Shown piece after piece: positions 1-64,000 of a stretch of 64,000 bases of DNA (the stretch's first letter is position 1; each line of letters opens with the position of its first letter). Under the pieces are notes generated by a model. The model made no database searches. It worked only from the letters and a program-made list of their open reading frames with translations, and was not told the origin of the DNA. Source of the DNA: Spirochaetales bacterium Spiro_05 (GTDB lineage: Bacteria > Spirochaetota > Spirochaetia > Sphaerochaetales > Sphaerochaetaceae); contig LVBG01000025.1 of the NCBI GenBank assembly GCA_001603115.1, positions 1 to 64,000 of the forward strand. The letters are read 5' to 3'. Position numbers and translations under genes: made by a program.

Positions 1-660
1 GGCAAATGCATCGAGCGTTCCCTGTTTGGTCGGCTTTCCCTCGCCTTCCACGAAGCAGATGATACTGCTTTGGTCGCAGGCTATTCCGATGCAGATCTGG
101 TTGCGGGACAATCCCCGATACTCCTTGCCGTCCTCTTTTCTTTCGATGTCGGCCTTCCGGACCTTATAGAAGGTCTCATCAAGCTCAATCTCACCCGACA
201 GGACCAAGGTGCTTTGGTATCCCTTCAACACCAGGAACACCTTATCCATCCAGGATCTTGTGGTTGTATAGGCATTACGATTGCTCTTCGATGTCAGGCT
301 GAAGCTGCCGTACCCGAAAATGGAGAGCAGGAAGTCAAGCCATTCGGTAAGCGGCAGTTTGTGGGAGTCGAAGATTGTGTTGGTCAGGATGTTGAAGGTT
401 CGCCTGCAATCCTTGCACCGGTACCTACGAACACCGTTGGAGGTGAAGCCGAATCTCTGGATTGCAGTGCTACTGCAGTGCCTGCATTCCTGTACACCCA
501 TCGAGTTGAGCAGCTCAACCTCGCCGGTATCAGAAATGCCTGGATGCTTCCTGTGATAATTGTCCTGATTGCTTCCATCGATAAATGCCTGAAGTGCGGT
601 GGCTTCAGGCACATCGGACCAAGGAGTCTTCCTCCTGGACTTTGATCTTATGTTCTTCAT
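1..660 (-). mobile_element. IS1595/ISXO2-like transposase, 5' part of gene; truncated by left window edge
   Basis: Manual reverse-strand translation from ATG at 660 is open to position 1: MKNIRSKSRRKTPWSDVPEATALQAFIDGS...CRHCSSTAIQRFGFTSNGVRRYRCKDCRRTFNI...LSGEIELDETFYKVRKADIERKEDGKEYRGLSRNQICIGIACDQSS. N-terminal zinc ribbon plus ELDETF-type catalytic region. Absent from the ORF track because it has no stop inside the window. Confidence 0.8.
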
Positions 661-706
661 GTGGTAGTCCTTTGCAAGAAGACAGAGGCCAGATAGGGAC
701 TACCAC
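661..706. repeat. Inverted repeat at the transposase start, possible IS-end structure
   Basis: gtggtagtcc (661-670) and ggactaccac (697-706). Confidence 0.5.
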
Positions 707-917
707 ATCGCAACTATCCAGCCAACTGTCTTCACAAATTACTGCCACAGTACAGGCTTTTGCCTTCTCATGTTTCAACGGGAATTTTTCAACACTGTGC
801 AAATACGGATTTTTAATTTTCATTCTCCCCATTCAGAAGAATAGGGGCAATCATCCCTTTGTGGCTCCTCGGCATGATGTATTGATAGGGCTTTCCATTG
901 GTCTCACATGGATTTAC

Positions 918-1736
918 TCACTTATTTTGAGACTCTTTCAGCTCATTGAATCTCCGATAAAGCGTAGCCTTCGAAAGCTTGGTAACCTGCAGCGCTTCCT
1001 TGAGGGTGATATGACCTGATGCCAGCCGATCCCTCACTTCCGCCAACAACGGAATTGAAACCTCGATGGGCTTTCTACCTGTATAAACACCGCGTTCTCT
1101 TGCTTCCATCTGGCCTCTATCCTGATTCACCCTCCGCTTGGTTGCAAGAAACTCATATTCGAGGAGATAGGCTCTGATAAGAGTACTTCGCTCGCTGTCA
1201 TCAAAATGAATGCCTTGAATATCTATCGGAAGTCTCATCCCCAGCAATTGGAGTATCGAGAGAGCACGCCATTGCGCACTTCTCGTTGAAATGTGTGAAA
1301 AGTTGTTGAAGCCGTCTTTCTCCACAATCAGTTTGTCACCAGTATATACGGTATCGGTGTTTATCAGCCACTGGAGACGGTTGAGATGGTCAAGGTTTGC
1401 AGAGCGTAACTCTTCATGCAAATTCACCCGATTTGGGGAAGGAGTACGCTCACTGATGAACGTCGGAATCACTCCTACCCTGTAGTAACAGTCTTTTCTT
1501 AAGGTTAGGTCAATGCCAGGAATACCTCCCCAGTCAACAGGTTCCAATCCATCCACTACATCATAATATGGCTCAAACAGGTATTGGTAGGACTCATCTT
1601 CAAACAATTCATAGGTAATCCTGGCAACCTTGAACAAGGTCGTCTTGGTATACGCAAAACATACTTCGCCCGACAGACTGTACAGCCTCTTTACTTCCTT
1701 GGAAATCGGTGTCGTAACATCTTTATTCATTCGCAT
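918..1736 (-). CDS. Hypothetical protein with C-terminal resolvase-like HTH, coupled to a HipA-like kinase
   Basis: 272 aa; C-terminus GVYTGRKPIEVSIPLLAEVRDRLASGHITLKEALQVTKLSKATLYRRFNEL resembles the GRKP...TLYR HTH at the C-terminus of serine recombinases; overlaps the upstream kinase gene by 10 bp. Confidence 0.65.
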   Translation of the reverse strand: MRMNKDVTTPISKEVKRLYSLSGEVCFAYTKTTLFKVARITYELFEDESYQYLFEPYYDVVDGLEPVDWGGIPGIDLTLRKDCYYRVGVIPTFISERTPSPNRVNLHEELRSANLDHLNRLQWLINTDTVYTGDKLIVEKDGFNNFSHISTRSAQWRALSILQLLGMRLPIDIQGIHFDDSERSTLIRAYLLEYEFLATKRRVNQDRGQMEARERGVYTGRKPIEVSIPLLAEVRDRLASGHITLKEALQVTKLSKATLYRRFNELKESQNK

Positions 1737-2590
1737 ACTGACTCCCCTTGCAATTTCTTGTAGGAAGCTTCAAGAATCTTCTCAAACCGTACTTGCAGGA
1801 TGGTCCTATAAAACCTTTTCTGGATTTCACTGATCTGTTCAATTGAATCAATGAAAATTGCAATACGTTGCATATCCATCTTGCCCACGATATCTAATAA
1901 TGCAGCATTACACTCGGGAAATTGAAGGCTGTGTATGACTTCAAAATAGGAACTCTTCACATTATCCAGCTTAATTTGGGAAGTAGGAAAGAGAAAAACC
2001 CGCTTGGAGACCTCATGTTCATCGCGCAATATGTCCAAGCATGCCTCATCAGTGTGTATTCTCGGGAAAAGGCAGGATCCATTATCGAAAACAGGAGCAA
2101 GCGTATAGCGATTGGACTCCTTGATAAAGCCCCAGTTCGCACCATGTCTATCGAAATTCCCCAACAAGGCGTCAATGATATATATTCGCCAAAACTGATT
2201 GATCGTTTCGGGAATCTTCGTCAATTTGGTGTTCTCTTGGAGCATTCTCATCACATCAGCGTATGAGTACTGATAGGTCTCCCGATCATGTTCCAGAGAA
2301 GAGTCCCCCACTTCGTTGAAGGGAACAAACTGTTGTCCTACCATGATGAAATCTTGCAGTGCTACCACATTTCTCCCTTCATATGTCCCAAGAAATGTTT
2401 TTTGCACGTTCATACCCAACATCTGGAAAACATGGCAACCGATATACTCACAAATGGTATTATTCAGCAGTCCTGTCTCCGAGGGTTTTTGAAACTTGAG
2501 AATATAATCGGTGGAACCGATGGTAATACCAATCTTTTCTTCGCTGCCTGAATAGTATTTTTGGTTCTTCGGATAGTGGGAATAATCCAT
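1727..2590 (-). CDS. HipA/CtkA-family serine/threonine kinase-like protein
   Basis: 287 aa; LLGNFDRHGANWGFI catalytic-type motif and LAPVFDNGSCL metal-binding-type motif typical of HipA-fold kinases. Confidence 0.75.
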   Translation of the reverse strand: MDYSHYPKNQKYYSGSEEKIGITIGSTDYILKFQKPSETGLLNNTICEYIGCHVFQMLGMNVQKTFLGTYEGRNVVALQDFIMVGQQFVPFNEVGDSSLEHDRETYQYSYADVMRMLQENTKLTKIPETINQFWRIYIIDALLGNFDRHGANWGFIKESNRYTLAPVFDNGSCLFPRIHTDEACLDILRDEHEVSKRVFLFPTSQIKLDNVKSSYFEVIHSLQFPECNAALLDIVGKMDMQRIAIFIDSIEQISEIQKRFYRTILQVRFEKILEASYKKLQGESVCE

Positions 2591-2818
2591 AATTCACCTC
2601 AATACCCATCGTATCGCTCTACCCAGAATGTTTCAATAGATTATACTTACATATTTTGAGACTCATGTAAAAAAGGAAACCAATTCCCTCATTTCAGAGC
2701 AGTATTGGTCTATTTTTCCATATATTGGAGAGAATTGCAGGTACGTGCATACCCTCTGCAACATGATGATAACCATACGACCCTATCATTGGAGCCTGAG
2801 CAAATCTACTCGAAGCCC

Positions 2819-4600
2819 CTACTGCTTTGCAATGTATGAGAGGGAGATGGAGCCCTTGCCCGCATGCAGGGCGATGACAGGGGAAGCTTGCTCCACGAAC
2901 AGCGGCTTGATCCCGGTTCTCTGTTCCACTATCTGTGCAACAGAGGTTGCAAGACTTGGCTCACCGATGTAGGACAGTCCATAGGTCTGGATGCCCTTCT
3001 CACGATACACCTTCATGAACCGTTTCACCAAGGCTGAGATGCTGCCTGCTCTGGACAACCGGATCCCATGGAATGCACCACCGCCTTCCTTGGAGAGCCC
3101 AACCACCGGTTTGAGGTTCAGTTTCAGCAACACCGACCCAAGCTTCTTTGGTATCCTGCCACCGGCTACCATCATCTCAAGAGACTGCACCGACACCAAT
3201 ATAGTGGTACGTTCAATTGTTTCGCTGATGCTTTGCAAAAGGCTCTCGCCCTGCTCGCCCCTTGCAACAGCCCGCGCAGCCTCCTGGGCTACAAGCCCTT
3301 GGGCGGAAGCATTGAGCTTCGTATCAATGATGGAAATATCGGCACCCTTTTCTTGCAAGGCTTTGGCTGCCAGCTGATAGGCATTGAACGTACCGCTGAG
3401 CTTGGAAGCAACCGACAGCACCACAATGTGTCCATAGTGCTGGGCAAGAAACTCAAGATGACGCTGAATCTCCCCGATGGAGGGCATGGAAGAGGACACC
3501 TTCTGGGAATTGCTCTCCATAATGCTGAGCAACATGGGAGAAGAAATCGTGATGCGGTCAAAAAAGGATGTCTCCCCAACCTGGATAATCTGGGGGATCC
3601 GATAGATCCTCAGCTCATCAACCACCTCTTGGGGAATGTCTGCCGAGGAGTCGGTTACAATGACCGTATCGGCAACCCGTGCATGTGCAGCCAACTGCTG
3701 CATGAACATATCGTCGACCTTCTGCTCCTCAATGCTTGAGCAGCGCCCAAGCCGCTCAAACATCAGTGCAGGGTCATCGGTATGCAGATGGACCCGCATC
3801 TGATCCTGATAACTTCCCAGCACCAACGAATCGCCAAGCCCCGTCACGGCCTCTCGCACACTCTGCTGATCTCCTTGTGGAATCCGAAGCAGCGCTTCGG
3901 TGCAGTAGCGATACCGGCAATTCTCATGGGTATGGTCACTTTCGATTGCATTTGGGGCAGCATGCACAAGCAAATCAGTTTCTGAGAACACCCTTGCTGG
4001 GTTGATGATATACTGGTCGACGCCTTCCAAAATGGAGACAAACGCCTTCGCCCCTGCATCCACCACCCCCATCCGTTTCAGAAGTTCCATCTGGTTGGTG
4101 GTTTCCTTCTCAGCCTTTCTGGCTGCACGAAGGGCGCGTCGCAACTGGATTTGCAGGGGAATGTCTGACCCTTCGGCCCGTGACAGCTGGCTTGCCCAAC
4201 TCTGCATGACGGTAAGAATGGTTCCTTCCATAGGCGTTTCTACGGCGCGGTATGCCGTGGCCACCGCTTCTTTCACTGCATCGATGAGCTCTTTGAGCGT
4301 AAGCACCTCAAATTCCCGTGCAATGAGAGAAAACCCATGGAAGAACTGGGCGACGATCATACCCGAGTTTCCCCTCGCCCCGGTGAGGGCTGCTTTTGCA
4401 AACTTGTCGGAAATATCGGCAACAGAACCCGTTCCATCCGTTGTGGAAAGGATGGTTTTCAGGGTATGGGTGATGTTCGACCCCGTGTCTCCGTCGGCGA
4501 CAGGGAACACATTGATCGTGTTGATCATTTGCATGTTCTCCCTGAGACAATAGAAGCCAAAGGTCAGGGAACCATAGAGATCTTTCCCAGTAATGGTCAT
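2819..4600 (-). CDS. Fused DAK2 (FakA-like) and DegV (FakB-like) protein
   Basis: 593 aa; N-terminal NTINVFPVADGDTGSNITHTLK and ALTGARGNSGMI (DAK2/FakA); C-terminal VIVTDSSADIPQEVVDELRIYRIPQII and later DegV blocks. Confidence 0.88.
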   Translation of the reverse strand: MTITGKDLYGSLTFGFYCLRENMQMINTINVFPVADGDTGSNITHTLKTILSTTDGTGSVADISDKFAKAALTGARGNSGMIVAQFFHGFSLIAREFEVLTLKELIDAVKEAVATAYRAVETPMEGTILTVMQSWASQLSRAEGSDIPLQIQLRRALRAARKAEKETTNQMELLKRMGVVDAGAKAFVSILEGVDQYIINPARVFSETDLLVHAAPNAIESDHTHENCRYRYCTEALLRIPQGDQQSVREAVTGLGDSLVLGSYQDQMRVHLHTDDPALMFERLGRCSSIEEQKVDDMFMQQLAAHARVADTVIVTDSSADIPQEVVDELRIYRIPQIIQVGETSFFDRITISSPMLLSIMESNSQKVSSSMPSIGEIQRHLEFLAQHYGHIVVLSVASKLSGTFNAYQLAAKALQEKGADISIIDTKLNASAQGLVAQEAARAVARGEQGESLLQSISETIERTTILVSVQSLEMMVAGGRIPKKLGSVLLKLNLKPVVGLSKEGGGAFHGIRLSRAGSISALVKRFMKVYREKGIQTYGLSYIGEPSLATSVAQIVEQRTGIKPLFVEQASPVIALHAGKGSISLSYIAKQ

Positions 4601-5235
4601 GCGTGCTCCTTATCAGCTGAGAAGCTGAATTTCGGTTCTGTGCGGCGGATCAGCCGTTGTATGTTCGTCCTGTGGGTGAAGAGAACCAAAAGAGCCAACA
4701 CGACCAAGAAAACCAGTCTTGCATGCTCGACGGGCTGGCCTTGCATGACGTTCAGCAAAAGATAATAAGGGATCAGAACCCCGTACGTCGTCATGGAAGC
4801 GAGCGAAATATATCGAGTCGCATAGGCAACCGAAAAGAAAACAACCAGACCTGCCACGATGGCCGACGGAAAGAGGACGGCTATCACCCCTGCTCCGGTT
4901 GCCACTCCCTTGCCTCCCCGATGGGAAGCAAGATAGGGGGTAAAAATATGACCGAGAATGGTAGCCATGCCAATGCACAGAAGCGAAACAGTAGATAAGG
5001 AAAAGAAGGAAACCGCAAGCAAGCAAGGAAGCACTCCCTTCAGCAGGTCGATCACACCAACCAAAACGCCATAACGAAATCCAAGGGTCCTGCTTGTGTT
5101 GGTAGCGCCAAGGTTTCCACTGCCTTTGGCGCGCAAATCCGTCTGCTTTCTCCTGGCAACAAGGTGCGCAGTGGGAATGCCGCCTACAAGATAGCCAAAG
5201 AGACAGAACAGTATCGCTGCAAGCAGGGTACTCAT
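4597..5235 (-). CDS. plsY: Glycerol-3-phosphate acyltransferase PlsY
   Basis: GYLVGGIPTAHLVARRK...LRAKGSGNLGATNTSRTLG, HRGGKGVATGAGV; stop overlaps the start of the DAK2-DegV gene. Confidence 0.93.
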   Translation of the reverse strand: MSTLLAAILFCLFGYLVGGIPTAHLVARRKQTDLRAKGSGNLGATNTSRTLGFRYGVLVGVIDLLKGVLPCLLAVSFFSLSTVSLLCIGMATILGHIFTPYLASHRGGKGVATGAGVIAVLFPSAIVAGLVVFFSVAYATRYISLASMTTYGVLIPYYLLLNVMQGQPVEHARLVFLVVLALLVLFTHRTNIQRLIRRTEPKFSFSADKEHA

Positions 5236-5999
5236 CAGGGCCTCTTCTTCCAAGGAATGAACACTGATGTCTGGCGTACATACGTTTGATAGTACTCCTC
5301 ATTTCCGTACTTCTCTTTCCAGGACTTCTCCAAGAGGTTCACGCCGCTTACAAACAGCAGCAACAGCGTAATGAATACAGGCCCTAAGGCAACCAGAAAA
5401 TCGAGACCCTGCAGATAGGGAAGCACCATCACGAAGATTCCCCACCAGACCAGAATCTCACCAAAGTAGTTTGGGTGGCGGCTGTATGCCCATACTCCTG
5501 ACGTAATGAGTTTCTTGGGATGCTTCTTCTTGAAGGTGGTCTTCTGATAATCGGCAACCGTCTCATAGATGAGTCCAAACAACGAAATGACCGATCCCAC
5601 CACCAGGAAGGAATAATTCACACTCAAGCCTTCCTGTCCCATGGCAAACGTCACCGGCAACAGGATGATCCAGACTGCAGTTGCCTGGAGAAGCCAGAAG
5701 GTACCGAACCGCACGAACGAATCGCGCTTGTCGTCGAAGCGATGGTCAACCTTGGTGGCAAGGATGCGGCTGAGCAGGTAAGAGCCCAAACGCACTGCCC
5801 ATAGGACCACAATGCCAAACAGCAGTGTTTGCAAAAGACCCTTCTCTGCATGCACCAGATACAGGTAGAGAGCTGAGAGCAAGAAGCTCAGGCTGTACGA
5901 GAGATCTGTCACCACATCGGTTTTCCGGATGAATGCATAGATGAAGAATACGATGTTGATGCCGAAGGCAATGATCAGGATTTCAAGAAATAGATTCAT
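5235..5999 (-). CDS. DUF1295 / steroid 5-alpha-reductase-like membrane protein
   Basis: Multi-TM protein with WAYSRHPNYFGEILVWWGIFVM motif typical of DUF1295; MNLF start preferred over the longer ORF start. Confidence 0.85.
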   Translation of the reverse strand: MNLFLEILIIAFGINIVFFIYAFIRKTDVVTDLSYSLSFLLSALYLYLVHAEKGLLQTLLFGIVVLWAVRLGSYLLSRILATKVDHRFDDKRDSFVRFGTFWLLQATAVWIILLPVTFAMGQEGLSVNYSFLVVGSVISLFGLIYETVADYQKTTFKKKHPKKLITSGVWAYSRHPNYFGEILVWWGIFVMVLPYLQGLDFLVALGPVFITLLLLFVSGVNLLEKSWKEKYGNEEYYQTYVRQTSVFIPWKKRP

Positions 6000-6099
6000 G
6001 AGGTCTCCCACTTCAAGTTCTTTCTAAGAATTCTTAAATAATACTGAATATTAATAAGATATACAATCTGAACGCTTCCGTCATACAACAACCAGAAAA

Positions 6100-6281
6100 C
6101 TTTCACCTGCAACAGAATCGGGTACTACAAGCAATCTACTCGCATTGCTTTCTTATTTGATGTTGAGCAACAGCTGGAAATCAGCAATACCAGTGCCAAG
6201 CGTTTGCTTTCCCAGCTGGTAAGTTCGCATCTTCTGAAAAGAGAAGGCAAGGGACCAGCAACCCGATATCGAAGAATCTGA
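6100..6281 (+). pseudogene. Remnant of Fic-family protein C-terminal winged-helix region
   Basis: Manual translation ...RIGYYKQSTRIAFLFDVEQQLEISNTSAKRLLSQLVSSHLLKREGKGPATRYRRI* has the 'nTAkrll..L...giLk...GkgratrYr' character of Fic C-termini; no upstream Fic domain in the window. Confidence 0.4.
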
Positions 6282-6535
6282 TCACCATCTCATGCTCTTT
6301 GATATTGCATGGCATAGAGAAATACGCCGACATCACCGGCGCAGGCAGCCAAGCCCTCGATACGGGATTGCCGAGTACAAATCTTTCCAACCATCGGGTA
6401 GCGAGCACAGAAACATGAGCTGAAAACAACTCATCCAACCAAGACCCTTTTACCGAACAATACACCCTACCCAACACTATTCCATGGACCGTGAATACAG
6501 ATGTAGCGTATACTTATAACGATTGGAGGAACCCC

Positions 6536-7225
6536 ATGCAAGCAAAGAAATCCCACAAGCCAAGCTATGAGAAGCTCTGGCAGTACATCGGAGCAACGGA
6601 TGCTCCGAAGCTGATACTGTCCTTCGCAGAGATTGAGAACATCCTTGGGTTTCCGATCGATCATGCATTCCTGAACTACAAGAAAAAGCTGCATGAATAC
6701 GGCTGGCTTTGCACAAAAATCTCCATGAAAGAAGAGAACATTAGCTTTCTCCGTCTTCCCGAACACTCCCGGATACTCGAAAAACCCAGTTTCTCGGTCA
6801 TAGGAAAGGAAGGCTCGACAGATGACGGACCGCTTTTCGTGCAGAGACTCTGGAATGATGCCAACAGTCAGGTTGACCAGATTGCCGCTTTGGCTAAAAA
6901 GGACTGCAATGGGGACTTATGCGGGATCTGGGGCTTGATGAGTGATAGGGAGAGGCAGTTCAAACCCTGGGCACACAACTTCACCGAGGGCCTTTATCTG
7001 GCTGGAATCGAGTGCCACGATGATGCACAGCCTCCTCAGGGTTGGGTGCGTTGGACAATCCCAGCATTCCAATACCTTGTCATCATGAATGAGTCGGAAG
7101 ACACGTTCAGCTCAACTGTATCCTTTCTGAAAGCGAACAAGCTCAGTCTTGCAGGCGCTGTGCATGACTTCACCGATCCGACAACAGGGAAAGCATATCT
7201 CTATATACCCTTGCAAAAACGATGA
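6536..7225 (+). CDS. DUF7662-like domain fused to GyrI/AraC effector-binding-like domain
   Basis: ggagg RBS before ATG 6536; N-terminus YEKLWQYIGATDAPKLILSFAEIENILGFPIDHAFLNYK...W (DUF7662-like), C-terminus GLYLAGIECHDDAQPPQGWVRWTIPAFQYLVI...AVHDFTDPTTGKAYLYIPLQ (GyrI-like). Confidence 0.65.
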   Translation: MQAKKSHKPSYEKLWQYIGATDAPKLILSFAEIENILGFPIDHAFLNYKKKLHEYGWLCTKISMKEENISFLRLPEHSRILEKPSFSVIGKEGSTDDGPLFVQRLWNDANSQVDQIAALAKKDCNGDLCGIWGLMSDRERQFKPWAHNFTEGLYLAGIECHDDAQPPQGWVRWTIPAFQYLVIMNESEDTFSSTVSFLKANKLSLAGAVHDFTDPTTGKAYLYIPLQKR

Positions 7226-7373
7226 AAGATGAGAATGACAACCAAAAAGTTGGAGGACACATCTGAAAGGAGATCCTCTCACCAACTTCTCACACATTCT
7301 TCATAGACTTCTCTCTGCCTAGACGGTATAGTAACCCAATCTGGACGATGGTGTTGTGCAACAAGGATGGGCT

Positions 7374-8108
7374 ATGTTTGATATTGCCATTTGTGATGAT
7401 GATCCCACTCAATTGGGACTGCTTGTTGCCTGCACAACAGAGTGGATCAACACCTCTTCTTTTGAGTCTTCCATCCACCAATTCCTTCATCCCGATGAGC
7501 TTTTGCGAAGCTGCGAAAAAAGACGATACCACCTGTACATCCTGGATATTGTCATGCCCATGTTCAATGGGATTGAGGCGGGAAAAGCCATCCGAGAACA
7601 CGATCGGGATGCCTTCATCCTCTATACCACTTCAGAACCCAGTTTCGCCCTGCAATCATTTGCGGCAAACCCCATCGGCTACCTGCTCAAACCCATAGAC
7701 AAGCAGCAATTCAATACAACCCTTTCACTGGTAGCCTCCAAACTGAATCTCATGCAAGAGCATACCTACCTGATATACACCCGGGATGGGATTCGTATTC
7801 TTCGCCTGTCCGAAATCATTTGCTGTGAATACACAAACCACCGGGTCATCTATACGCTCACAGGAAACAGGACAGCAACCACAAGCATAATCACAGGATC
7901 ATTCGCCAACCACGTTCAGACGCTGCTCCAAGACCAGCGCTTCGTCCGCCCTCATGTCTCTTTCCTCCTCAATATGGACTATGTGATAGGCTTTACCAAA
8001 ACCAGATTCAACTTGCAAGAAAGAGCCTCGGTTCCCATCGTTTCCAAACACTACCAAGCGGTGAGAGAGTCCTACATGAACCATCTTTCGGCAAAAGGGA
8101 ATACATGA
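7374..8108 (+). CDS. LytTR-family response regulator
   Basis: MFDIAICDDDPTQ receiver start; YILDIVMPMFNGIEAGKAIR phosphoacceptor region; C-terminal LytTR domain IICCEYTNHRVIYTL...FVRPHVSFLLNMDYVIGF. Confidence 0.88.
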   Translation: MFDIAICDDDPTQLGLLVACTTEWINTSSFESSIHQFLHPDELLRSCEKRRYHLYILDIVMPMFNGIEAGKAIREHDRDAFILYTTSEPSFALQSFAANPIGYLLKPIDKQQFNTTLSLVASKLNLMQEHTYLIYTRDGIRILRLSEIICCEYTNHRVIYTLTGNRTATTSIITGSFANHVQTLLQDQRFVRPHVSFLLNMDYVIGFTKTRFNLQERASVPIVSKHYQAVRESYMNHLSAKGNT

Positions 8109-9394
8109 TGCAAGAGCTGGTCAGCAACATCCTCCGCGGCAGTGTCACCTCCCTCATGAACGTTCTGCTCCTCTTCACGCTGACCAAACCAAAATATGGG
8201 CGAAACACCACCACGCTTGCAGCCGTTTTGGTCTTTGTGGTCAACATGGCAACCACCTTCTGGTTCTATGTGTATGGGGACCTCACCGCTCTCTCACGCT
8301 TCAACATCATCATGTTCATCGTCCTGGGCATCTGTCTCAAACCCCTCTCGAAAGCAAGTTTCATGCAGTGGAGCTTCAACTTTCTGACCACCATCAACAT
8401 CATGATGATGATCATCATCCTCAGCTTCCACCTCGGCAAACTTTTTCCCCATCCCCACTATGCGCACACACTCATCCGGCTGGGGCTCTATCTCTTGACC
8501 ATTTTCTTGTTTCAGCGATATCTGCTGCCTCTCTATCGCTCGGTTGCCAGCAACTGGCGAATTTTCTCCATCCTGGTCATCAGCATATTCCTCAACCTGT
8601 CCTATTACTTCTACGTAACAGCCGATATCCAGCACACCTTGCTTGCAGGAAAATGGCCTCTCCTGCTGCTGATCATCCTCTCCTCGGCAGCCTATGGAAC
8701 TGTCTTCTACTCCATGAAACGATTCACTGCCATGCATGAGCTGGAAACAGAGAACCTAAAGCACCAACATGAGAAAATCCTGCTCTCCCAAGCCTCCTCA
8801 ACCATGACGGAGAGACTGCACCTCATGGAGAAAGTGGCCTACGAAAACAGCCTTGCTTCGCATGACCGCAGGCACTTCAACAACACGCTCATCGGCTTGC
8901 TCCAGCATGGAGAGATAGATGAAGCCATACGCAGCCTGCAAAAACAGAACACAACCAATGCTCCGGCACCCAAGCTGTTTTGCGAAAACAAGCCGGTAAA
9001 CGCAGCAATCAGTTACTACACAACCATGGCAGAACAGAAAGGCATCACTGTACGGGTGGAAACCACCATTGCCGATCATGTACATGTAGACTCGTTGGAA
9101 CTGGCATTGGTGATCTCCAACCTCTATGAGAACGCCATACAAGCCGTATTGCTCCTTCCGGAAAACCAAGAGAGGTACATCAGGCTCAGCTGCCACCAAG
9201 CAGAACGCATCCTGCTGGAGATCAGCAACCCCTGCAAGGAAACAGTAACCCTTGGCCCGGATGGTCTGCCTCATACCGATCAGGAAGGCCATGGGGTGGG
9301 AACCTTAAGCATTGCAGCCTTTGCGGCCAAGCACGATGCAGAGTTGCTCTATCATGTTCAGGATAGCCTGTTCAGGGTAAGACTGCTCGCCTGA
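8105..9394 (+). CDS. Sensor histidine kinase with GHKL domain (AgrC/ComD-like)
   Basis: Multi-TM N-terminus; SHDRRHFNNTLIGLL phosphoacceptor region; LALVISNLYENAIQAVL N-box; 4-bp overlap with the response regulator. Confidence 0.87.
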   Translation: MMQELVSNILRGSVTSLMNVLLLFTLTKPKYGRNTTTLAAVLVFVVNMATTFWFYVYGDLTALSRFNIIMFIVLGICLKPLSKASFMQWSFNFLTTINIMMMIIILSFHLGKLFPHPHYAHTLIRLGLYLLTIFLFQRYLLPLYRSVASNWRIFSILVISIFLNLSYYFYVTADIQHTLLAGKWPLLLLIILSSAAYGTVFYSMKRFTAMHELETENLKHQHEKILLSQASSTMTERLHLMEKVAYENSLASHDRRHFNNTLIGLLQHGEIDEAIRSLQKQNTTNAPAPKLFCENKPVNAAISYYTTMAEQKGITVRVETTIADHVHVDSLELALVISNLYENAIQAVLLLPENQERYIRLSCHQAERILLEISNPCKETVTLGPDGLPHTDQEGHGVGTLSIAAFAAKHDAELLYHVQDSLFRVRLLA

Positions 9395-9546
9395 TACCTA
9401 CCAACTTTTCTAAGTAGGAAATCGCCCCTTTTAAGAAAAACCACGTTGCAGATCAGCAAGAATTGCTAGTCTCAACCCCAAATGATTTTTCTGTGGTCCA
9501 CTGATACGCTTTCTTTCATTTCCCCAGAAAGAAACATGCAGAGGCC

Positions 9547-10650
9547 ATGAGAAAGAGGGGTTTCATCATGATGCTTAGAGTTCGGACAGGTGCTTGCATA
9601 GCCATCCTGCTTTTTCTTTCAGTCGTTTCCCTTTCTGCTGAGACCACCCCCCTTCGGGTGGTGATACAACCAACCAGCGACAGGGTTCAGGCCATTCGGT
9701 ACCAAACAGGCATCTGGCCAGACAGGTTCTGGACAGAGGCGGATGTCCCCCTCACCCCCATTTCCCTCGAGGGATTTGACAGCTTTGCACAAGCATTGTT
9801 CGTGCAACAGACGGTAGACCTTGCCAATTGGGGCGAAACATATGCGTATCGGTACGACGCAAGCACACATACATGGGGAATATCCCTTGCCGTACATAAG
9901 CCTCTGCACATCCAAGTCAGGCCGGTCTCCAAGACCGTGAGAGCCTTTCGGTATCAGACTGGGCCAACGCCTTCCGGTTCATGGACTGAGGTGGATATGT
10001 CCCACTCTGTACTTGCACTCGACTCCTTTGACAGCACGCAAGACAGGCTGTTCATCCAGCAATCGGAAGACCTGCTCAGCTGGGGGGACACCTACACCTA
10101 CCAGCATGATTCCACCAAAGACGCATGGGGCCTTATGCATACCGAGAAGCACGAGAAGAAGGCTATCGAATCCCTGGACATGAAGCTCTACGGTCTCTAT
10201 CCGGTAAGCAAGAGTTCGACCTACTACTCATCAGTACTGGGGACGGGGCTGAAACTGAACATCGCCTTGGACCAGGATGACAAACTCATCGCTTATGGGG
10301 AAGTTGCCTACAGCAGGGGTCCATCAAAGTCCGATTGGACGGAAGCAATGCAAGCAGTCAATATTTCAGTCGGATTGGGGTACAGGTTTGGCCTTTCAGA
10401 AAAGCTGCAACTAGCACCTGAACTCGGCTATGGCGTAGTGCTCCATCTTCTCAAAGCAGATTTCGACGGGGATGGGACGGAAGCACTCGAAACCTTCCTT
10501 GACCAGCAGGTGCGCTTCTCGCTGAATCTCACCTATGCACTTACTGATACCTACACCCTTATAGTTGCCCCGCTGGGCGTCCTGTTCTTTGAGAAAGGAA
10601 CGATCGGTTCGCTCTTGGGCATCCAGACTGCACTTCGATACACCTTCTAG
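9547..10650 (+). CDS. Secreted/outer-membrane hypothetical protein with two internal repeats and C-terminal beta-barrel-like region
   Basis: Signal peptide (IAILLFLSVVSLSAE); two copies of '(A/T)(I/F)RYQTG......WTE.D.......LDSFDS....LF.QQ..DL..WG.TY.Y..D'; terminal strand ends ALRYTF. Confidence 0.6.
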   Translation: MRKRGFIMMLRVRTGACIAILLFLSVVSLSAETTPLRVVIQPTSDRVQAIRYQTGIWPDRFWTEADVPLTPISLEGFDSFAQALFVQQTVDLANWGETYAYRYDASTHTWGISLAVHKPLHIQVRPVSKTVRAFRYQTGPTPSGSWTEVDMSHSVLALDSFDSTQDRLFIQQSEDLLSWGDTYTYQHDSTKDAWGLMHTEKHEKKAIESLDMKLYGLYPVSKSSTYYSSVLGTGLKLNIALDQDDKLIAYGEVAYSRGPSKSDWTEAMQAVNISVGLGYRFGLSEKLQLAPELGYGVVLHLLKADFDGDGTEALETFLDQQVRFSLNLTYALTDTYTLIVAPLGVLFFEKGTIGSLLGIQTALRYTF

Positions 10651-10659
10651 GGGACCGCC

Positions 10660-13600
10660 ATGAAAAATACCAAAGCACTGCTTCTTCTTGCTCTTTTCGT
10701 ACTCATCGCAGCCTCACTCTTCTTCACTGGGTGCAGTGACATGATGGAAAAATTGGGAAACATCAGCCTTACCATTGTTCTGGATACCCCGAATATTGTG
10801 GTTGCATCGTACGTGTTGGAGGGAGAACATACCGATACCGCATCACGCATAGTCATGCGGGAAGTCATTCCACCAAGGCATTCGCTTTCGGCACTGAAGA
10901 AGGGAACATGGGACCTCACTGTTACCGCCTATGACGCAAACAGTGTCCAATTGGGGAGAGGCACCACACGTGTCAATCTCAAGGAAGGGCAGATACTCGA
11001 AACCACCCTCTTGGTAGTCTTCACCCAGGCCGTTCTCCCATCCAGTGGCTTCTCCTTCGAAGCTCCCTCACGCTTCGACAGTGCTGACGGTCAGCTCACC
11101 GGAACAACTCCAGCCATGGAGTACAAACTCTCTTCATCCGATGCCCCATACACTCCCTGCACCGAAGGCACTACCATCCTGGGAACCGGGACCTACTTGG
11201 TCAGATATGCTGCAGCACACGGCCTGCATGCCAGCGAGCCCATCTCTGTAACAGTGCCAGCCTTCCAACCGATCCAGCTGACGATCGGTAGCCCTAATCT
11301 GACGATGCCCAACAAGGTTTATGATGGCACAACAGCAGTAGAGGGCACTATTTCCGCTGGCTCTCTGATCGGCAACAGGGCCTCGGATGTGGTAAGCGTG
11401 AGTGCCCTGGCAACCTATGACACCAAAGCTGCAGGAACCGGAAAGCAGATTACGGTCACCTATAGCCTGGCGGGCCCTGATGCCCCCAACTATCTGGCGC
11501 CGGGGAACACAACAGTTTCTGCCAGCATCGCCAAGAAACAGCTCACCGTTTCAGGGACAACCGTCACCGCCATTAAAACATATGACGGGACGAATTCCGC
11601 TGCAGTAACCTCACAGGGGATTCTGACAGGTGTTGTTGCTGAAGATAGTGTCTCATCTCAGGCAACAGCAACCTATACCACCAAGGATGCAGGAACAGGC
11701 AAGCATATTTCCCTGTCGTACACCCTCGACGGAACAGACAAGGACAACTACCTCGCACCAGTCGGCTCGACTGCAACCGAAACGGGTGTGATCATGCACA
11801 AGCAACTCTCTGTTTCCAACCTGGCTCTTGCTGCCAGCAAGGTGTATGACGGTACAACCTCCGTAGCGACTCCCACCTTCTCTCTCGTTGGAAAGGTTCT
11901 GTCTGAGGATATTACAGTTGCTGCCACCGCAACCTACGCCAGAGCTGATGCAGAAAACAACAATCCAATAACAATCATCTACTCGCTCAGCGGAGCCGAC
12001 AAGGACAACTATCTCAAGCCCGCGGACGATGCTTCCACCACCGGCGAAATTGCCAAGAAGCAGCTCATCGTCACAGAAACCGACCTGACGACAAGCAAGG
12101 TCTACGACGGCACTACCACAGCCGCCATCTCCAGTGTGACATTCACCGGAAAGGTTGCAGACGAGGATGTGACTGTTTCCGCAGCAGCAACGTATGATGC
12201 TGTTGATGCCGCAGATGATAGGGAGATTACTGTCACCTACACCCTTGCCGGTTCTGATGCGGCCAACTACCTCAAGCCGGTACATACAAAGGTTGTGGGA
12301 ACCATCCAGAAGAAGCCGCTCACGGTGACCGGGACAACCGTCTCTCCCTCCAAGGTGTATGACGGGACGGCACCGGCAACCCTCACCTCAAAGGGAACCT
12401 TGTTTGGAGTCCTCCCCTCTGATACGGTGACCTTCACGGCAAGTGCCGCCTATGATTCAGCTGATGCAGGGGAAGGCAAAACAGTTACCACCAGCTATGT
12501 GCTGGATGGACCACATGGCCATAACTACTATGTACCGGAGAACACTTCGCTCATTGCAACCATCGCTAAGAGACAGCTCACCGTTTCAGGGACAACCGTC
12601 ACTTCCACCAAGGCATATGACGGGACGACCTCGGTTGAGGTGGGAGAAAACGGTACACTGTCAGACGTTGTTTCTGGGGATGTTGTAACCGTTTCTGCAA
12701 GGGCTGCCTACACCTCTGCTGAGGTGGGTGAAGACAGACCTATCACGGTCAGCTACTCGCTCGGTGGATCGCATGCCACCAACTACCTCAAGCCAGCTGA
12801 CGATACCACGCTTGTGGGAATAGTTACCAAGAAGCAGCTCATCGTCTCTGGAACCGACCTGGTGACAAGCAAGGTCTACGACGGCACTACCTCAGCTTCC
12901 ATTTCCAGCGTGAACTTCACCGGAAAGGTTGCAGACGAGGATGTAATGGTGGGAGCAACCGCAACCTATGGCTCACCTAATGCCGGAAACAGCAATCCCA
13001 TCACGGTCATCTACTCGCTCAGCGGAGCCGACAAGGACAACTACCTCAAGCCCACAGACGATGCTTCCACCACCGGCGAAATTGCCAAGAAGCAGCTCAT
13101 CGTCACAGAAACCGACCTGACGACAAGCAAGGTCTACGACGGCACTACCACAGCCGCCATCTCCAGTGTGACATTCACCGGAAAGGTTGCAGACGAGGAT
13201 GTATCGGTGGGTGCCACGGCAACCTACGCTTCCCCTGATGCCGGAAGCGGCACTGCCATCTTAACCACGTACTCCCTTAGAGGCTCCAAATCGGCCAACT
13301 ACCTCAAGCCGAACGATTCACTCGATGCGGGAACCATCCAAAAGATGCCGCTCACGGTGATATGGACAACCGTCTCTCCCTCCAAGGTGTATGACGGGAC
13401 GGCACAGGCAACCCTCACCTCAAAGGGACTCTTGGGTGGAGTCCTCCCCTCTGATACGGTGAGCTTCACTGCAAGTGCCGCCTATGATTCAGCTGATGCA
13501 GGGGAAGGCAAAACAGTTACCGCCAGCTATGTGCTGGATGGACCACATGGCCATAACTACTATGTACCGGAGAACACTTCGCTCATTGCAACCATCGCCA

Positions 13601-15474
13601 AGAGACAGCTCACCGTTTCAGGGACAACCGTCACTTCCACCAAGGCATATGACGGGACGACCTCTGCTAAGGTGAACATACACGGAAATCTGGCAGAATA
13701 TATTTCTGAAGATAATGTGTGGGTACAAGCCACAGCAACGTACGATGCAAAAGCTGTAGGAACAGGCAAACGGATTTCCCTTACGTACACCGTAAACGGG
13801 ACAGATAAGGACAACTACCTCGCACCTATTGGCTCGACTGCAACAGAAACAGGTGTGATCACACCAAAGCAACTGAAAGCTACAAACTATACATCTCCTC
13901 CTTATAAGGAATACGACGGCACAACAGCTTCAGCAGCTCCCACCTTCACGCTGCTTGATATGGTTTCATCCGACGATGTCAGGTTGACGGCGACAGCAAC
14001 GTTTGTGTCCCCTGATGTAAACCCCCGCCAAAGTATCTCCGTTGCCTACGCCCTTGAGGGAGCTGACAAAGACAACTACATCATACCCGAATTCATGCCT
14101 GCCATTGACCACGCCGAAATCATGGCGAAACCGCTGACAATAGGGCTTCCCTCCTTCCCAGCCGGCAAGACCTATGACGGCACAAGAGCGGTAACGGGTA
14201 CGGTCACGTTGGGATCACTCTCTGGTGTTGTCAGTGATGATGTTGTGACGGTAAGTGCTGTTGCAAGCTATGATTCTGCTGCAGTGGCAACGAATAATCA
14301 CATCACATTCATCTACACACTGAGTGGAACCGATGCAGGCAATTATAGAAAGCCAAACAACCATTGGCTTTTGGCACCGGTAACCAAAGCTGTTCTGACG
14401 GCAACCGTGGGCGACTACTCCAAAGTCTATGGAGAAGCAAACCCCACCTTTACTGTTTTTGTGACTGGCTTTGTGAATGGAGAAAGTACTTCCACTGCAA
14501 CTGGGTATGTTGCACCGACAGCATATTCCTCAGCAACCACGACAACCAATGCAGGGACCTCAATCATCTCCATAACAGGAGGCAGTGCCACCAACTACAG
14601 CTTCAATATAAACGATACGGGAACACTTACCATCGAAAAGCCCCTTGGTCCTTCCATGAGTGACACGTTGGTTGGCTACTACCCTGCTTCTCCTTCCAGT
14701 CCCTCGATAATCAACCTAACAGGCTTTTCCACCAACCTGACCAACCTAGAAGCCAGTGTCGCCATCGACGGCTCGTCCTTTGGCACCTATGCTGTTGTTG
14801 AGGTGGATAGCCGAAATCGGGCAATGATCTTGCCAAATGAGGGTGTTGCTGTAACCTCAGCTACCAAGGTTCGGGTACGGGTGAAAGAGACTTCCACACA
14901 GGCGGCAGGTCCTGCGAAGGAGTTTGGCCTCACCTCACAAGCCCTCTCCGTCGGTGACTACTATCAGGGCGGTGTAGTCGCATACTTCTTCGAGAGTTGG
15001 GAGCCCGGGTACCAAGCAGGACAGGTGCATGGCCTGATAGCCGCGAAGAGCGATATCTCGACTTCCAAAATCGCTTGGTCAAACAGCACAACCACGATAG
15101 TGGGCACAGAAGGCGGTATCGGAAGAGGCTTGGCTAATACGGATAAGATTGTCACTTCGCTCGGAGGATCGGCGGGCTCGTATGCAGCGGGTATGACCCG
15201 TGCCTACAGGGGCGGAGGCTATTCCGACTGGTTCCTGCCAACGAGAGATGAGCTGTGGAAACTGCGTATCAATTATAATCTTATCGGAAACTTCGCAACA
15301 CCAGCTGCTTCGTTCTACTGGAGTTCTACAGAGGAGTTGAGACCTTTTGGATCTGTGTACACAGGTGATACTGTAATTGGGTATGAATTTACACCAAATG
15401 CAAATAACGCAGTCTTGGCTGGTCATTTCTGGAAAACAGATACTCACCTTGTTCGTGCTGTACGCTACTTCTAG
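10660..15474 (+). CDS. Giant surface lipoprotein: YDG/MBG-type repeats plus C-terminal DUF1566-like (C-type-lectin-fold) domain
   Basis: Lipobox-like LFFTGCSD; about 12 repeats around 86 aa each centred on K(V/T/A/E)YDGT(T/N/A/R); YSKVYGEANPTFTV MBG block; C-terminus YSDWFLPTRDELWKL...FYWSSTEE...HLVRAVRYF. Confidence 0.85.
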   Translation: MKNTKALLLLALFVLIAASLFFTGCSDMMEKLGNISLTIVLDTPNIVVASYVLEGEHTDTASRIVMREVIPPRHSLSALKKGTWDLTVTAYDANSVQLGRGTTRVNLKEGQILETTLLVVFTQAVLPSSGFSFEAPSRFDSADGQLTGTTPAMEYKLSSSDAPYTPCTEGTTILGTGTYLVRYAAAHGLHASEPISVTVPAFQPIQLTIGSPNLTMPNKVYDGTTAVEGTISAGSLIGNRASDVVSVSALATYDTKAAGTGKQITVTYSLAGPDAPNYLAPGNTTVSASIAKKQLTVSGTTVTAIKTYDGTNSAAVTSQGILTGVVAEDSVSSQATATYTTKDAGTGKHISLSYTLDGTDKDNYLAPVGSTATETGVIMHKQLSVSNLALAASKVYDGTTSVATPTFSLVGKVLSEDITVAATATYARADAENNNPITIIYSLSGADKDNYLKPADDASTTGEIAKKQLIVTETDLTTSKVYDGTTTAAISSVTFTGKVADEDVTVSAAATYDAVDAADDREITVTYTLAGSDAANYLKPVHTKVVGTIQKKPLTVTGTTVSPSKVYDGTAPATLTSKGTLFGVLPSDTVTFTASAAYDSADAGEGKTVTTSYVLDGPHGHNYYVPENTSLIATIAKRQLTVSGTTVTSTKAYDGTTSVEVGENGTLSDVVSGDVVTVSARAAYTSAEVGEDRPITVSYSLGGSHATNYLKPADDTTLVGIVTKKQLIVSGTDLVTSKVYDGTTSASISSVNFTGKVADEDVMVGATATYGSPNAGNSNPITVIYSLSGADKDNYLKPTDDASTTGEIAKKQLIVTETDLTTSKVYDGTTTAAISSVTFTGKVADEDVSVGATATYASPDAGSGTAILTTYSLRGSKSANYLKPNDSLDAGTIQKMPLTVIWTTVSPSKVYDGTAQATLTSKGLLGGVLPSDTVSFTASAAYDSADAGEGKTVTASYVLDGPHGHNYYVPENTSLIATIAKRQLTVSGTTVTSTKAYDGTTSAKVNIHGNLAEYISEDNVWVQATATYDAKAVGTGKRISLTYTVNGTDKDNYLAPIGSTATETGVITPKQLKATNYTSPPYKEYDGTTASAAPTFTLLDMVSSDDVRLTATATFVSPDVNPRQSISVAYALEGADKDNYIIPEFMPAIDHAEIMAKPLTIGLPSFPAGKTYDGTRAVTGTVTLGSLSGVVSDDVVTVSAVASYDSAAVATNNHITFIYTLSGTDAGNYRKPNNHWLLAPVTKAVLTATVGDYSKVYGEANPTFTVFVTGFVNGESTSTATGYVAPTAYSSATTTTNAGTSIISITGGSATNYSFNINDTGTLTIEKPLGPSMSDTLVGYYPASPSSPSIINLTGFSTNLTNLEASVAIDGSSFGTYAVVEVDSRNRAMILPNEGVAVTSATKVRVRVKETSTQAAGPAKEFGLTSQALSVGDYYQGGVVAYFFESWEPGYQAGQVHGLIAAKSDISTSKIAWSNSTTTIVGTEGGIGRGLANTDKIVTSLGGSAGSYAAGMTRAYRGGGYSDWFLPTRDELWKLRINYNLIGNFATPAASFYWSSTEELRPFGSVYTGDTVIGYEFTPNANNAVLAGHFWKTDTHLVRAVRYF
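11975..13672 (+). repeat. Long near-identical direct repeat (offset 1032 bp) within the repeat lipoprotein
   Basis: About 11975-12640 recurs at about 13007-13672: e.g. ctcagcggagccgac ends at 12000 and 13032; gccaagaagcagctcatcgtcacagaaaccgacc at 12052 and 13084; acttccaccaaggcatatgacgggacgacctc at 12601 and 13633. Confidence 0.85.
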
Positions 15475-15486
15475 GTGTTCCCGTCT

Positions 15487-15517
15487 CCCTGCCTGGTTGA
15501 TGTCAGGCAGGGTTTCT
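15487..15517 (+). terminator. Rho-independent terminator after the repeat lipoprotein
   Basis: ccctgcctg-gttgatgt-caggcaggg followed by tttctgt; 9-bp perfect stem. Confidence 0.7.
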
Positions 15518-15942
15518 GTCTCCAATCCGGAGCAATAAGCAGTTTTCGTCGTTTCATTTTCTCCATACAATCATCTCATATGGAGAATATCCACTAAAAT
15601 TGACCCAACCTGAAACAGAAATATGGGTCTCTTTGCAGATTCATCGTGCCTGCTATTCTCCTAGACGCAACGCAAGGACTCCGTACCAAGGCCTTCAGCT
15701 TCAATAAAAATCCAAAAAAAGTGTAACCTATCACGTTTTTCCCTCTTATGCCATTTGTCACAGTAATTCGAAAAGGTTACAAATTTTCTTGTATACTAAT
15801 CTATTAGATAATAACCACTTACCAAATTTGTATCGTAAAATAGCTTTGACAGCTGACAAATGCATACTAGACATTGTACAAATTTGGCACTGACATATGT
15901 TATAAGTCCTTTCACCATAAAGAAAAAAATACAATTATATTG

Positions 15943-15971
15943 TTGACAACCCAATAGCGCTGTGTTTTACT
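15943..15971 (+). promoter_or_regulatory. Candidate sigma70-type promoter of the mreB cluster
   Basis: TTGACA - 17 nt - TTTACT upstream of the first mreB-like gene. Confidence 0.4.
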
Positions 15972-16093
15972 GAATCGGAATTTCAATCAGTATGCATTGG
16001 ATTTTTCCTTAAAAAAAAACATCCAAAGCATAGCAGCTTGAAATTGGAAGCAGTACTGCTTTTGCATTTCTGGAATTCTGGTGGAGGAAAGAC

Positions 16094-17119
16094 ATGAAGG
16101 AAAAAACGAATCTATCGGTGGGTGTCGACCTTGGTACCTCAAACCTTCTCATCTACGTCGAAGGTCAGGGGACCCTATTCAATGAACCTTCGATCATTGC
16201 AATTGACAAGGCAACGGGAACTGTCGTCTCTGTAGGACATGAAGCGGCAAAGCTGGTGGGGAAGACCCACAACAAAGTGGAAGTTGCCCGACCGCTGCAA
16301 GGGGGGGTGATCTCAGACATCCAGCTGATCAGGGAAATCCTTCTCTTCACCCTGGACAAGATCTTTCTCTCCAACCTCGATTCAATCAACAAGCTTCTGA
16401 TCTGCATCCCCTCCGAAATCACCAATACGGAGAAAGAAGCCATTGTTGAGCTTGGACACAGCCTGGGCATCCAGAACACGGAGATCGAAGAAGAAATCAA
16501 AGCAGGGGCGCTTGGCTCCGGGCTCGACATTTTTGCTCCCAAAGGACACATGGTCATCGACATCGGAGGCGGTACCACCGATTTCGGCATCCTCTCCCTT
16601 GGTGAGGTTGTCCTCTCAAAATCCATCAAGATTGCAGGCGACTATTTCGATCGCCAGATCATCGATTACGTCAAAACCACCCATAAACTGGAAATCGGCA
16701 ATCAGACTGCAGAACGAATCAAGATTGTGCTCGCATCCCTGACAGGAGCCTACCCCATGGATGAGGATTGCAACCCAGTTCATGCAGAAGCGATGGGTCG
16801 AGACCTGGTAACCGGATTGCCACGTCAGATTACCGTCACTCCTGAGGAAATCCGTGAAGTGCTCCTCAGAAGCTTTGACCCGATCAAATCCATCTTGCTC
16901 GCAACATTGGAAGAGACCCCTCCTGAATTGGCAGGTGATCTCGTTGATACTGGTATCCTTCTGACCGGCGGTTGCTCACAGATTCCTGGAATCAAGGAGT
17001 ACTTTGCTGAAATCGCGCAGATACCGGTCCATCTCTCTGAAGTCCCATTAACGTCGGTTATTGATGGATGCAAGAAAATGCTCAAGATGACGAGTCGATA
17101 TTTCTACAGCGAAGTATAG
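16094..17119 (+). CDS. MreB-like actin homolog, paralog 1
   Basis: GVDLGTSNLLIYVEG, MVIDIGGGTTDFGILSLG, GILLTGGCSQIPGI. Confidence 0.9.
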   Translation: MKEKTNLSVGVDLGTSNLLIYVEGQGTLFNEPSIIAIDKATGTVVSVGHEAAKLVGKTHNKVEVARPLQGGVISDIQLIREILLFTLDKIFLSNLDSINKLLICIPSEITNTEKEAIVELGHSLGIQNTEIEEEIKAGALGSGLDIFAPKGHMVIDIGGGTTDFGILSLGEVVLSKSIKIAGDYFDRQIIDYVKTTHKLEIGNQTAERIKIVLASLTGAYPMDEDCNPVHAEAMGRDLVTGLPRQITVTPEEIREVLLRSFDPIKSILLATLEETPPELAGDLVDTGILLTGGCSQIPGIKEYFAEIAQIPVHLSEVPLTSVIDGCKKMLKMTSRYFYSEV

Positions 17120-17132
17120 GAAGGGGTTGAGA

Positions 17133-18161
17133 ATGAGTGCAGCGATAGTACAGGATAGACTGGGATTGGGAATCGATCTCGGAACAGCGAATTTGTTGGT
17201 ATTCCTTGAGAAAAAAGGAATTATATTTGATGAGCCTTCGGTCATTGCCTTCGACAGGGAGTCTGGCAAGATAGTAGCGGCAGGGGAAGACGCCCACAAG
17301 ATGCTGGGAAAAGTTCACTCGAAAATTGCCGTGATCAAGCCACTGCGCAACGGAGTCATCTCCGACATGCGGGCTGCGAAAGCATTGCTGACCTATGTCC
17401 TCGGCAAGGTTGAGAACCTTACCGAAAAAGACATCTCCAAGACAACGTGCGTCATCTGCTGCCCCTCCGAAGTCACCAAAATCGAACGTGACGTCATGAT
17501 CGATCTTGCCACCAAGATGAGCATCACCGATGTCTTCATCGAAGAGGAGATCAAGTCGGGTGCACTAGGCTCGGGTGTGGATATCTTCAAATCCAAGGGT
17601 GTCATGGTCGTCGACATCGGTGGGGGGACCACGGACGTCGGGGTCATCTCATTCGGGGACATCGTGCTCTCACGCACCATCAGGAAAGCAGGAAGCTTCA
17701 TGGACGATGAGATCTCCAAGTATGTGAAGAAAACCCAGAGTGTCGAGATTGGGGAACTGACATCCGAAAAGATGAAAATCGAATTGGGAGACCTCCATGT
17801 TGAAGCGAAAAACATCGTGAACCGCTATGCAGGACGAGATATGGTGAAAGGAATACCCAAGTGGGTCATGCTCTCAACCAACGAGGTCCAATCAGTGCTC
17901 ATACCAGTCTTCGACGAGATCGTAAAGCTCATTACCGGTGTCCTGAAGGATACACCGCCGGAACTTTCCGCCGATATCTTCAAAAACGGCATCCTGCTTA
18001 CCGGAGGCTGCTCGATGATCCGAGGCATCGAAGAGTACATACAAAAGCGGATCCAAGTCCCCGTAAAAGTGGTCCACAACCCACTTACGTGTGTTGCAGA
18101 GGGTACGAAGTACTTATTGAAGAATCGCGGAGACTATTTGGTCAATCCGCTTCAACTGTAG
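17133..18161 (+). CDS. MreB-like actin homolog, paralog 2
   Basis: GIDLGTANLLVFLEKKG, MVVDIGGGTTDVGVISFG, GILLTGGCSMIRGI; ggaagggg upstream of ATG 17133. Confidence 0.9.
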   Translation: MSAAIVQDRLGLGIDLGTANLLVFLEKKGIIFDEPSVIAFDRESGKIVAAGEDAHKMLGKVHSKIAVIKPLRNGVISDMRAAKALLTYVLGKVENLTEKDISKTTCVICCPSEVTKIERDVMIDLATKMSITDVFIEEEIKSGALGSGVDIFKSKGVMVVDIGGGTTDVGVISFGDIVLSRTIRKAGSFMDDEISKYVKKTQSVEIGELTSEKMKIELGDLHVEAKNIVNRYAGRDMVKGIPKWVMLSTNEVQSVLIPVFDEIVKLITGVLKDTPPELSADIFKNGILLTGGCSMIRGIEEYIQKRIQVPVKVVHNPLTCVAEGTKYLLKNRGDYLVNPLQL

Positions 18162-18173
18162 GAGATTTGCATC

Positions 18174-19223
18174 ATGGCATTTACCATTCGAAAACAAGAG
18201 AAAGAGGAAAAAGGCACTGTTGGGAAGAACATCGGTATCGACCTCGGTACTGCGAATATCCTTGTCTACGTTGAAGGGGAAGGCATCATCACCAACGAAC
18301 CTTCGGTCATCGCCTTCGACTATGAAACCAACGAAGTGATTGCAACAGGGACCATGGCATCAAACATGATCGGCAAAGGCCACCATGGGATAAAGATTGT
18401 GAGCCCCTTGAACCAGGGTGTCATTTCCGACATCGAAGCAACCAAGAAGCTCATCGAGATTTCGCTGCACAAGGTAGAGAACATCAATATCGACATCAAG
18501 GAGTCCACCCTTCTGCTCTGCTGCCCTTCTGAGGTAACCCAGTTGGAACGGGATTCTTTCATGGATCTGGGCAATAAGCTTGGGGTCAAGGATGTATTCA
18601 TCGAACAGGAAGTGAAAGCCGGGGCCATTGGATCCGGACTGGATATCTTCAGCAGCAACGGCTCGATGATCATCGACATCGGCGGGGGATCCACCGACAT
18701 CGGGGTGCTCTCTCTGGGAGACATCGTGGTCTCCGAGTCCAACAGGATTGCAGGAAACTACTTTGACAATGAGATCATGAACTACCTGCAATACAAGCAT
18801 GGCCTCTTGATCGGGAAAAAGTCTGCAGAACGCATCAAAATGGAGATTGGGTCCCTGCGACAGAAAATCAAGAATCCAAGGGAGACCTGGGCGAGCGGAA
18901 GAGATGTGGTTACCGGACTTCCCAAGAAAATCACCATCACAGAAACTGAGATTCGCGATGTGCTGGCCAAGCCATTTGAATCAATTGCAACCATGGTCCT
19001 GAAGGTGCTGCAAAACACACCCCCTGAGCTCTCCTCAGACATCATTGTCAATGGGATCTATATCAGCGGCGGCGGGGCTATGATCGATGGGGTCGATGAG
19101 TTCCTCCATGAACGGGTCGGCATGGACTTCTACATCTCCAAACGCCCGCTCACCGCAGTTGTCGATGGAACAAAACTCTTATTGAAAAATCGAGGCAGCT
19201 ATTTTGTGAAGCCTACCGATTGA
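18174..19223 (+). CDS. MreB-like actin homolog, paralog 3
   Basis: GIDLGTANILVYVEGEG, MIIDIGGGSTDIGVLSLG, GIYISGGGAMIDGV. Confidence 0.9.
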   Translation: MAFTIRKQEKEEKGTVGKNIGIDLGTANILVYVEGEGIITNEPSVIAFDYETNEVIATGTMASNMIGKGHHGIKIVSPLNQGVISDIEATKKLIEISLHKVENINIDIKESTLLLCCPSEVTQLERDSFMDLGNKLGVKDVFIEQEVKAGAIGSGLDIFSSNGSMIIDIGGGSTDIGVLSLGDIVVSESNRIAGNYFDNEIMNYLQYKHGLLIGKKSAERIKMEIGSLRQKIKNPRETWASGRDVVTGLPKKITITETEIRDVLAKPFESIATMVLKVLQNTPPELSSDIIVNGIYISGGGAMIDGVDEFLHERVGMDFYISKRPLTAVVDGTKLLLKNRGSYFVKPTD

Positions 19224-19242
19224 CAGATTCCTTGCATCTGCA

Positions 19243-19270
19243 CCTTTCTTCCTGGAAACAGGAAGAAAGG
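19243..19270 (+). terminator. Strong hairpin between mreB3 and the EAL gene (terminator or attenuator/processing hairpin)
   Basis: cctttcttcctg-gaaa-caggaagaaagg: perfect 12-bp stem with GAAA tetraloop; no clean U tract follows. Confidence 0.55.
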
Positions 19271-19299
19271 CTCTCTGTTTTGTCGTGAAGGAAATACCC

Positions 19300-20745
19300 A
19301 TGATACATTTGCAACGGTACCATTTTATATTTGCAGCCTTAGGCTTCATCGGACTTGTATGCAGCCTCTTCAATGCTTGCTATCTTGCCAGTGCGTTCTT
19401 CATTGTGTTGTTTCTCTTCTCTACAAGCATATTCTTCTTGTGCTCCAACCTGTCGGAACCTTGGAACCATGCCGGCAGGGCCCTGAAAAAGTGGCTGAAG
19501 AAGTACAATGAAGATTTGGATTCCTTGTTTTGTCTCTCCATCACCATCCATGCACAAGGCGTCTTCCAGTCAAGTGTCGACCGAGAGGAGTTCGAGGAAC
19601 TCTACGAGTATGGGGCTGCTGAGCTCTCACACTACTTTGGAAGCGGCAACATCCAAAGAATCTCACACGCTGAGTTCTTGGTAATCCGCTCATATCCTTC
19701 TGCAAACCTTACGCAGGAGAAGGACAAGCATGAGTACCAGAGCATCGTATGCCAGACCATCGTGCAACGCCTCGAGTCTCGCATCGAGTCTCCCTCCCTC
19801 CCCCCTGTTGCCATAACTATAGGGTGTGCCGGTTCCGGAATCCGCTATCAGGTGGAATCTCTTGAGCAACTTGTGGATCTGGCATATTTCACCGAACAAG
19901 AAGCACAAAGAAGGCGATTGCAATGGCTGGTGGCCGACGCAGTTGTGCGTGCAAAGAAACTGGATATCGATGAGTGCAAACAAGGATTCTTATCAACAGG
20001 CTGGCAGCAAGAGTTCAATCCATTCTTTCAGCCCATCATCGAGACAAGCACAAACATGGTAGTGGGAGTGGAAAGCCTTGCTCGTTGGCAATTGGGAGGA
20101 TTTCGCATCTTGTCAGCCAGCGTATTCAAGGATATTGCCTGCGATTTGCATCACATCACCACCATCGACATCATTATTATCACCAAAACCTTGGAAGCCA
20201 TCCGGAAGATGATGCTCGAGCGCATCGTTCCCTATTCGTTCAAGATTGTGCTGAACATCAGCAATGAAAGCCTAAAAAGAGGATTTGCTGCCAGAATGGT
20301 CTTCTTGGTAGAGCAAGCGGGCATGCATCCAAAGCAGATTGAATTCGATATCAAGGACACAGCCTTGTCAAATCTTGAATCCATGCTTGCAATCAGGGAG
20401 TTGCGGGAGAAAGGCTTTTCAGTCTCCTTGGATGTTTTTACTGATACTGCATTTGACCTGCAGGCGTTTGTCCGCTCGGATTTCGACACCATCAAACTTG
20501 ACTTTTCAGCCTTTTCCCCCCAACTTCAGCAAGTCTATGCAGCATTGTATGACGCCTCAACAAAGCAGGAGATCACGGTGCTTGCAAAGGGAATTGAGAA
20601 CAAGGAGATGTTTGAAGCTGCGATCTTGCTTGGCTGCCCCTATGTGCAAGGAAACTATTTCACCTTGCCAGTGGCAGAGAGCACCTTCAAGGTCTTCATG
20701 CAGAAGTACCAGGATGGACTCGACCTCGAATCGCATCTCGGATGA
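19300..20745 (+). CDS. Membrane-anchored degenerate EAL-domain protein
   Basis: TM N-terminus; FFQPIIETSTNMVVGVESLARW, KIVLNISNESL, DTIKLDFS, YVQGNYFTLPV; DDFGTG replaced by DVFTDT and AEGVE by AKGIE. Confidence 0.8.
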   Translation: MIHLQRYHFIFAALGFIGLVCSLFNACYLASAFFIVLFLFSTSIFFLCSNLSEPWNHAGRALKKWLKKYNEDLDSLFCLSITIHAQGVFQSSVDREEFEELYEYGAAELSHYFGSGNIQRISHAEFLVIRSYPSANLTQEKDKHEYQSIVCQTIVQRLESRIESPSLPPVAITIGCAGSGIRYQVESLEQLVDLAYFTEQEAQRRRLQWLVADAVVRAKKLDIDECKQGFLSTGWQQEFNPFFQPIIETSTNMVVGVESLARWQLGGFRILSASVFKDIACDLHHITTIDIIIITKTLEAIRKMMLERIVPYSFKIVLNISNESLKRGFAARMVFLVEQAGMHPKQIEFDIKDTALSNLESMLAIRELREKGFSVSLDVFTDTAFDLQAFVRSDFDTIKLDFSAFSPQLQQVYAALYDASTKQEITVLAKGIENKEMFEAAILLGCPYVQGNYFTLPVAESTFKVFMQKYQDGLDLESHLG

Positions 20746-20918
20746 GGAAACAGTCCCGCTCCAACAGGTCCAGCGTACTCCTCATGTCAGCTTACAGAAG
20801 AAGATGGAACATCCACCTTTTTCTCAGTCCTTGTACATGAGAACATGGGTACTGCAATGAAAAGTTGAACGTGTACCGAATCTCGCAGTGCTAGGGTTTC
20901 TGGAGGAGGCGATATCTC

Positions 20919-21950
20919 GTGCTCTTCCCTGTCGATCGGAATAGCATATTCACCTTTTCCGCCGCCCTTGCACATGCTATCATTGCCCCAACCATGAAGT
21001 ATCTCGTCTTCCTCATAGCGATGGCCGCCGGAGTTCCCTTCATCGCAATCGTCTCCTCCCTCACACCCCGACTCAAACGGCTGGCGTTTGCTTTCATGGT
21101 TGTCTCATTCCTCTTCAACTCCATGGCCAGCATCAATTTTCTTTCCATGGAGTACTACCGGGGGCCCGTACGCGGCTTTGAAGTCACGTTTGCCGACCTC
21201 ATCGCCTGGGGCCTTGCCTTGGGCATGATGATACGCACCCCCCAGAAGATTGTCTGGAAACCGCGCTTCACCCTTATTCTGCTGCTCTTTTTCCTCTACA
21301 CCATCTTCAGTCTGGTCCGCGCAGGAAACTCCATCCTTGGCTGGGTTGCCATCTGGCAGTTGGTCCGCATGGGTGCTCTCTACTGGGTGACGGTCAACTT
21401 CTTCAGGACTGAGGATGTCAGCAAGCAAGCAATCCAGTCCTTGGTGGGAGCATACATAGCAAGCGGCATCATCCTTGCCCTCAACACCTTCAAACAGAAG
21501 TATCTGGATGATATCTACCGAGCCTGGGCTTTCTTTGACCACTCGAACACCATCCCATCTTTCGCTCTCATCATCCTCTGTGTCCTGCTCGTCTGGCTCC
21601 TCTACGAAAAGCAAGCATCCCTGATTCACTTCCTGCTTGCCCTCGTTGCGGCACTGGGAACCCTCTTTGCCATCTTCACCACAGGCTCTGAAACTGCAGC
21701 CACAGCCTGCGATTCGCTTGCAATCAAGACCTACAGCGATTGGTTCCTTCCCTCCAAGGAGGAGCTGTCCCTTTTGTTCACCAACCTGGCAAGAACGGGC
21801 AAGGATACCTTCCTGAAAGAGGGATATGCCTATTGGAGCTCCTCATCCTTTGACGCAGAACGCGCTTGGGCACAGGGCTTTTCCAACGGTGTACAAGGCC
21901 GGGTTGAGAAGTCCGAGCTGTTGGTTGTCAGGGCAATACGCGCCTTTTAG
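20919..21950 (+). CDS. Chimeric protein: O-antigen-ligase-like membrane N-terminus fused to DUF1566-like C-terminus
   Basis: ggaggaggc RBS, GTG start; multi-TM ligase/polymerase-like region to about 21692 (LFAIFTTGS), then ETAATACDSLAIKTYSDWFLPSKEELSLLFTN...YAYWSSSSFDAERAWAQGFSNGVQGRVEKSELLVVRAIRAF. Confidence 0.7.
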   Translation: MLFPVDRNSIFTFSAALAHAIIAPTMKYLVFLIAMAAGVPFIAIVSSLTPRLKRLAFAFMVVSFLFNSMASINFLSMEYYRGPVRGFEVTFADLIAWGLALGMMIRTPQKIVWKPRFTLILLLFFLYTIFSLVRAGNSILGWVAIWQLVRMGALYWVTVNFFRTEDVSKQAIQSLVGAYIASGIILALNTFKQKYLDDIYRAWAFFDHSNTIPSFALIILCVLLVWLLYEKQASLIHFLLALVAALGTLFAIFTTGSETAATACDSLAIKTYSDWFLPSKEELSLLFTNLARTGKDTFLKEGYAYWSSSSFDAERAWAQGFSNGVQGRVEKSELLVVRAIRAF

Positions 21951-23260
21951 GGAAACGGATACTTGATCTTGTCCTTCACACTGATGTTTTTCCCGTTTTG
22001 CACCTCAATGAGACGAATTTCCGTCTCTGCAAGAATGGTATGGGCAGAACCTGCCTTAAGGTAGACCACATCACCGCTTTTGACAGCACGCCTTGTCCCA
22101 TCGACCACTACTTGCCCGTTCCCGCTGATGAGCGTCCACACCTCATCACGCCGCTGGTGGCTGTGATAGTGCATCCTCTGCCCGGCATTGAGCACCACTT
22201 TGATCGTCAGGCTCTCCTCTCCCACATCCAGGATGCGGTAGCTGCCCCACGACTTCTCGGCAAACATGATGGGCTTGTCAAGTTGTTCAACATAGTGCTT
22301 GATGGAACTCGACTTCTCTCGTTCCGAAACCAGGATTCCCTCAGCACTCGCAGAGATGATCATATCCTTCAAACCCATTGCGAGGATGGGGATATCAAGC
22401 TCATTGACAATGAAAACATCCTCACAGCTCTCATCCATCATCCCCTCACCGACGACGGGTTCACTCATCGCTTCGGTCAGGGTGTTCCAGGTTCCGAGGT
22501 CCTTCCACGTCCCTTCGTAGCGCATCACCTTGATGGCGGATTCCTTCTCTACCACGGCGTAGTCAAAGCTGATTTTTGACAGTGTCTCGTACTTTGCGTA
22601 CAGGTCATGATAGTCGGAGAAATCGATGAGCTCGTGCGCCTTATCCAGGAGATAGCCGAGACGGAAGGCAAACACCCCCGCATTCCAGAGAGCTCCTTCA
22701 GAGAGATAGCGCTTGGCTGTCTCGACATCAGGCTTCTCCTTGAACATCGACACCTTGCTTACCAGATCCCCTGTTTCGGGGATGATGTAGCCGTACTTCT
22801 CGCTTGGATACGTAGGCTTGATGCCAAGCAGCACCAGGTTCGCACTCCCCTGTTTTGCCTGCTGACCTACCCGATCAAGCATGGAGAAGTAGGAGTCGTC
22901 CACAAAGGGGTCGACCGGGCATACCACCACCGCTTCCTCTCTGGCAACCTGCTGCACATCGCTCATGTACGCTGCTGCAAGGGCAATTGCAGGAAAGGTA
23001 TCGCGCCGACACGGTTCAACTGAAATCCCGACATCCCTGCCGATCTGGTTGTGGATTGCAGAGACCTGGGTCTTGGAGGTGGCAATGGTGATGGTTGCGT
23101 TGGCGTCCACACTTCTGATCTGGCGATGGACACGCTGGAGCATCGACTCCAAGCTGCCGTCTTCACGCTTGAAAACCTTGATGAACTGCTTGGAACGTAC
23201 TTCGTTTGACAACGGCCAGAGCCGTTTTCCCGAACCACCGGACAACAACACGATATGCAT
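21947..23260 (-). CDS. manC: Mannose-1-phosphate guanylyltransferase / mannose-6-phosphate isomerase-type protein
   Basis: MHIVLLSGGSGKRLWPLSNEVRSKQF; EKPDVETAKRYL; WNAGVFAFR; cupin C-terminus KSWGSYRILDVGEESLTIKVVLNAGQRMHYHSHQRRDEVWTLISGNG. Confidence 0.92.
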   Translation of the reverse strand: MHIVLLSGGSGKRLWPLSNEVRSKQFIKVFKREDGSLESMLQRVHRQIRSVDANATITIATSKTQVSAIHNQIGRDVGISVEPCRRDTFPAIALAAAYMSDVQQVAREEAVVVCPVDPFVDDSYFSMLDRVGQQAKQGSANLVLLGIKPTYPSEKYGYIIPETGDLVSKVSMFKEKPDVETAKRYLSEGALWNAGVFAFRLGYLLDKAHELIDFSDYHDLYAKYETLSKISFDYAVVEKESAIKVMRYEGTWKDLGTWNTLTEAMSEPVVGEGMMDESCEDVFIVNELDIPILAMGLKDMIISASAEGILVSEREKSSSIKHYVEQLDKPIMFAEKSWGSYRILDVGEESLTIKVVLNAGQRMHYHSHQRRDEVWTLISGNGQVVVDGTRRAVKSGDVVYLKAGSAHTILAETEIRLIEVQNGKNISVKDKIKYPFP

Positions 23261-23414
23261 ATGCCACTCCTTACCCTCATGATAGGCCATAGGAGGCATG
23301 GCGCAAAGCCATAATCTTCAGATTGTGCGCAAATCCGGGGCCATCATGGCATGACAACACCCTCCCCTGCATTCGGTTGCAGGAGAGGATGCACCGCAAG
23401 CTGTGTCAGCATGC

Positions 23415-24056
23415 TTACTTGTAGGATCCGGTCAGCGTAAACGTACCGTTGGGCAGGATGTAGGAGAGGCCCATCTTCTCATAATCGAAAACAGCCCAGG
23501 TGAAGATGCCCCCGACCTTGCCGTTTGCATGGACTTTCAATCCAGGCGCATCCTTAAGGACCCAGTTCATGGCAATCTCTGCTCCAAGCAACGAGCCGTC
23601 GATCGTCCCGTTCGCCTGCAGCGTTGCCACCACCTGCATCTGCTGATCTACAATCTGGATGACGCTGTGATTGGAGCCTGAAAGCTCAGCAGTCTGTGGG
23701 TCGAGGTTGTAGTTGGTGACGTTGTTCATGACAACAAACTTGCCGTCAAGCAGATCCCAATCCGACTCGATGACCCCACCGAATGACTCGTACGGGAAAC
23801 TGTACAGTGTCTCTTCGACGGTCTTGTAGTGGTTGCTGTTGCCCTTGCGCTCAGTCACTACACTCTGATAGTCCTGATAGAGGTTCACCACTGCGGTGAA
23901 GGAGGTGGGCTTGTTTTGTTTTGCAGCTCTGGAAGAGAGCTCCTCGGTCTGTACCGCACTGCGGGAGAATGCCGATTCAGTCAAGCTCATATCACAACTG
24001 GCAAAGAGAACCATCATCAGAGCCAGGACGCCTAAGACACGCACTACATGTTTCAT
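23415..24056 (-). CDS. Putative lipoprotein of unknown function
   Basis: MKHVVRVLGVLALMMVLFASCDMS: lipoprotein-type signal with Cys. Confidence 0.7.
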   Translation of the reverse strand: MKHVVRVLGVLALMMVLFASCDMSLTESAFSRSAVQTEELSSRAAKQNKPTSFTAVVNLYQDYQSVVTERKGNSNHYKTVEETLYSFPYESFGGVIESDWDLLDGKFVVMNNVTNYNLDPQTAELSGSNHSVIQIVDQQMQVVATLQANGTIDGSLLGAEIAMNWVLKDAPGLKVHANGKVGGIFTWAVFDYEKMGLSYILPNGTFTLTGSYK

Positions 24057-24349
24057 ACGAATTTCCTTATCCTTATGGTTTTGGTATCCTGCATATTCTT
24101 GCTTGCCCCACCCCCCATTTGTCAACAAAAAACATGCAAAAAGAAAACATGAAAAACACTACTCCGGGGAATGGGATTCCACTTGCACTTCTTCCAAACT
24201 TTTTACGTACATTTTTTCACGATAAATCCTTCGGATAACCTGTGCTGCTAATGACAAATACACCACCTTGCGGTATAAGTACGTAGCGGGAAACGTGACA
24301 GAGTCTCGTCACTTCAACCCTACCTTGCACTTAGTTCGGAGAGGAATGC

Positions 24350-25510
24350 ATGCCCTATTCTAAAATCAGGAAACGCTATCTCTTGCTTCTTCTCCTCCTG
24401 ACGGTGGGCTTTGCTGTCTCTGTACCCACCTACTTCACCTATCGCCGTACCAAGGCAATCCTCCTTGAAGAAATCCAGTCAAATGCACTCAACAGCGCCC
24501 ATGCAATCGCCACGTTCCTCTCAGCGGACATCGAACGGTACCGTCCACTCTCGGAAGCAACCACGCTCATTGAGGGAAGTGAACTCCATCAGACCTACCT
24601 TGGCTACAACAGCCTGATGCGAACGATCAAGGAGAAAAGCGACGCCACCTTCATCTACACTAGCAAGTATCTGGACGACCAGGCCAGCGCCTTCATCCTT
24701 GATGGGGAAAAGAGCGGTACCGTACTCTTCTCCCCCTTCGGCAGCCATGATGGTATGGATGAGGAGGAACTGCACACCTTCCTGACAGGGGAAAGTACCG
24801 TCAGCAACCTGAAAGAAGATCCTGAATGGGGAACCTACCTCTCCGCGTACGCCGCCATCATCGACAGTCGTGACCGTAGTGTTGTCGGTCTGGTAGGAGT
24901 CGACTATTCTGAGGATCACTTCGACCAACTGACCTCTCGCTTTGCACTGCTGCTCAACTTCAGTTTCGCCATTTTTACCTTAGTGACAGCCTTAGCGCTG
25001 TATGCTGCAATTCTGACGATCCAAGACCACTCCGGCTTGGATGAACTGACAGGTCTGGGCAATAAGCGCGCATTCAACCGTACACTGCATCTGATCATTG
25101 CAGAGGCGAAGAAGCGCAATCAGCCTTTCGTGCTCTGTATGCTTGATATCGACTGTTTCAAATCCATCAATGACTCCTATGGACACCCAGTCGGAGACTT
25201 GGTTTTGCAAAGCATGGGAAAGGCCTTGTTGGACCTCACCCAAAGAAACCGCAGTTGTTTTCGCATCGGTGGTGATGAGTTTGCCCTTATTCTCCCCTCC
25301 TCAAGCCGGTTGCAGGCAGTACAAGCCAAGCAGGAGTTGTGCAACCACTTCAAGCATCTGGACATTCCTTCCTTACAAGATCGCAAGGTAACGGTGAGCA
25401 TCGGAATAGGTGAGTGGGTTACCGGCATCACCGCAGAGACGCTGGTAAGCTATGCCGACAAAGATCTGTATGAGCAGAAGCGCAAGAAGGCCTGTCCCAC
25501 CACCCCATGA
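24350..25510 (+). CDS. Membrane-anchored diguanylate cyclase (GGDEF) with periplasmic sensor
   Basis: TM, periplasmic region, TM, then GLGNKRAFN...LDIDCFKSINDSYGHPVGD...FRIGGDEFALIL. Confidence 0.92.
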   Translation: MPYSKIRKRYLLLLLLLTVGFAVSVPTYFTYRRTKAILLEEIQSNALNSAHAIATFLSADIERYRPLSEATTLIEGSELHQTYLGYNSLMRTIKEKSDATFIYTSKYLDDQASAFILDGEKSGTVLFSPFGSHDGMDEEELHTFLTGESTVSNLKEDPEWGTYLSAYAAIIDSRDRSVVGLVGVDYSEDHFDQLTSRFALLLNFSFAIFTLVTALALYAAILTIQDHSGLDELTGLGNKRAFNRTLHLIIAEAKKRNQPFVLCMLDIDCFKSINDSYGHPVGDLVLQSMGKALLDLTQRNRSCFRIGGDEFALILPSSSRLQAVQAKQELCNHFKHLDIPSLQDRKVTVSIGIGEWVTGITAETLVSYADKDLYEQKRKKACPTTP

Positions 25511-25679
25511 TGGGGTATTTCCCAACCATGGGAATATTCCCACCTTCTCTGGAATCAAGTTCTTGAGAATCTTTGCATTTGTAGGGTATTTTTGTTCATA
25601 TCCAATACTTGGCAACATTCCTGCATAGCAAAAGGAGATGAGTATTCATCATGCAATCTCTTTCATACAGGAACTCAGT

Positions 25680-26255
25680 ATGCACATCACATCAAAGAAA
25701 CTTGTCCTGCTCGCCCTTGTGTGCCTCGCACTCTCACCCCTCTCAGCTGCGGTTGCTTGGCAACCGTACCTTGCCTTCGGCTCCGGTGATACCAAAATAG
25801 AAGGAAAGGACGCCCCGTATCTCGAACTTGCCCTCGGAACACCCGTTGGATCGAGAATCAATGCAGAAGCCTTTGTGGCAGCCCAGCCTCTTTCCGGCTT
25901 TCCGTATGCACCCTTCGATGAGAGTGTCACCGATTCAGTGCATGCACTGGCCGTCCAGACTGGCTTCAGGGTCTCTGTCACCCTCTTTGACAATGCAACC
26001 TTCAACCCCATGATGCAGGTATCGGCAGGCCACCTCGCCGTGGCTTCACAAGAGACAGAGGATACCGCCCCGAATATCAACACCTACTTCTCCAGCAGCA
26101 TTGCCAGCGGGTTTGAGCTGAACTTTTTCGACTCGTTCCAGATCATCCTGCTCAGCGGCTACCGCTACAACCCGCATGAAGCTGTTGTCGGCTTGAAAAA
26201 GGATGCACTCTCCTCGCGCTACAGCAGCGTCAGCTTTAGGGCAACGCTCAACTAG
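25680..26255 (+). CDS. Small secreted, beta-barrel-like hypothetical protein
   Basis: Signal peptide KKLVLLALVCLALSPLSAAVA; alternating strand-like pattern ending SSVSFRATLN. Confidence 0.55.
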   Translation: MHITSKKLVLLALVCLALSPLSAAVAWQPYLAFGSGDTKIEGKDAPYLELALGTPVGSRINAEAFVAAQPLSGFPYAPFDESVTDSVHALAVQTGFRVSVTLFDNATFNPMMQVSAGHLAVASQETEDTAPNINTYFSSSIASGFELNFFDSFQIILLSGYRYNPHEAVVGLKKDALSSRYSSVSFRATLN

Positions 26256-27001
26256 TTGGCAGGGTGCAGATGCACCGGCAGTCCACTCTTTTCGCTCTTC
26301 GGATCCATCAATCTTGTCTCTGAGCCGACGAGCGAGTATCCTTTTCCTCCCTTCACGGCCCCAATGAAGGCTTGGAGGGAAGAAAGAGGATAGGAGAAAT
26401 CCATCCCATAGGATGTGTTGCTTATCTTGTCAGCATCATGCAGGTCGCTCCCACCGGTCATAGACAAACCATACCGTTTAGCATAGGCAAAGGCCTTCCG
26501 GTCGAATTCCTCGTCGTTTTCTGCATTGACAACCTCAACAGCATGTACCACCGCGGGGTGGAGATGAATCGCCGAAAGGTAGTACCGCTCACGGAACGGG
26601 TGAGCCTGGACCATCAGGCCACCGGCTTCATTCACCTCAGAAAAGAGGGTTTGGTGGTCGTATTTGATCACCTGCGGGTGGGAAAGCAGCCACGCCTTGT
26701 CAAGCCCATAGATGAGGTACTCATCCCCACTGAAGTTGATCTCCCAGCCAAAAAAGACTGACAAACCGAACTTTTTTCCCTCTTGTTCTGCAGTCTCGAA
26801 ACCAAGACAGAACCTCTGGACCCACTCCTTCCAGGGAAGGCGACGGTCTACGGCAGTATTGCCGTGATAGAAGTGGTCGGTGATGATGATGCCCGCATAG
26901 CCTGCATGGTGGTAGGCATGCACCAACTCAACAGCGCTGCTTACCGAGCAGGCGCTTGCCTCCTTTGTATGCAGATGAGTCTCATAACGATATATGTTCA
27001 T
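26252..27001 (-). CDS. PHP-domain phosphoesterase
   Basis: YETHLHTKEASACSVSSAVELVHAYHHAGYAGIIITDH; LMVQAHPFRE; SMTGGSDLHD. Confidence 0.88.
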   Translation of the reverse strand: MNIYRYETHLHTKEASACSVSSAVELVHAYHHAGYAGIIITDHFYHGNTAVDRRLPWKEWVQRFCLGFETAEQEGKKFGLSVFFGWEINFSGDEYLIYGLDKAWLLSHPQVIKYDHQTLFSEVNEAGGLMVQAHPFRERYYLSAIHLHPAVVHAVEVVNAENDEEFDRKAFAYAKRYGLSMTGGSDLHDADKISNTSYGMDFSYPLSSLQAFIGAVKGGKGYSLVGSETRLMDPKSEKSGLPVHLHPAN

Positions 27002-27022
27002 GAGTCGAGTATATCCCTTGGC

Positions 27023-27364
27023 CTAGATTTCTCCTACCGTCTTCTTGCGTTTTCGCACTTTCTTGACCGGAATGGGGGTGAGCAACTCCAGAATCTGGAC
27101 CACATAGTTGCATAGCTCCCGGTCCTCCGCATCCAGGATGTAGTGTTCGCGTGCCCCCTGATAGGGAAAGCCCTTCTCGGCCTCAGCAAGCAGGCCGGTT
27201 AGTTCGGGAAGTATCTTTACGTAGACAGTGTTGTCACAAACAAGGAGAATCGGCTTGTTGTTCGCATACACCATGTACTCGCCGAACATCTTTCGATACC
27301 GAACCTGATAGGTTTCATCAATCTGACTGCACACAAACTCAATGAACTCAACGGTGGTTGCCAT
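27023..27364 (-). CDS. TfoX N-terminal domain protein
   Basis: YQVRYRKMFGEYMVYANNKPILLVCDNTVYVK. Confidence 0.85.
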   Translation of the reverse strand: MATTVEFIEFVCSQIDETYQVRYRKMFGEYMVYANNKPILLVCDNTVYVKILPELTGLLAEAEKGFPYQGAREHYILDAEDRELCNYVVQILELLTPIPVKKVRKRKKTVGEI

Positions 27365-27373
27365 CCCTTCCTC

Positions 27374-27817
27374 CTAGCCGAGCCGCTTGTACAGGAACCG
27401 TGCATCCGTATGCACCGAGAACCCTGCATGCTGATAAAACCCGAAGGCCGGGGTATCGGCAAGCGTGGAAAGTATGATTGCCTGCACCCCTTCAATCTTC
27501 AACTCTTTGCCCACCAGATCAAGGAACTGCTTGCCCATTCCCTTTCCCTGCCATGCCTTGGCAATGCAGAACTCACGGATATCATACTCGGTGCCCGAGT
27601 ACCAGTGGAAAAGCCGTCCCATGCAAAGTCCAATGAGCATATCCTCTGCATATAAAACAAAGCAGAGAGAACGGCTGCCATCCATCAGATCCCCAAAATA
27701 CAGATCCAACTGCTCATCCGTCCACCTGTCGAGCCAAGGCTCCTCTTTGAAAACCTCAACAAAGAGATGCTTGGCTTTGGAGAGATCTGCAACTACCAAT
27801 CTTCTTATCCCAACCAT
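27374..27817 (-). CDS. GNAT family N-acetyltransferase
   Basis: EFCIAKAWQGKGMGKQFLDLV...AIILSTLADTPAFGFYQHAGF; start uncertain (27817 or 27832). Confidence 0.85.
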   Translation of the reverse strand: MVGIRRLVVADLSKAKHLFVEVFKEEPWLDRWTDEQLDLYFGDLMDGSRSLCFVLYAEDMLIGLCMGRLFHWYSGTEYDIREFCIAKAWQGKGMGKQFLDLVGKELKIEGVQAIILSTLADTPAFGFYQHAGFSVHTDARFLYKRLG

Positions 27818-27993
27818 TGCTTGTTCTTCCATGGCTGAGAGTGTGCATCGTTTTCTCATCGAGTACAAGCCTGATCAGAATGAGCGGACAAGATGTACAT
27901 GGACTTCCGAAGTTTCCCCTTCCCCCAAGTACGTTGCCTTGCATCGAGGGTCTGCTTGGTTTACAACCTATTGCAGAGTTCCAACGCATCTTC

Positions 27994-29385
27994 CTATATC
28001 TTACCTGAGTCCACCAACTGCTTCTGCTTCGCAATATACAGGGGTTTCATCCGCTGGTAAGCCTGCAAGCGAACCGGCTTGAACCAAAAGGCGACTCCCA
28101 TGAAAAGGTTGAACAGCTGGTGGCCCATCTTGCGTTGGGGAAAGTCATACAGCTTTCTCTGCTTGTAGAAGCGATGGTCGTCGCGGACCACCCCCCGCAT
28201 GCCGTAGATGAGGTCTCGGAATATCTTCATGCCCCCGACTCCCAAGAAGTTTGCACCCTTCTGAAAGTGAGCGCGTGCACTCCTGTCCAACCGAAGCGCA
28301 GTCTCGGAGATGAGCCTCCCAAGCTCCTCATCATGACACAGATCATCACTGATGACGCCCACTGAGTTCTCCCTGCCCACCATATCCTTGCCCTCAAGAA
28401 ATTGGCGCACATAGGGCAACTGGTCCAAGGGACCGGAAACCAGATAGCAGGTATGCTTGCCCATCATGCTGGTACGGTGCCCATTGGAGAAGGTACGGTC
28501 GAGAAACAGCTTCCACACCGGCTTCAGGTAGCGACCTTCCAGGTTCATGGCGTGCACCAGGACATCACAGGAGTTGACCAGATTCTGATAGAAAGCCTGA
28601 AAACCATCCTTTCGGTCACACTCACCGACCAGCTCACATCTCAGGCACCCTTGGCAGGCACCTTCATAGGGAAAGGATTTGATATCGACGACCTCAACCT
28701 TGTTGGGGTAGGAAGCGAGGAAAACCTTGATCATGGCTGAGAGATTGCCATCCTCACCCACCTCATCGGTGAGCAGTACTGTACGGATGTCCTCTCGTTT
28801 CCCAACCTGCCGCCCATCCAACTGAGGCTTGAACGGAACGTGCTCTTGCACGATCTCCCTGCTCTGCCGGGGAAGCGGTAGCCGTTGCTTGCAAGAACGA
28901 TGGAATTCGGCCATGAAGAATCGCATGCTCTGGCGATATGTACGGTTCAGCAGGTCCTTGTCATCCACACTCAGCCCTTCCATGTACCACATCCCAAGGT
29001 CCTCACAGGTAGCCTGCAGCCAATGCTGGGCAAGGTGGTCGTAATAGTGGAAGCAGCTCATGATGCTTGTTGCATACTTGCCGGAAAATATCGAATCCTT
29101 CCCCTCTTGCTGGATGAGCTGGAAAAACCGGAGTAATTGGTAGGGCACCAGCATGGTATAAACAGGGGTCGCCCAGAGCACTGCATCACACTCCTGAATC
29201 AGCTCGAGAGATGCGTGGAACCACTCGCTTTCATAGTCATTGTCGGTAAGCATTTCCCCGATATCCAACACATTCCATACAACGTCTTGTTCATGCATCA
29301 TCAGATAGCGTGCATACTGCAGGGTAAGGCTGTATTCACCTTTCGGGCTTGCGTTGACGATGACCATGGTGGTGGGTTGAGTCAA
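27994..29385 (-). CDS. Two-domain flavodoxin-fold NAD(P)H-dependent oxidoreductase
   Basis: Two flavodoxin-like blocks: VIVNASPKGEYSLTLQYARYL...ATPVYTMLVPYQLL and VVDIKSFPYEGACQGCLRCELVGECDRKDGFQAFYQ. Confidence 0.72.
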   Translation of the reverse strand: MTQPTTMVIVNASPKGEYSLTLQYARYLMMHEQDVVWNVLDIGEMLTDNDYESEWFHASLELIQECDAVLWATPVYTMLVPYQLLRFFQLIQQEGKDSIFSGKYATSIMSCFHYYDHLAQHWLQATCEDLGMWYMEGLSVDDKDLLNRTYRQSMRFFMAEFHRSCKQRLPLPRQSREIVQEHVPFKPQLDGRQVGKREDIRTVLLTDEVGEDGNLSAMIKVFLASYPNKVEVVDIKSFPYEGACQGCLRCELVGECDRKDGFQAFYQNLVNSCDVLVHAMNLEGRYLKPVWKLFLDRTFSNGHRTSMMGKHTCYLVSGPLDQLPYVRQFLEGKDMVGRENSVGVISDDLCHDEELGRLISETALRLDRSARAHFQKGANFLGVGGMKIFRDLIYGMRGVVRDDHRFYKQRKLYDFPQRKMGHQLFNLFMGVAFWFKPVRLQAYQRMKPLYIAKQKQLVDSGKI

Positions 29386-29624
29386 ATTCGACCTCCTTGA
29401 AAAACCTGGATGCTATGCCTAGCGTATGCTCCCGAATCGGGCAAGTCAACAAGAACTATCAGCAAGAAAACTGGCTGTCGATCGCAGAAAACAAGTGTTG
29501 TAAGCGTATTGAGATGGGGCTTTTCTTAGTGACAAGCGTGTGTTTCTCCGTTATAAGTAGAGAACAGGCAATCATGAAGACTTCTCTATGGTTGCTCCGC
29601 ATCTCAATCGGTTGAGGGTTGTCT

Positions 29625-30776
29625 ATGTGGTTTGTACTCCACTCCATTGCTTGGAAACGTAAACTCTTGCTGTTGCTCATCGTCTTGGTGAGCCTTGCGG
29701 TTGTGTTTCCTGCCCTCTATGCCGTGCAGCGGACCAGACAGACGATGATAGAGGAGACCCAGGCAAAGGCTCTGGACATTGCCGGTACCATCGCCGCCTT
29801 CCTCAACAGTGATATCGAGCGATATCGCATGCTCTCACAAACTGCAGATTTGGTCAGTGGAACAGCGGAGTACCGCTACTACCAGGAAATGAACACCATC
29901 TTCCGCGCGATCAAGGCATCAAGCGATGCAGCCTTCGTCTTTACCACCAAGTACATCGATGAACAAACCGACGCGTATGTCTTGGACGGTGAGGATCCAC
30001 AAGGAGATCTGTTCTCGCCCTTTGGCAGCATCGATACGATGAATCCCACCGAGCTGTACACATTCCAATCAGGACTCAGAGCAGTAAGCGATCTGGAAAA
30101 TGATCCGAACTGGGGGGTTTTCATCACAGCCTATGCCCCGATCAAGGACTGGAGGGACCACACCATCGTCGGAGTGGTCGGCGTCGATTATTCGGCTGAG
30201 TACTTGCAAGAGCGCTACCAGCGTATCACCTTCGTGCTCATCTTTGGCTTTGCATTCTTCATTCTTGTCATCTCACTCTCACTCTATGCCATCATCCTGA
30301 CCATCCATAATCGTGCAAATATTGATGACCTCACCCTATTGGGCAACAAACGGGCATTCAACCGAACGCTCGCCGATGTCGCCACTGAGGCTAGAAAGCA
30401 CCTGAACCCCTTCTCCTTGCTGATGCTTGATGTCGACCGCTTCAAGGCGATCAACGACAGCCATGGGCATTTGACCGGAGACAAGGTGCTCAAGCACATT
30501 GCCAAAGCATTGCAGCAAGCGCTTGTTTGGCCAAAGGGTTGTTTCCGCTACGGTGGGGACGAGTTTGCCATTCTTCTTCCCTCCTGCAACCTCCAGCATG
30601 CCTATGGCGTGAAACAGGAGCTCGAGGAAGAGGTGAAGGCGATCAACCTCGAGGAGTTGGAGGGGAAAGAACTGTCCATCAGCATCGGTGTTGCCGAGTG
30701 GAGGGATGGTACCTCTCTTGAAGATTTGATACGCTTTGCAGATACTGCGCTCTACGAGCAGAAACGAAATCATTGA
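29625..30776 (+). CDS. Membrane-anchored diguanylate cyclase (GGDEF), paralog of 24350-25510
   Basis: Same architecture; LLGNKRAFNRTL...LDVDRFKAINDSHGHLTGD...FRYGGDEFAILL. Confidence 0.92.
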   Translation: MWFVLHSIAWKRKLLLLLIVLVSLAVVFPALYAVQRTRQTMIEETQAKALDIAGTIAAFLNSDIERYRMLSQTADLVSGTAEYRYYQEMNTIFRAIKASSDAAFVFTTKYIDEQTDAYVLDGEDPQGDLFSPFGSIDTMNPTELYTFQSGLRAVSDLENDPNWGVFITAYAPIKDWRDHTIVGVVGVDYSAEYLQERYQRITFVLIFGFAFFILVISLSLYAIILTIHNRANIDDLTLLGNKRAFNRTLADVATEARKHLNPFSLLMLDVDRFKAINDSHGHLTGDKVLKHIAKALQQALVWPKGCFRYGGDEFAILLPSCNLQHAYGVKQELEEEVKAINLEELEGKELSISIGVAEWRDGTSLEDLIRFADTALYEQKRNH

Positions 30777-30790
30777 ACCAAGGACTAGAT

Positions 30791-31756
30791 GTGAAATCAC
30801 CAGCCATACTCTTTCTCACTCACTCCCATTTCCATCCAGATGATGGGGAGTTGCAACTGTTTCACTCCCTGTATCCACACCTTGAGGTCACCACCCTCAA
30901 AGGAACAACGTACACAAGCGAGCAGCTGGCAAAGGCTGAGATCATCGTAGGGTTTCCCAAGCCGGAAGACCTGGTGCACGCCACCAGCCTGAGATGGCTC
31001 CATGCACCCAGCTCCGGGGTTACCCAGTATGCGGATAAAGCACTTTTCGCCAGAAAGGATGTTCTGCTTACCAATAGCTCGGGAACCTATGGAAAGCAGA
31101 TAGCCGACCATATCATCGGCATGATCATCGCCTTCAACCACAACTTCTTCACCTACCACAACCAGATGAAAGAGAGAGTTTGGAAGAACATATTCCCATC
31201 CCACGATATCTGGGAGAGCACCCTCCTGATCGTCGGGCTTGGGGATATCGGGACCAACCTTGCCAAGCGGGCAAAGGCACATGGCATGCGGGTCTTGGCG
31301 GTAAAACGCACAGCCTCCGAGAAACCGAGTTGTGTGGATGCATTGAAAACCATCGACGAGTTGGACTCTTTGCTCGGCCAAGCCGATTATCTTGCCCTCT
31401 GCCCAGCCTATACCAAGGAGACAGAGCACCTGATCGATGCAAAGAGACTCTCCATGATGAAAAGCACAGCCTACCTGATCAATGTGGGACGGGGGGCCTT
31501 GGTCGATGAGCAGGCTCTCATCGAGGCATTGGAAACCAAGCGATTGGCAGGAGCAGGGCTGGATGTCACCCAGCTTGAACCGCTCCCTCCCACCAGCAAG
31601 CTCTGGAATCTGGAGAATGTGTTCATCACCCCCCATTCCAGCGGCCTCTCACCCAGTGATCCCCATCAGGTCTTCTCACTCTTTCTGAACAACCTGAGAA
31701 AATTTCTTCATGGCGAGCCGATGCAGAACCTGGTGGATTTCCAGAGAAAATATTAA
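30791..31756 (+). CDS. D-2-hydroxyacid dehydrogenase family protein
   Basis: LLIVGLGDIGTNLAKRAKAHGMRVLAVKR; LINVGRGALVDEQALIEAL; ITPHSSGL; start (GTG 30791) uncertain. Confidence 0.9.
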   Translation: MKSPAILFLTHSHFHPDDGELQLFHSLYPHLEVTTLKGTTYTSEQLAKAEIIVGFPKPEDLVHATSLRWLHAPSSGVTQYADKALFARKDVLLTNSSGTYGKQIADHIIGMIIAFNHNFFTYHNQMKERVWKNIFPSHDIWESTLLIVGLGDIGTNLAKRAKAHGMRVLAVKRTASEKPSCVDALKTIDELDSLLGQADYLALCPAYTKETEHLIDAKRLSMMKSTAYLINVGRGALVDEQALIEALETKRLAGAGLDVTQLEPLPPTSKLWNLENVFITPHSSGLSPSDPHQVFSLFLNNLRKFLHGEPMQNLVDFQRKY

Positions 31757-31868
31757 GCAACTTTCAATTCCTATAACAATACTATTGTTTTGTATTTCTT
31801 TGAATATTTGGACCTTGCATTACTTTACTTGCCTACATCCCGATGCTAGTCTGTAGCTATGCAAGGGG

Positions 31869-32936
31869 GTGGGCACTGTGGCAGTTATCCTGGCCATCGA
31901 TGATTCATTGACTGATCTCACCATGATTCAGTACATACTCTCCTCACATCAGGTCTTGGTTGCCAGTGATGGACAGCAGGGCCTGCAGATGCTATCCCGT
32001 CATCCTGAGACCGATCTCATCCTGCTTGACCTGCGGATGCCGGTAATGGATGGCTTCTCCTTCCTCGACAAAATGAGCTCCCTTGGGCTTGATACACCTG
32101 TCATCATCCTCACCAACAGCGAAGAGGTGGACAAGGAAATCCTCGGGCTGGACAAAGGGGCGGTGGACTTCATACGCAAACCCTTGAACTTCCAGGCGCT
32201 CAAGAAACGCATCGATGTTCAGCTGCGCCTTAAGCAGGCAACTGAACAGATCCGTCAGCACAACCGCCATCTTGAAGATCTGGTGCAGCAACGCACTGCA
32301 GAGATCCGCAGGACCAACGAGATAACCATCAACGCCTTGGTGAGACTGTTGGAAATACGCAACATCGAAACAAGCAACCACTCACGCCGTACCAAGATCA
32401 TGATGCAGATGCTCTGCGAGGCACTCCAAAACCATCCTAAGGATGGATATCAATTATCGGAAAGGGATATTCAGGAGTTGGTGGAGACCGCACCCTTGCA
32501 TGATATCGGCAAGGTGGGCATCCCTGACAACATTCTGCTCAAACCAGGCAGGCTTGAGCAGGCTGAGATTGTCATCATGCGCGAACATGTCCTCAAAGGT
32601 GTGGAAGCCCTCGACTACAGCCTTGAAACAGACGATGCAAAGATAAGCTTCATCGAGACAGCACGAGAACTCATTGCAAGCCATCATGAGTGGTTTGATG
32701 GTTCAGGCTATCCCAATGGGCTTGATCATGACAAAATTCCTCTCTCCGGTCGCTTGATGGCAGTTATTGATGTCTATGATGCACTGACCAGCAAACGGGT
32801 GTACAAGGAGGCGATGAGCCACAAGAAAGCCCTCGAGGTTATGCAAAGTGAAGCTGAGCGTCATTTCGATCCGGTCATATTCCAGACGTTCCTCTCCATT
32901 GCCGACACCATACACGATCAACTGAAACAAGACTAA
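31869..32936 (+). CDS. Response regulator with HD-GYP domain (c-di-GMP phosphodiesterase)
   Basis: Receiver ILAIDDSLTDL...LDLRMPVMDG; HDIGKVGIPDNILLKPGRL; HHEWFDGSGYPNGL. Confidence 0.93.
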   Translation: MGTVAVILAIDDSLTDLTMIQYILSSHQVLVASDGQQGLQMLSRHPETDLILLDLRMPVMDGFSFLDKMSSLGLDTPVIILTNSEEVDKEILGLDKGAVDFIRKPLNFQALKKRIDVQLRLKQATEQIRQHNRHLEDLVQQRTAEIRRTNEITINALVRLLEIRNIETSNHSRRTKIMMQMLCEALQNHPKDGYQLSERDIQELVETAPLHDIGKVGIPDNILLKPGRLEQAEIVIMREHVLKGVEALDYSLETDDAKISFIETARELIASHHEWFDGSGYPNGLDHDKIPLSGRLMAVIDVYDALTSKRVYKEAMSHKKALEVMQSEAERHFDPVIFQTFLSIADTIHDQLKQD

Positions 32937-32945
32937 GAGGTATTC

Positions 32946-35741
32946 ATGAGAGCACTGACTCGCTTCTTGCTGCTCTTGCTCCTAACCCTAGGGTTTTCCT
33001 CCCTGCTGAGTGCTGCTACGCATGATTTGCAATACACCGATGAGGAACAAGCCTTTCTTGCCGAGCATCCGGTCATCCGCATCGGCATCGACCCAAAATT
33101 CGTGCCCTTTGAGTTTCTCGATGATACGGGCAAACACATCGGCATCTCAGCTGACTTTCTGGATCTTATCAGCAAAAGAACCGGCCTGAGCTTTGTCCAT
33201 GACTCAAGCATTGGCTGGGTCGAATCGGTGCAACATGCACGCGATCGTGAAATAGACTTGCTGCCAGCAGTGGGATTCACAGCACAACGTTCACAATTTC
33301 TGACATACCTGGAGCCCTACCTCCACTTCCAGCGTTCCATCGTGGTACAGAAGAGCAATACCTCCTTCACCAGGTTTACCGACCTCTTTGGAAGGCAAGT
33401 CGCCGTGCAAAAGGACAGCAGTCACGAAGGGTTTCTCACCGACTACCCAGAAATTGCCCAACGCCTGTACGAGACGGTCGAGGAAGCCTTGCTTGCCGTC
33501 AATCGTGCTGAGGAAGTGGCATTTGTCGGCAATGAGGCAACCAGCATCTACCTCAGCAGGCAACTCGGGCTCACCGAACTGAGATTCATCCCTATTACGG
33601 AAGGAGGAGTCCAGAACCTGCACATGGCGGTCCGCAGCGACTGGCCGCATCTTGCTTCCATCCTGCAGAAAGCCCTCGATTCCATCACGGAAGCTGAGCA
33701 ATCTGAAATCCTGTCACGATGGATCCGGTATGAGTCGGATGTGGACTACACCCCCTATATCAGAATTGCCGTTACACTTTTGATCATCCTTCTCTTGGGG
33801 TTCAGCCTCTCCTCTTTCTGGATTTCACGCCTTCGCATGGCCATCAAGGAGAAGGACCTTGCCCAGCGGCAAGCACAGGCCGCGGACCAAGAGAAGAGCA
33901 AGTTTCTCGCACGCATTTCTCACGAGATCCGTACCCCGCTCAACGGGATACGTGGGATGAGCTACCTCTTGGAAAAGACCCAGCTTGATGCAAACCAAAG
34001 ACGGTATGTCAAAAGCATCGGAGCGACAACACAGACGATGCAGACCATCATCAACGACATCCTGGAATTCTCCAGGCTCAGTGAAGACCGCATCATCCTT
34101 GAGCGCGTTCCCTTCTCCCTCGATGATGTGTTGGAGAATTGTGTTTCCATCGTCTCCTACCTCATCAGACAGAAAGGGCTCAAGTTCTCCATCAGTGAAG
34201 AAGAGCAGGTGCCTCACCACTATCTCGGGGACCCCACCCGAATTGCCCAGATTCTCATCAACTTGCTGAACAATGCCGTAAAGTTCACCGAAGAGGGCTC
34301 TGTTGAGCTGATCATCTCCTCGGTCCAACAGAGAGACGAGGAGTACCTACTCTCATTCTCGGTGAAGGACAGCGGCATCGGAATGAGTGAAGAACAACTG
34401 GCTACCATCTTCCAACCCTTTGTCCAGGCCAATGAGACGATCAGCCGCAGGTTCGGAGGATCGGGTCTGGGCCTCTCCATCGTCAAGGGTTTGGTGGAGA
34501 AAATGGGTGGAACCTTAACGGTTTGCAGCATCCTTAACAAAGGCAGCACCTTCACTGCCACCATTCCCCTCAGTGTTGATACAAAAGGCATTGAAGCTGA
34601 GCTACAGAAGAGAAGTGCCATCGATTTCTCACAGCTCAAGGCCCTGCTGGTCTTGCATGACCGGCAGCTGAGTGAGCGTGTCGCAACGCTGTTTGGGGAG
34701 TATGACCTCACCTTCGAAGGGGTCACCTCCGCTACTTTGGCCACCAAAGTTCTGGAACAAGAACACTCCTTCGACCTGGTGGTGGTCGAGCACCAGCTGC
34801 ACAGCACTGAACACCAGAAACTCTACGCGACCATCAAGAAGCATCCGAAACTGTTGGTCTTTGTCCACGAGGACAGACAAGCTGAAGAGGAAGTAAGTGC
34901 CGATCTCATCCTACCCCTGCCGGTGATAAACTCAGTGATCCTGAATGCCCTCTTGCAGCTCTTCGGCAGAGGCTCAGCGGATAAGACGGAACAGTCTCCC
35001 AAAAAGAGGACGCTTCCATCACAACACTTTGGGATACTGGTGGTGGAGGATAACCCAACCAACCAGATCATCGCAAAGGAGTTGCTCGAGCAAGCCGGCA
35101 ATCAGGTGATCATAGCCTCAAATGGCAAAGAGGGGTATGAGACCTTCCTCAAGGAGGAGGCAAGGATACACCTGATCCTGATGGACCTGCATATGGATGT
35201 GATGGATGGGTATGAGTCCAGCAAGCTCATCAGAGCGAAGAATGCAGGGGTGCCCATCCTGGTCACCTCTGCAGATCTGATGGACTCGGTGAGAGAGCAG
35301 TGCGAAAGCATCGGGATTAACGAGCTGATCGGAAAACCTTACAATCCTGAGGAGTTGCTGAGTGCTATCCAACGGCTTGCCGGTGCATATCAGAAGCCAA
35401 TGAGCTCTTTGCCTGTCCTTGATGTATCGGTTGGCGTACGAAATGTAGGGGGAGACAAAGAGCTTTACGCCAAGATACTCACCTCATTCATCCAAGAGAG
35501 TGAGGCGTTGCTCAGCGAGCTGGAATCTGAGCATGAGCGTACGCTCATTGCTGAGCTTGCCCATAAAGCCAAAGGCAGCTGTGGCTCCATCGGAGCACTG
35601 GGTGCCCAGAAACTCTCAAGCAATCTGCAAAAGCAGGCAGAGGATACTCAGCAGGAGTTCGACCAGAGCCTCCTCACTGCCTTGCAACAGCAGCTGAGAC
35701 AAGTCATCGAGGAGGCAAAACGGTACTGCTCACAAACGTGA
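32946..35741 (+). CDS. Hybrid sensor histidine kinase: SBP_bac_3 sensor, HisKA, HATPase, pseudo-receiver, receiver, Hpt
   Basis: HPVIRIGIDPKFVPFEFLDDTGKHIGISADFLDLI; FLARISHEIRTPLNGIRG; GSGLGLSIVKGLVEKMGG; LVVEDNPTNQIIAKELLEQAG...MDLHMDVMDG; LAHKAKGSCGSIGA. Confidence 0.93.
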   Translation: MRALTRFLLLLLLTLGFSSLLSAATHDLQYTDEEQAFLAEHPVIRIGIDPKFVPFEFLDDTGKHIGISADFLDLISKRTGLSFVHDSSIGWVESVQHARDREIDLLPAVGFTAQRSQFLTYLEPYLHFQRSIVVQKSNTSFTRFTDLFGRQVAVQKDSSHEGFLTDYPEIAQRLYETVEEALLAVNRAEEVAFVGNEATSIYLSRQLGLTELRFIPITEGGVQNLHMAVRSDWPHLASILQKALDSITEAEQSEILSRWIRYESDVDYTPYIRIAVTLLIILLLGFSLSSFWISRLRMAIKEKDLAQRQAQAADQEKSKFLARISHEIRTPLNGIRGMSYLLEKTQLDANQRRYVKSIGATTQTMQTIINDILEFSRLSEDRIILERVPFSLDDVLENCVSIVSYLIRQKGLKFSISEEEQVPHHYLGDPTRIAQILINLLNNAVKFTEEGSVELIISSVQQRDEEYLLSFSVKDSGIGMSEEQLATIFQPFVQANETISRRFGGSGLGLSIVKGLVEKMGGTLTVCSILNKGSTFTATIPLSVDTKGIEAELQKRSAIDFSQLKALLVLHDRQLSERVATLFGEYDLTFEGVTSATLATKVLEQEHSFDLVVVEHQLHSTEHQKLYATIKKHPKLLVFVHEDRQAEEEVSADLILPLPVINSVILNALLQLFGRGSADKTEQSPKKRTLPSQHFGILVVEDNPTNQIIAKELLEQAGNQVIIASNGKEGYETFLKEEARIHLILMDLHMDVMDGYESSKLIRAKNAGVPILVTSADLMDSVREQCESIGINELIGKPYNPEELLSAIQRLAGAYQKPMSSLPVLDVSVGVRNVGGDKELYAKILTSFIQESEALLSELESEHERTLIAELAHKAKGSCGSIGALGAQKLSSNLQKQAEDTQQEFDQSLLTALQQQLRQVIEEAKRYCSQT

Positions 35742-36704
35742 GACAAGAAACAGGTCCGTCAGCTGGGAAATCTTTTCAACATTGGTCTGGTAGAGGAAGT
35801 GGGTACCGTCCAGTATCTTGTACTGTGCATGTTCTCCTATCCTTTCCAGATGCTGCATCTGGTATTCAATCGGGGTGATAGGAAGCATCGGATTGGGCTT
35901 CTCGTAGGTATCGGATGCGATGAGTTTCAGATAGGGCACCTGTGGGGGATACGGCACACGCATGACCTCTTCAATCGATTCGGAAGTATTGCCCATCTGA
36001 GCAAGCAAGGTCCTGTTTACGGAGAACCCGGCAAACGCCAGCATGTCACGAACCTCCTGCTCCGTGTACCCCAAAGCAACAGTTGCATCAACGTTGGTGA
36101 CCAGTGGCCCGAGCAGGCTGGTGAGGCCCAGATCCTGTTGCACCCTGGCAATCGGAAGCACAGCTTTCACAAATGCGGGCATCGGCGCAGAGAAAGCTGT
36201 TGAAGTGCCGTCCAAACTGATGATCGCCTCGACCTCTTCAGGATGCAAGGAGGCATACAGCTCGCTGTAGGCGCTGGAAATGGAATGGCCCATCAGCACA
36301 TAGGGGCCCGAAAAGCCCCCCTTCGCAAGGGCTGCTCGTATCTCTTGCACATAATTGGCACTGCTTCTCTGTCGCTCGGTGGTGGAGCTGAAGCCTACTC
36401 CGAAGTATTCAACCACCACCATGGTGTACTTCTCGCCCAGAGCGCGCATCAAGGGGCCAAAATCCGCACTGGGCAGCGCTACTCCCATTCCAGGCAGCAA
36501 CACGATGGTCTTCTCCCCTTCTCCCTGTGAGTACAGGTGCATGGTACCGTCAAAGACCTCGACAAGCTGTCCGTAGGGTTCGATCCGTTCGTAGCGTTGG
36601 CGGAAATAGGTGGCATGCAGTATCGATGCGATAAGCAATACCAAAACGAAGGCGGTAAACACCCACAGCAAAAACCTCAGTACTTTCTTCCCTCGCCTAC
36701 GCAT
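35730..36704 (-). CDS. Alpha/beta hydrolase
   Basis: IVLLPGMGVALPSADF; VLMGHSISSAYSELYA nucleophile elbow (GHSIS); C-terminal GTHFLYQ. Confidence 0.85.
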   Translation of the reverse strand: MRRRGKKVLRFLLWVFTAFVLVLLIASILHATYFRQRYERIEPYGQLVEVFDGTMHLYSQGEGEKTIVLLPGMGVALPSADFGPLMRALGEKYTMVVVEYFGVGFSSTTERQRSSANYVQEIRAALAKGGFSGPYVLMGHSISSAYSELYASLHPEEVEAIISLDGTSTAFSAPMPAFVKAVLPIARVQQDLGLTSLLGPLVTNVDATVALGYTEQEVRDMLAFAGFSVNRTLLAQMGNTSESIEEVMRVPYPPQVPYLKLIASDTYEKPNPMLPITPIEYQMQHLERIGEHAQYKILDGTHFLYQTNVEKISQLTDLFLVSRL

Positions 36705-36849
36705 TGCACGCTCCCTCTCGATCAGCTACAAAAAGTATAGGGGAGAATGGAGATTCTGCCTAGAATGATTCGATTCAAGAAGAATAAAAGAGACAAAGAC
36801 GAAAAGGGCTGGATTGCTCCAGCCCATCGAGAACATGGTGGTGAAACGC

Positions 36850-37518
36850 TTACTTGTCTGCTGCCATTTCAGGATTTCGGGTATTCCAGTCAGACCAGGC
36901 AGGGGTTGCCCAGTTCTTGGCAACTCGCAGAGCCTTCTTGTCCGCAGCATCACCGGTGATCTTCACCGTAGACTCGTTCATTGCCCAGCGGTCATCCGAG
37001 GTACCGGCAAGCCCTTCACGCCACTGGCCTTGTACATAGTATCGGCCGAAGGTAGCCATTTCAGCGTTCTTCAAGGTGAGCTTCACCGGTTTGGCGAGAG
37101 CGAACTCCTGCTTCACATGGTAAGGATAGTTCTCAAACGGACCGTAGGAGGCAACCTCGCCATCCCTGGATTTCGAGTAGTCGATGTAGACATGATAGAA
37201 ACCTTTGAGCGTGTACTCCCCGGCGGGTACATTCTCAGCAAAGTAGAAGGAGTCGAGGCGACTCTCCGCATCGAAGTTCTTGAACGGAACTACATTTCCG
37301 TTTGCATCCACCACCCAAGGAGCCCAACCGGTGGCATTGGTATTCGACAGCGAAGTGGACGATCCATCGGCCTGGAGCATACCTGCCTCCACTACCAGCA
37401 TGGATGATTGGGGAGAGAGCGGATTGGTTGCCAACGGGAAGAATGAGGCAAGGGACATACAACCGGTGAACACCACTATGATAACCAAGGACAGGGTGAG
37501 GGCGCGTGCTTTTTTCAT
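36850..37518 (-). CDS. Putative lipoprotein of unknown function
   Basis: MKKARALTLSLVIIVVFTGCMSLAS lipobox-like signal. Confidence 0.68.
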   Translation of the reverse strand: MKKARALTLSLVIIVVFTGCMSLASFFPLATNPLSPQSSMLVVEAGMLQADGSSTSLSNTNATGWAPWVVDANGNVVPFKNFDAESRLDSFYFAENVPAGEYTLKGFYHVYIDYSKSRDGEVASYGPFENYPYHVKQEFALAKPVKLTLKNAEMATFGRYYVQGQWREGLAGTSDDRWAMNESTVKITGDAADKKALRVAKNWATPAWSDWNTRNPEMAADK

Positions 37519-37671
37519 GGGACCTCCAAATTGGTATCTTCATCTCCATCGTAGAGGTGCCCAGAATGAGAAGTCAACAGCGCACTAGTTGCTGTAAACG
37601 ATTTTTCTTGGAGGAACCTCACCGGATATCTGAGTTAAAGAGTTGCTTAAACACCAGACTTTCATATAGAC

Positions 37672-37687
37672 TATCATCAATATGATA
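37672..37687. promoter_or_regulatory. Perfect inverted repeat in the promoter/leader of the ACR3 gene
   Basis: TATCAT-CAAT-ATGATA, just downstream of a TTGCTT-N16-TATAGA promoter-like pair. Confidence 0.35.
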
Positions 37688-37701
37688 AGAAGGAGCACCC
37701 G

Positions 37702-38745
37702 ATGAAGCACAAACACCAGGATATCGGCTTTTTCGAACGCAATCTCTCTGTATGGGTCCTTGCCTGCATGGCAGTGGGAGTACTGATTGGACTGAAGGTG
37801 CCGCAGATACCAGCTTGGCTCTCCACCTTCGAGTATGCCAATGTCTCAATCCCTGTTGCAATTCTCATCTGGTTGATGATCTACCCCATGATGCTCAAGG
37901 TTGACTTTGAGAGCGTCAAGGAGGTTGGCAGGAATCCCAAAGGCTTGGTGGTTACGTGGGTGACCAACTGGCTCATCAAACCCTTTACCATGTACCTGAT
38001 CGCACTCTTTTTCTTCACGGTAGTTTTTCGGCCGTTCATCGGGCAAGAACTCTCAAGGGCCTATCTGGCAGGAGCGGTTCTGCTTGGGGCAGCCCCCTGC
38101 ACCGCTATGGTCTTTGTCTGGAGCCATCTGACAAAGGGAAACCCGGCCTATACCTTGGTCCAGGTGGCCACCAACGACCTGATTATCCTTGTCCTCTTCG
38201 TACCCATCGTTGCCCTGCTTCTGGGTATCAGCGGGATCAGCATCCCTTGGATGACCTTGGCACTCTCCGTTGTGCTCTTTGTCGTCATACCCTTGGGTGC
38301 AGGGTGGCTCAGCCGAACCCTGATCACCAAGAAACGGGGTCTCGATTACTTTGAGAAGCAATATATTCCACGTTTCAACAATGTGACGATCATCGGCCTC
38401 TTGTTGACCCTGATCATCATCTTCTCCTTCCAAGGACAAACCATCGTGGATAATCCGGCGCACATCCTCCTGATCGCAATCCCCCTGGTTTTGCAAACTG
38501 TCCTCATCTTTCTGGTAGCCTATCTTTGGGCAAAGGCTTGGAAACTACCCCACGATGTAGCAGCCCCGGCTGGGCTCATCGGGGCCTCCAATTTCTTTGA
38601 GCTGGCTGTTGCGGTGGCAATCTCGGTCTTCGGCTTGCAAAGCGGGGCAACGCTTGCCACGGTGGTGGGAGTATTGGTGGAAGTTCCGGTCATGCTTGCC
38701 CTTGTGAACGTTGCCAACAGAACCAAATCCTGGTTTCCTGCCTAG
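37702..38745 (+). CDS. ACR3-family arsenite efflux transporter
   Basis: IPVAILIWLMIYPMMLKVDFESV; LLGAAPCTAMVFVWSHLTKGNPAYTLVQVATNDLIIL; GASNFFELAVAVAISVFGLQSGATLATVVGVLVEVPVMLALV. Confidence 0.93.
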   Translation: MKHKHQDIGFFERNLSVWVLACMAVGVLIGLKVPQIPAWLSTFEYANVSIPVAILIWLMIYPMMLKVDFESVKEVGRNPKGLVVTWVTNWLIKPFTMYLIALFFFTVVFRPFIGQELSRAYLAGAVLLGAAPCTAMVFVWSHLTKGNPAYTLVQVATNDLIILVLFVPIVALLLGISGISIPWMTLALSVVLFVVIPLGAGWLSRTLITKKRGLDYFEKQYIPRFNNVTIIGLLLTLIIIFSFQGQTIVDNPAHILLIAIPLVLQTVLIFLVAYLWAKAWKLPHDVAAPAGLIGASNFFELAVAVAISVFGLQSGATLATVVGVLVEVPVMLALVNVANRTKSWFPA

Positions 38746-39563
38746 AGATCCATCAAGGCATCAAGATGATCGAGCAGGACGGAGATCCTTTCCAAAATGT
38801 CTTCCTGCCCGATCCCCTGCACTACAGCCGCTACATTCTCCTCAAAATCACGGGGAAGGATGAGGCAGGTGTGCTTGGCCCACCCGACCAGACGCTTCTC
38901 CCCCGGATGTGTCTGCCGGTTGAGGGCAAAAAGCACATCGAAATAGCTGGCTAGCAGGGCACTGGTGCGGTGGGCGACACTGACCAGATCATTGCGATCG
39001 AGTGCATGTTTTATCTGCTCATAATAAGAAGCGGTAAGCTTGCTTCGCAGCAAGGGATGGTTCTTGGCTATGATGGCCCGGGCCAAAGCTTCGGGGTATG
39101 GGGTTGCCAATTGCTTCTGCAAATCGGCAAATCGGTTGTGGGGGTCAAAGAGAATCTGGCTTGTCTTCAGATTGTGGATGAAAGCCGTAGTGTAGCCGAC
39201 CCGAGCCTGGCAATCGATCCACACCTGCCTGACCTCATCCTCTGCCCAAGAAAGAGAACGGTACATGAGGTCGGCGTAGGTTCCGTCGGTGAGCAGCAGC
39301 TCATCCCCTTCACCGAAATAGTCATTGCCCACCTCTGCTTCAGTGGCGAATCTCTGGGCAATCTCTCTTCGTATCTTTAGGGGAAGCGGCTTTTCTGCAT
39401 AGAGATAGAGATCCCAGTCAGAGAGGGTATCACTGCCCAATCCAGTTCTCGACCCGGAAAGCACCAGTGCTTCAAGGCCTTTTTGAGCTTTCAACTCTTC
39501 AATCAATGCCTGTATCATGGGTGTCATCATGCCAAAATCAAAAGAGAATGGATAGGTCACCAT
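38742..39563 (-). CDS. Nucleotidyltransferase-domain protein (DUF4037-like)
   Basis: ALVLSGSRTGLGSDTLSDWDLYLY pol-beta-type GS...D.D motif. Confidence 0.7.
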   Translation of the reverse strand: MVTYPFSFDFGMMTPMIQALIEELKAQKGLEALVLSGSRTGLGSDTLSDWDLYLYAEKPLPLKIRREIAQRFATEAEVGNDYFGEGDELLLTDGTYADLMYRSLSWAEDEVRQVWIDCQARVGYTTAFIHNLKTSQILFDPHNRFADLQKQLATPYPEALARAIIAKNHPLLRSKLTASYYEQIKHALDRNDLVSVAHRTSALLASYFDVLFALNRQTHPGEKRLVGWAKHTCLILPRDFEENVAAVVQGIGQEDILERISVLLDHLDALMDL

Positions 39564-41848
39564 CCGCTATAGAGTTTGGAAAGCAAATCATACCGCCCGC
39601 TGACTTCACACTTTGCATAGATGGCCCGATTGTGGTTTGCCACCGTCTTGGGAGAAAGGGAGAGCTGGGCACCAATTTCCTTGTCGCTCAAGCCTTGGGC
39701 AATGAGCAGCAGCACCTCAGTCTCACGTTTAGAGAGTGCTTTTTGCCGGGCATACTGCCGGACGGCAAACGAATCTGATTTCCTCTGGGGATGCTCCATC
39801 TCCTCCAAGACCGCCGCCAATCCACTGCGAACGTGCTCGATCCGTGAACCAAGGAGCTCCTTGTCATGATTGAGCACAGATTCGATGATGGCCAGCAACA
39901 CTTCGGGCCGAAAGGGTTTGGTAAGGTAACGCATCGCCCCCTCGCGCAGCGAGTCGATCTTCTCTTCCACCGAATCCCGTGCAGTGAGAAAAATCAGAGG
40001 AATGGGAGCCTCCTTGAATCTGGCCTTCACCTCCTTGAGAAACGCATGGCCGTCCATCCTGGGCATCATCACATCACAGATGATCAGGTCCACATGCTCA
40101 TCCTTCAGAAAAGCAAGGCCCTTGGAGGCATCTTCAGCAAGCAGCACACGATAGCTCTTGGCCAAGATAGAATGGATGTACCATCTGAGGTCTGCATGAT
40201 CTTCCACCACCAGCAAGGTCGGAAGGTCGCTGCCTTCCTGCTGTTCATCAACCCGAAGATGAGAGAAGTCGGAGAGGAAGAGCTGTGCAAGCGTGGCACT
40301 TGAAGCCATTTGTTCAACATGCAGTGTTTCCACCAAGGAGGGGGGGAAGCTTAGGGTAAAGGTGCTTCCGTTCCCTTCACAGCTTTCCAGCAGCACCTCT
40401 CCCCCATACTCATGCATGATATGTCGGACCAAGGGCAACCCCAAGCCCGTCTGCAGGCTCACCTTCTCATCGGCGATGATCTCAAACTGCTCGAAAATCC
40501 GGCTCTGCTCCTCTTTGGGTATCCCAATGCCGGTATCCACAACCGAAAGCAGCAGACCACCCTGCTCATTGGGAGACACCTTCACCGTTATCCTTCCCCC
40601 GGAACGGGTATATTTGAGTGCGTTGGAGAGCAGATTCATCAAAAGCGACTCAAAATCCTCCTGATTCACCAACAGAGCCGGGGAGAAGCCAAATCGGCTC
40701 TCTTCCATACATAGGGTCAGCTCACGATCACGGGCAATCGGCTCAAACTCTGCAATGATGAGACGAATGGTTGCAAGCAAGGGCAATGGAACAGTAACCT
40801 TCGAATAAGGGGTATGCTCAAGACGCAACAGCTGGTTTACCAATCGCAAAAGGGTAAGACTGTTTCGTTCAATAGCCTGCAACACCGCGTCGGCACTCTT
40901 GAGCGAGGGGCCGTAGGAACCTTGCCTGAGCTGTCGGACCAAGCCAAGGATGATGGTAAGCGGAGTCCGGGTCTCATGACTCATGGAGAGAAAAAACTGG
41001 GTACGCGCATTGGCAACCCGTTCCAACTCCTCCTGTTTCTGCTTGGAAGCCTGCTCCTCATCCCTGAGATGGTTGTAGCGGTTGGCGGTTGCCAATGAAA
41101 AAAGAATGGCTTGGAGCGAGAGACCTATGGGTTGGTTGTACTGCATCAAAAACTGGGTGAAGGCCTGATGGGAACGCATGAAGGGAAAGATGTTGAGCGC
41201 ATTCACACTGGTGACAAAGGCCGGGGGAATGAAAGCGATGAGCAGAATCAACGCTTCCTTGTGCATCCATTTCATGCAACGGATGATGGTATAGAGAAAG
41301 AGAGCGTTGGTATAGAACACAAACAGCTCGCGGATGAAGTTGAGCAGTGCATGCAAGAACGGATGCCCAGACAACTGCTTCAGGACAAGGAAAAGGAGGG
41401 TATATCCGGCTATGAGCAGGATGTTGACCTTGTTGAACATGCTAAGGCGCCGATCATGCTCTGCGATGGCAAACAGCTGTTCAAAGAAGAGGAGAAACGT
41501 GATGAACAGGGTGTGGGTGATGAGTGTCACTCGGTTGTAGGTAAGGTATAGGAAGAACCGGTCATAGGTGGAGAAGGTTTGCAGGATTGCCAGTAAAGCC
41601 ATGATGATGCAAAAGTAGAGAAAGATCGGTTCTTTGGTGGAAATGGCCAGAAACAGTGTATAGCAGAGCAGACCAAGCAACACCCCAAGTGCCAGGACTC
41701 CGATGACAAACGCAACACTGTCGGTGGAGGCATATTTGGGAACAATCAGATTTGCAGCGGGGAGGAACGAAGGGACGAATGCGAACAGCAGACAGATAAG
41801 GAACACCCTCTTTGCTGAGAAGACTCTGCTTGCAACAGGTGGGGACAT
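39557..41848 (-). CDS. Hybrid protein: 7TM-DISM-like sensor, histidine kinase, receiver, LuxR HTH
   Basis: 7TM region; FFLSMSHETRTPLTIILG; GLGLPLVRHIMHEYGG; ICDVMMPRMDG; LSKRETEVLLLIAQGLSDKEIGAQLSLSPKTVANH; ggaggag RBS before ATG 41848. Confidence 0.9.
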   Translation of the reverse strand: MSPPVASRVFSAKRVFLICLLFAFVPSFLPAANLIVPKYASTDSVAFVIGVLALGVLLGLLCYTLFLAISTKEPIFLYFCIIMALLAILQTFSTYDRFFLYLTYNRVTLITHTLFITFLLFFEQLFAIAEHDRRLSMFNKVNILLIAGYTLLFLVLKQLSGHPFLHALLNFIRELFVFYTNALFLYTIIRCMKWMHKEALILLIAFIPPAFVTSVNALNIFPFMRSHQAFTQFLMQYNQPIGLSLQAILFSLATANRYNHLRDEEQASKQKQEELERVANARTQFFLSMSHETRTPLTIILGLVRQLRQGSYGPSLKSADAVLQAIERNSLTLLRLVNQLLRLEHTPYSKVTVPLPLLATIRLIIAEFEPIARDRELTLCMEESRFGFSPALLVNQEDFESLLMNLLSNALKYTRSGGRITVKVSPNEQGGLLLSVVDTGIGIPKEEQSRIFEQFEIIADEKVSLQTGLGLPLVRHIMHEYGGEVLLESCEGNGSTFTLSFPPSLVETLHVEQMASSATLAQLFLSDFSHLRVDEQQEGSDLPTLLVVEDHADLRWYIHSILAKSYRVLLAEDASKGLAFLKDEHVDLIICDVMMPRMDGHAFLKEVKARFKEAPIPLIFLTARDSVEEKIDSLREGAMRYLTKPFRPEVLLAIIESVLNHDKELLGSRIEHVRSGLAAVLEEMEHPQRKSDSFAVRQYARQKALSKRETEVLLLIAQGLSDKEIGAQLSLSPKTVANHNRAIYAKCEVSGRYDLLSKLYSGW

Positions 41849-42290
41849 GCGTTCTCCTCCCTGAGACAGGGACATTCTAGCAGAGTGCAAAGCTCGCCGT
41901 AAAGAGTTGGGCTTGGGCAAGGGTGCCATGCAATTGAATTCTATGATGATACTTAGTATCATATAGAACATACTATGGATATAGTGGTGAGTCATTTTTG
42001 TTGGGAAACGAACAAAATGCTTCCATAAGAACAACAAGACACGGATGTTTGCAAGTAATTGTTTTTTGTAATTAGAATTGCGATACAACTCAAGATACTT
42101 TCAACCTGGCAATTTTCTTCTGAACGCATCAGAAATTTCCTTGAATTTGTTGCAATTTGTTGTATGATGGTGGTACACCCAAAGGAAGGACACCCCTTCC
42201 GGCCCTTTTTGATGTCCGAACCTACCGGCATTTCCTACAGAGCCAGGAAGCAAAAGTCCCCTTTTGTCCGTATTCTGAAGGAGGAACTCC

Positions 42291-44576
42291 ATGGATATCA
42301 TCGGAACTTCCCTGAAACGCGTCGATGCATTCGACAAAGTGACAGGCAAAGCTAAATACACCCCGGACCTGATCCCTCCCCACGCCCTGGTGGCAAAGGT
42401 GCTGCACAGCACCATCGCCAACGGCTGGGTGAAGGAGTTTGATCTCTCTGAAGCTTGGAAGGTGGAAGGCGTGGTGGATATCGTCACCTGCTTCGATGTG
42501 CCGGACATCCAATTCCCCACAGCCGGCCACCCTTGGTCGACAGATCCCAAGCACCAAGACATAGCCGACCGCAAGCTGCTCAATGCACGTGTTCGCTGCT
42601 ATGCCGATGACATTGCTGCGGTTGTAGCAGAGAATGAGATTGCCGCTGAAGAGGCAGTGAAGAAAATCAGGGTTACCTATGAGGAGTTCACCCCCATTCT
42701 TACCATGGAAGATGCCATGAAGGAAGGGGCCATCTCCATCCATGAGGAAAGACCGAACAATGTTGTGGTGAAAAGCAACTATGAGATTGGGTCTTTTGAA
42801 GAATCCATCAAGGAAGAGGGCCTGACCAAGGTTGTCGGCGATTATGAAACCCCGATCGTAAGCCACTGCCACATTGAGAGCGCCAACTCGTTTGCCTACA
42901 TGGAAAGCGGCAAGATTGTTGTGGTGAGTTCCACCCAGATCCCTCACATTGTGCGCAGAGTCTGCTCACAAGCCTTGGGCCTCGGGTTCGGCGACATCCG
43001 CATCATCAAGCCGTACATCGGCGGAGGGTTCGGCAACAAGCAGGATGCGCTCACCGAACCGCTGAACGCCTACCTGACCACCCGAGTGGGTGGCCGGCCT
43101 GTAGTGCTTGCCTATACCCGTGAGGAAACCTTCGCTTGCACCCGCACCCGTCACGCCATGAAGTTCCACATCGAAAGCTATGTCCGCAAGGATGGGTCCT
43201 TCGCCGCACGCTCGATCAAGGCCTATTCCAACCAGGGTGCCTATGCATCCCATGCCCATGCCTTGGTTGCCAATGCTGTGAACGGCTTTCGGATGATGTA
43301 TCCGGTAGGCGCCATCAAGAGTGAGGCCTACACCGTCTACACCAACATGGCAACTGCCGGTGCTATGCGCGCCTACGGCATCCCACAGATCGGGTTTGCT
43401 TTGGAAGCCCATGTGGATGACATTGCCAAGCAGACAGGACTCGACCCCTTGAAGCTGCGCACCCAGAATATGATGAAGCTTGGCTATGTCGACCCCTTGA
43501 CGACCATCACCTGCCACTCCACCGGCTTGGATGAGTGCATCCAGCGTGGTGAGCAGTATCTCTCCTACACCAAGAAGCGGAAGGAGTATGCCAAACAGAC
43601 CGGCCCGATCCGCAAGGGTGTGGGTATGGCAATCTTCTGCTACAAGACCGGCGTCTACCCCATCAGTCTTGAAACCTCTGCGTGCCGTATGGTGCTCAAC
43701 CAGGATGGCTCGCTGCAGATGCAGATTGGTGCTACCGAAATCGGACAGGGTGCTGACACCGTCTTTGCCATGATGGCTGCCCAGACCATCGGTCTGACAG
43801 TGGATAAGATCCACGTGGTCAGCAAGCAGGATACCGATGTCACCCCCTACGATACGGGTGCCTATGCATCAAGACAGACCTATGTCTCGGGCATGGCAGT
43901 GAAGAAAACCGCCGAGTCCTTCAGAAGGAAGCTGCTCGAGTTCGCCGGCTTCATGCTCAAGAAAGATCCCTGGGATCTGGACATCAAAGAGAACTACATC
44001 GTCCACACCAACAAGAATGAGCATCTGCTCTCCGTTGCCGATGTTGCCATCGAATCCTGTTACAGCCTGACCAACTCCACCCATATTGCAGCCGAGGAGT
44101 CCCACCACTGTACGGACAACACCTACTCCTTCGGGGTCTGCTACACCGAGCTTGAGGTGGATATCCCGATGTGCCAGATCAAGATTCTGGACATCATCAA
44201 CATCCACGACTCGGGCAAGATCATCAACCATCAGACCGCTACCGGCCAGGTGCACGGTGGAATGAGCATGGGTCTTGGCTACGGCATGTACGAGCATCTG
44301 AAGTTCGACCCGAAGACCGGAAGAATGCTCAACGACAACCTGCTGGACTACAAGCTCATGACCGCCATCGACACTCCTGAACTGCATGCAGACTTTGTGG
44401 AGACCGATGACCCGACCGGGCCTTATGGAAACAAGTCACTCGGTGAGCCTCCCACGATTCCCGTGGCCCCTGCCATCAGAAACGCGGTGCTCAATGCGAC
44501 GGGAGTTGCAATCAATGCAATTCCGCTCCACCCTGAACGGCTGTTTGATGCGTTCACCGAGGCTCAGCTGATTTAA
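42291..44576 (+). CDS. xdhA: Xanthine dehydrogenase-family molybdopterin-binding subunit
   Basis: GTSLKRVDAFDKVTGKAKYTPDL; GFGNKQDALTEP; AMRAYGIPQIGFALEAHVDDIA; QIGATEIGQGADTVFAM. Confidence 0.92.
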   Translation: MDIIGTSLKRVDAFDKVTGKAKYTPDLIPPHALVAKVLHSTIANGWVKEFDLSEAWKVEGVVDIVTCFDVPDIQFPTAGHPWSTDPKHQDIADRKLLNARVRCYADDIAAVVAENEIAAEEAVKKIRVTYEEFTPILTMEDAMKEGAISIHEERPNNVVVKSNYEIGSFEESIKEEGLTKVVGDYETPIVSHCHIESANSFAYMESGKIVVVSSTQIPHIVRRVCSQALGLGFGDIRIIKPYIGGGFGNKQDALTEPLNAYLTTRVGGRPVVLAYTREETFACTRTRHAMKFHIESYVRKDGSFAARSIKAYSNQGAYASHAHALVANAVNGFRMMYPVGAIKSEAYTVYTNMATAGAMRAYGIPQIGFALEAHVDDIAKQTGLDPLKLRTQNMMKLGYVDPLTTITCHSTGLDECIQRGEQYLSYTKKRKEYAKQTGPIRKGVGMAIFCYKTGVYPISLETSACRMVLNQDGSLQMQIGATEIGQGADTVFAMMAAQTIGLTVDKIHVVSKQDTDVTPYDTGAYASRQTYVSGMAVKKTAESFRRKLLEFAGFMLKKDPWDLDIKENYIVHTNKNEHLLSVADVAIESCYSLTNSTHIAAEESHHCTDNTYSFGVCYTELEVDIPMCQIKILDIINIHDSGKIINHQTATGQVHGGMSMGLGYGMYEHLKFDPKTGRMLNDNLLDYKLMTAIDTPELHADFVETDDPTGPYGNKSLGEPPTIPVAPAIRNAVLNATGVAINAIPLHPERLFDAFTEAQLI

Positions 44577-44591
44577 GAAAGGAAGTAGTGT

Positions 44592-45479
44592 ATGTATAAC
44601 TTTGGAACCATCTATGAAACCACCTCCGTTGAAGATGCCCTGCGCCTGAAGAAGGAACATCCCCAGGCCCACTTCCTTGCCGGTGGCAGTGACATCCTGA
44701 TCAAGGTCAGGGAGGGAAAGCTTGCAGGCTGCGATGTGATCAACATCTATAATCTCGATGAGCTTCGCGGCATCTGTCTTGAAGAGGATGGCTCGATCCT
44801 CATCAGACCGCTGACCAGCTTCACCGATGTGGCGATGCACCCAATCATCAAGCAGTACATTCCGGTACTCGGTGAAGCGGTGAACCAGATAGGAGGACCT
44901 CAGGTCCGCAATATCGGTACCATCGGCGGCAACATCTGCAACGGGGTAACCAGTGCAGACAGTGCCACCACCCTCAAGGCCTACGATGCAATGTTGGAAA
45001 TCTCCAGCATCGACGGTACAAGGATCCTCCCCTATGGCCAGTTCAATCTTGGGCCGGGAAAGGTGGATCTTCGCGAAGGAGAGCTCTTGTGCGGGATTCG
45101 CATCAGCAAAGAGAGCTACGAGAAGACCTATGGCCACTACATCAAGTATGCAATGCGCCGCGCCATGGATATCGCAACACTCGGGTGCTCGGTGAACGTC
45201 ACCCTCAGTGAGGACAAGAAAACCGTCAAACGGCTGCGAATCGCCTTCGGCGTGGCAGCGCCCGTCCCCATCCGATCCACCACCGCTGAAGCGAGTGCGA
45301 ACGGCCATGCAGTGAATGAGGCTCTGCTTGAACAGGTAAGCGTGGGGGCCCTCGCTGATGTGAATCCGAGAACCAGCTGGCGTGCTTCCAAGGAGTTCCG
45401 CATGCAATTGGTCAAGGAGATGGCAAAGCGGGCAACGAAGGCTGCGATAGAAAAAGCAGGAGGTACCATCAATGGCTAA
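44592..45479 (+). CDS. xdhB: Xanthine dehydrogenase-family FAD-binding subunit
   Basis: HFLAGGSDILIKVREGKL; GGPQVRNIGTIGGNICNGVTSADSATTL. Confidence 0.93.
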   Translation: MYNFGTIYETTSVEDALRLKKEHPQAHFLAGGSDILIKVREGKLAGCDVINIYNLDELRGICLEEDGSILIRPLTSFTDVAMHPIIKQYIPVLGEAVNQIGGPQVRNIGTIGGNICNGVTSADSATTLKAYDAMLEISSIDGTRILPYGQFNLGPGKVDLREGELLCGIRISKESYEKTYGHYIKYAMRRAMDIATLGCSVNVTLSEDKKTVKRLRIAFGVAAPVPIRSTTAEASANGHAVNEALLEQVSVGALADVNPRTSWRASKEFRMQLVKEMAKRATKAAIEKAGGTING

Positions 45480-45963
45480 GAAAGACATTACGTGCACCGT
45501 AAACGGCAAGGTGCGAACCTATAGTGTGGATGTCAGGGAGTCGCTTTCTGATATGCTCAGAGGCCAGGCAGGACTTGATAGCATCAAGCACGGTTGCGAT
45601 GTGGGTGAGTGCGGTGCCTGCACCGTCCTGATCGATGGGAAGCCGTTCAACTCCTGCATCTACATGGCGATCTGGGCACAGGGCAAGGATATCGTGACGC
45701 TGGAAGGTCTGAGTGACACCAAGGGTGCCATCAGCGACATCCAACAGGCCTTCATCGACGAAGGAGCTGTCCAGTGCGGCTTCTGTACCCCCGGTTTCAT
45801 CATGGCCTCGATTCCCATCATTTCCAGTGAGACAGAAGCGAGCAGAGAGGAGATCAGAAGGCAGATCTCCGGCAACCTTTGCCGCTGCACCGGGTATGAG
45901 AACATCGTCAATGCCATCGAGAAGACCCAGAAGAAGCGCATTGCCGAGAAGAAGAGCAAGTAA
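45472..45963 (+). CDS. xdhC: Xanthine dehydrogenase-family [2Fe-2S] subunit
   Basis: KHGCDVGECGACTVLIDGKP; VQCGFCTPGFIMA; GNLCRCTGYENIV. Confidence 0.95.
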   Translation: MAKKDITCTVNGKVRTYSVDVRESLSDMLRGQAGLDSIKHGCDVGECGACTVLIDGKPFNSCIYMAIWAQGKDIVTLEGLSDTKGAISDIQQAFIDEGAVQCGFCTPGFIMASIPIISSETEASREEIRRQISGNLCRCTGYENIVNAIEKTQKKRIAEKKSK

Positions 45964-45988
45964 GACAAGCTTCATAGCTCATACATAC

Positions 45989-46015
45989 AACGGGATTGCC
46001 GAGGGCAGTCCCGTT
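45989..46015 (+). terminator. Terminator-like hairpin after the xdh operon
   Basis: aacgggattgcc-gag-ggcagtcccgtt (12-bp stem, one G:T) followed by gtttcgttt. Confidence 0.6.
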
Positions 46016-46139
46016 GTTTCGTTTCCCATCACTCACCATTGATTCACGTGCAAACACAGCAAGAGGGGCAATCGTGTTTACAGCTCCTCTTGCTTGTGTG
46101 GCTTCCCATCGTTAAGCTACGGGAAAATGAGGAGCACCT

Positions 46140-47159
46140 ATGCGCATAGCCATCTACGGAGCGGGATCTTTGGGAACGGTACTTGGCTCATACCTGGCCA
46201 AGGCAGGCGTTGCTGTTGACCTATACAGCCGCAATGAGGAGCATATCCATGCCCTGAGGAAAGATGGGGCGACGGTAGTAGGAAAGGTGCAGCTGAAACA
46301 GCAGGTGCAAGCATTCCTTCCCTCAGGGATACACGGCCTTTATGACTGCATATTCCTGTTGACCAAACAGCTGGAGAACCAGAAGGTTGCCTCTTTCCTC
46401 AAACCATTTCTTGCAGAGGATGGCATCCTGTGCACCATGCAAAACGGCCTGCCCGAACCCTTGCTGGTGGAGATCCTGGGCAAAGACAGGGTCTGTGGTT
46501 GTGCTGTTGGCTGGGGAGCAACCCTCCTGGGTCCTGGGGTTGCTGAACTTACCAGCGAACCTGATACCCTCTGTTTCAGCCTGGGCCTGCCTTCTCCAGG
46601 CAGAGAGGAGCGGCTTTCAGAGCTTGCAAAAATATTGGAGCATATGGGTGAGGTGACCATAGAACAGAACTTCATCGGAGCCCGCTACTCCAAGCTGTTG
46701 ATCAATGCAGCCTTCAGCGGAACAGCTACTGCACTGGGAACCACCTTCGGAAGGGTTGCACAGGATAAGCAGGCCAGGCGTATCGTCCAGCTGGTGATGA
46801 AAGAGTGCCTCGATACCGCCAAGGCTGCAGGAGTCAAGATTGAGCCTGTCCAAGGCAAGGATATCGCAAAGCTGTTCGACTACCACTCCCCGTTCAAGCG
46901 CATGATAAGCTTCGCCCTCATTCCCCTGGCCATGAAGAAGCATGCCTCGCTCAAGCCAAGCATGCTGCAGGATATCGAGAAGGGAAAACCATGCGAGGTG
47001 GATGCCATCAACGGTGTCTTGGGTGAGGAAGCAAAGAAGGTAGGCGTAGCCACGCCGGCAAATGGAAAGGTGCTGGAGGTAATCCATCGCATTGAGAAGG
47101 GCGAATTGAGAGCAGATTGGGAGAATCTTGGGCTCTTTTCTTCCCTCTTTGCAAAATAA
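46140..47159 (+). CDS. Ketopantoate reductase family protein (PanE/ApbA-like)
   Basis: MRIAIYGAGSLGTVLGSYLAKAGVAVDLYSR; CTMQNGLPEP; AINGVLGEEAKKVGVATPAN. Confidence 0.88.
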   Translation: MRIAIYGAGSLGTVLGSYLAKAGVAVDLYSRNEEHIHALRKDGATVVGKVQLKQQVQAFLPSGIHGLYDCIFLLTKQLENQKVASFLKPFLAEDGILCTMQNGLPEPLLVEILGKDRVCGCAVGWGATLLGPGVAELTSEPDTLCFSLGLPSPGREERLSELAKILEHMGEVTIEQNFIGARYSKLLINAAFSGTATALGTTFGRVAQDKQARRIVQLVMKECLDTAKAAGVKIEPVQGKDIAKLFDYHSPFKRMISFALIPLAMKKHASLKPSMLQDIEKGKPCEVDAINGVLGEEAKKVGVATPANGKVLEVIHRIEKGELRADWENLGLFSSLFAK

Positions 47160-47369
47160 GTCGGGTTTTGTGCCCAGTGCATTGACTATTTGCGAAATTC
47201 CCCCTACGCTGAGGGAGCTTAGACTTTGTGTTCCTTTTTGTTCCCGATCCTATCTTTGTAGCCATGCTGCTGTTGTTCCATGCACTTCTGACGGGTAATC
47301 GATCGAAACTGTACCAAACTCCTAAGACACCCACAGAAAGCAGGCACAGACCTGCGCAAGGAATTTATC

Positions 47370-47657
47370 ATGGCAAAAAAAATCTATGTTGGAAACATGA
47401 GCTATCAGACCACCGAGGAAGCCCTCTACTCTCTCTTCGCACAGTATGGCGAAGTAATGAGCGCAAGGATCATTTTCGATCGCGACACCAATCGTCCCAA
47501 GGGCTTTGCCTTTGTTGAGATGCAGGATGACAGTGCAGCAGTAGCTGCTATCAGCCAGCTCGACGGCCAGGAACTCGACGGTAGAAACCTCAGAGTCAAC
47601 GAAGCTATCGCAAAAGAAAGAACCGAACGCAGACCTTCCTACAACAACAGGTATTAA
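47370..47657 (+). CDS. RRM-domain RNA-binding protein
   Basis: KKIYVGNMSYQTTEEALYSLFAQYGEV...KGFAFVEM (RNP2/RNP1). Confidence 0.95.
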   Translation: MAKKIYVGNMSYQTTEEALYSLFAQYGEVMSARIIFDRDTNRPKGFAFVEMQDDSAAVAAISQLDGQELDGRNLRVNEAIAKERTERRPSYNNRY

Positions 47658-47679
47658 TCTCCGACAACACAGCAGCAAG

Positions 47680-47704
47680 GGGGCCCGGAAGGGCTCCTTT
47701 TTTT
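47680..47704 (+). terminator. Rho-independent terminator after the RRM gene
   Basis: ggggcccggaagggctcc stem-loop followed by a T run. Confidence 0.8.
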
Positions 47705-47779
47705 GCGTCTGCAAAGGTCCTGAATCAGGACAGTCTGCCCGGTGCTCTCTCCAATAGCATCCTATTGTTATCTCCAATA

Positions 47780-47800
47780 AGTATGATATAATCATACTTG
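47780..47800. promoter_or_regulatory. Palindromic operator overlapping the promoter of the AbiE pair
   Basis: AAGTATGAT-ATA-ATCATACTT (9-bp perfect arms) contains TATAAT at 47788-47793; gene start at 47813. Confidence 0.65.
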
Positions 47801-47812
47801 TCGGAGGTAACA

Positions 47813-48400
47813 ATGCTTAAGACTCGTGATATAGTCATGTATAAATTGAGAGACTATGCCTCTCCAAAAGCAAAGATTACCCAGATGCTGAAGAAAGGGG
47901 AACTCCTGCAAATTTGCCGTGGAGTATACAGCACATCCCAGGATGACCCCAGATTTCCCGTAGCTTCCATGATATACAGCCCCAGCTATATCTCCTTCGA
48001 AACAGCATTGGCATATTACCAAATGATACCGGAACATACTTTTGCCATAATGAGTGCCGGTTTCCGGCTGAATAAGGAAAAGTATTATGACACGCCCTTC
48101 GGCCGGTACAGTTTTCACTATATACCGGAATCTGTCTTTCCTTGGGCTTTGAGCCCAGAGCAAGAACTTGGGTATGGCTTCCGACTTGCCACCAAGGAAA
48201 AGGCTCTCTGCGATACTCTGTACAAGATCAGGGGGGTTTCGAGCAGAAAAGCAATAAGCGATTTGTTGTTTGAAGATCTGAGAATGGATAACTCTGAGCT
48301 GCTTGCACTGGAATGGTCCACCATCAAAGAGCTTGTCCCACTCTATCACAGCACTACGCTCAACAGCTTGCTTCGCTGGAAGGAGAAAGAAGACAGATGA
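47813..48400 (+). CDS. abiEi: AbiEi-type antitoxin (type IV TA)
   Basis: MLKTRDIVMYKLRDYASPKAKITQMLKKGELLQICRGVYST; YISFETALAYYQMIPE; ATKEKALCDTLY; followed by an AbiEii-like gene. Confidence 0.8.
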   Translation: MLKTRDIVMYKLRDYASPKAKITQMLKKGELLQICRGVYSTSQDDPRFPVASMIYSPSYISFETALAYYQMIPEHTFAIMSAGFRLNKEKYYDTPFGRYSFHYIPESVFPWALSPEQELGYGFRLATKEKALCDTLYKIRGVSSRKAISDLLFEDLRMDNSELLALEWSTIKELVPLYHSTTLNSLLRWKEKEDR

Positions 48401-49266
48401 ATCAAGAAATCAACAAGATGCTCAGCACATACGCCTTGGGTACCCACATCAATGCAATACATGCCCTCAAGGAAATAATCCAAGCATTGACACTTCACAC
48501 CCTTTCAAAAACAGATTTCTTTTCCCATGCAGCCTTTTATGGGGATACTGCTCTCAGGATTTTCCATGGCTTGGATCGTTTTTCTGAGGATATGGATTTT
48601 TCCTTGAAAACGAAGGATGAATACTTCAATTTGGAAACATATCTCCCTGCCATCGAACAAGGATTGAATTCCTATGGATTGGAAATGAGTGTGCTATCCA
48701 AGAAAAAGCAGTACAGTTCAAATGTCCAGTCAGCATTTCTCAAGGCCAATACGGTTATTCACTTGGTCAAGATTACTGCAATGGCGCCCCCGTTATCAGG
48801 AATTCCAAATAATGCATTGATAAAGATCAAAATTGAAGTTGATACAAATCCTCCAGGGGGTGCCGAGTATGAACGAAAATTCCAGCTTCTTCCACAACCC
48901 TATTCGGTCTTGGTATTTGACAGGCCATCCCTGTTTGCGGGGAAACTCCATGCTTTGCTTTGCAGGAATTGGAAACAACGTGAGAAAGGACGGGATTTCT
49001 ATGACTATGTCTGGTACCTGACAGAAGGAATTCCTGTCAACATCCATCATCTTGAGCAGAGAATGCGACAATCAGGGCATTGGTGCATGGAAGCTCCGCT
49101 TACCTTGGAACTGGTAAAGAATAAGCTTCTCACTCGTTTTGACTCGCTTGATTTCCAAGCAGTAAAACAGGATGTGAACCCATTCATTCCCAATCCCTCG
49201 GTCTTGGATATCTGGGACAAGGAGTTCTTCTCTGCAATCACCAGAGATCAATTGAAAGGGAATTAG
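48397..49266 (+). CDS. abiEii: AbiEii-type nucleotidyltransferase toxin (type IV TA)
   Basis: FFSHAAFYGDTALRIFHGLDRFSEDMDFSLK; KLHALLCRNWKQREKGRDFYDYVWYL; 4-bp ATGA overlap with the antitoxin gene. Confidence 0.87.
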   Translation: MNQEINKMLSTYALGTHINAIHALKEIIQALTLHTLSKTDFFSHAAFYGDTALRIFHGLDRFSEDMDFSLKTKDEYFNLETYLPAIEQGLNSYGLEMSVLSKKKQYSSNVQSAFLKANTVIHLVKITAMAPPLSGIPNNALIKIKIEVDTNPPGGAEYERKFQLLPQPYSVLVFDRPSLFAGKLHALLCRNWKQREKGRDFYDYVWYLTEGIPVNIHHLEQRMRQSGHWCMEAPLTLELVKNKLLTRFDSLDFQAVKQDVNPFIPNPSVLDIWDKEFFSAITRDQLKGN

Positions 49267-49370
49267 GCCATTTTCAACGTATGACGGGGACCCAGGAAAC
49301 GTTTTTTGCTCTGCCATATACTGGAAGAAGCGCACTTTGCGAAGTTTCACTCATTCTAGCAAGCGCTTCC

Positions 49371-52277
49371 TCAAACCCCTGTCAGATACCGATACAAACT
49401 CTCCTCTACCCGCTTCTGCATCCTGAACCACATGGCAACAATGGGCCGCTTTCCCCGCGTGCCTGTCAGCTTTTCACGCAACTCCTTCCTTAGGAACGTC
49501 ATATCGCCCATATAGTAGAAAGAAAGCCCCTCATCATCATGTTTCTTCACGAAGAGAGGAAGACGCAAGCCCGACTCCTGCTGCAAGTCCATGGCCTTCA
49601 CTTCCGGAGAACTGAGGTCACGTCCATGCTTCGTCTCCCACGCAAACTCTTCAGCTGAGAGAAAACTATCCTTGTAGTTGATGCCCGGGTCGATGGAAGC
49701 CTCATCCTTTTCCAACGTGACGAAAATCGGACAGACCTGCAGATCCTTATGGTAAACATATCCCCCGATATTCAAAGGCACCATATCCTTTTGCCATCCA
49801 AGCAGCAGCAAGGCCTCCGCTCTGGTATACTTTCCGTACAGGTAGAGATCGTGACGAAGGCGGCTCTTCTGGTCGCGCGCTTGGAATTGGAGTGCTGAGA
49901 ATGCAAGCAGGTCTTCCAGATGCCTGCGATAATCCAGCCCTTCTGTAAGCAATCCTCTGAAATCCGGATGCATCCCGAGCACTCCTTCTTCAAGAATTAC
50001 ATAGTTCAGGTTCCCATGATCGGCCTTGTCACGGTCGCGGAAGAACCCGTTGGAGAGGATGCGAAGTGCTGATGTGAGATCCTGCTCATCAACTACATAT
50101 GATGCGTAGGTCTCCTTGATAACGTCTCGGACATCATCCAATGAGAAGACCCGATCACCTGCTGAGAGAAGCAACGTAAGGATGGTCAGCTCATAGGGGC
50201 GCAACCCCTTGCCTAGTATTTTGCTCAGAAACAAGAGGCTCTGCATGTGCTTCGGGGAGAGCAAGGGCAAGGTTTTCTCCACTTTATGGAGAAAATGGCG
50301 ATAGCTGCCGGCATACTCTACAAAGAGCAGGGCTGAGATGGCATCGGTCTTGGCAAAATCCACCAGGGAAGGAACCCTTCCCACCCTTGCTTTCATCTTC
50401 AGGTACTCTTCCTTGAGAAAAGCCAGCTTGGTGAAATTGGCATTGTCGATGGAAGCAAAGATCTCTTGCCGCGCGACTCGTTCAAAGTCGATCGTGGACA
50501 CGCCGGGAAGGCCAAGGCTCCCACCGCTGAGATAGCGGCGAAGCTCATCCTTCTCATACGTATAGGCACCAAACAATGCGATCGGAATGAGAAAATTATT
50601 CTGATAGTTGCCGATGAAGTCGATGACCGTCACAAACTTCTTGCCTGCACACTTCCTCAAGCCTCTTCCGAGCTGTTGGACAAAGACGATGGCAGACTGG
50701 GTTGGCCTGAGCATGATTATCTGGTTGAGGATGGGGATGTCTATGCCTTCATTGAGAATATCAACGGCAAGCACATACTGCAGGTGGTCGCTGCGATCGG
50801 AGGCCAATGCATCCAGGACTTTGGTCCGAGTCTGGTCATCATCCTGCCCGCTCAGGGCGCGTGTCCTGTAGCCCAAGACGTTGAGCTTATCGGACAACTC
50901 CTTGGCCTCATCAACCCGACTGCAGAAAATCAGTCCTCGCCGGTTCTCTTTCTTCAATGAGTAGCGTTCCAATACCTCCCCGATCCTCAGTACCCGCTCA
51001 TCGGCAACCAAGGTGGAGAAGGCAGTGGCATCTTCCACGGTCTTTCCATCGATGGTCAGATCCTTCACTCCAAAGTAGTGGAAAGGAGCGAGCAAGTTTG
51101 CCTCAAGAGCCTGTTTGAGCCGTATCTCATAGGCAACCGTATGGTCGAAGAGCTCATAGATGTCAAACCCATCACTGCGTTCGGGAGTTGCCGTCATACC
51201 AAGCAGGAAGTTGCTTGTGAAGTGGTCCAGTACCTTGCGATAGGAGTTTGCACCACTATGATGCACCTCATCGACCACGATGTAGTCAAAATAGTCTGGA
51301 GGGTACTGAGAAAGCACCTCGCTCTTGGAGAGCGTCTGGATCATGGCAAACACATAGGGAGCATCGGTCTTGTTCCCTGAGCCAAGCATCCCCATCTCGA
51401 TGCCTGTTCCCAGAATCCTTTGGAAACTTTCCATCGATCGACGGGCAACCTGCTCCCGATGGACGATAAAGAGGAATCGCTTTGGGCGCACTACCTGTAC
51501 ATCAAAAGCACAAAGATATGTTTTGCCGGTGCCGGTTGCCGATATCAGCAGTGCCTTGCGTTTTCTCTGCTTGCGTAGGTCTGCAAGAGATTCCAGAGCT
51601 TCCCTTTGCATCGAGTTGGGGATGATCTCCTCCTGGCTCTCCTCCATAGCGCCGACAAGACTGAGGTTCCTCTGCCAGGCAGTTGCTCTCTGGATGGTGC
51701 GATAGTGTTCCAACCAGAGTGGATCCAACTCCCTACCCTGGGACCATGCATCGCCAAATTCCTCCTCCATCTTGCGGGAGAACTCACCGCTGTGCAGTGC
51801 ATGAAAACGGACATTCCACTCACGGTTGACCGCCAGCGCTTTGGCGGTGATGTTTGCACTGCCGACAATGAATGTTGAGTGGTTGTGGTGCGTGAAGAAA
51901 TACCCTTTAGCATGAAACGCTTCACCCACCACAATGCGCAGGGTGATATGCGGGTACTGTTCCTTGATGGCAAGCAGGGCATCCGCTTCGGTAAAGTTGA
52001 GGTAGTCAGAGGTGAGAATCTCTCCCTTCACTCCTCGCTCTTGTGCATCGAGCAGCGCCTGATGGAGTTGCATCAAGCCCCCCAAAGTGATGAATGCAAC
52101 GGAAAACCGAAAGAATGTGCAGTTTCTCAACTCTTCGACAAGCGCTGAAAGCACCTTCTGATACGGTGGCTTGTTCAGTACCAGGGCGGGACGATACGCA
52201 TCTGATGAAGCTAGCGTGTCATCAATGAAGCTTGTGTTCAGGCTCTTGAGCAAAAATTCAGCACTCAGGCTGTTCAT
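49371..52277 (-). CDS. DEAD/DEAH helicase with N-terminal PLD-like domain and C-terminal DUF3427-like region
   Basis: FHAKGYFFTHHNHSTFIVGSANIT (PLD); LLISATGTGKTYLCAFD; YIVVDEVHHSGANSY; LGMTATPERSDG; QLGRGLRKCAGKKFVTVIDFIGNY. Confidence 0.88.
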   Translation of the reverse strand: MNSLSAEFLLKSLNTSFIDDTLASSDAYRPALVLNKPPYQKVLSALVEELRNCTFFRFSVAFITLGGLMQLHQALLDAQERGVKGEILTSDYLNFTEADALLAIKEQYPHITLRIVVGEAFHAKGYFFTHHNHSTFIVGSANITAKALAVNREWNVRFHALHSGEFSRKMEEEFGDAWSQGRELDPLWLEHYRTIQRATAWQRNLSLVGAMEESQEEIIPNSMQREALESLADLRKQRKRKALLISATGTGKTYLCAFDVQVVRPKRFLFIVHREQVARRSMESFQRILGTGIEMGMLGSGNKTDAPYVFAMIQTLSKSEVLSQYPPDYFDYIVVDEVHHSGANSYRKVLDHFTSNFLLGMTATPERSDGFDIYELFDHTVAYEIRLKQALEANLLAPFHYFGVKDLTIDGKTVEDATAFSTLVADERVLRIGEVLERYSLKKENRRGLIFCSRVDEAKELSDKLNVLGYRTRALSGQDDDQTRTKVLDALASDRSDHLQYVLAVDILNEGIDIPILNQIIMLRPTQSAIVFVQQLGRGLRKCAGKKFVTVIDFIGNYQNNFLIPIALFGAYTYEKDELRRYLSGGSLGLPGVSTIDFERVARQEIFASIDNANFTKLAFLKEEYLKMKARVGRVPSLVDFAKTDAISALLFVEYAGSYRHFLHKVEKTLPLLSPKHMQSLLFLSKILGKGLRPYELTILTLLLSAGDRVFSLDDVRDVIKETYASYVVDEQDLTSALRILSNGFFRDRDKADHGNLNYVILEEGVLGMHPDFRGLLTEGLDYRRHLEDLLAFSALQFQARDQKSRLRHDLYLYGKYTRAEALLLLGWQKDMVPLNIGGYVYHKDLQVCPIFVTLEKDEASIDPGINYKDSFLSAEEFAWETKHGRDLSSPEVKAMDLQQESGLRLPLFVKKHDDEGLSFYYMGDMTFLRKELREKLTGTRGKRPIVAMWFRMQKRVEESLYRYLTGV

Positions 52278-52672
52278 CGCTTCTCCAACAGAGAGGCAAT
52301 CCGCTGGACAATAGGCAGGTCGGCAGCAGCCCAGTCCAGGCCCTGCAACTCACCAGATTCCAGCCATCGGCTGTCCAAGTGTTCGGAGAGTGCCAGTTCA
52401 CCGGACACAAGAGCACAGCGATAGGCGTGCATGGTGATATGGAATGTGGAGTAGGTATGCTCTACGGTCATCAGGTGGTCCAGCACCTCTATCTGAAGCG
52501 AAAGCTCTTCGCCGATTTCCCTGACAATTGCCTCTTCGCCTGACTCTCCCATTTCAAGCTTTCCACCGGGAAACTCCCACTTTTTGGCAAGCTCCCCAAC
52601 ATTCTTTCTCTGTGCTGCAAACACTTTCCCCTGCTCGATGATGACAGCGGCAGCTACTACTATCTGTTTCAT
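52274..52672 (-). CDS. Nudix hydrolase (8-oxo-dGTP diphosphatase-like)
   Basis: GGKLEMGESGEEAIVREIGEELSL Nudix box; stop overlaps the helicase start. Confidence 0.92.
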   Translation of the reverse strand: MKQIVVAAAVIIEQGKVFAAQRKNVGELAKKWEFPGGKLEMGESGEEAIVREIGEELSLQIEVLDHLMTVEHTYSTFHITMHAYRCALVSGELALSEHLDSRWLESGELQGLDWAAADLPIVQRIASLLEKR

Positions 52673-52802
52673 ATACCTTCCTTGATCTGATGAGTATACC
52701 CCAAAAAGCAGCCGAAGGCGACAAAGACCCGGCCCCATGTTTGTGCTATCGGATTCACAGGTGATTGCCATCCGCTTCTGTTTACCCGATACTATCCTTA
52801 CC

Positions 52803-54230
52803 ATGAAACAAGGCATTGTACTGATTACCTATCCCGACTCCTTGGGAACAAACCTCAAACAGCTCAAACAGGTGCTGGACAGCCACTATGCAAAAGCTAT
52901 CGCTTCCATCCACGTGCTTCCCTTCTTTCCCTCCTCAGGGGACCGGGGCTTCGCACCACTTCACTATGAAAGCGTAGATCCTGCTTTCGGTACCTGGGAG
53001 GACATCCAATCGCTCTCTTCTGCCTATGATCTTGTCTTCGACTACATGATCAACCACATCAGCAGCAAGAGCCCTTACCTCAAGCAGTACCTGCAGGAGG
53101 GAGCGTACTCTTCCAACAAAGCGCTGTTCATCGACTATGAAGCATTCTTCTCAGGCGAGCCAACACGCGAACAAGTGGACAAGATCTACAAGCGCAAGAA
53201 CAAGGACCCCTATCACAGCGTCACCTTCGCTGACGGGACGACAAAAAAACTCTGGTGCACCTTCAGCGAGGAGCAAATAGACCTGGATACCCAAAGCGAA
53301 GAGGGGAAGGCCTTTCTCAAGCACAATCTGGAACACCTCGCATCAAGGGGCGCCAAGCTCATCCGCCTCGATGCCTTCGCCTATGCCATCAAGAAGCTCG
53401 ATACCGACTGCTTCTTTGTGGAGCCCGAAACAAGCAGGCTGCTCGCTGAGTGCAGGGACATTGTTGCCCCCTTCGGTGCTGATGTTCTTCCCGAAATCCA
53501 TGAGCACTACTCCATCCAGCTCAAGCTCGCCCAAGAAGGCTTTCCTGTCTATGACTTCGCCCTCCCCCTGCTGATGCTCCATGCCCTCTATTTCAACACC
53601 ACCACCTACCTGAAGAACTGGTTCTCCATCTGCCCGAGAAACCAGTACACCACCTTGGATACCCATGATGGCATCGGGGTGGTCGATGTCTACGGCTTGC
53701 TTCCGCATGAAGAGATAGAGAAGACACAGCAACACCTCTACGAACGGGGTGCAAACGTAAAGCGCATCTACAGTTCAGAGGCTTACAACAATTTGGACAT
53801 CTATCAGGTGAACTGCACCTATTACAGTGCCCTTGGCGATGATGACCGTGCCTATCTGGTTGCCCGTGCAGTGCAGTTCTTCAGCCCTGGCACGCCCCAG
53901 GTCTACTATGTCGGGATGCTTGCCGGCAGGAACGACCTGAAGCTGCTCGAAGAGACCCGTGAGGGGAGAAACATCAACCGCCACTACTACAGCCTCGAAG
54001 AGATCGGGGAGGAACAAAAGCGGCCGGTTGTACAAGCTTTGAAGCTGCTGATGGAGCTGAGAACCAGTCATCCTGCTTTCACAGGGACCTTTGTCCTGGA
54101 AGAGAATGAGGACGACGCAACAATCTGCCTCAGTTGGAAAACAGAGAACACCAAGCTTACGCTTCTTGCCGATTTCCCCTCCCGTTCCTTGAGCATCGAG
54201 GAGGATGGCAAAAGCATCATGAAGTTGTAG
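52803..54230 (+). CDS. Sucrose phosphorylase / GH13_18-type glycoside phosphorylase
   Basis: LITYPDSLGTNLKQLKQVLD; HVLPFFPSSGDRGFAPLHYESVDPAFGTW; FDYMINHISSKS; LIRLDAFAYAIKK; LPEIHEHYS. Confidence 0.88.
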   Translation: MKQGIVLITYPDSLGTNLKQLKQVLDSHYAKAIASIHVLPFFPSSGDRGFAPLHYESVDPAFGTWEDIQSLSSAYDLVFDYMINHISSKSPYLKQYLQEGAYSSNKALFIDYEAFFSGEPTREQVDKIYKRKNKDPYHSVTFADGTTKKLWCTFSEEQIDLDTQSEEGKAFLKHNLEHLASRGAKLIRLDAFAYAIKKLDTDCFFVEPETSRLLAECRDIVAPFGADVLPEIHEHYSIQLKLAQEGFPVYDFALPLLMLHALYFNTTTYLKNWFSICPRNQYTTLDTHDGIGVVDVYGLLPHEEIEKTQQHLYERGANVKRIYSSEAYNNLDIYQVNCTYYSALGDDDRAYLVARAVQFFSPGTPQVYYVGMLAGRNDLKLLEETREGRNINRHYYSLEEIGEEQKRPVVQALKLLMELRTSHPAFTGTFVLEENEDDATICLSWKTENTKLTLLADFPSRSLSIEEDGKSIMKL

Positions 54231-54289
54231 AAAGAAAGGGCACTCAGCTTGACAAGAGAAGAGCAGAAGCGAATGATGGGCTGACCACC

Positions 54290-55225
54290 ATGAACAGCGT
54301 CGTCATTCTCCACAACCACATACCGCAAAACGCTCCTGAAGATGTACTTGATATCCTTACCCAAGCCAAATGGATTGGGCAAATCCTCTCTGACAAAGGC
54401 TGGGCAGTCAGTCTGCTCCCCTTCTCGCTGCACGCACTGACGCACATCGAAAACTCTCCAGTGGTCTTCAACCTGGTGGACTCTGCACCTCATGAGGAGA
54501 GCCTTTCCTATCTGGCGGCGGGCATTCTGGAACACCTTGGGCTACGCTATACCGGCTGCAGCCTCCCAACGCTTCTGGTAACGGGAGACAAACAGCTGAC
54601 CAAAGCCCTGCTTTTGAAGTCAGGCCTTCCCACGCCCAAACCTTACGATGCGACGGATCTCCAAGCGCTCTACCTGATCAAGGCAACCAATCAGGATGCG
54701 TCGCTGGGCTTGGACGAGTCGTGTCTGGTACGGGGGGAGGACGTGGAACGCGTGCTTGCCGAAAAACAGGAGAAGCTTGGCTTCCCTCTCTTTGCGGAGC
54801 AGTATGTCGATGGACGGGAGTTCACCGTCTGTCTCTATGGAAAGTGTGAGCATCCTACCATCCTGCCACCGTATGAGTGGGTGTTCTGCGAGTATGGACA
54901 GCGGGCAAAAATCATCACCTATGATGCGAAGTGGACTGAAAAGACCTACGGCTATGAGCACATCCAGGCAAAGTACTCCCACGATGAGCAAGATGCGGCC
55001 TTGCTGGCTGAACTGGTTCGTCTGAGCCGGGAGTGTTGCAAGCTGTTCAATCTCACCGGCTATGCACGGGTCGATTTCCGCATCGATGCAGAGAACCGCC
55101 CGTACATCCTGGAGATCAACGCAAACCCCTCTTTCTATGGCTTCTACCACCTGGCCAAGGAGTGGGACTTCTCCTTCGAGGATCTGGTGGAGAACCTGGC
55201 TCTCAATGCTGCGGTTCAAAGATAG
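54290..55225 (+). CDS. D-Ala-D-Ala ligase-like ATP-grasp protein (third ligase, convergent)
   Basis: YLIKATNQDASLGLDESCLV; YVDGREFTVCLYG; ARVDFRIDAENRPYILEINANPSFYGFY. Confidence 0.88.
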   Translation: MNSVVILHNHIPQNAPEDVLDILTQAKWIGQILSDKGWAVSLLPFSLHALTHIENSPVVFNLVDSAPHEESLSYLAAGILEHLGLRYTGCSLPTLLVTGDKQLTKALLLKSGLPTPKPYDATDLQALYLIKATNQDASLGLDESCLVRGEDVERVLAEKQEKLGFPLFAEQYVDGREFTVCLYGKCEHPTILPPYEWVFCEYGQRAKIITYDAKWTEKTYGYEHIQAKYSHDEQDAALLAELVRLSRECCKLFNLTGYARVDFRIDAENRPYILEINANPSFYGFYHLAKEWDFSFEDLVENLALNAAVQR

Positions 55226-55677
55226 GTATCGGCCCAGACCAGCGTCTCCAACTCCAGCCCGGATTCAAGGTAGAAGCGTTGTGCGCGTTCATTGGTGGGG
55301 TGCGTCACCAAGGCAAGGTAGGTGCAACCTCTCTCGTTTGCCCAAGCTCGTACATGATTGAGCAGGAGGGAGCCCAACCCCTTCAGCCTTGCCTCTTGGG
55401 CCACGAACAATTCGTTCAGCCAGAGATAGTCCCCACCGCTCTCAAGGCCGCAGCAGACGTTCCCAAAAGCAAAGCCGACTGCTTTCTCCCCGCTGTAGGC
55501 AACCCACAGCACACTTCTGCTCTCAGGTTTCATCGCATTGGCAAGGACTTTGGCAACCTCATCCCTGGTCTGGTTGTACCCGATGAACGAAAGCTGACCT
55601 CCGAGCAACCCAAGCAAGCCTTCGTAGTCCAGGATTGCGAGAGTGTGCTGATAGGCAACGATGTTCTGCTCATCCAT
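55216..55677 (-). CDS. GNAT family N-acetyltransferase
   Basis: LNELFVAQEARLKGLGSLLLNHVRAWANERGCTYLALVTHPTNERAQRFYLESG. Confidence 0.9.
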   Translation of the reverse strand: MDEQNIVAYQHTLAILDYEGLLGLLGGQLSFIGYNQTRDEVAKVLANAMKPESRSVLWVAYSGEKAVGFAFGNVCCGLESGGDYLWLNELFVAQEARLKGLGSLLLNHVRAWANERGCTYLALVTHPTNERAQRFYLESGLELETLVWADTYL

Positions 55678-55680
55678 ACC

Positions 55681-56163
55681 TCACCATCCTTTCACATAGA
55701 TCAGCTTGTCATCACCAGGGGCGTAGTAGTGCGCAAGCCTTGCTTCCAACTCGTATCCGTGGCTGGTATAGAAACTGCGGGTAGGAACATAGAGCTCACT
55801 GCTGCTCGTCTCGATGTAGATGCGCTTTCCTCCCCGCTTCTCAATCTCGGCCTCCGTACCTGCCAGCAACACCGATCCGATGCCCTGCTTCTGATGGGCA
55901 GGGTCTACGGCAATCCAGTAGAGGTCATAGCTGCTTCGGGTTCCCGGAATCGGACCAAAGCATGTATAGCCGAGCACCTGCTGCTGGCGCTCGGCAAACT
56001 GGAAGAAGTAGAGCGAAGGCTCTCCGAGCTGAAGGCGTTCCTTTACCAGCGATACGCCCACCTCCTGCTCTTCTGCATTGAAAAACCCGGATCGCTTGAG
56101 AATTGAGGCAACCACCTCAAGGTCGCTCTCCCTTGGTTGCTCGCGCATGACAAGCGTATCCAT
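55681..56163 (-). CDS. GNAT family N-acetyltransferase
   Basis: WIAVDPAHQKQGIGSVLLAGTEAEIEKRGGKRIYIETSSSELYVPTRSFYTSHGYE. Confidence 0.92.
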   Translation of the reverse strand: MDTLVMREQPRESDLEVVASILKRSGFFNAEEQEVGVSLVKERLQLGEPSLYFFQFAERQQQVLGYTCFGPIPGTRSSYDLYWIAVDPAHQKQGIGSVLLAGTEAEIEKRGGKRIYIETSSSELYVPTRSFYTSHGYELEARLAHYYAPGDDKLIYVKGW

Positions 56164-56164
56164 C

Positions 56165-57112
56165 CTAGGCCTCCAGAACCAGACGCTCTATCAGCTGCTC
56201 ATAGGAGATGCCAGCTTGCAGGGCAGCGGCGGCATAGCCACTCTCACGTTCCAGACAAGGATTGCTGTTCATTTCCAGGATGAAGAGCCGGTTGTTCTTA
56301 TTCACACGCACATCTACGCGGGCAGGGCCGGTAGAACCAAAGACTTGGTAGGTTCTCGCCGCTTTCTCTTCCAGCTCTGCGACAAGAGCCGAGTCTTCAC
56401 TTGGAAGGTCGAACCTCCGTTGGGTGTGTTGGTAGGCAAAGGAATCAACCTCCCATTTCGCCTCATAGCCGGCAACTCGTATCCGATCAGCAGGATAGTC
56501 GATGAAGCAGAGCTCTGCGACGGGCAATACCTCCCCACCAGGAAGTAGGGAAACGCTGAACTCACGCCCCTCGATATACTCCTCTGCAAAGATGGATCCT
56601 TCCTTCAGTGCATGGGAAAGCTCTTCTTGGGTGGAAAACATCCGTACCGAGGACTCGTCGATACCCAGCGAAGCCTCCTGCTCTGTCGGTTTGAGGATAA
56701 GTTGTGTATTCAGGTACCACGTTTGGGAAAACACACTGCGCTCTTCAACCCACCGGGGAGTAGGAAGCCCCGCCGATGCCAACAAACGCTTGGCCCCGGT
56801 CTTCTGGGCGCTGAGCAGCAACGTATGAGCGCTGCCTCCACAGCAACGCACACCCAAGCTTTGGCAGAGCAGCGGAGGAAGACACAAAAGGGAGGCTGAA
56901 CTGAGATTCTCCACAAGATTGAAGACCAAGTCGCACTGCGAGCGCTCGATGGTTCTGCCGGTAATGGCAAGATTCATGGAAAAATAGGCAACAGTCACCT
57001 CATGGCCCAGGCTTCTGAGTGCTTGCTTGACTTGGTTCACTTGCACCCTTGTGTCTTTGCTGTCCAGACTTGCCTGAGTTGGCACCCTGTCAGTGAGTAT
57101 CAGGATTCGCAT
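56165..57112 (-). CDS. D-Ala-D-Ala ligase-like ATP-grasp protein
   Basis: LILKPTEQEASLGIDESSV; EEYIEGREFSVSLL; ARVDVRVNKNNRLFILEMNSNPCL. Confidence 0.88.
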   Translation of the reverse strand: MRILILTDRVPTQASLDSKDTRVQVNQVKQALRSLGHEVTVAYFSMNLAITGRTIERSQCDLVFNLVENLSSASLLCLPPLLCQSLGVRCCGGSAHTLLLSAQKTGAKRLLASAGLPTPRWVEERSVFSQTWYLNTQLILKPTEQEASLGIDESSVRMFSTQEELSHALKEGSIFAEEYIEGREFSVSLLPGGEVLPVAELCFIDYPADRIRVAGYEAKWEVDSFAYQHTQRRFDLPSEDSALVAELEEKAARTYQVFGSTGPARVDVRVNKNNRLFILEMNSNPCLERESGYAAAALQAGISYEQLIERLVLEA

Positions 57113-58095
57113 AAGCCACTCCTGGAGCATGCAGAGTGCATGATCCTTTTCAGCAAGGTCTCATACGAGATGCCATGCATGGCACTGAGAATCGGAAGAT
57201 CGGAATCCACGGGATGCAGGCCTGCAAGAGGATTCACCTCAAGGAAGTGAACCACCCCATCCTTATCCATTCGTACATCCACCCTCCCCCCATCACGACA
57301 ACCGAGAGCTCTCCATGCGCCCAAGGCAACCTGTTCGCACAAGAGAGTTTCTTCGTCCTTGGGTTTTACATACCGGGTACAGCTGAGATACTCCTGCTTG
57401 GTCTTATAGGAGTAGATGCCCTTGTCACTTGATGCATCCACCAAGATCTCCATCACCCCGACGCTCTCCGCCTCATCTCCCGTTCCGGTGATGCCCACGG
57501 TGAACTCCCGTCCACTGAGATAGGTTTCCACCAAAACCGGTTGCCCATACGTTGAAAGCAGGTGGTTTGCAGTGATCGCAAGCTCTTGCTTGTTCTGCAC
57601 AAGTGAGTGTTCGCTTATCCCAATCCCTGTTCCCCCAGCCACAGGCTTGAGGAAGAGAGGAAAGGGAAGCTGAATGCGTTCACTGTCTGTGGGTTGCTCT
57701 ATGAGTGCGAAGGAAGCGGTTTTCACCCCGTGGGAGGCCACCACCTGCTTGGCAAAAGCCTTGTGCAGGCAGATGGCAAGGACAAAGGAGTCCGAGAATA
57801 CATAGGGAATCTGGTAGGCATCGAGCAAGGCGGGAATCTGGGACTCCCTGAGAAGGCCAAATAGCCCCTCAGCGATATTGAAAACCAAATCACATCGCTT
57901 GCCTTGGGCCAGATAGGTCACCAAGGCCTTGACGTTGCCTATGCGTTCCGTCTCATAGCCCAGATTGCGAAGGGTTTGCTCAAGCGTATCGATGGTAAGG
58001 AGGCTGTCACACTCGCTTACCAGCTCTGCATCATACCCCTCCTTCACATAGTCATCCTTCAGATCATACGTCAGTCCAACCAGCATCCGGCTCAC
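57100..58095 (-). CDS. D-Ala-D-Ala ligase-like ATP-grasp protein
   Basis: FPLFLKPVAGGTGIGISEHSLV; VETYLSGREFTVGITG; GRVDVRMDKDGVVHFLEVNPLAGL. Confidence 0.88.
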   Translation of the reverse strand: MSRMLVGLTYDLKDDYVKEGYDAELVSECDSLLTIDTLEQTLRNLGYETERIGNVKALVTYLAQGKRCDLVFNIAEGLFGLLRESQIPALLDAYQIPYVFSDSFVLAICLHKAFAKQVVASHGVKTASFALIEQPTDSERIQLPFPLFLKPVAGGTGIGISEHSLVQNKQELAITANHLLSTYGQPVLVETYLSGREFTVGITGTGDEAESVGVMEILVDASSDKGIYSYKTKQEYLSCTRYVKPKDEETLLCEQVALGAWRALGCRDGGRVDVRMDKDGVVHFLEVNPLAGLHPVDSDLPILSAMHGISYETLLKRIMHSACSRSGLCES

Positions 58096-59345
58096 TCCCG
58101 TTCGGTGGGATAGGAGAAGACCTTTCCCTCATAGTTGCGCAGATATAGATGCTGCTCATCCTGACCAACCTCGTATGCAGGAAGAATGGGCACCTTGCCT
58201 CCTCCTCCCGGGGTATCGATGACATACTGGGGTATGGCATACCCGCTGGTGAAACCTCTCAACCCCTGCATCAACTGCTTGCCCCTGTCCACGGTCGTCC
58301 TGAAGTGGGCGGAGCCGGAGATGGGATCGCACTGGTAGAGATAGTAAGGCCTCACCCGATGGCGAAGCAGTTTGTGAAAGAGGTTCTTCAGCGTCTCAAC
58401 CGAGTCATTCACCCCCTTGAGCAGGACAGTCTGGCTTCCCAGGACAATGCCTGCGTCCGCAAGCGCATCGCAAGCCTTTGCGGCTTCCCTGGTCATCTCA
58501 TCAGGATGGGTTGCATGGATACTCATATAGAGCGGCTTGCATTTCTTGAGCACTGCAAGCAGTTGTTCGGTAATGCGTTGGGGCATGACCATCGGAACCT
58601 TAGTCCCGATACGTACCATTTCCACATGCCCGATGGCTCCGAGTCGGCTCAGGAGGTAACCCAACATCTCATCAGAGAGAGTCAAAGGATCGCCGCCGCT
58701 TACCACGACATCCCTCACTTCCGTATGTTCCTCGATATAGGAGAGAGCCTCATCCCAGTGCTTGAGCAGATTCTCCGTATGCCCGCCGACCATCCGTGAT
58801 CGGGTGCAGTATCGGCAGTAGGTGCTGCAAAAGCTTGTGGTAAGGAAGAGTACACGGTCCGGATACCGGTGTACCAGCCCACGGACCTTGGTGGTATGCT
58901 CCTCTGAGAGAGGATCATCGCTTTCACCGCTCTGATGGTCAGCTTCCAATATGGAAGGAATGACACACTTGCGCAGCGATCCTTGGGTATCGTTGGGGTC
59001 AATGAGACTAAGATAGTAGGGGGTGACGGAAAAGGGGAAAAGCGTACTTGCTTGGCGAAGTGCCTGCTCTTCTTCTGCTGTAGGTACCAGATACCGGCAG
59101 AGGTCGTGATAGGTGGTGATCCGATGAAAAAGTTGCCAATGCCAGTCATTCCACATCGCATCTGTCGCGTCCGGGAAATGCAGCTTCCTGAACTCTTCGA
59201 TCCTGCCATCCAGAGGGTACTGGGCATCTGAAAGGCGGCTGTTTTGGTGATGGGGGTGTGGTGAGTCCGAAGACTCACCGCTCCGTATAAGCGGAGGCTC
59301 GACATCATCAATAATAACAATCTCGTTAGTATTGAACTGTCCCAT
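58092..59345 (-). CDS. KamA-family radical SAM protein (lysine 2,3-aminomutase-like)
   Basis: TTSFCSTYCRYCTRSRMVG (CxxxCxxC); VVSGGDPLTLSD; TPGGGGKVPILP. Start 59345 chosen for RBS spacing; 59354 is an alternative. Confidence 0.92.
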   Translation of the reverse strand: MGQFNTNEIVIIDDVEPPLIRSGESSDSPHPHHQNSRLSDAQYPLDGRIEEFRKLHFPDATDAMWNDWHWQLFHRITTYHDLCRYLVPTAEEEQALRQASTLFPFSVTPYYLSLIDPNDTQGSLRKCVIPSILEADHQSGESDDPLSEEHTTKVRGLVHRYPDRVLFLTTSFCSTYCRYCTRSRMVGGHTENLLKHWDEALSYIEEHTEVRDVVVSGGDPLTLSDEMLGYLLSRLGAIGHVEMVRIGTKVPMVMPQRITEQLLAVLKKCKPLYMSIHATHPDEMTREAAKACDALADAGIVLGSQTVLLKGVNDSVETLKNLFHKLLRHRVRPYYLYQCDPISGSAHFRTTVDRGKQLMQGLRGFTSGYAIPQYVIDTPGGGGKVPILPAYEVGQDEQHLYLRNYEGKVFSYPTERE

Positions 59346-59545
59346 AAAAATCATCCTTGACGATCAAACCAGCGGTCCTTTCGACTCTCATTGATCGTCA
59401 AACGCAGTGTAGCACCAAGACCAAAAAAGGTCGCCGCTTAAGGCCATGTTTTCTTCATCTTTTTCACGTTTTCTCGGGCCTTGCACATATTACAGAACAC
59501 CGCTGTCTGCTACTATCAGAAAAAGGCTCAGGGGGACACCATACG

Positions 59546-60535
59546 ATGCCGAACCTCTACCATCCTGAACGATTTCAAGGTTCTTTGGACAGACGATCGT
59601 ACTTCGAAGGCTGGTACTTCAAGATAGCCATCGAAGAACCGCAGCCTGAGGTCATCGCCTTCATACCCGGCATCGCATTGGCTGAGGATAGCCACGCCTT
59701 CATCCAGGTGATCAGCAGCAGGGAAGGCAGAAGCTGGTATGTACGCTTCCCCCTTGCCTCTTTTCACGCAGGAACGCACAACTTCTCGATTGCCATCGGC
59801 GACAACCACTTCAGCAAAAACTCCATCAGCCTCTCGCTGCATCAGAGCGGCCTGGACTTGGAGGCAAGCATCACGCTGATCGACCTGCAACCCTTCCCTG
59901 TTTCCTTGACAAGTGTTGGGGTGATGGGGTGGTTTGCGTATCTGCCAGCCATGGAGTGCAAACACGGTGTGGTGGCCACCCACGGCTCTGCCGAGGGGAA
60001 CCTCACACTGAACAACCGAACAGTACCTATCAAAAGAAGCAGCGTCTATAGCGAAAAAGATTGGGGAAAGAGCTTTCCCACCGCTTACCTCTGGATGCAT
60101 GCCAACTGTTTCTCCGACGCAAGCACCTCTGTCATGCTCAGCATTGCTCGCATTCCCTATCTGGGATTGCGATTCACCGGATTTCTGGGGTTTGTTCAGC
60201 TGAAAGATGAGATGATTCACCTCGGCACGTATACCAATGCGAAGATTGTATCGCTGCAAACCACCGATCAGGAGGCGAAGGTCGTAATCAGCAAGAAGGA
60301 CAGGATGCTTACCTTCACCGCACGTATGGGTAGCGGTTCACACCTTGCATCGCCGCGCAATGGAGCAATGGACGGGAGCATCACCGAGAGTGTGGAGGGA
60401 ACGCTCTCCTTGGCAATCTCCGATCGCAGCGGAAGAACACTCTATGCAGATGAGAGCGGCTTGGCAGGCATCGAACTGTACAATTGCTGCACCCTGGAAA
60501 AGCGCTCTGCGATGGAAGCTCACAAAAAAGTATAG
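59546..60535 (+). CDS. Tocopherol cyclase-like family protein
   Basis: LYHPERFQGSLDRRSYFEGWYFKIA; SVYSEKDWGKSFPTAYLWMHANCF. Confidence 0.82.
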   Translation: MPNLYHPERFQGSLDRRSYFEGWYFKIAIEEPQPEVIAFIPGIALAEDSHAFIQVISSREGRSWYVRFPLASFHAGTHNFSIAIGDNHFSKNSISLSLHQSGLDLEASITLIDLQPFPVSLTSVGVMGWFAYLPAMECKHGVVATHGSAEGNLTLNNRTVPIKRSSVYSEKDWGKSFPTAYLWMHANCFSDASTSVMLSIARIPYLGLRFTGFLGFVQLKDEMIHLGTYTNAKIVSLQTTDQEAKVVISKKDRMLTFTARMGSGSHLASPRNGAMDGSITESVEGTLSLAISDRSGRTLYADESGLAGIELYNCCTLEKRSAMEAHKKV

Positions 60536-60547
60536 TATAGTGACACT

Positions 60548-61621
60548 ATGGAAACTATCAATACGTTCTTCACCACCACCATCAAGCCGCTGCTGCCCAT
60601 GTTCATCCTGCTCGGCTCATCACTGGTTCTCATCTTGCTTGCCAACACGATCCTGGGGAAACGCATCAAAAAGCTGGAGGAGCTGAAGAAAGCTGATCCT
60701 ACCCAGAAAAGTCGGTTCCGTACGCTTCCGGTGCTCCGCTTCTTCAAGCGCATTGCGCTCCCTCTTATCTTCCTTGCCGTCTTGTGGGTTTCCATGCAAC
60801 GAGTCAGCTTTGGGGAAACCATTCAAGAGACGGTGCAGATAATCTTTGCCTTGGTCATGACGATCATCATTGTTCGATCTTTGAACAAGGGCATCGAGCT
60901 GAGCTTTTCCAAATACTTCGAAAAAGAGTATGCCAACCAAGAGCATGAGAAAAACCTCAAGCCCCTGCTTTCCTTTGTAAAGCTGCTGATCTGGGTTGTT
61001 GGCTTTCTCATTCTTCTCAGCAATATCGGCTTCAATATCACCACAGCCCTTGCAGGCCTTGGTGTTGGTGGTATTGCGGTTGCAATTGCTGCCCAAGGAG
61101 TTCTGGGCGACCTCTTCAGCTACTTTGTCATCTTCTTTGACCACCCCTTCGCCCTCGGGGACTTCATTGTCTTTGGGGATAAGTCAGGAATTGTCGAACG
61201 AATCGGCATCAAGAGCAGCCGTATCAGGGTCCTCAGTGGGGAGATGCTGATCATCAGCAACTCTGACCTCACCAGCAGCCGCATCCACAACTACAAGCAG
61301 ATGCAACGCAGGCGCGTAGTCAGCCAGATATCCATTCCCTTTGAGACGGAAATCGAGAAGGTGGAAATGATTCCCACCTTGATCAAGGAAGCCATAGCCA
61401 GTGTCACCACCATCGAGGGGGTACTCTGCGATCGCTGTCATTTCCAAACCTTCGGTGCTTCAGCTCTCGTCTTCGAGACGGTCTACTACGTTCCCTCTCC
61501 CGAATATGTGGTGTACATGAATGTACAGCAGGAGATCAACCTCCTGCTGCTCAAGCACTTCAGGCAGGAAGGCATCGAGCTTGCCTATCCCGCCCAGAAG
61601 ATATTTACGGTCCAAGGCTAG
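60548..61621 (+). CDS. MscS-family mechanosensitive ion channel
   Basis: ALAGLGVGGIAVAIAAQGVLGDLFSYFVIFFDHPFALGDFIVFGDKSGIVERIGIKSSRIRVLSGEMLIISNSDL. Confidence 0.94.
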   Translation: METINTFFTTTIKPLLPMFILLGSSLVLILLANTILGKRIKKLEELKKADPTQKSRFRTLPVLRFFKRIALPLIFLAVLWVSMQRVSFGETIQETVQIIFALVMTIIIVRSLNKGIELSFSKYFEKEYANQEHEKNLKPLLSFVKLLIWVVGFLILLSNIGFNITTALAGLGVGGIAVAIAAQGVLGDLFSYFVIFFDHPFALGDFIVFGDKSGIVERIGIKSSRIRVLSGEMLIISNSDLTSSRIHNYKQMQRRRVVSQISIPFETEIEKVEMIPTLIKEAIASVTTIEGVLCDRCHFQTFGASALVFETVYYVPSPEYVVYMNVQQEINLLLLKHFRQEGIELAYPAQKIFTVQG

Positions 61622-64000
61622 ATTACCTGGATCTCTTCCTCAACGTCCTCCACAACCTCGGTGATCTTGTCAGCACTGAGAATCCTGTCCATCTCGTCGT
61701 GTACTGCCTGGGTATAATCGCCGAAGTCAAAGAGAGGCCTGAGCCTGCTGAACAGCGGCTTCACGAAGTGCCTCAGCTGACTGCGGTCCTTTTCCAAGGT
61801 GGACTTGCTCTGCAGCACAAGAACGGTTACCGGTGAGGGGGAGCAATAGCTGCCTACTTCCACAAAGCCAAACTTCTTGTAGAGCTTGATCGTCTTGGTA
61901 TCATCAGCGAAGACATCGATGATCAGCTCCTCAACCCCTGTTGCCCGTGCAAGGAGGAAAATGAGGATGATCAAGCCGATGGAAGCTGAGGTATTGCGCA
62001 TCTCAGGCAGCACGGCAAGGCGTATGATCTCAGCACAGTGACGGGTCTTGAGTACCGACTTGATGTCAAAATACTTGGAGATGGGCAGCGGCCAGAACCG
62101 CTCGCTGGTCATCAGGCTTACTGTTCCCACCGGGTGCAATCCCTTGAATGCGAGGATGTGCAGGGCCTTCTCGTCTTCCTTTCGATGGATGGACTCCTCA
62201 AGATAGCCCTTCTCACCAACCAATACCTTGCGTTGGATGAAGAAGACATCATTCATACCATTTTGATCGTTCACCAAGGTGAAGTGAATGGACTCACGGC
62301 CTTCTTCATTGAGGGGGAAGATGGTGGTGAACTCAGAGCCAATCTTCTCCTCACTGCGTACCCTTATCCTTCCGCCCATCTTATCCACAATGCTATAGCA
62401 GTTGGAAAGGCCTAGGCCTGTTCCGCTTCCGGGAGCCTTTGTGGTGAAGAAGGGAGTGAAGATCTGGCTCATATACTTCTCTGCAATGCCGCAACCGGTA
62501 TCGCCTACCTTGACCTGCACAAAATCATCCTTCTCAAAGCAGGTGAGCGTCAGCTTGCCGTTGCCCTCCATCGCCTGCAAGGCGTTGACGATGAGGTTGA
62601 GAAAGAGTTGCTGAAGCTCACCTTCATTCGCCTCAATGGTAGGCAGGGCATGATAGTTGCGCTCTACACGAATATTCTGTGAGTCGACCCCTCGCAGTGC
62701 AAGTCGGAGCGAGAACTCCAGCACCCTTACCAGTTCCACCGGCTCCTTCTGCTTCACCTCCTCCTTGCGGCTGTAGATGGAGAGCTCCTTGATGACGTCA
62801 CTTGCTGTCTTTGAGTAGGAGAGGATGTCCTGTACATACTCATGGTGAGGGTTTGCCTCTTCCAATTCACTGAGCATAATCTCAGCGGTTCCCACGATGC
62901 CGGCCAAGGGGTTGTTCAGCTCATGGGCGATGCCGGCGGCCAGGGTTCCGATACCTGCCATCTTCTCGGTCCGCACCAGCTCTTCCTGCATATGCTTCTG
63001 CTCGGTGATGTCGTTGATGATTTCGATGAAGACGCTCTTGCTCTTGTCTGCGGAGCGCACTGAGTGGAACTGGAAGGAGTAGACCTTATCATCCACATCC
63101 GTCTCCTTCTCCTGCAAGACACCGGTATGGAGGCAGTCCAAGCCCTGACAGAAGGCACAGGGCCGGCTCCGGTCGAAGAAGGATCGGTAGCATTTGCTGC
63201 CGATCAAAAGCTCGCGCGGCTCACCGAAGAACGAGACTGCCGCCGTATTCGCTTCTTGGATGGTGTAGTCGATGTCGATGAGGCAGACCGGTGAAGCTAT
63301 CCCGTTGAAAATGGCTTCAAGCTTGTTCTTGCTCATGGTCAGCTCATCGCCCTGGATGCGAAGTTGCTCGAAGGAGAGGGCGTTCTCCAAGGAGAGGCTG
63401 CTCTGGGCAGCAAGGATCTCCAGGGCATCCCGCTCGATCTCACTGATGAGGGCCTTGCCATCTCCGTAGCCGATGACGATGTAGCCTGCTACCTGCCTGC
63501 GGATCACCAACGGGATGATTACATCACTGGGAGGAAGGAAGGCACTGACAGAAAGGCGCGGTTCATCGGGGTTCACATGAATGATGGCTGACACATTCTC
63601 CTTCTTGCACTGCTCTAGACGTGCTTCCACCACTGCTGAGAAAGCAAACGGAATGTCCTCCCCCACCCTGATCTCAGTAGGACAGTTGTTGTTGGCTACC
63701 AAAAAGTAGTTGTCCGGCTCCTCGATGCCTCTGGCAATGAAGACAACCCAGTTGGTTTTCAAGCCCGCACTCAGATTCTTCACCACCTCTTGGCCAAGCT
63801 CATGGAGGTTGACGATGGTCGTCAGGCGTTTGCTGAGATTTCTGATGGTTGTCTGATAGGGGTGTCGCTTGGGGATGATGATTGCATCGACGATGTAGCT
63901 GATGAGATTGCGCAGGGGATGAATGATGATGACGGTGATGATACCCAGGATCAAGGAGAGCTGGAAGAGGTTGCCCGGTGCAAAAGAGGGGTTGAAGAGC
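61618..64000 (-). CDS. Sensor histidine kinase (GAF-like, PAS, HisKA, HATPase) with C-terminal GNAT/FeeM-like domain; N-terminus truncated by window edge
   Basis: Frame stays open upstream of 63954 to the edge (LFNPSFAPGNLFQLSLILGI); LAAGIAHELNNPLAGIVG; GSGTGLGLSNCYSIVDKMGG; then HFTLVNDQNGMNDVFFIQRKVLVGEKGYLEES...RLAVLPEMRNTSASIGLIILIFLLARATGVEELIIDVFADDTKTIKLYKKFGFVEVG. Confidence 0.85.
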   Translation of the reverse strand, partial: LFNPSFAPGNLFQLSLILGIITVIIIHPLRNLISYIVDAIIIPKRHPYQTTIRNLSKRLTTIVNLHELGQEVVKNLSAGLKTNWVVFIARGIEEPDNYFLVANNNCPTEIRVGEDIPFAFSAVVEARLEQCKKENVSAIIHVNPDEPRLSVSAFLPPSDVIIPLVIRRQVAGYIVIGYGDGKALISEIERDALEILAAQSSLSLENALSFEQLRIQGDELTMSKNKLEAIFNGIASPVCLIDIDYTIQEANTAAVSFFGEPRELLIGSKCYRSFFDRSRPCAFCQGLDCLHTGVLQEKETDVDDKVYSFQFHSVRSADKSKSVFIEIINDITEQKHMQEELVRTEKMAGIGTLAAGIAHELNNPLAGIVGTAEIMLSELEEANPHHEYVQDILSYSKTASDVIKELSIYSRKEEVKQKEPVELVRVLEFSLRLALRGVDSQNIRVERNYHALPTIEANEGELQQLFLNLIVNALQAMEGNGKLTLTCFEKDDFVQVKVGDTGCGIAEKYMSQIFTPFFTTKAPGSGTGLGLSNCYSIVDKMGGRIRVRSEEKIGSEFTTIFPLNEEGRESIHFTLVNDQNGMNDVFFIQRKVLVGEKGYLEESIHRKEDEKALHILAFKGLHPVGTVSLMTSERFWPLPISKYFDIKSVLKTRHCAEIIRLAVLPEMRNTSASIGLIILIFLLARATGVEELIIDVFADDTKTIKLYKKFGFVEVGSYCSPSPVTVLVLQSKSTLEKDRSQLRHFVKPLFSRLRPLFDFGDYTQAVHDEMDRILSADKITEVVEDVEEEIQVI

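Follow-up and report, generated by a model that had tools for sequence, protein, structure and literature searches.

A core module of four genes, encoding a lysine-2,3-aminomutase-type radical SAM enzyme (KamA), two ATP-grasp ligases (AG1 and AG2), and a GNAT acetyltransferase (GN1), was identified in a spirochaete contig, where a third ligase and a second GNAT (AG3 and GN2) form a lineage-level add-on. The module looks like a complete and unstudied pathway present in many unrelated phyla. Its gene content, its conservation, and the active site of its KamA are well supported. We give about an even chance to the reading that it makes, inside the cell, a di- or tripeptide that contains beta-lysine and carries an N-acetyl group; each reaction, like the product itself, is a prediction. 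In the literature searched, no paper was found that joins KamA, ATP-grasp, and GNAT genes in this way; Iyer and colleagues may have noted the neighborhood in their survey of ATP-grasp amidoligases (2009).

The window (i.e., the whole stretch analyzed, 64,000 nucleotides of contig LVBG01000025.1 from Spirochaetales bacterium Spiro_05) carries the module and a neighboring gene at the positions given in Table 1. The first-pass annotation had described a minus-strand array of an aminomutase, two ATP-grasp, and two GNAT genes and, overlapping it by 10 bp, a third ATP-grasp gene in convergent orientation; both the array and the convergent gene (AG3) are present at these ORF coordinates. Pfam searches detected the Dala_Dala_lig_C domain in AG1, AG2, and AG3 and the GNAT domain in GN1 and GN2. 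The minus-strand run KamA-AG1-AG2-GN1-GN2 is arranged head to tail, each gene overlapping the next or separated from it by only a few bases: the overlap is 4 bp between KamA and AG1 and 13 bp between AG1 and AG2, and the 10-bp overlap of AG3 is with GN2. The starts used for KamA, AG2, AG3, and the sucrose phosphorylase gene are internal ATGs within slightly longer ORFs. A riboswitch upstream of the module was sought and rejected (the window gave no hit at the curated threshold, nor did the region at E ≤ 1), and scans for promoter and terminator consensus sequences gave matches no better than the chance level.

Table 1. Positions, strands, and domain or model matches of the module genes and an adjacent gene in the window
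Gene	Position	Strand	Match
KamA, lysine-2,3-aminomutase-type radical SAM enzyme of the module-specific clade	58092-59345	-	LAM_C + Radical_SAM
AG1, Ddl-fold ATP-grasp ligase 1	57100-58095	-	PF07478, 96 bits
AG2, Ddl-like ATP-grasp ligase 2	56165-57112	-	PF07478, 73 bits
GN1, GNAT acetyltransferase of the core module	55681-56163	-	PF00583, 49 bits
GN2, second GNAT, lineage-level accessory	55216-55677	-	PF00583, 60 bits
AG3, third ATP-grasp ligase, AG2 paralogue, accessory	54290-55225	+	PF07478, 46 bits
Sucrose phosphorylase, neighbor only	52803-54230	+	TIGR03852, 692 bits (cut-off, 334)

Within the genus, 15 of 27 genomes carry AG1, and a search with AG1 at E ≤ 1e-30 found a relative in 32 of 101 related spirochaete genomes. 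KamA, AG1, AG2, and GN1 occur in the same order at most of the spirochaete loci fetched, and a chance arrangement is excluded because the gene order is conserved in other genomes. A scan of public genomes with the AG1 alignment matched at least 600 stretches, of which at least 563 are relatives. The best 80 of these loci span Bacteroidota, deltaproteobacterial groups, Acidobacteria, Planctomycetes, Ignavibacteria, Aminicenantes, and others, as judged from record titles. Prolixibacter denitrificans DSM 27267 (L123) is one of the cultured carriers. KamA, AG2, and GN1 were detected at 73, 67, and 56 of these 80 loci, respectively, and all four core genes at 54 under a stricter score filter; these cross-phylum counts rest on the best 80 of at least 563 AG1 relatives, and prevalence elsewhere may be lower. 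Many of the 26 loci lacking the full core were cut by contig ends, and 16 loci were flagged as cut short near AG1. The first-pass annotation had proposed a search for a conserved neighborhood of KamA, ligases, and GNAT as a check, and such a neighborhood does recur in relatives. Median intergenic gaps across the core at the best 80 loci were +3, -4, and 0 bp.

Smaller and larger versions of the module were also observed. Three loci (L060, L064, and L110) carry only KamA and AG1, with flanking sequence to spare, and AG3 and GN2 were found together only in about 10 genomes of the genus and near relatives. Pairwise divergences correlated best for KamA and AG1 (r=0.80), followed by AG2 and GN1 (0.72) and KamA and AG2 (0.72), so that among adjacent pairs covariation was strongest for KamA-AG1 and AG2-GN1; this ranking makes it reasonable to suppose that the pathway was built up stepwise. 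One locus (L063, 9477-13611) encodes KamA and AG1, then two proteins without a Pfam match (398 and 217 aa) and a second AG1-like ligase. Homologues on plasmids, of both AG1 and GN1, were set aside because they are distant (~30%) and lie in unrelated contexts, with the exception of Thioflavicoccus. On the Thioflavicoccus plasmid (L152, 3467-8948), a diaminobutyrate transaminase gene, 2,3-diaminopropionate synthesis genes, an AG1-like ligase gene, and KamA converge, perhaps as another beta-amino-acid peptide pathway.

The KamA in the window scored 329 bits against TIGR00238 (cut-off, 199) and 429 against the AblA model, under its cut-off of 525. Its closest solved structure is the lysine 2,3-aminomutase of Clostridium subterminale (2a5h; E=3.5e-122), to which it is identical at D293, D330, and K337. 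All 95 module KamAs compared have the CxxxCxxC cluster cysteines, R134, the PLP lysine K337, and D330, and 94 of them have D293. In the lysine 2,3-aminomutase structure, the two aspartates hold the lysine side chain. Position 330 is T in two BlsG (arginine) references, and glutamate aminomutases are known to replace both aspartates. Lysine is the likely substrate of the module KamA because the PLP lysine and both side-chain aspartates are kept, and the earlier call of a KamA-type enzyme is backed by these lysine-type active-site residues. In the tree, module KamAs formed a single clade (support 100/99) apart from twelve AblAs with a neighboring AblB; three long-branch rows are of unsure place, one of which, Thioflavicoccus, falls inside the module clade. 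EpmB is the same kind of KamA-family radical SAM enzyme, but the module KamA scored 263 of the 369 bits required by the EpmB model, its adjoining genes encode ligases rather than efp, and an EpmB-like KamA is encoded by a separate gene in the genome.

The three ligases share the fold and the ATP-grasp catalytic residues of the D-Ala-D-Ala ligase (Ddl) family. The AlphaFold model of AG1 (pLDDT 92.9) superposes on Ddl structures with a TM score of ~0.75. Among 195 module ligases, K97, K144, E180, E187, K215, R255, D257, E270, and N272 are essentially invariant, and K97, K144, E187, R255, and N272 are invariant across all three ligase families. In contrast, the Ddl specificity residues have changed: for AG1, AG2, and AG3, respectively, S150 is replaced by T, A, and A; Y216 by a gap, W, and W; G276 by G, C, and S; and positions 281-282 by SD, SG, and YG. 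These differences uphold the earlier claim that the three ligases diverge from one another, AG3 being 36% identical to AG2. Whether the ligases were ordinary Ddl enzymes had been raised at first pass as a point to check. They scored about 69 to 125 bits against the D-Ala-D-Ala ligase model (AG1 highest, ~125), far under its cut-off of 245.65, and one true Ddl near or above the curated cut-off is encoded elsewhere in each of the 9 genomes checked, module carriers or not. AG1, AG2, and AG3 are so predicted to be active ligases with substrates other than those of Ddl, because the catalytic residues are kept, the specificity residues are changed, and a true Ddl is present elsewhere.

GN1 is most similar in structure to an uncharacterized GNAT of Desulfovibrio (2r7h, Dde_3044; 40% identity, TM 0.96). 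GN2, for which the alignment comprised 11 sequences with that of the window included, is 25% identical to GN1 and barely related to it.

Additional genes linked to the module in relatives provided indirect clues about its product. At 12 of the best 80 of at least 563 loci there is a gene for a protein of ~580 residues that combines a histone-deacetylase-family domain with a GNAT-like part at its N terminus; in one case this protein is fused to GN1. Among solved structures, it comes nearest to acetylpolyamine amidohydrolases (E=3.3e-74). Among 299 Spirochaetia genomes, 8 of the 10 that carry the full-length protein have the module, versus 42 of 299 overall (Fisher p=3e-6); none was seen in the sampled genomes of the genus itself. 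Beside the deacetylase, two loci (L068, 7202-10379, and L069, 6739-9913) encode an AG1-like ligase that is fused to an S58 peptidase domain related to DmpA and the beta-peptidyl aminopeptidase BapA; this ligase is ~30% identical to AG1 and has no KamA alongside. The accessory enzymes are close sequence relatives of acetylpolyamine amidohydrolases and of DmpA/BapA but, unlike these, they are linked to the ligase module, in part by fusion to a GNAT or an ATP-grasp domain. Together, the deacetylase and S58 links point indirectly to a small molecule that contains a beta-amino-acid bond and an amine carrying an acetyl group. A further fusion, of an AG1-like ligase with a GNAT, was observed (L071, 1967-3568).

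In the proposed pathway, which would be cytoplasmic and self-contained, KamA would isomerize L-lysine to beta-lysine, as its conserved residues suggest. AG1 would then activate one amino acid as an acyl phosphate and ligate a second, beta-lysine being a probable partner because of the operon pairing and the catalytic residues. AG2 may add a further residue or form a second amide, and GN1 may acetylate an amine of the product. AG3 and GN2 could provide a second ligation and capping branch in this lineage. In other lineages, deacetylation of the product would fall to the GNAT-deacetylase, an enzyme of the acetylpolyamine-amidohydrolase type, and hydrolysis of the peptide to the AG1-like ligase fused to a beta-aminopeptidase-type domain. 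The likeliest role of the product, as a conjecture, is that of an accumulated, protease-resistant internal solute or nitrogen store; a role as a stress solute is no more than plausible. A wider reading, which we put forward tentatively and hold to be possible rather than probable, is that N-acetylated beta-lysine oligopeptides form an unrecognized class of primary metabolites, made by a mobile four-gene cassette that spread across many, largely anaerobic phyla, was built from KamA-AG1, then AG2-GN1, then AG3-GN2, and has dedicated deacetylase and beta-aminopeptidase turnover modules.

Some of the known systems closest to the module make acetylated solutes. N-epsilon-acetyl-beta-lysine is an established salt solute made by AblA and AblB, and acetylated peptide solutes, among them N-acetylglutaminylglutamine amide (NAGGN), have likewise been described (PMC1224877). 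Gene clusters that join ablA to ablB, and yjeK to efp, are on record (PMC2821294). Like AblAB, the module has a lysine-type KamA and a GNAT in one operon and a beta-lysine precursor, and a classical ablA-ablB pair occurs in sister species of the genus that lack the module. Unlike AblAB, it has a KamA of a separate clade, no AblB, and two to three additional ATP-grasp ligases. The AblB route to N-epsilon-acetyl-beta-lysine that had been entertained at first pass did not hold up: neither GN1 nor GN2 matched the AblB model (TIGR03827), and no AblB was found in the source genome, which is 69% complete, or in the near-complete module-carrying relatives G002, G005, and G018. The comparison with NAGGN fared no better, as no NAGGN-pathway model gave a match. 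The module shares with NAGGN synthesis the ATP-grasp and GNAT logic for an acetylated peptide, but its ligases and GNATs are separate genes, no amidotransferase is among them, and an aminomutase is present. NAGGN genes encode a GNAT/ATP-grasp fusion and an asparagine-synthetase-like amidotransferase. The module combines the ideas of AblAB and of acetylated peptides and, by the tests of membership, belongs to neither.

A variant of the AblAB route, in which a salt-induced osmolyte of the N-epsilon-acetyl-beta-lysine type receives a charge-neutralizing residue from the ligases, is nevertheless the strongest alternative, although we consider it unlikely. It would fit the lysine-type KamA, the mechanosensitive channel gene (MscS) that adjoins the module in close relatives only, and a tendency of AblAB and the module to alternate within the genus, where 15, 11, and 3 of the 27 genomes have the module, AblB, and both, respectively (p=0.02, shared ancestry ignored). 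The alternation is absent class-wide (2 genomes with both; p=1.0, shared ancestry again ignored), and mutual exclusion was rejected as a general rule. In addition, the module KamA lies outside the AblA clade, the GNATs score too low for the AblB model, and no riboswitch was found. Judged by record titles, lakes, fens, and sludge are the source of many carriers, as much as saline sites are; these freshwater carriers count against the variant, and the salt-solute role suggested by the first-pass annotation is not supported.

A secreted or bioactive beta-lysine natural product, e.g., a dipeptide antimetabolite for which the GNAT gives self-protection or tailoring, appears improbable to us. ATP-grasp ligases and aminomutases are generally known to serve antibiotic pathways, 2,3-diaminopropionate genes adjoin a KamA gene and an ATP-grasp gene on the Thioflavicoccus plasmid, and the acetyltransferases for aminoglycosides, tabtoxin, and phosphinothricin are among the fold neighbors of GN1, a resemblance shared by most GNATs. 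Against such a product, no transporter, regulator, or resistance gene is conserved among the neighbors scanned, and the spread over very many phyla with near-constant gene content is unlike that of antibiotic clusters. Very improbable is the attachment of beta-lysine by the ligases to a macromolecule or envelope precursor (a peptidoglycan side chain or a protein, as by EpmA/EpmB on EF-P), for which the cell-wall lineage of Ddl-like ligases and, at locus L104, a gene for the murein-recycling ligase Mpl immediately following GN1 might speak, since that wall gene is a single case, a true Ddl and an EpmB-like KamA are encoded separately, and the module is patchy among close species, unlikely for a core wall step.

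If the acetylated beta-lysine peptide reading is true, the at least 563 AG1 relatives would mean that a metabolite common among many environmental, largely anaerobic bacteria has been overlooked, and the module would also be a source of new beta-amino-acid ligases. The dedicated KamA clade marks the pathway and makes it easy to find, and the pathway is small enough for expression as a unit with a readout by mass.

No recurrent function was observed among the Pfam-scanned neighbors of the module, which are diverse. The sucrose-phosphorylase-type gene reported before AG3 is indeed present (TIGR03852) but does not belong to the module, as it lies beside it only in the window and two close relatives. 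The MutT, MscS, tocopherol-cyclase-like, and kinase genes were likewise rejected as module parts, being unconserved beyond close relatives. The tocopherol-cyclase-family gene (59357-60535, plus strand) is divergent from KamA, and its listed TTG start is probably too early, with an ATG at ~59546. In close relatives, synteny with MscS and the module extends to a GAF-PAS histidine kinase (61618-63954, minus strand) whose C-terminal domain is a FeeM/GNAT-like acyltransferase; the kinase is longer in relatives and so probably cut by the window edge. On the other side of the module, PADLOC detected an AbiEi/AbiEii toxin-antitoxin-type pair with overlapping ORFs (47798-49266, plus strand; 188 and 343 bits). 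The region at 49371-52816 (minus strand) encodes a 968-aa PLD/helicase protein that matched type IV methyl-directed restriction models (680 bits) and overlaps a MutT/NUDIX gene with a match to the candidate defense model PDC-S07 (162 bits); this pair recurs in one relative (L041).
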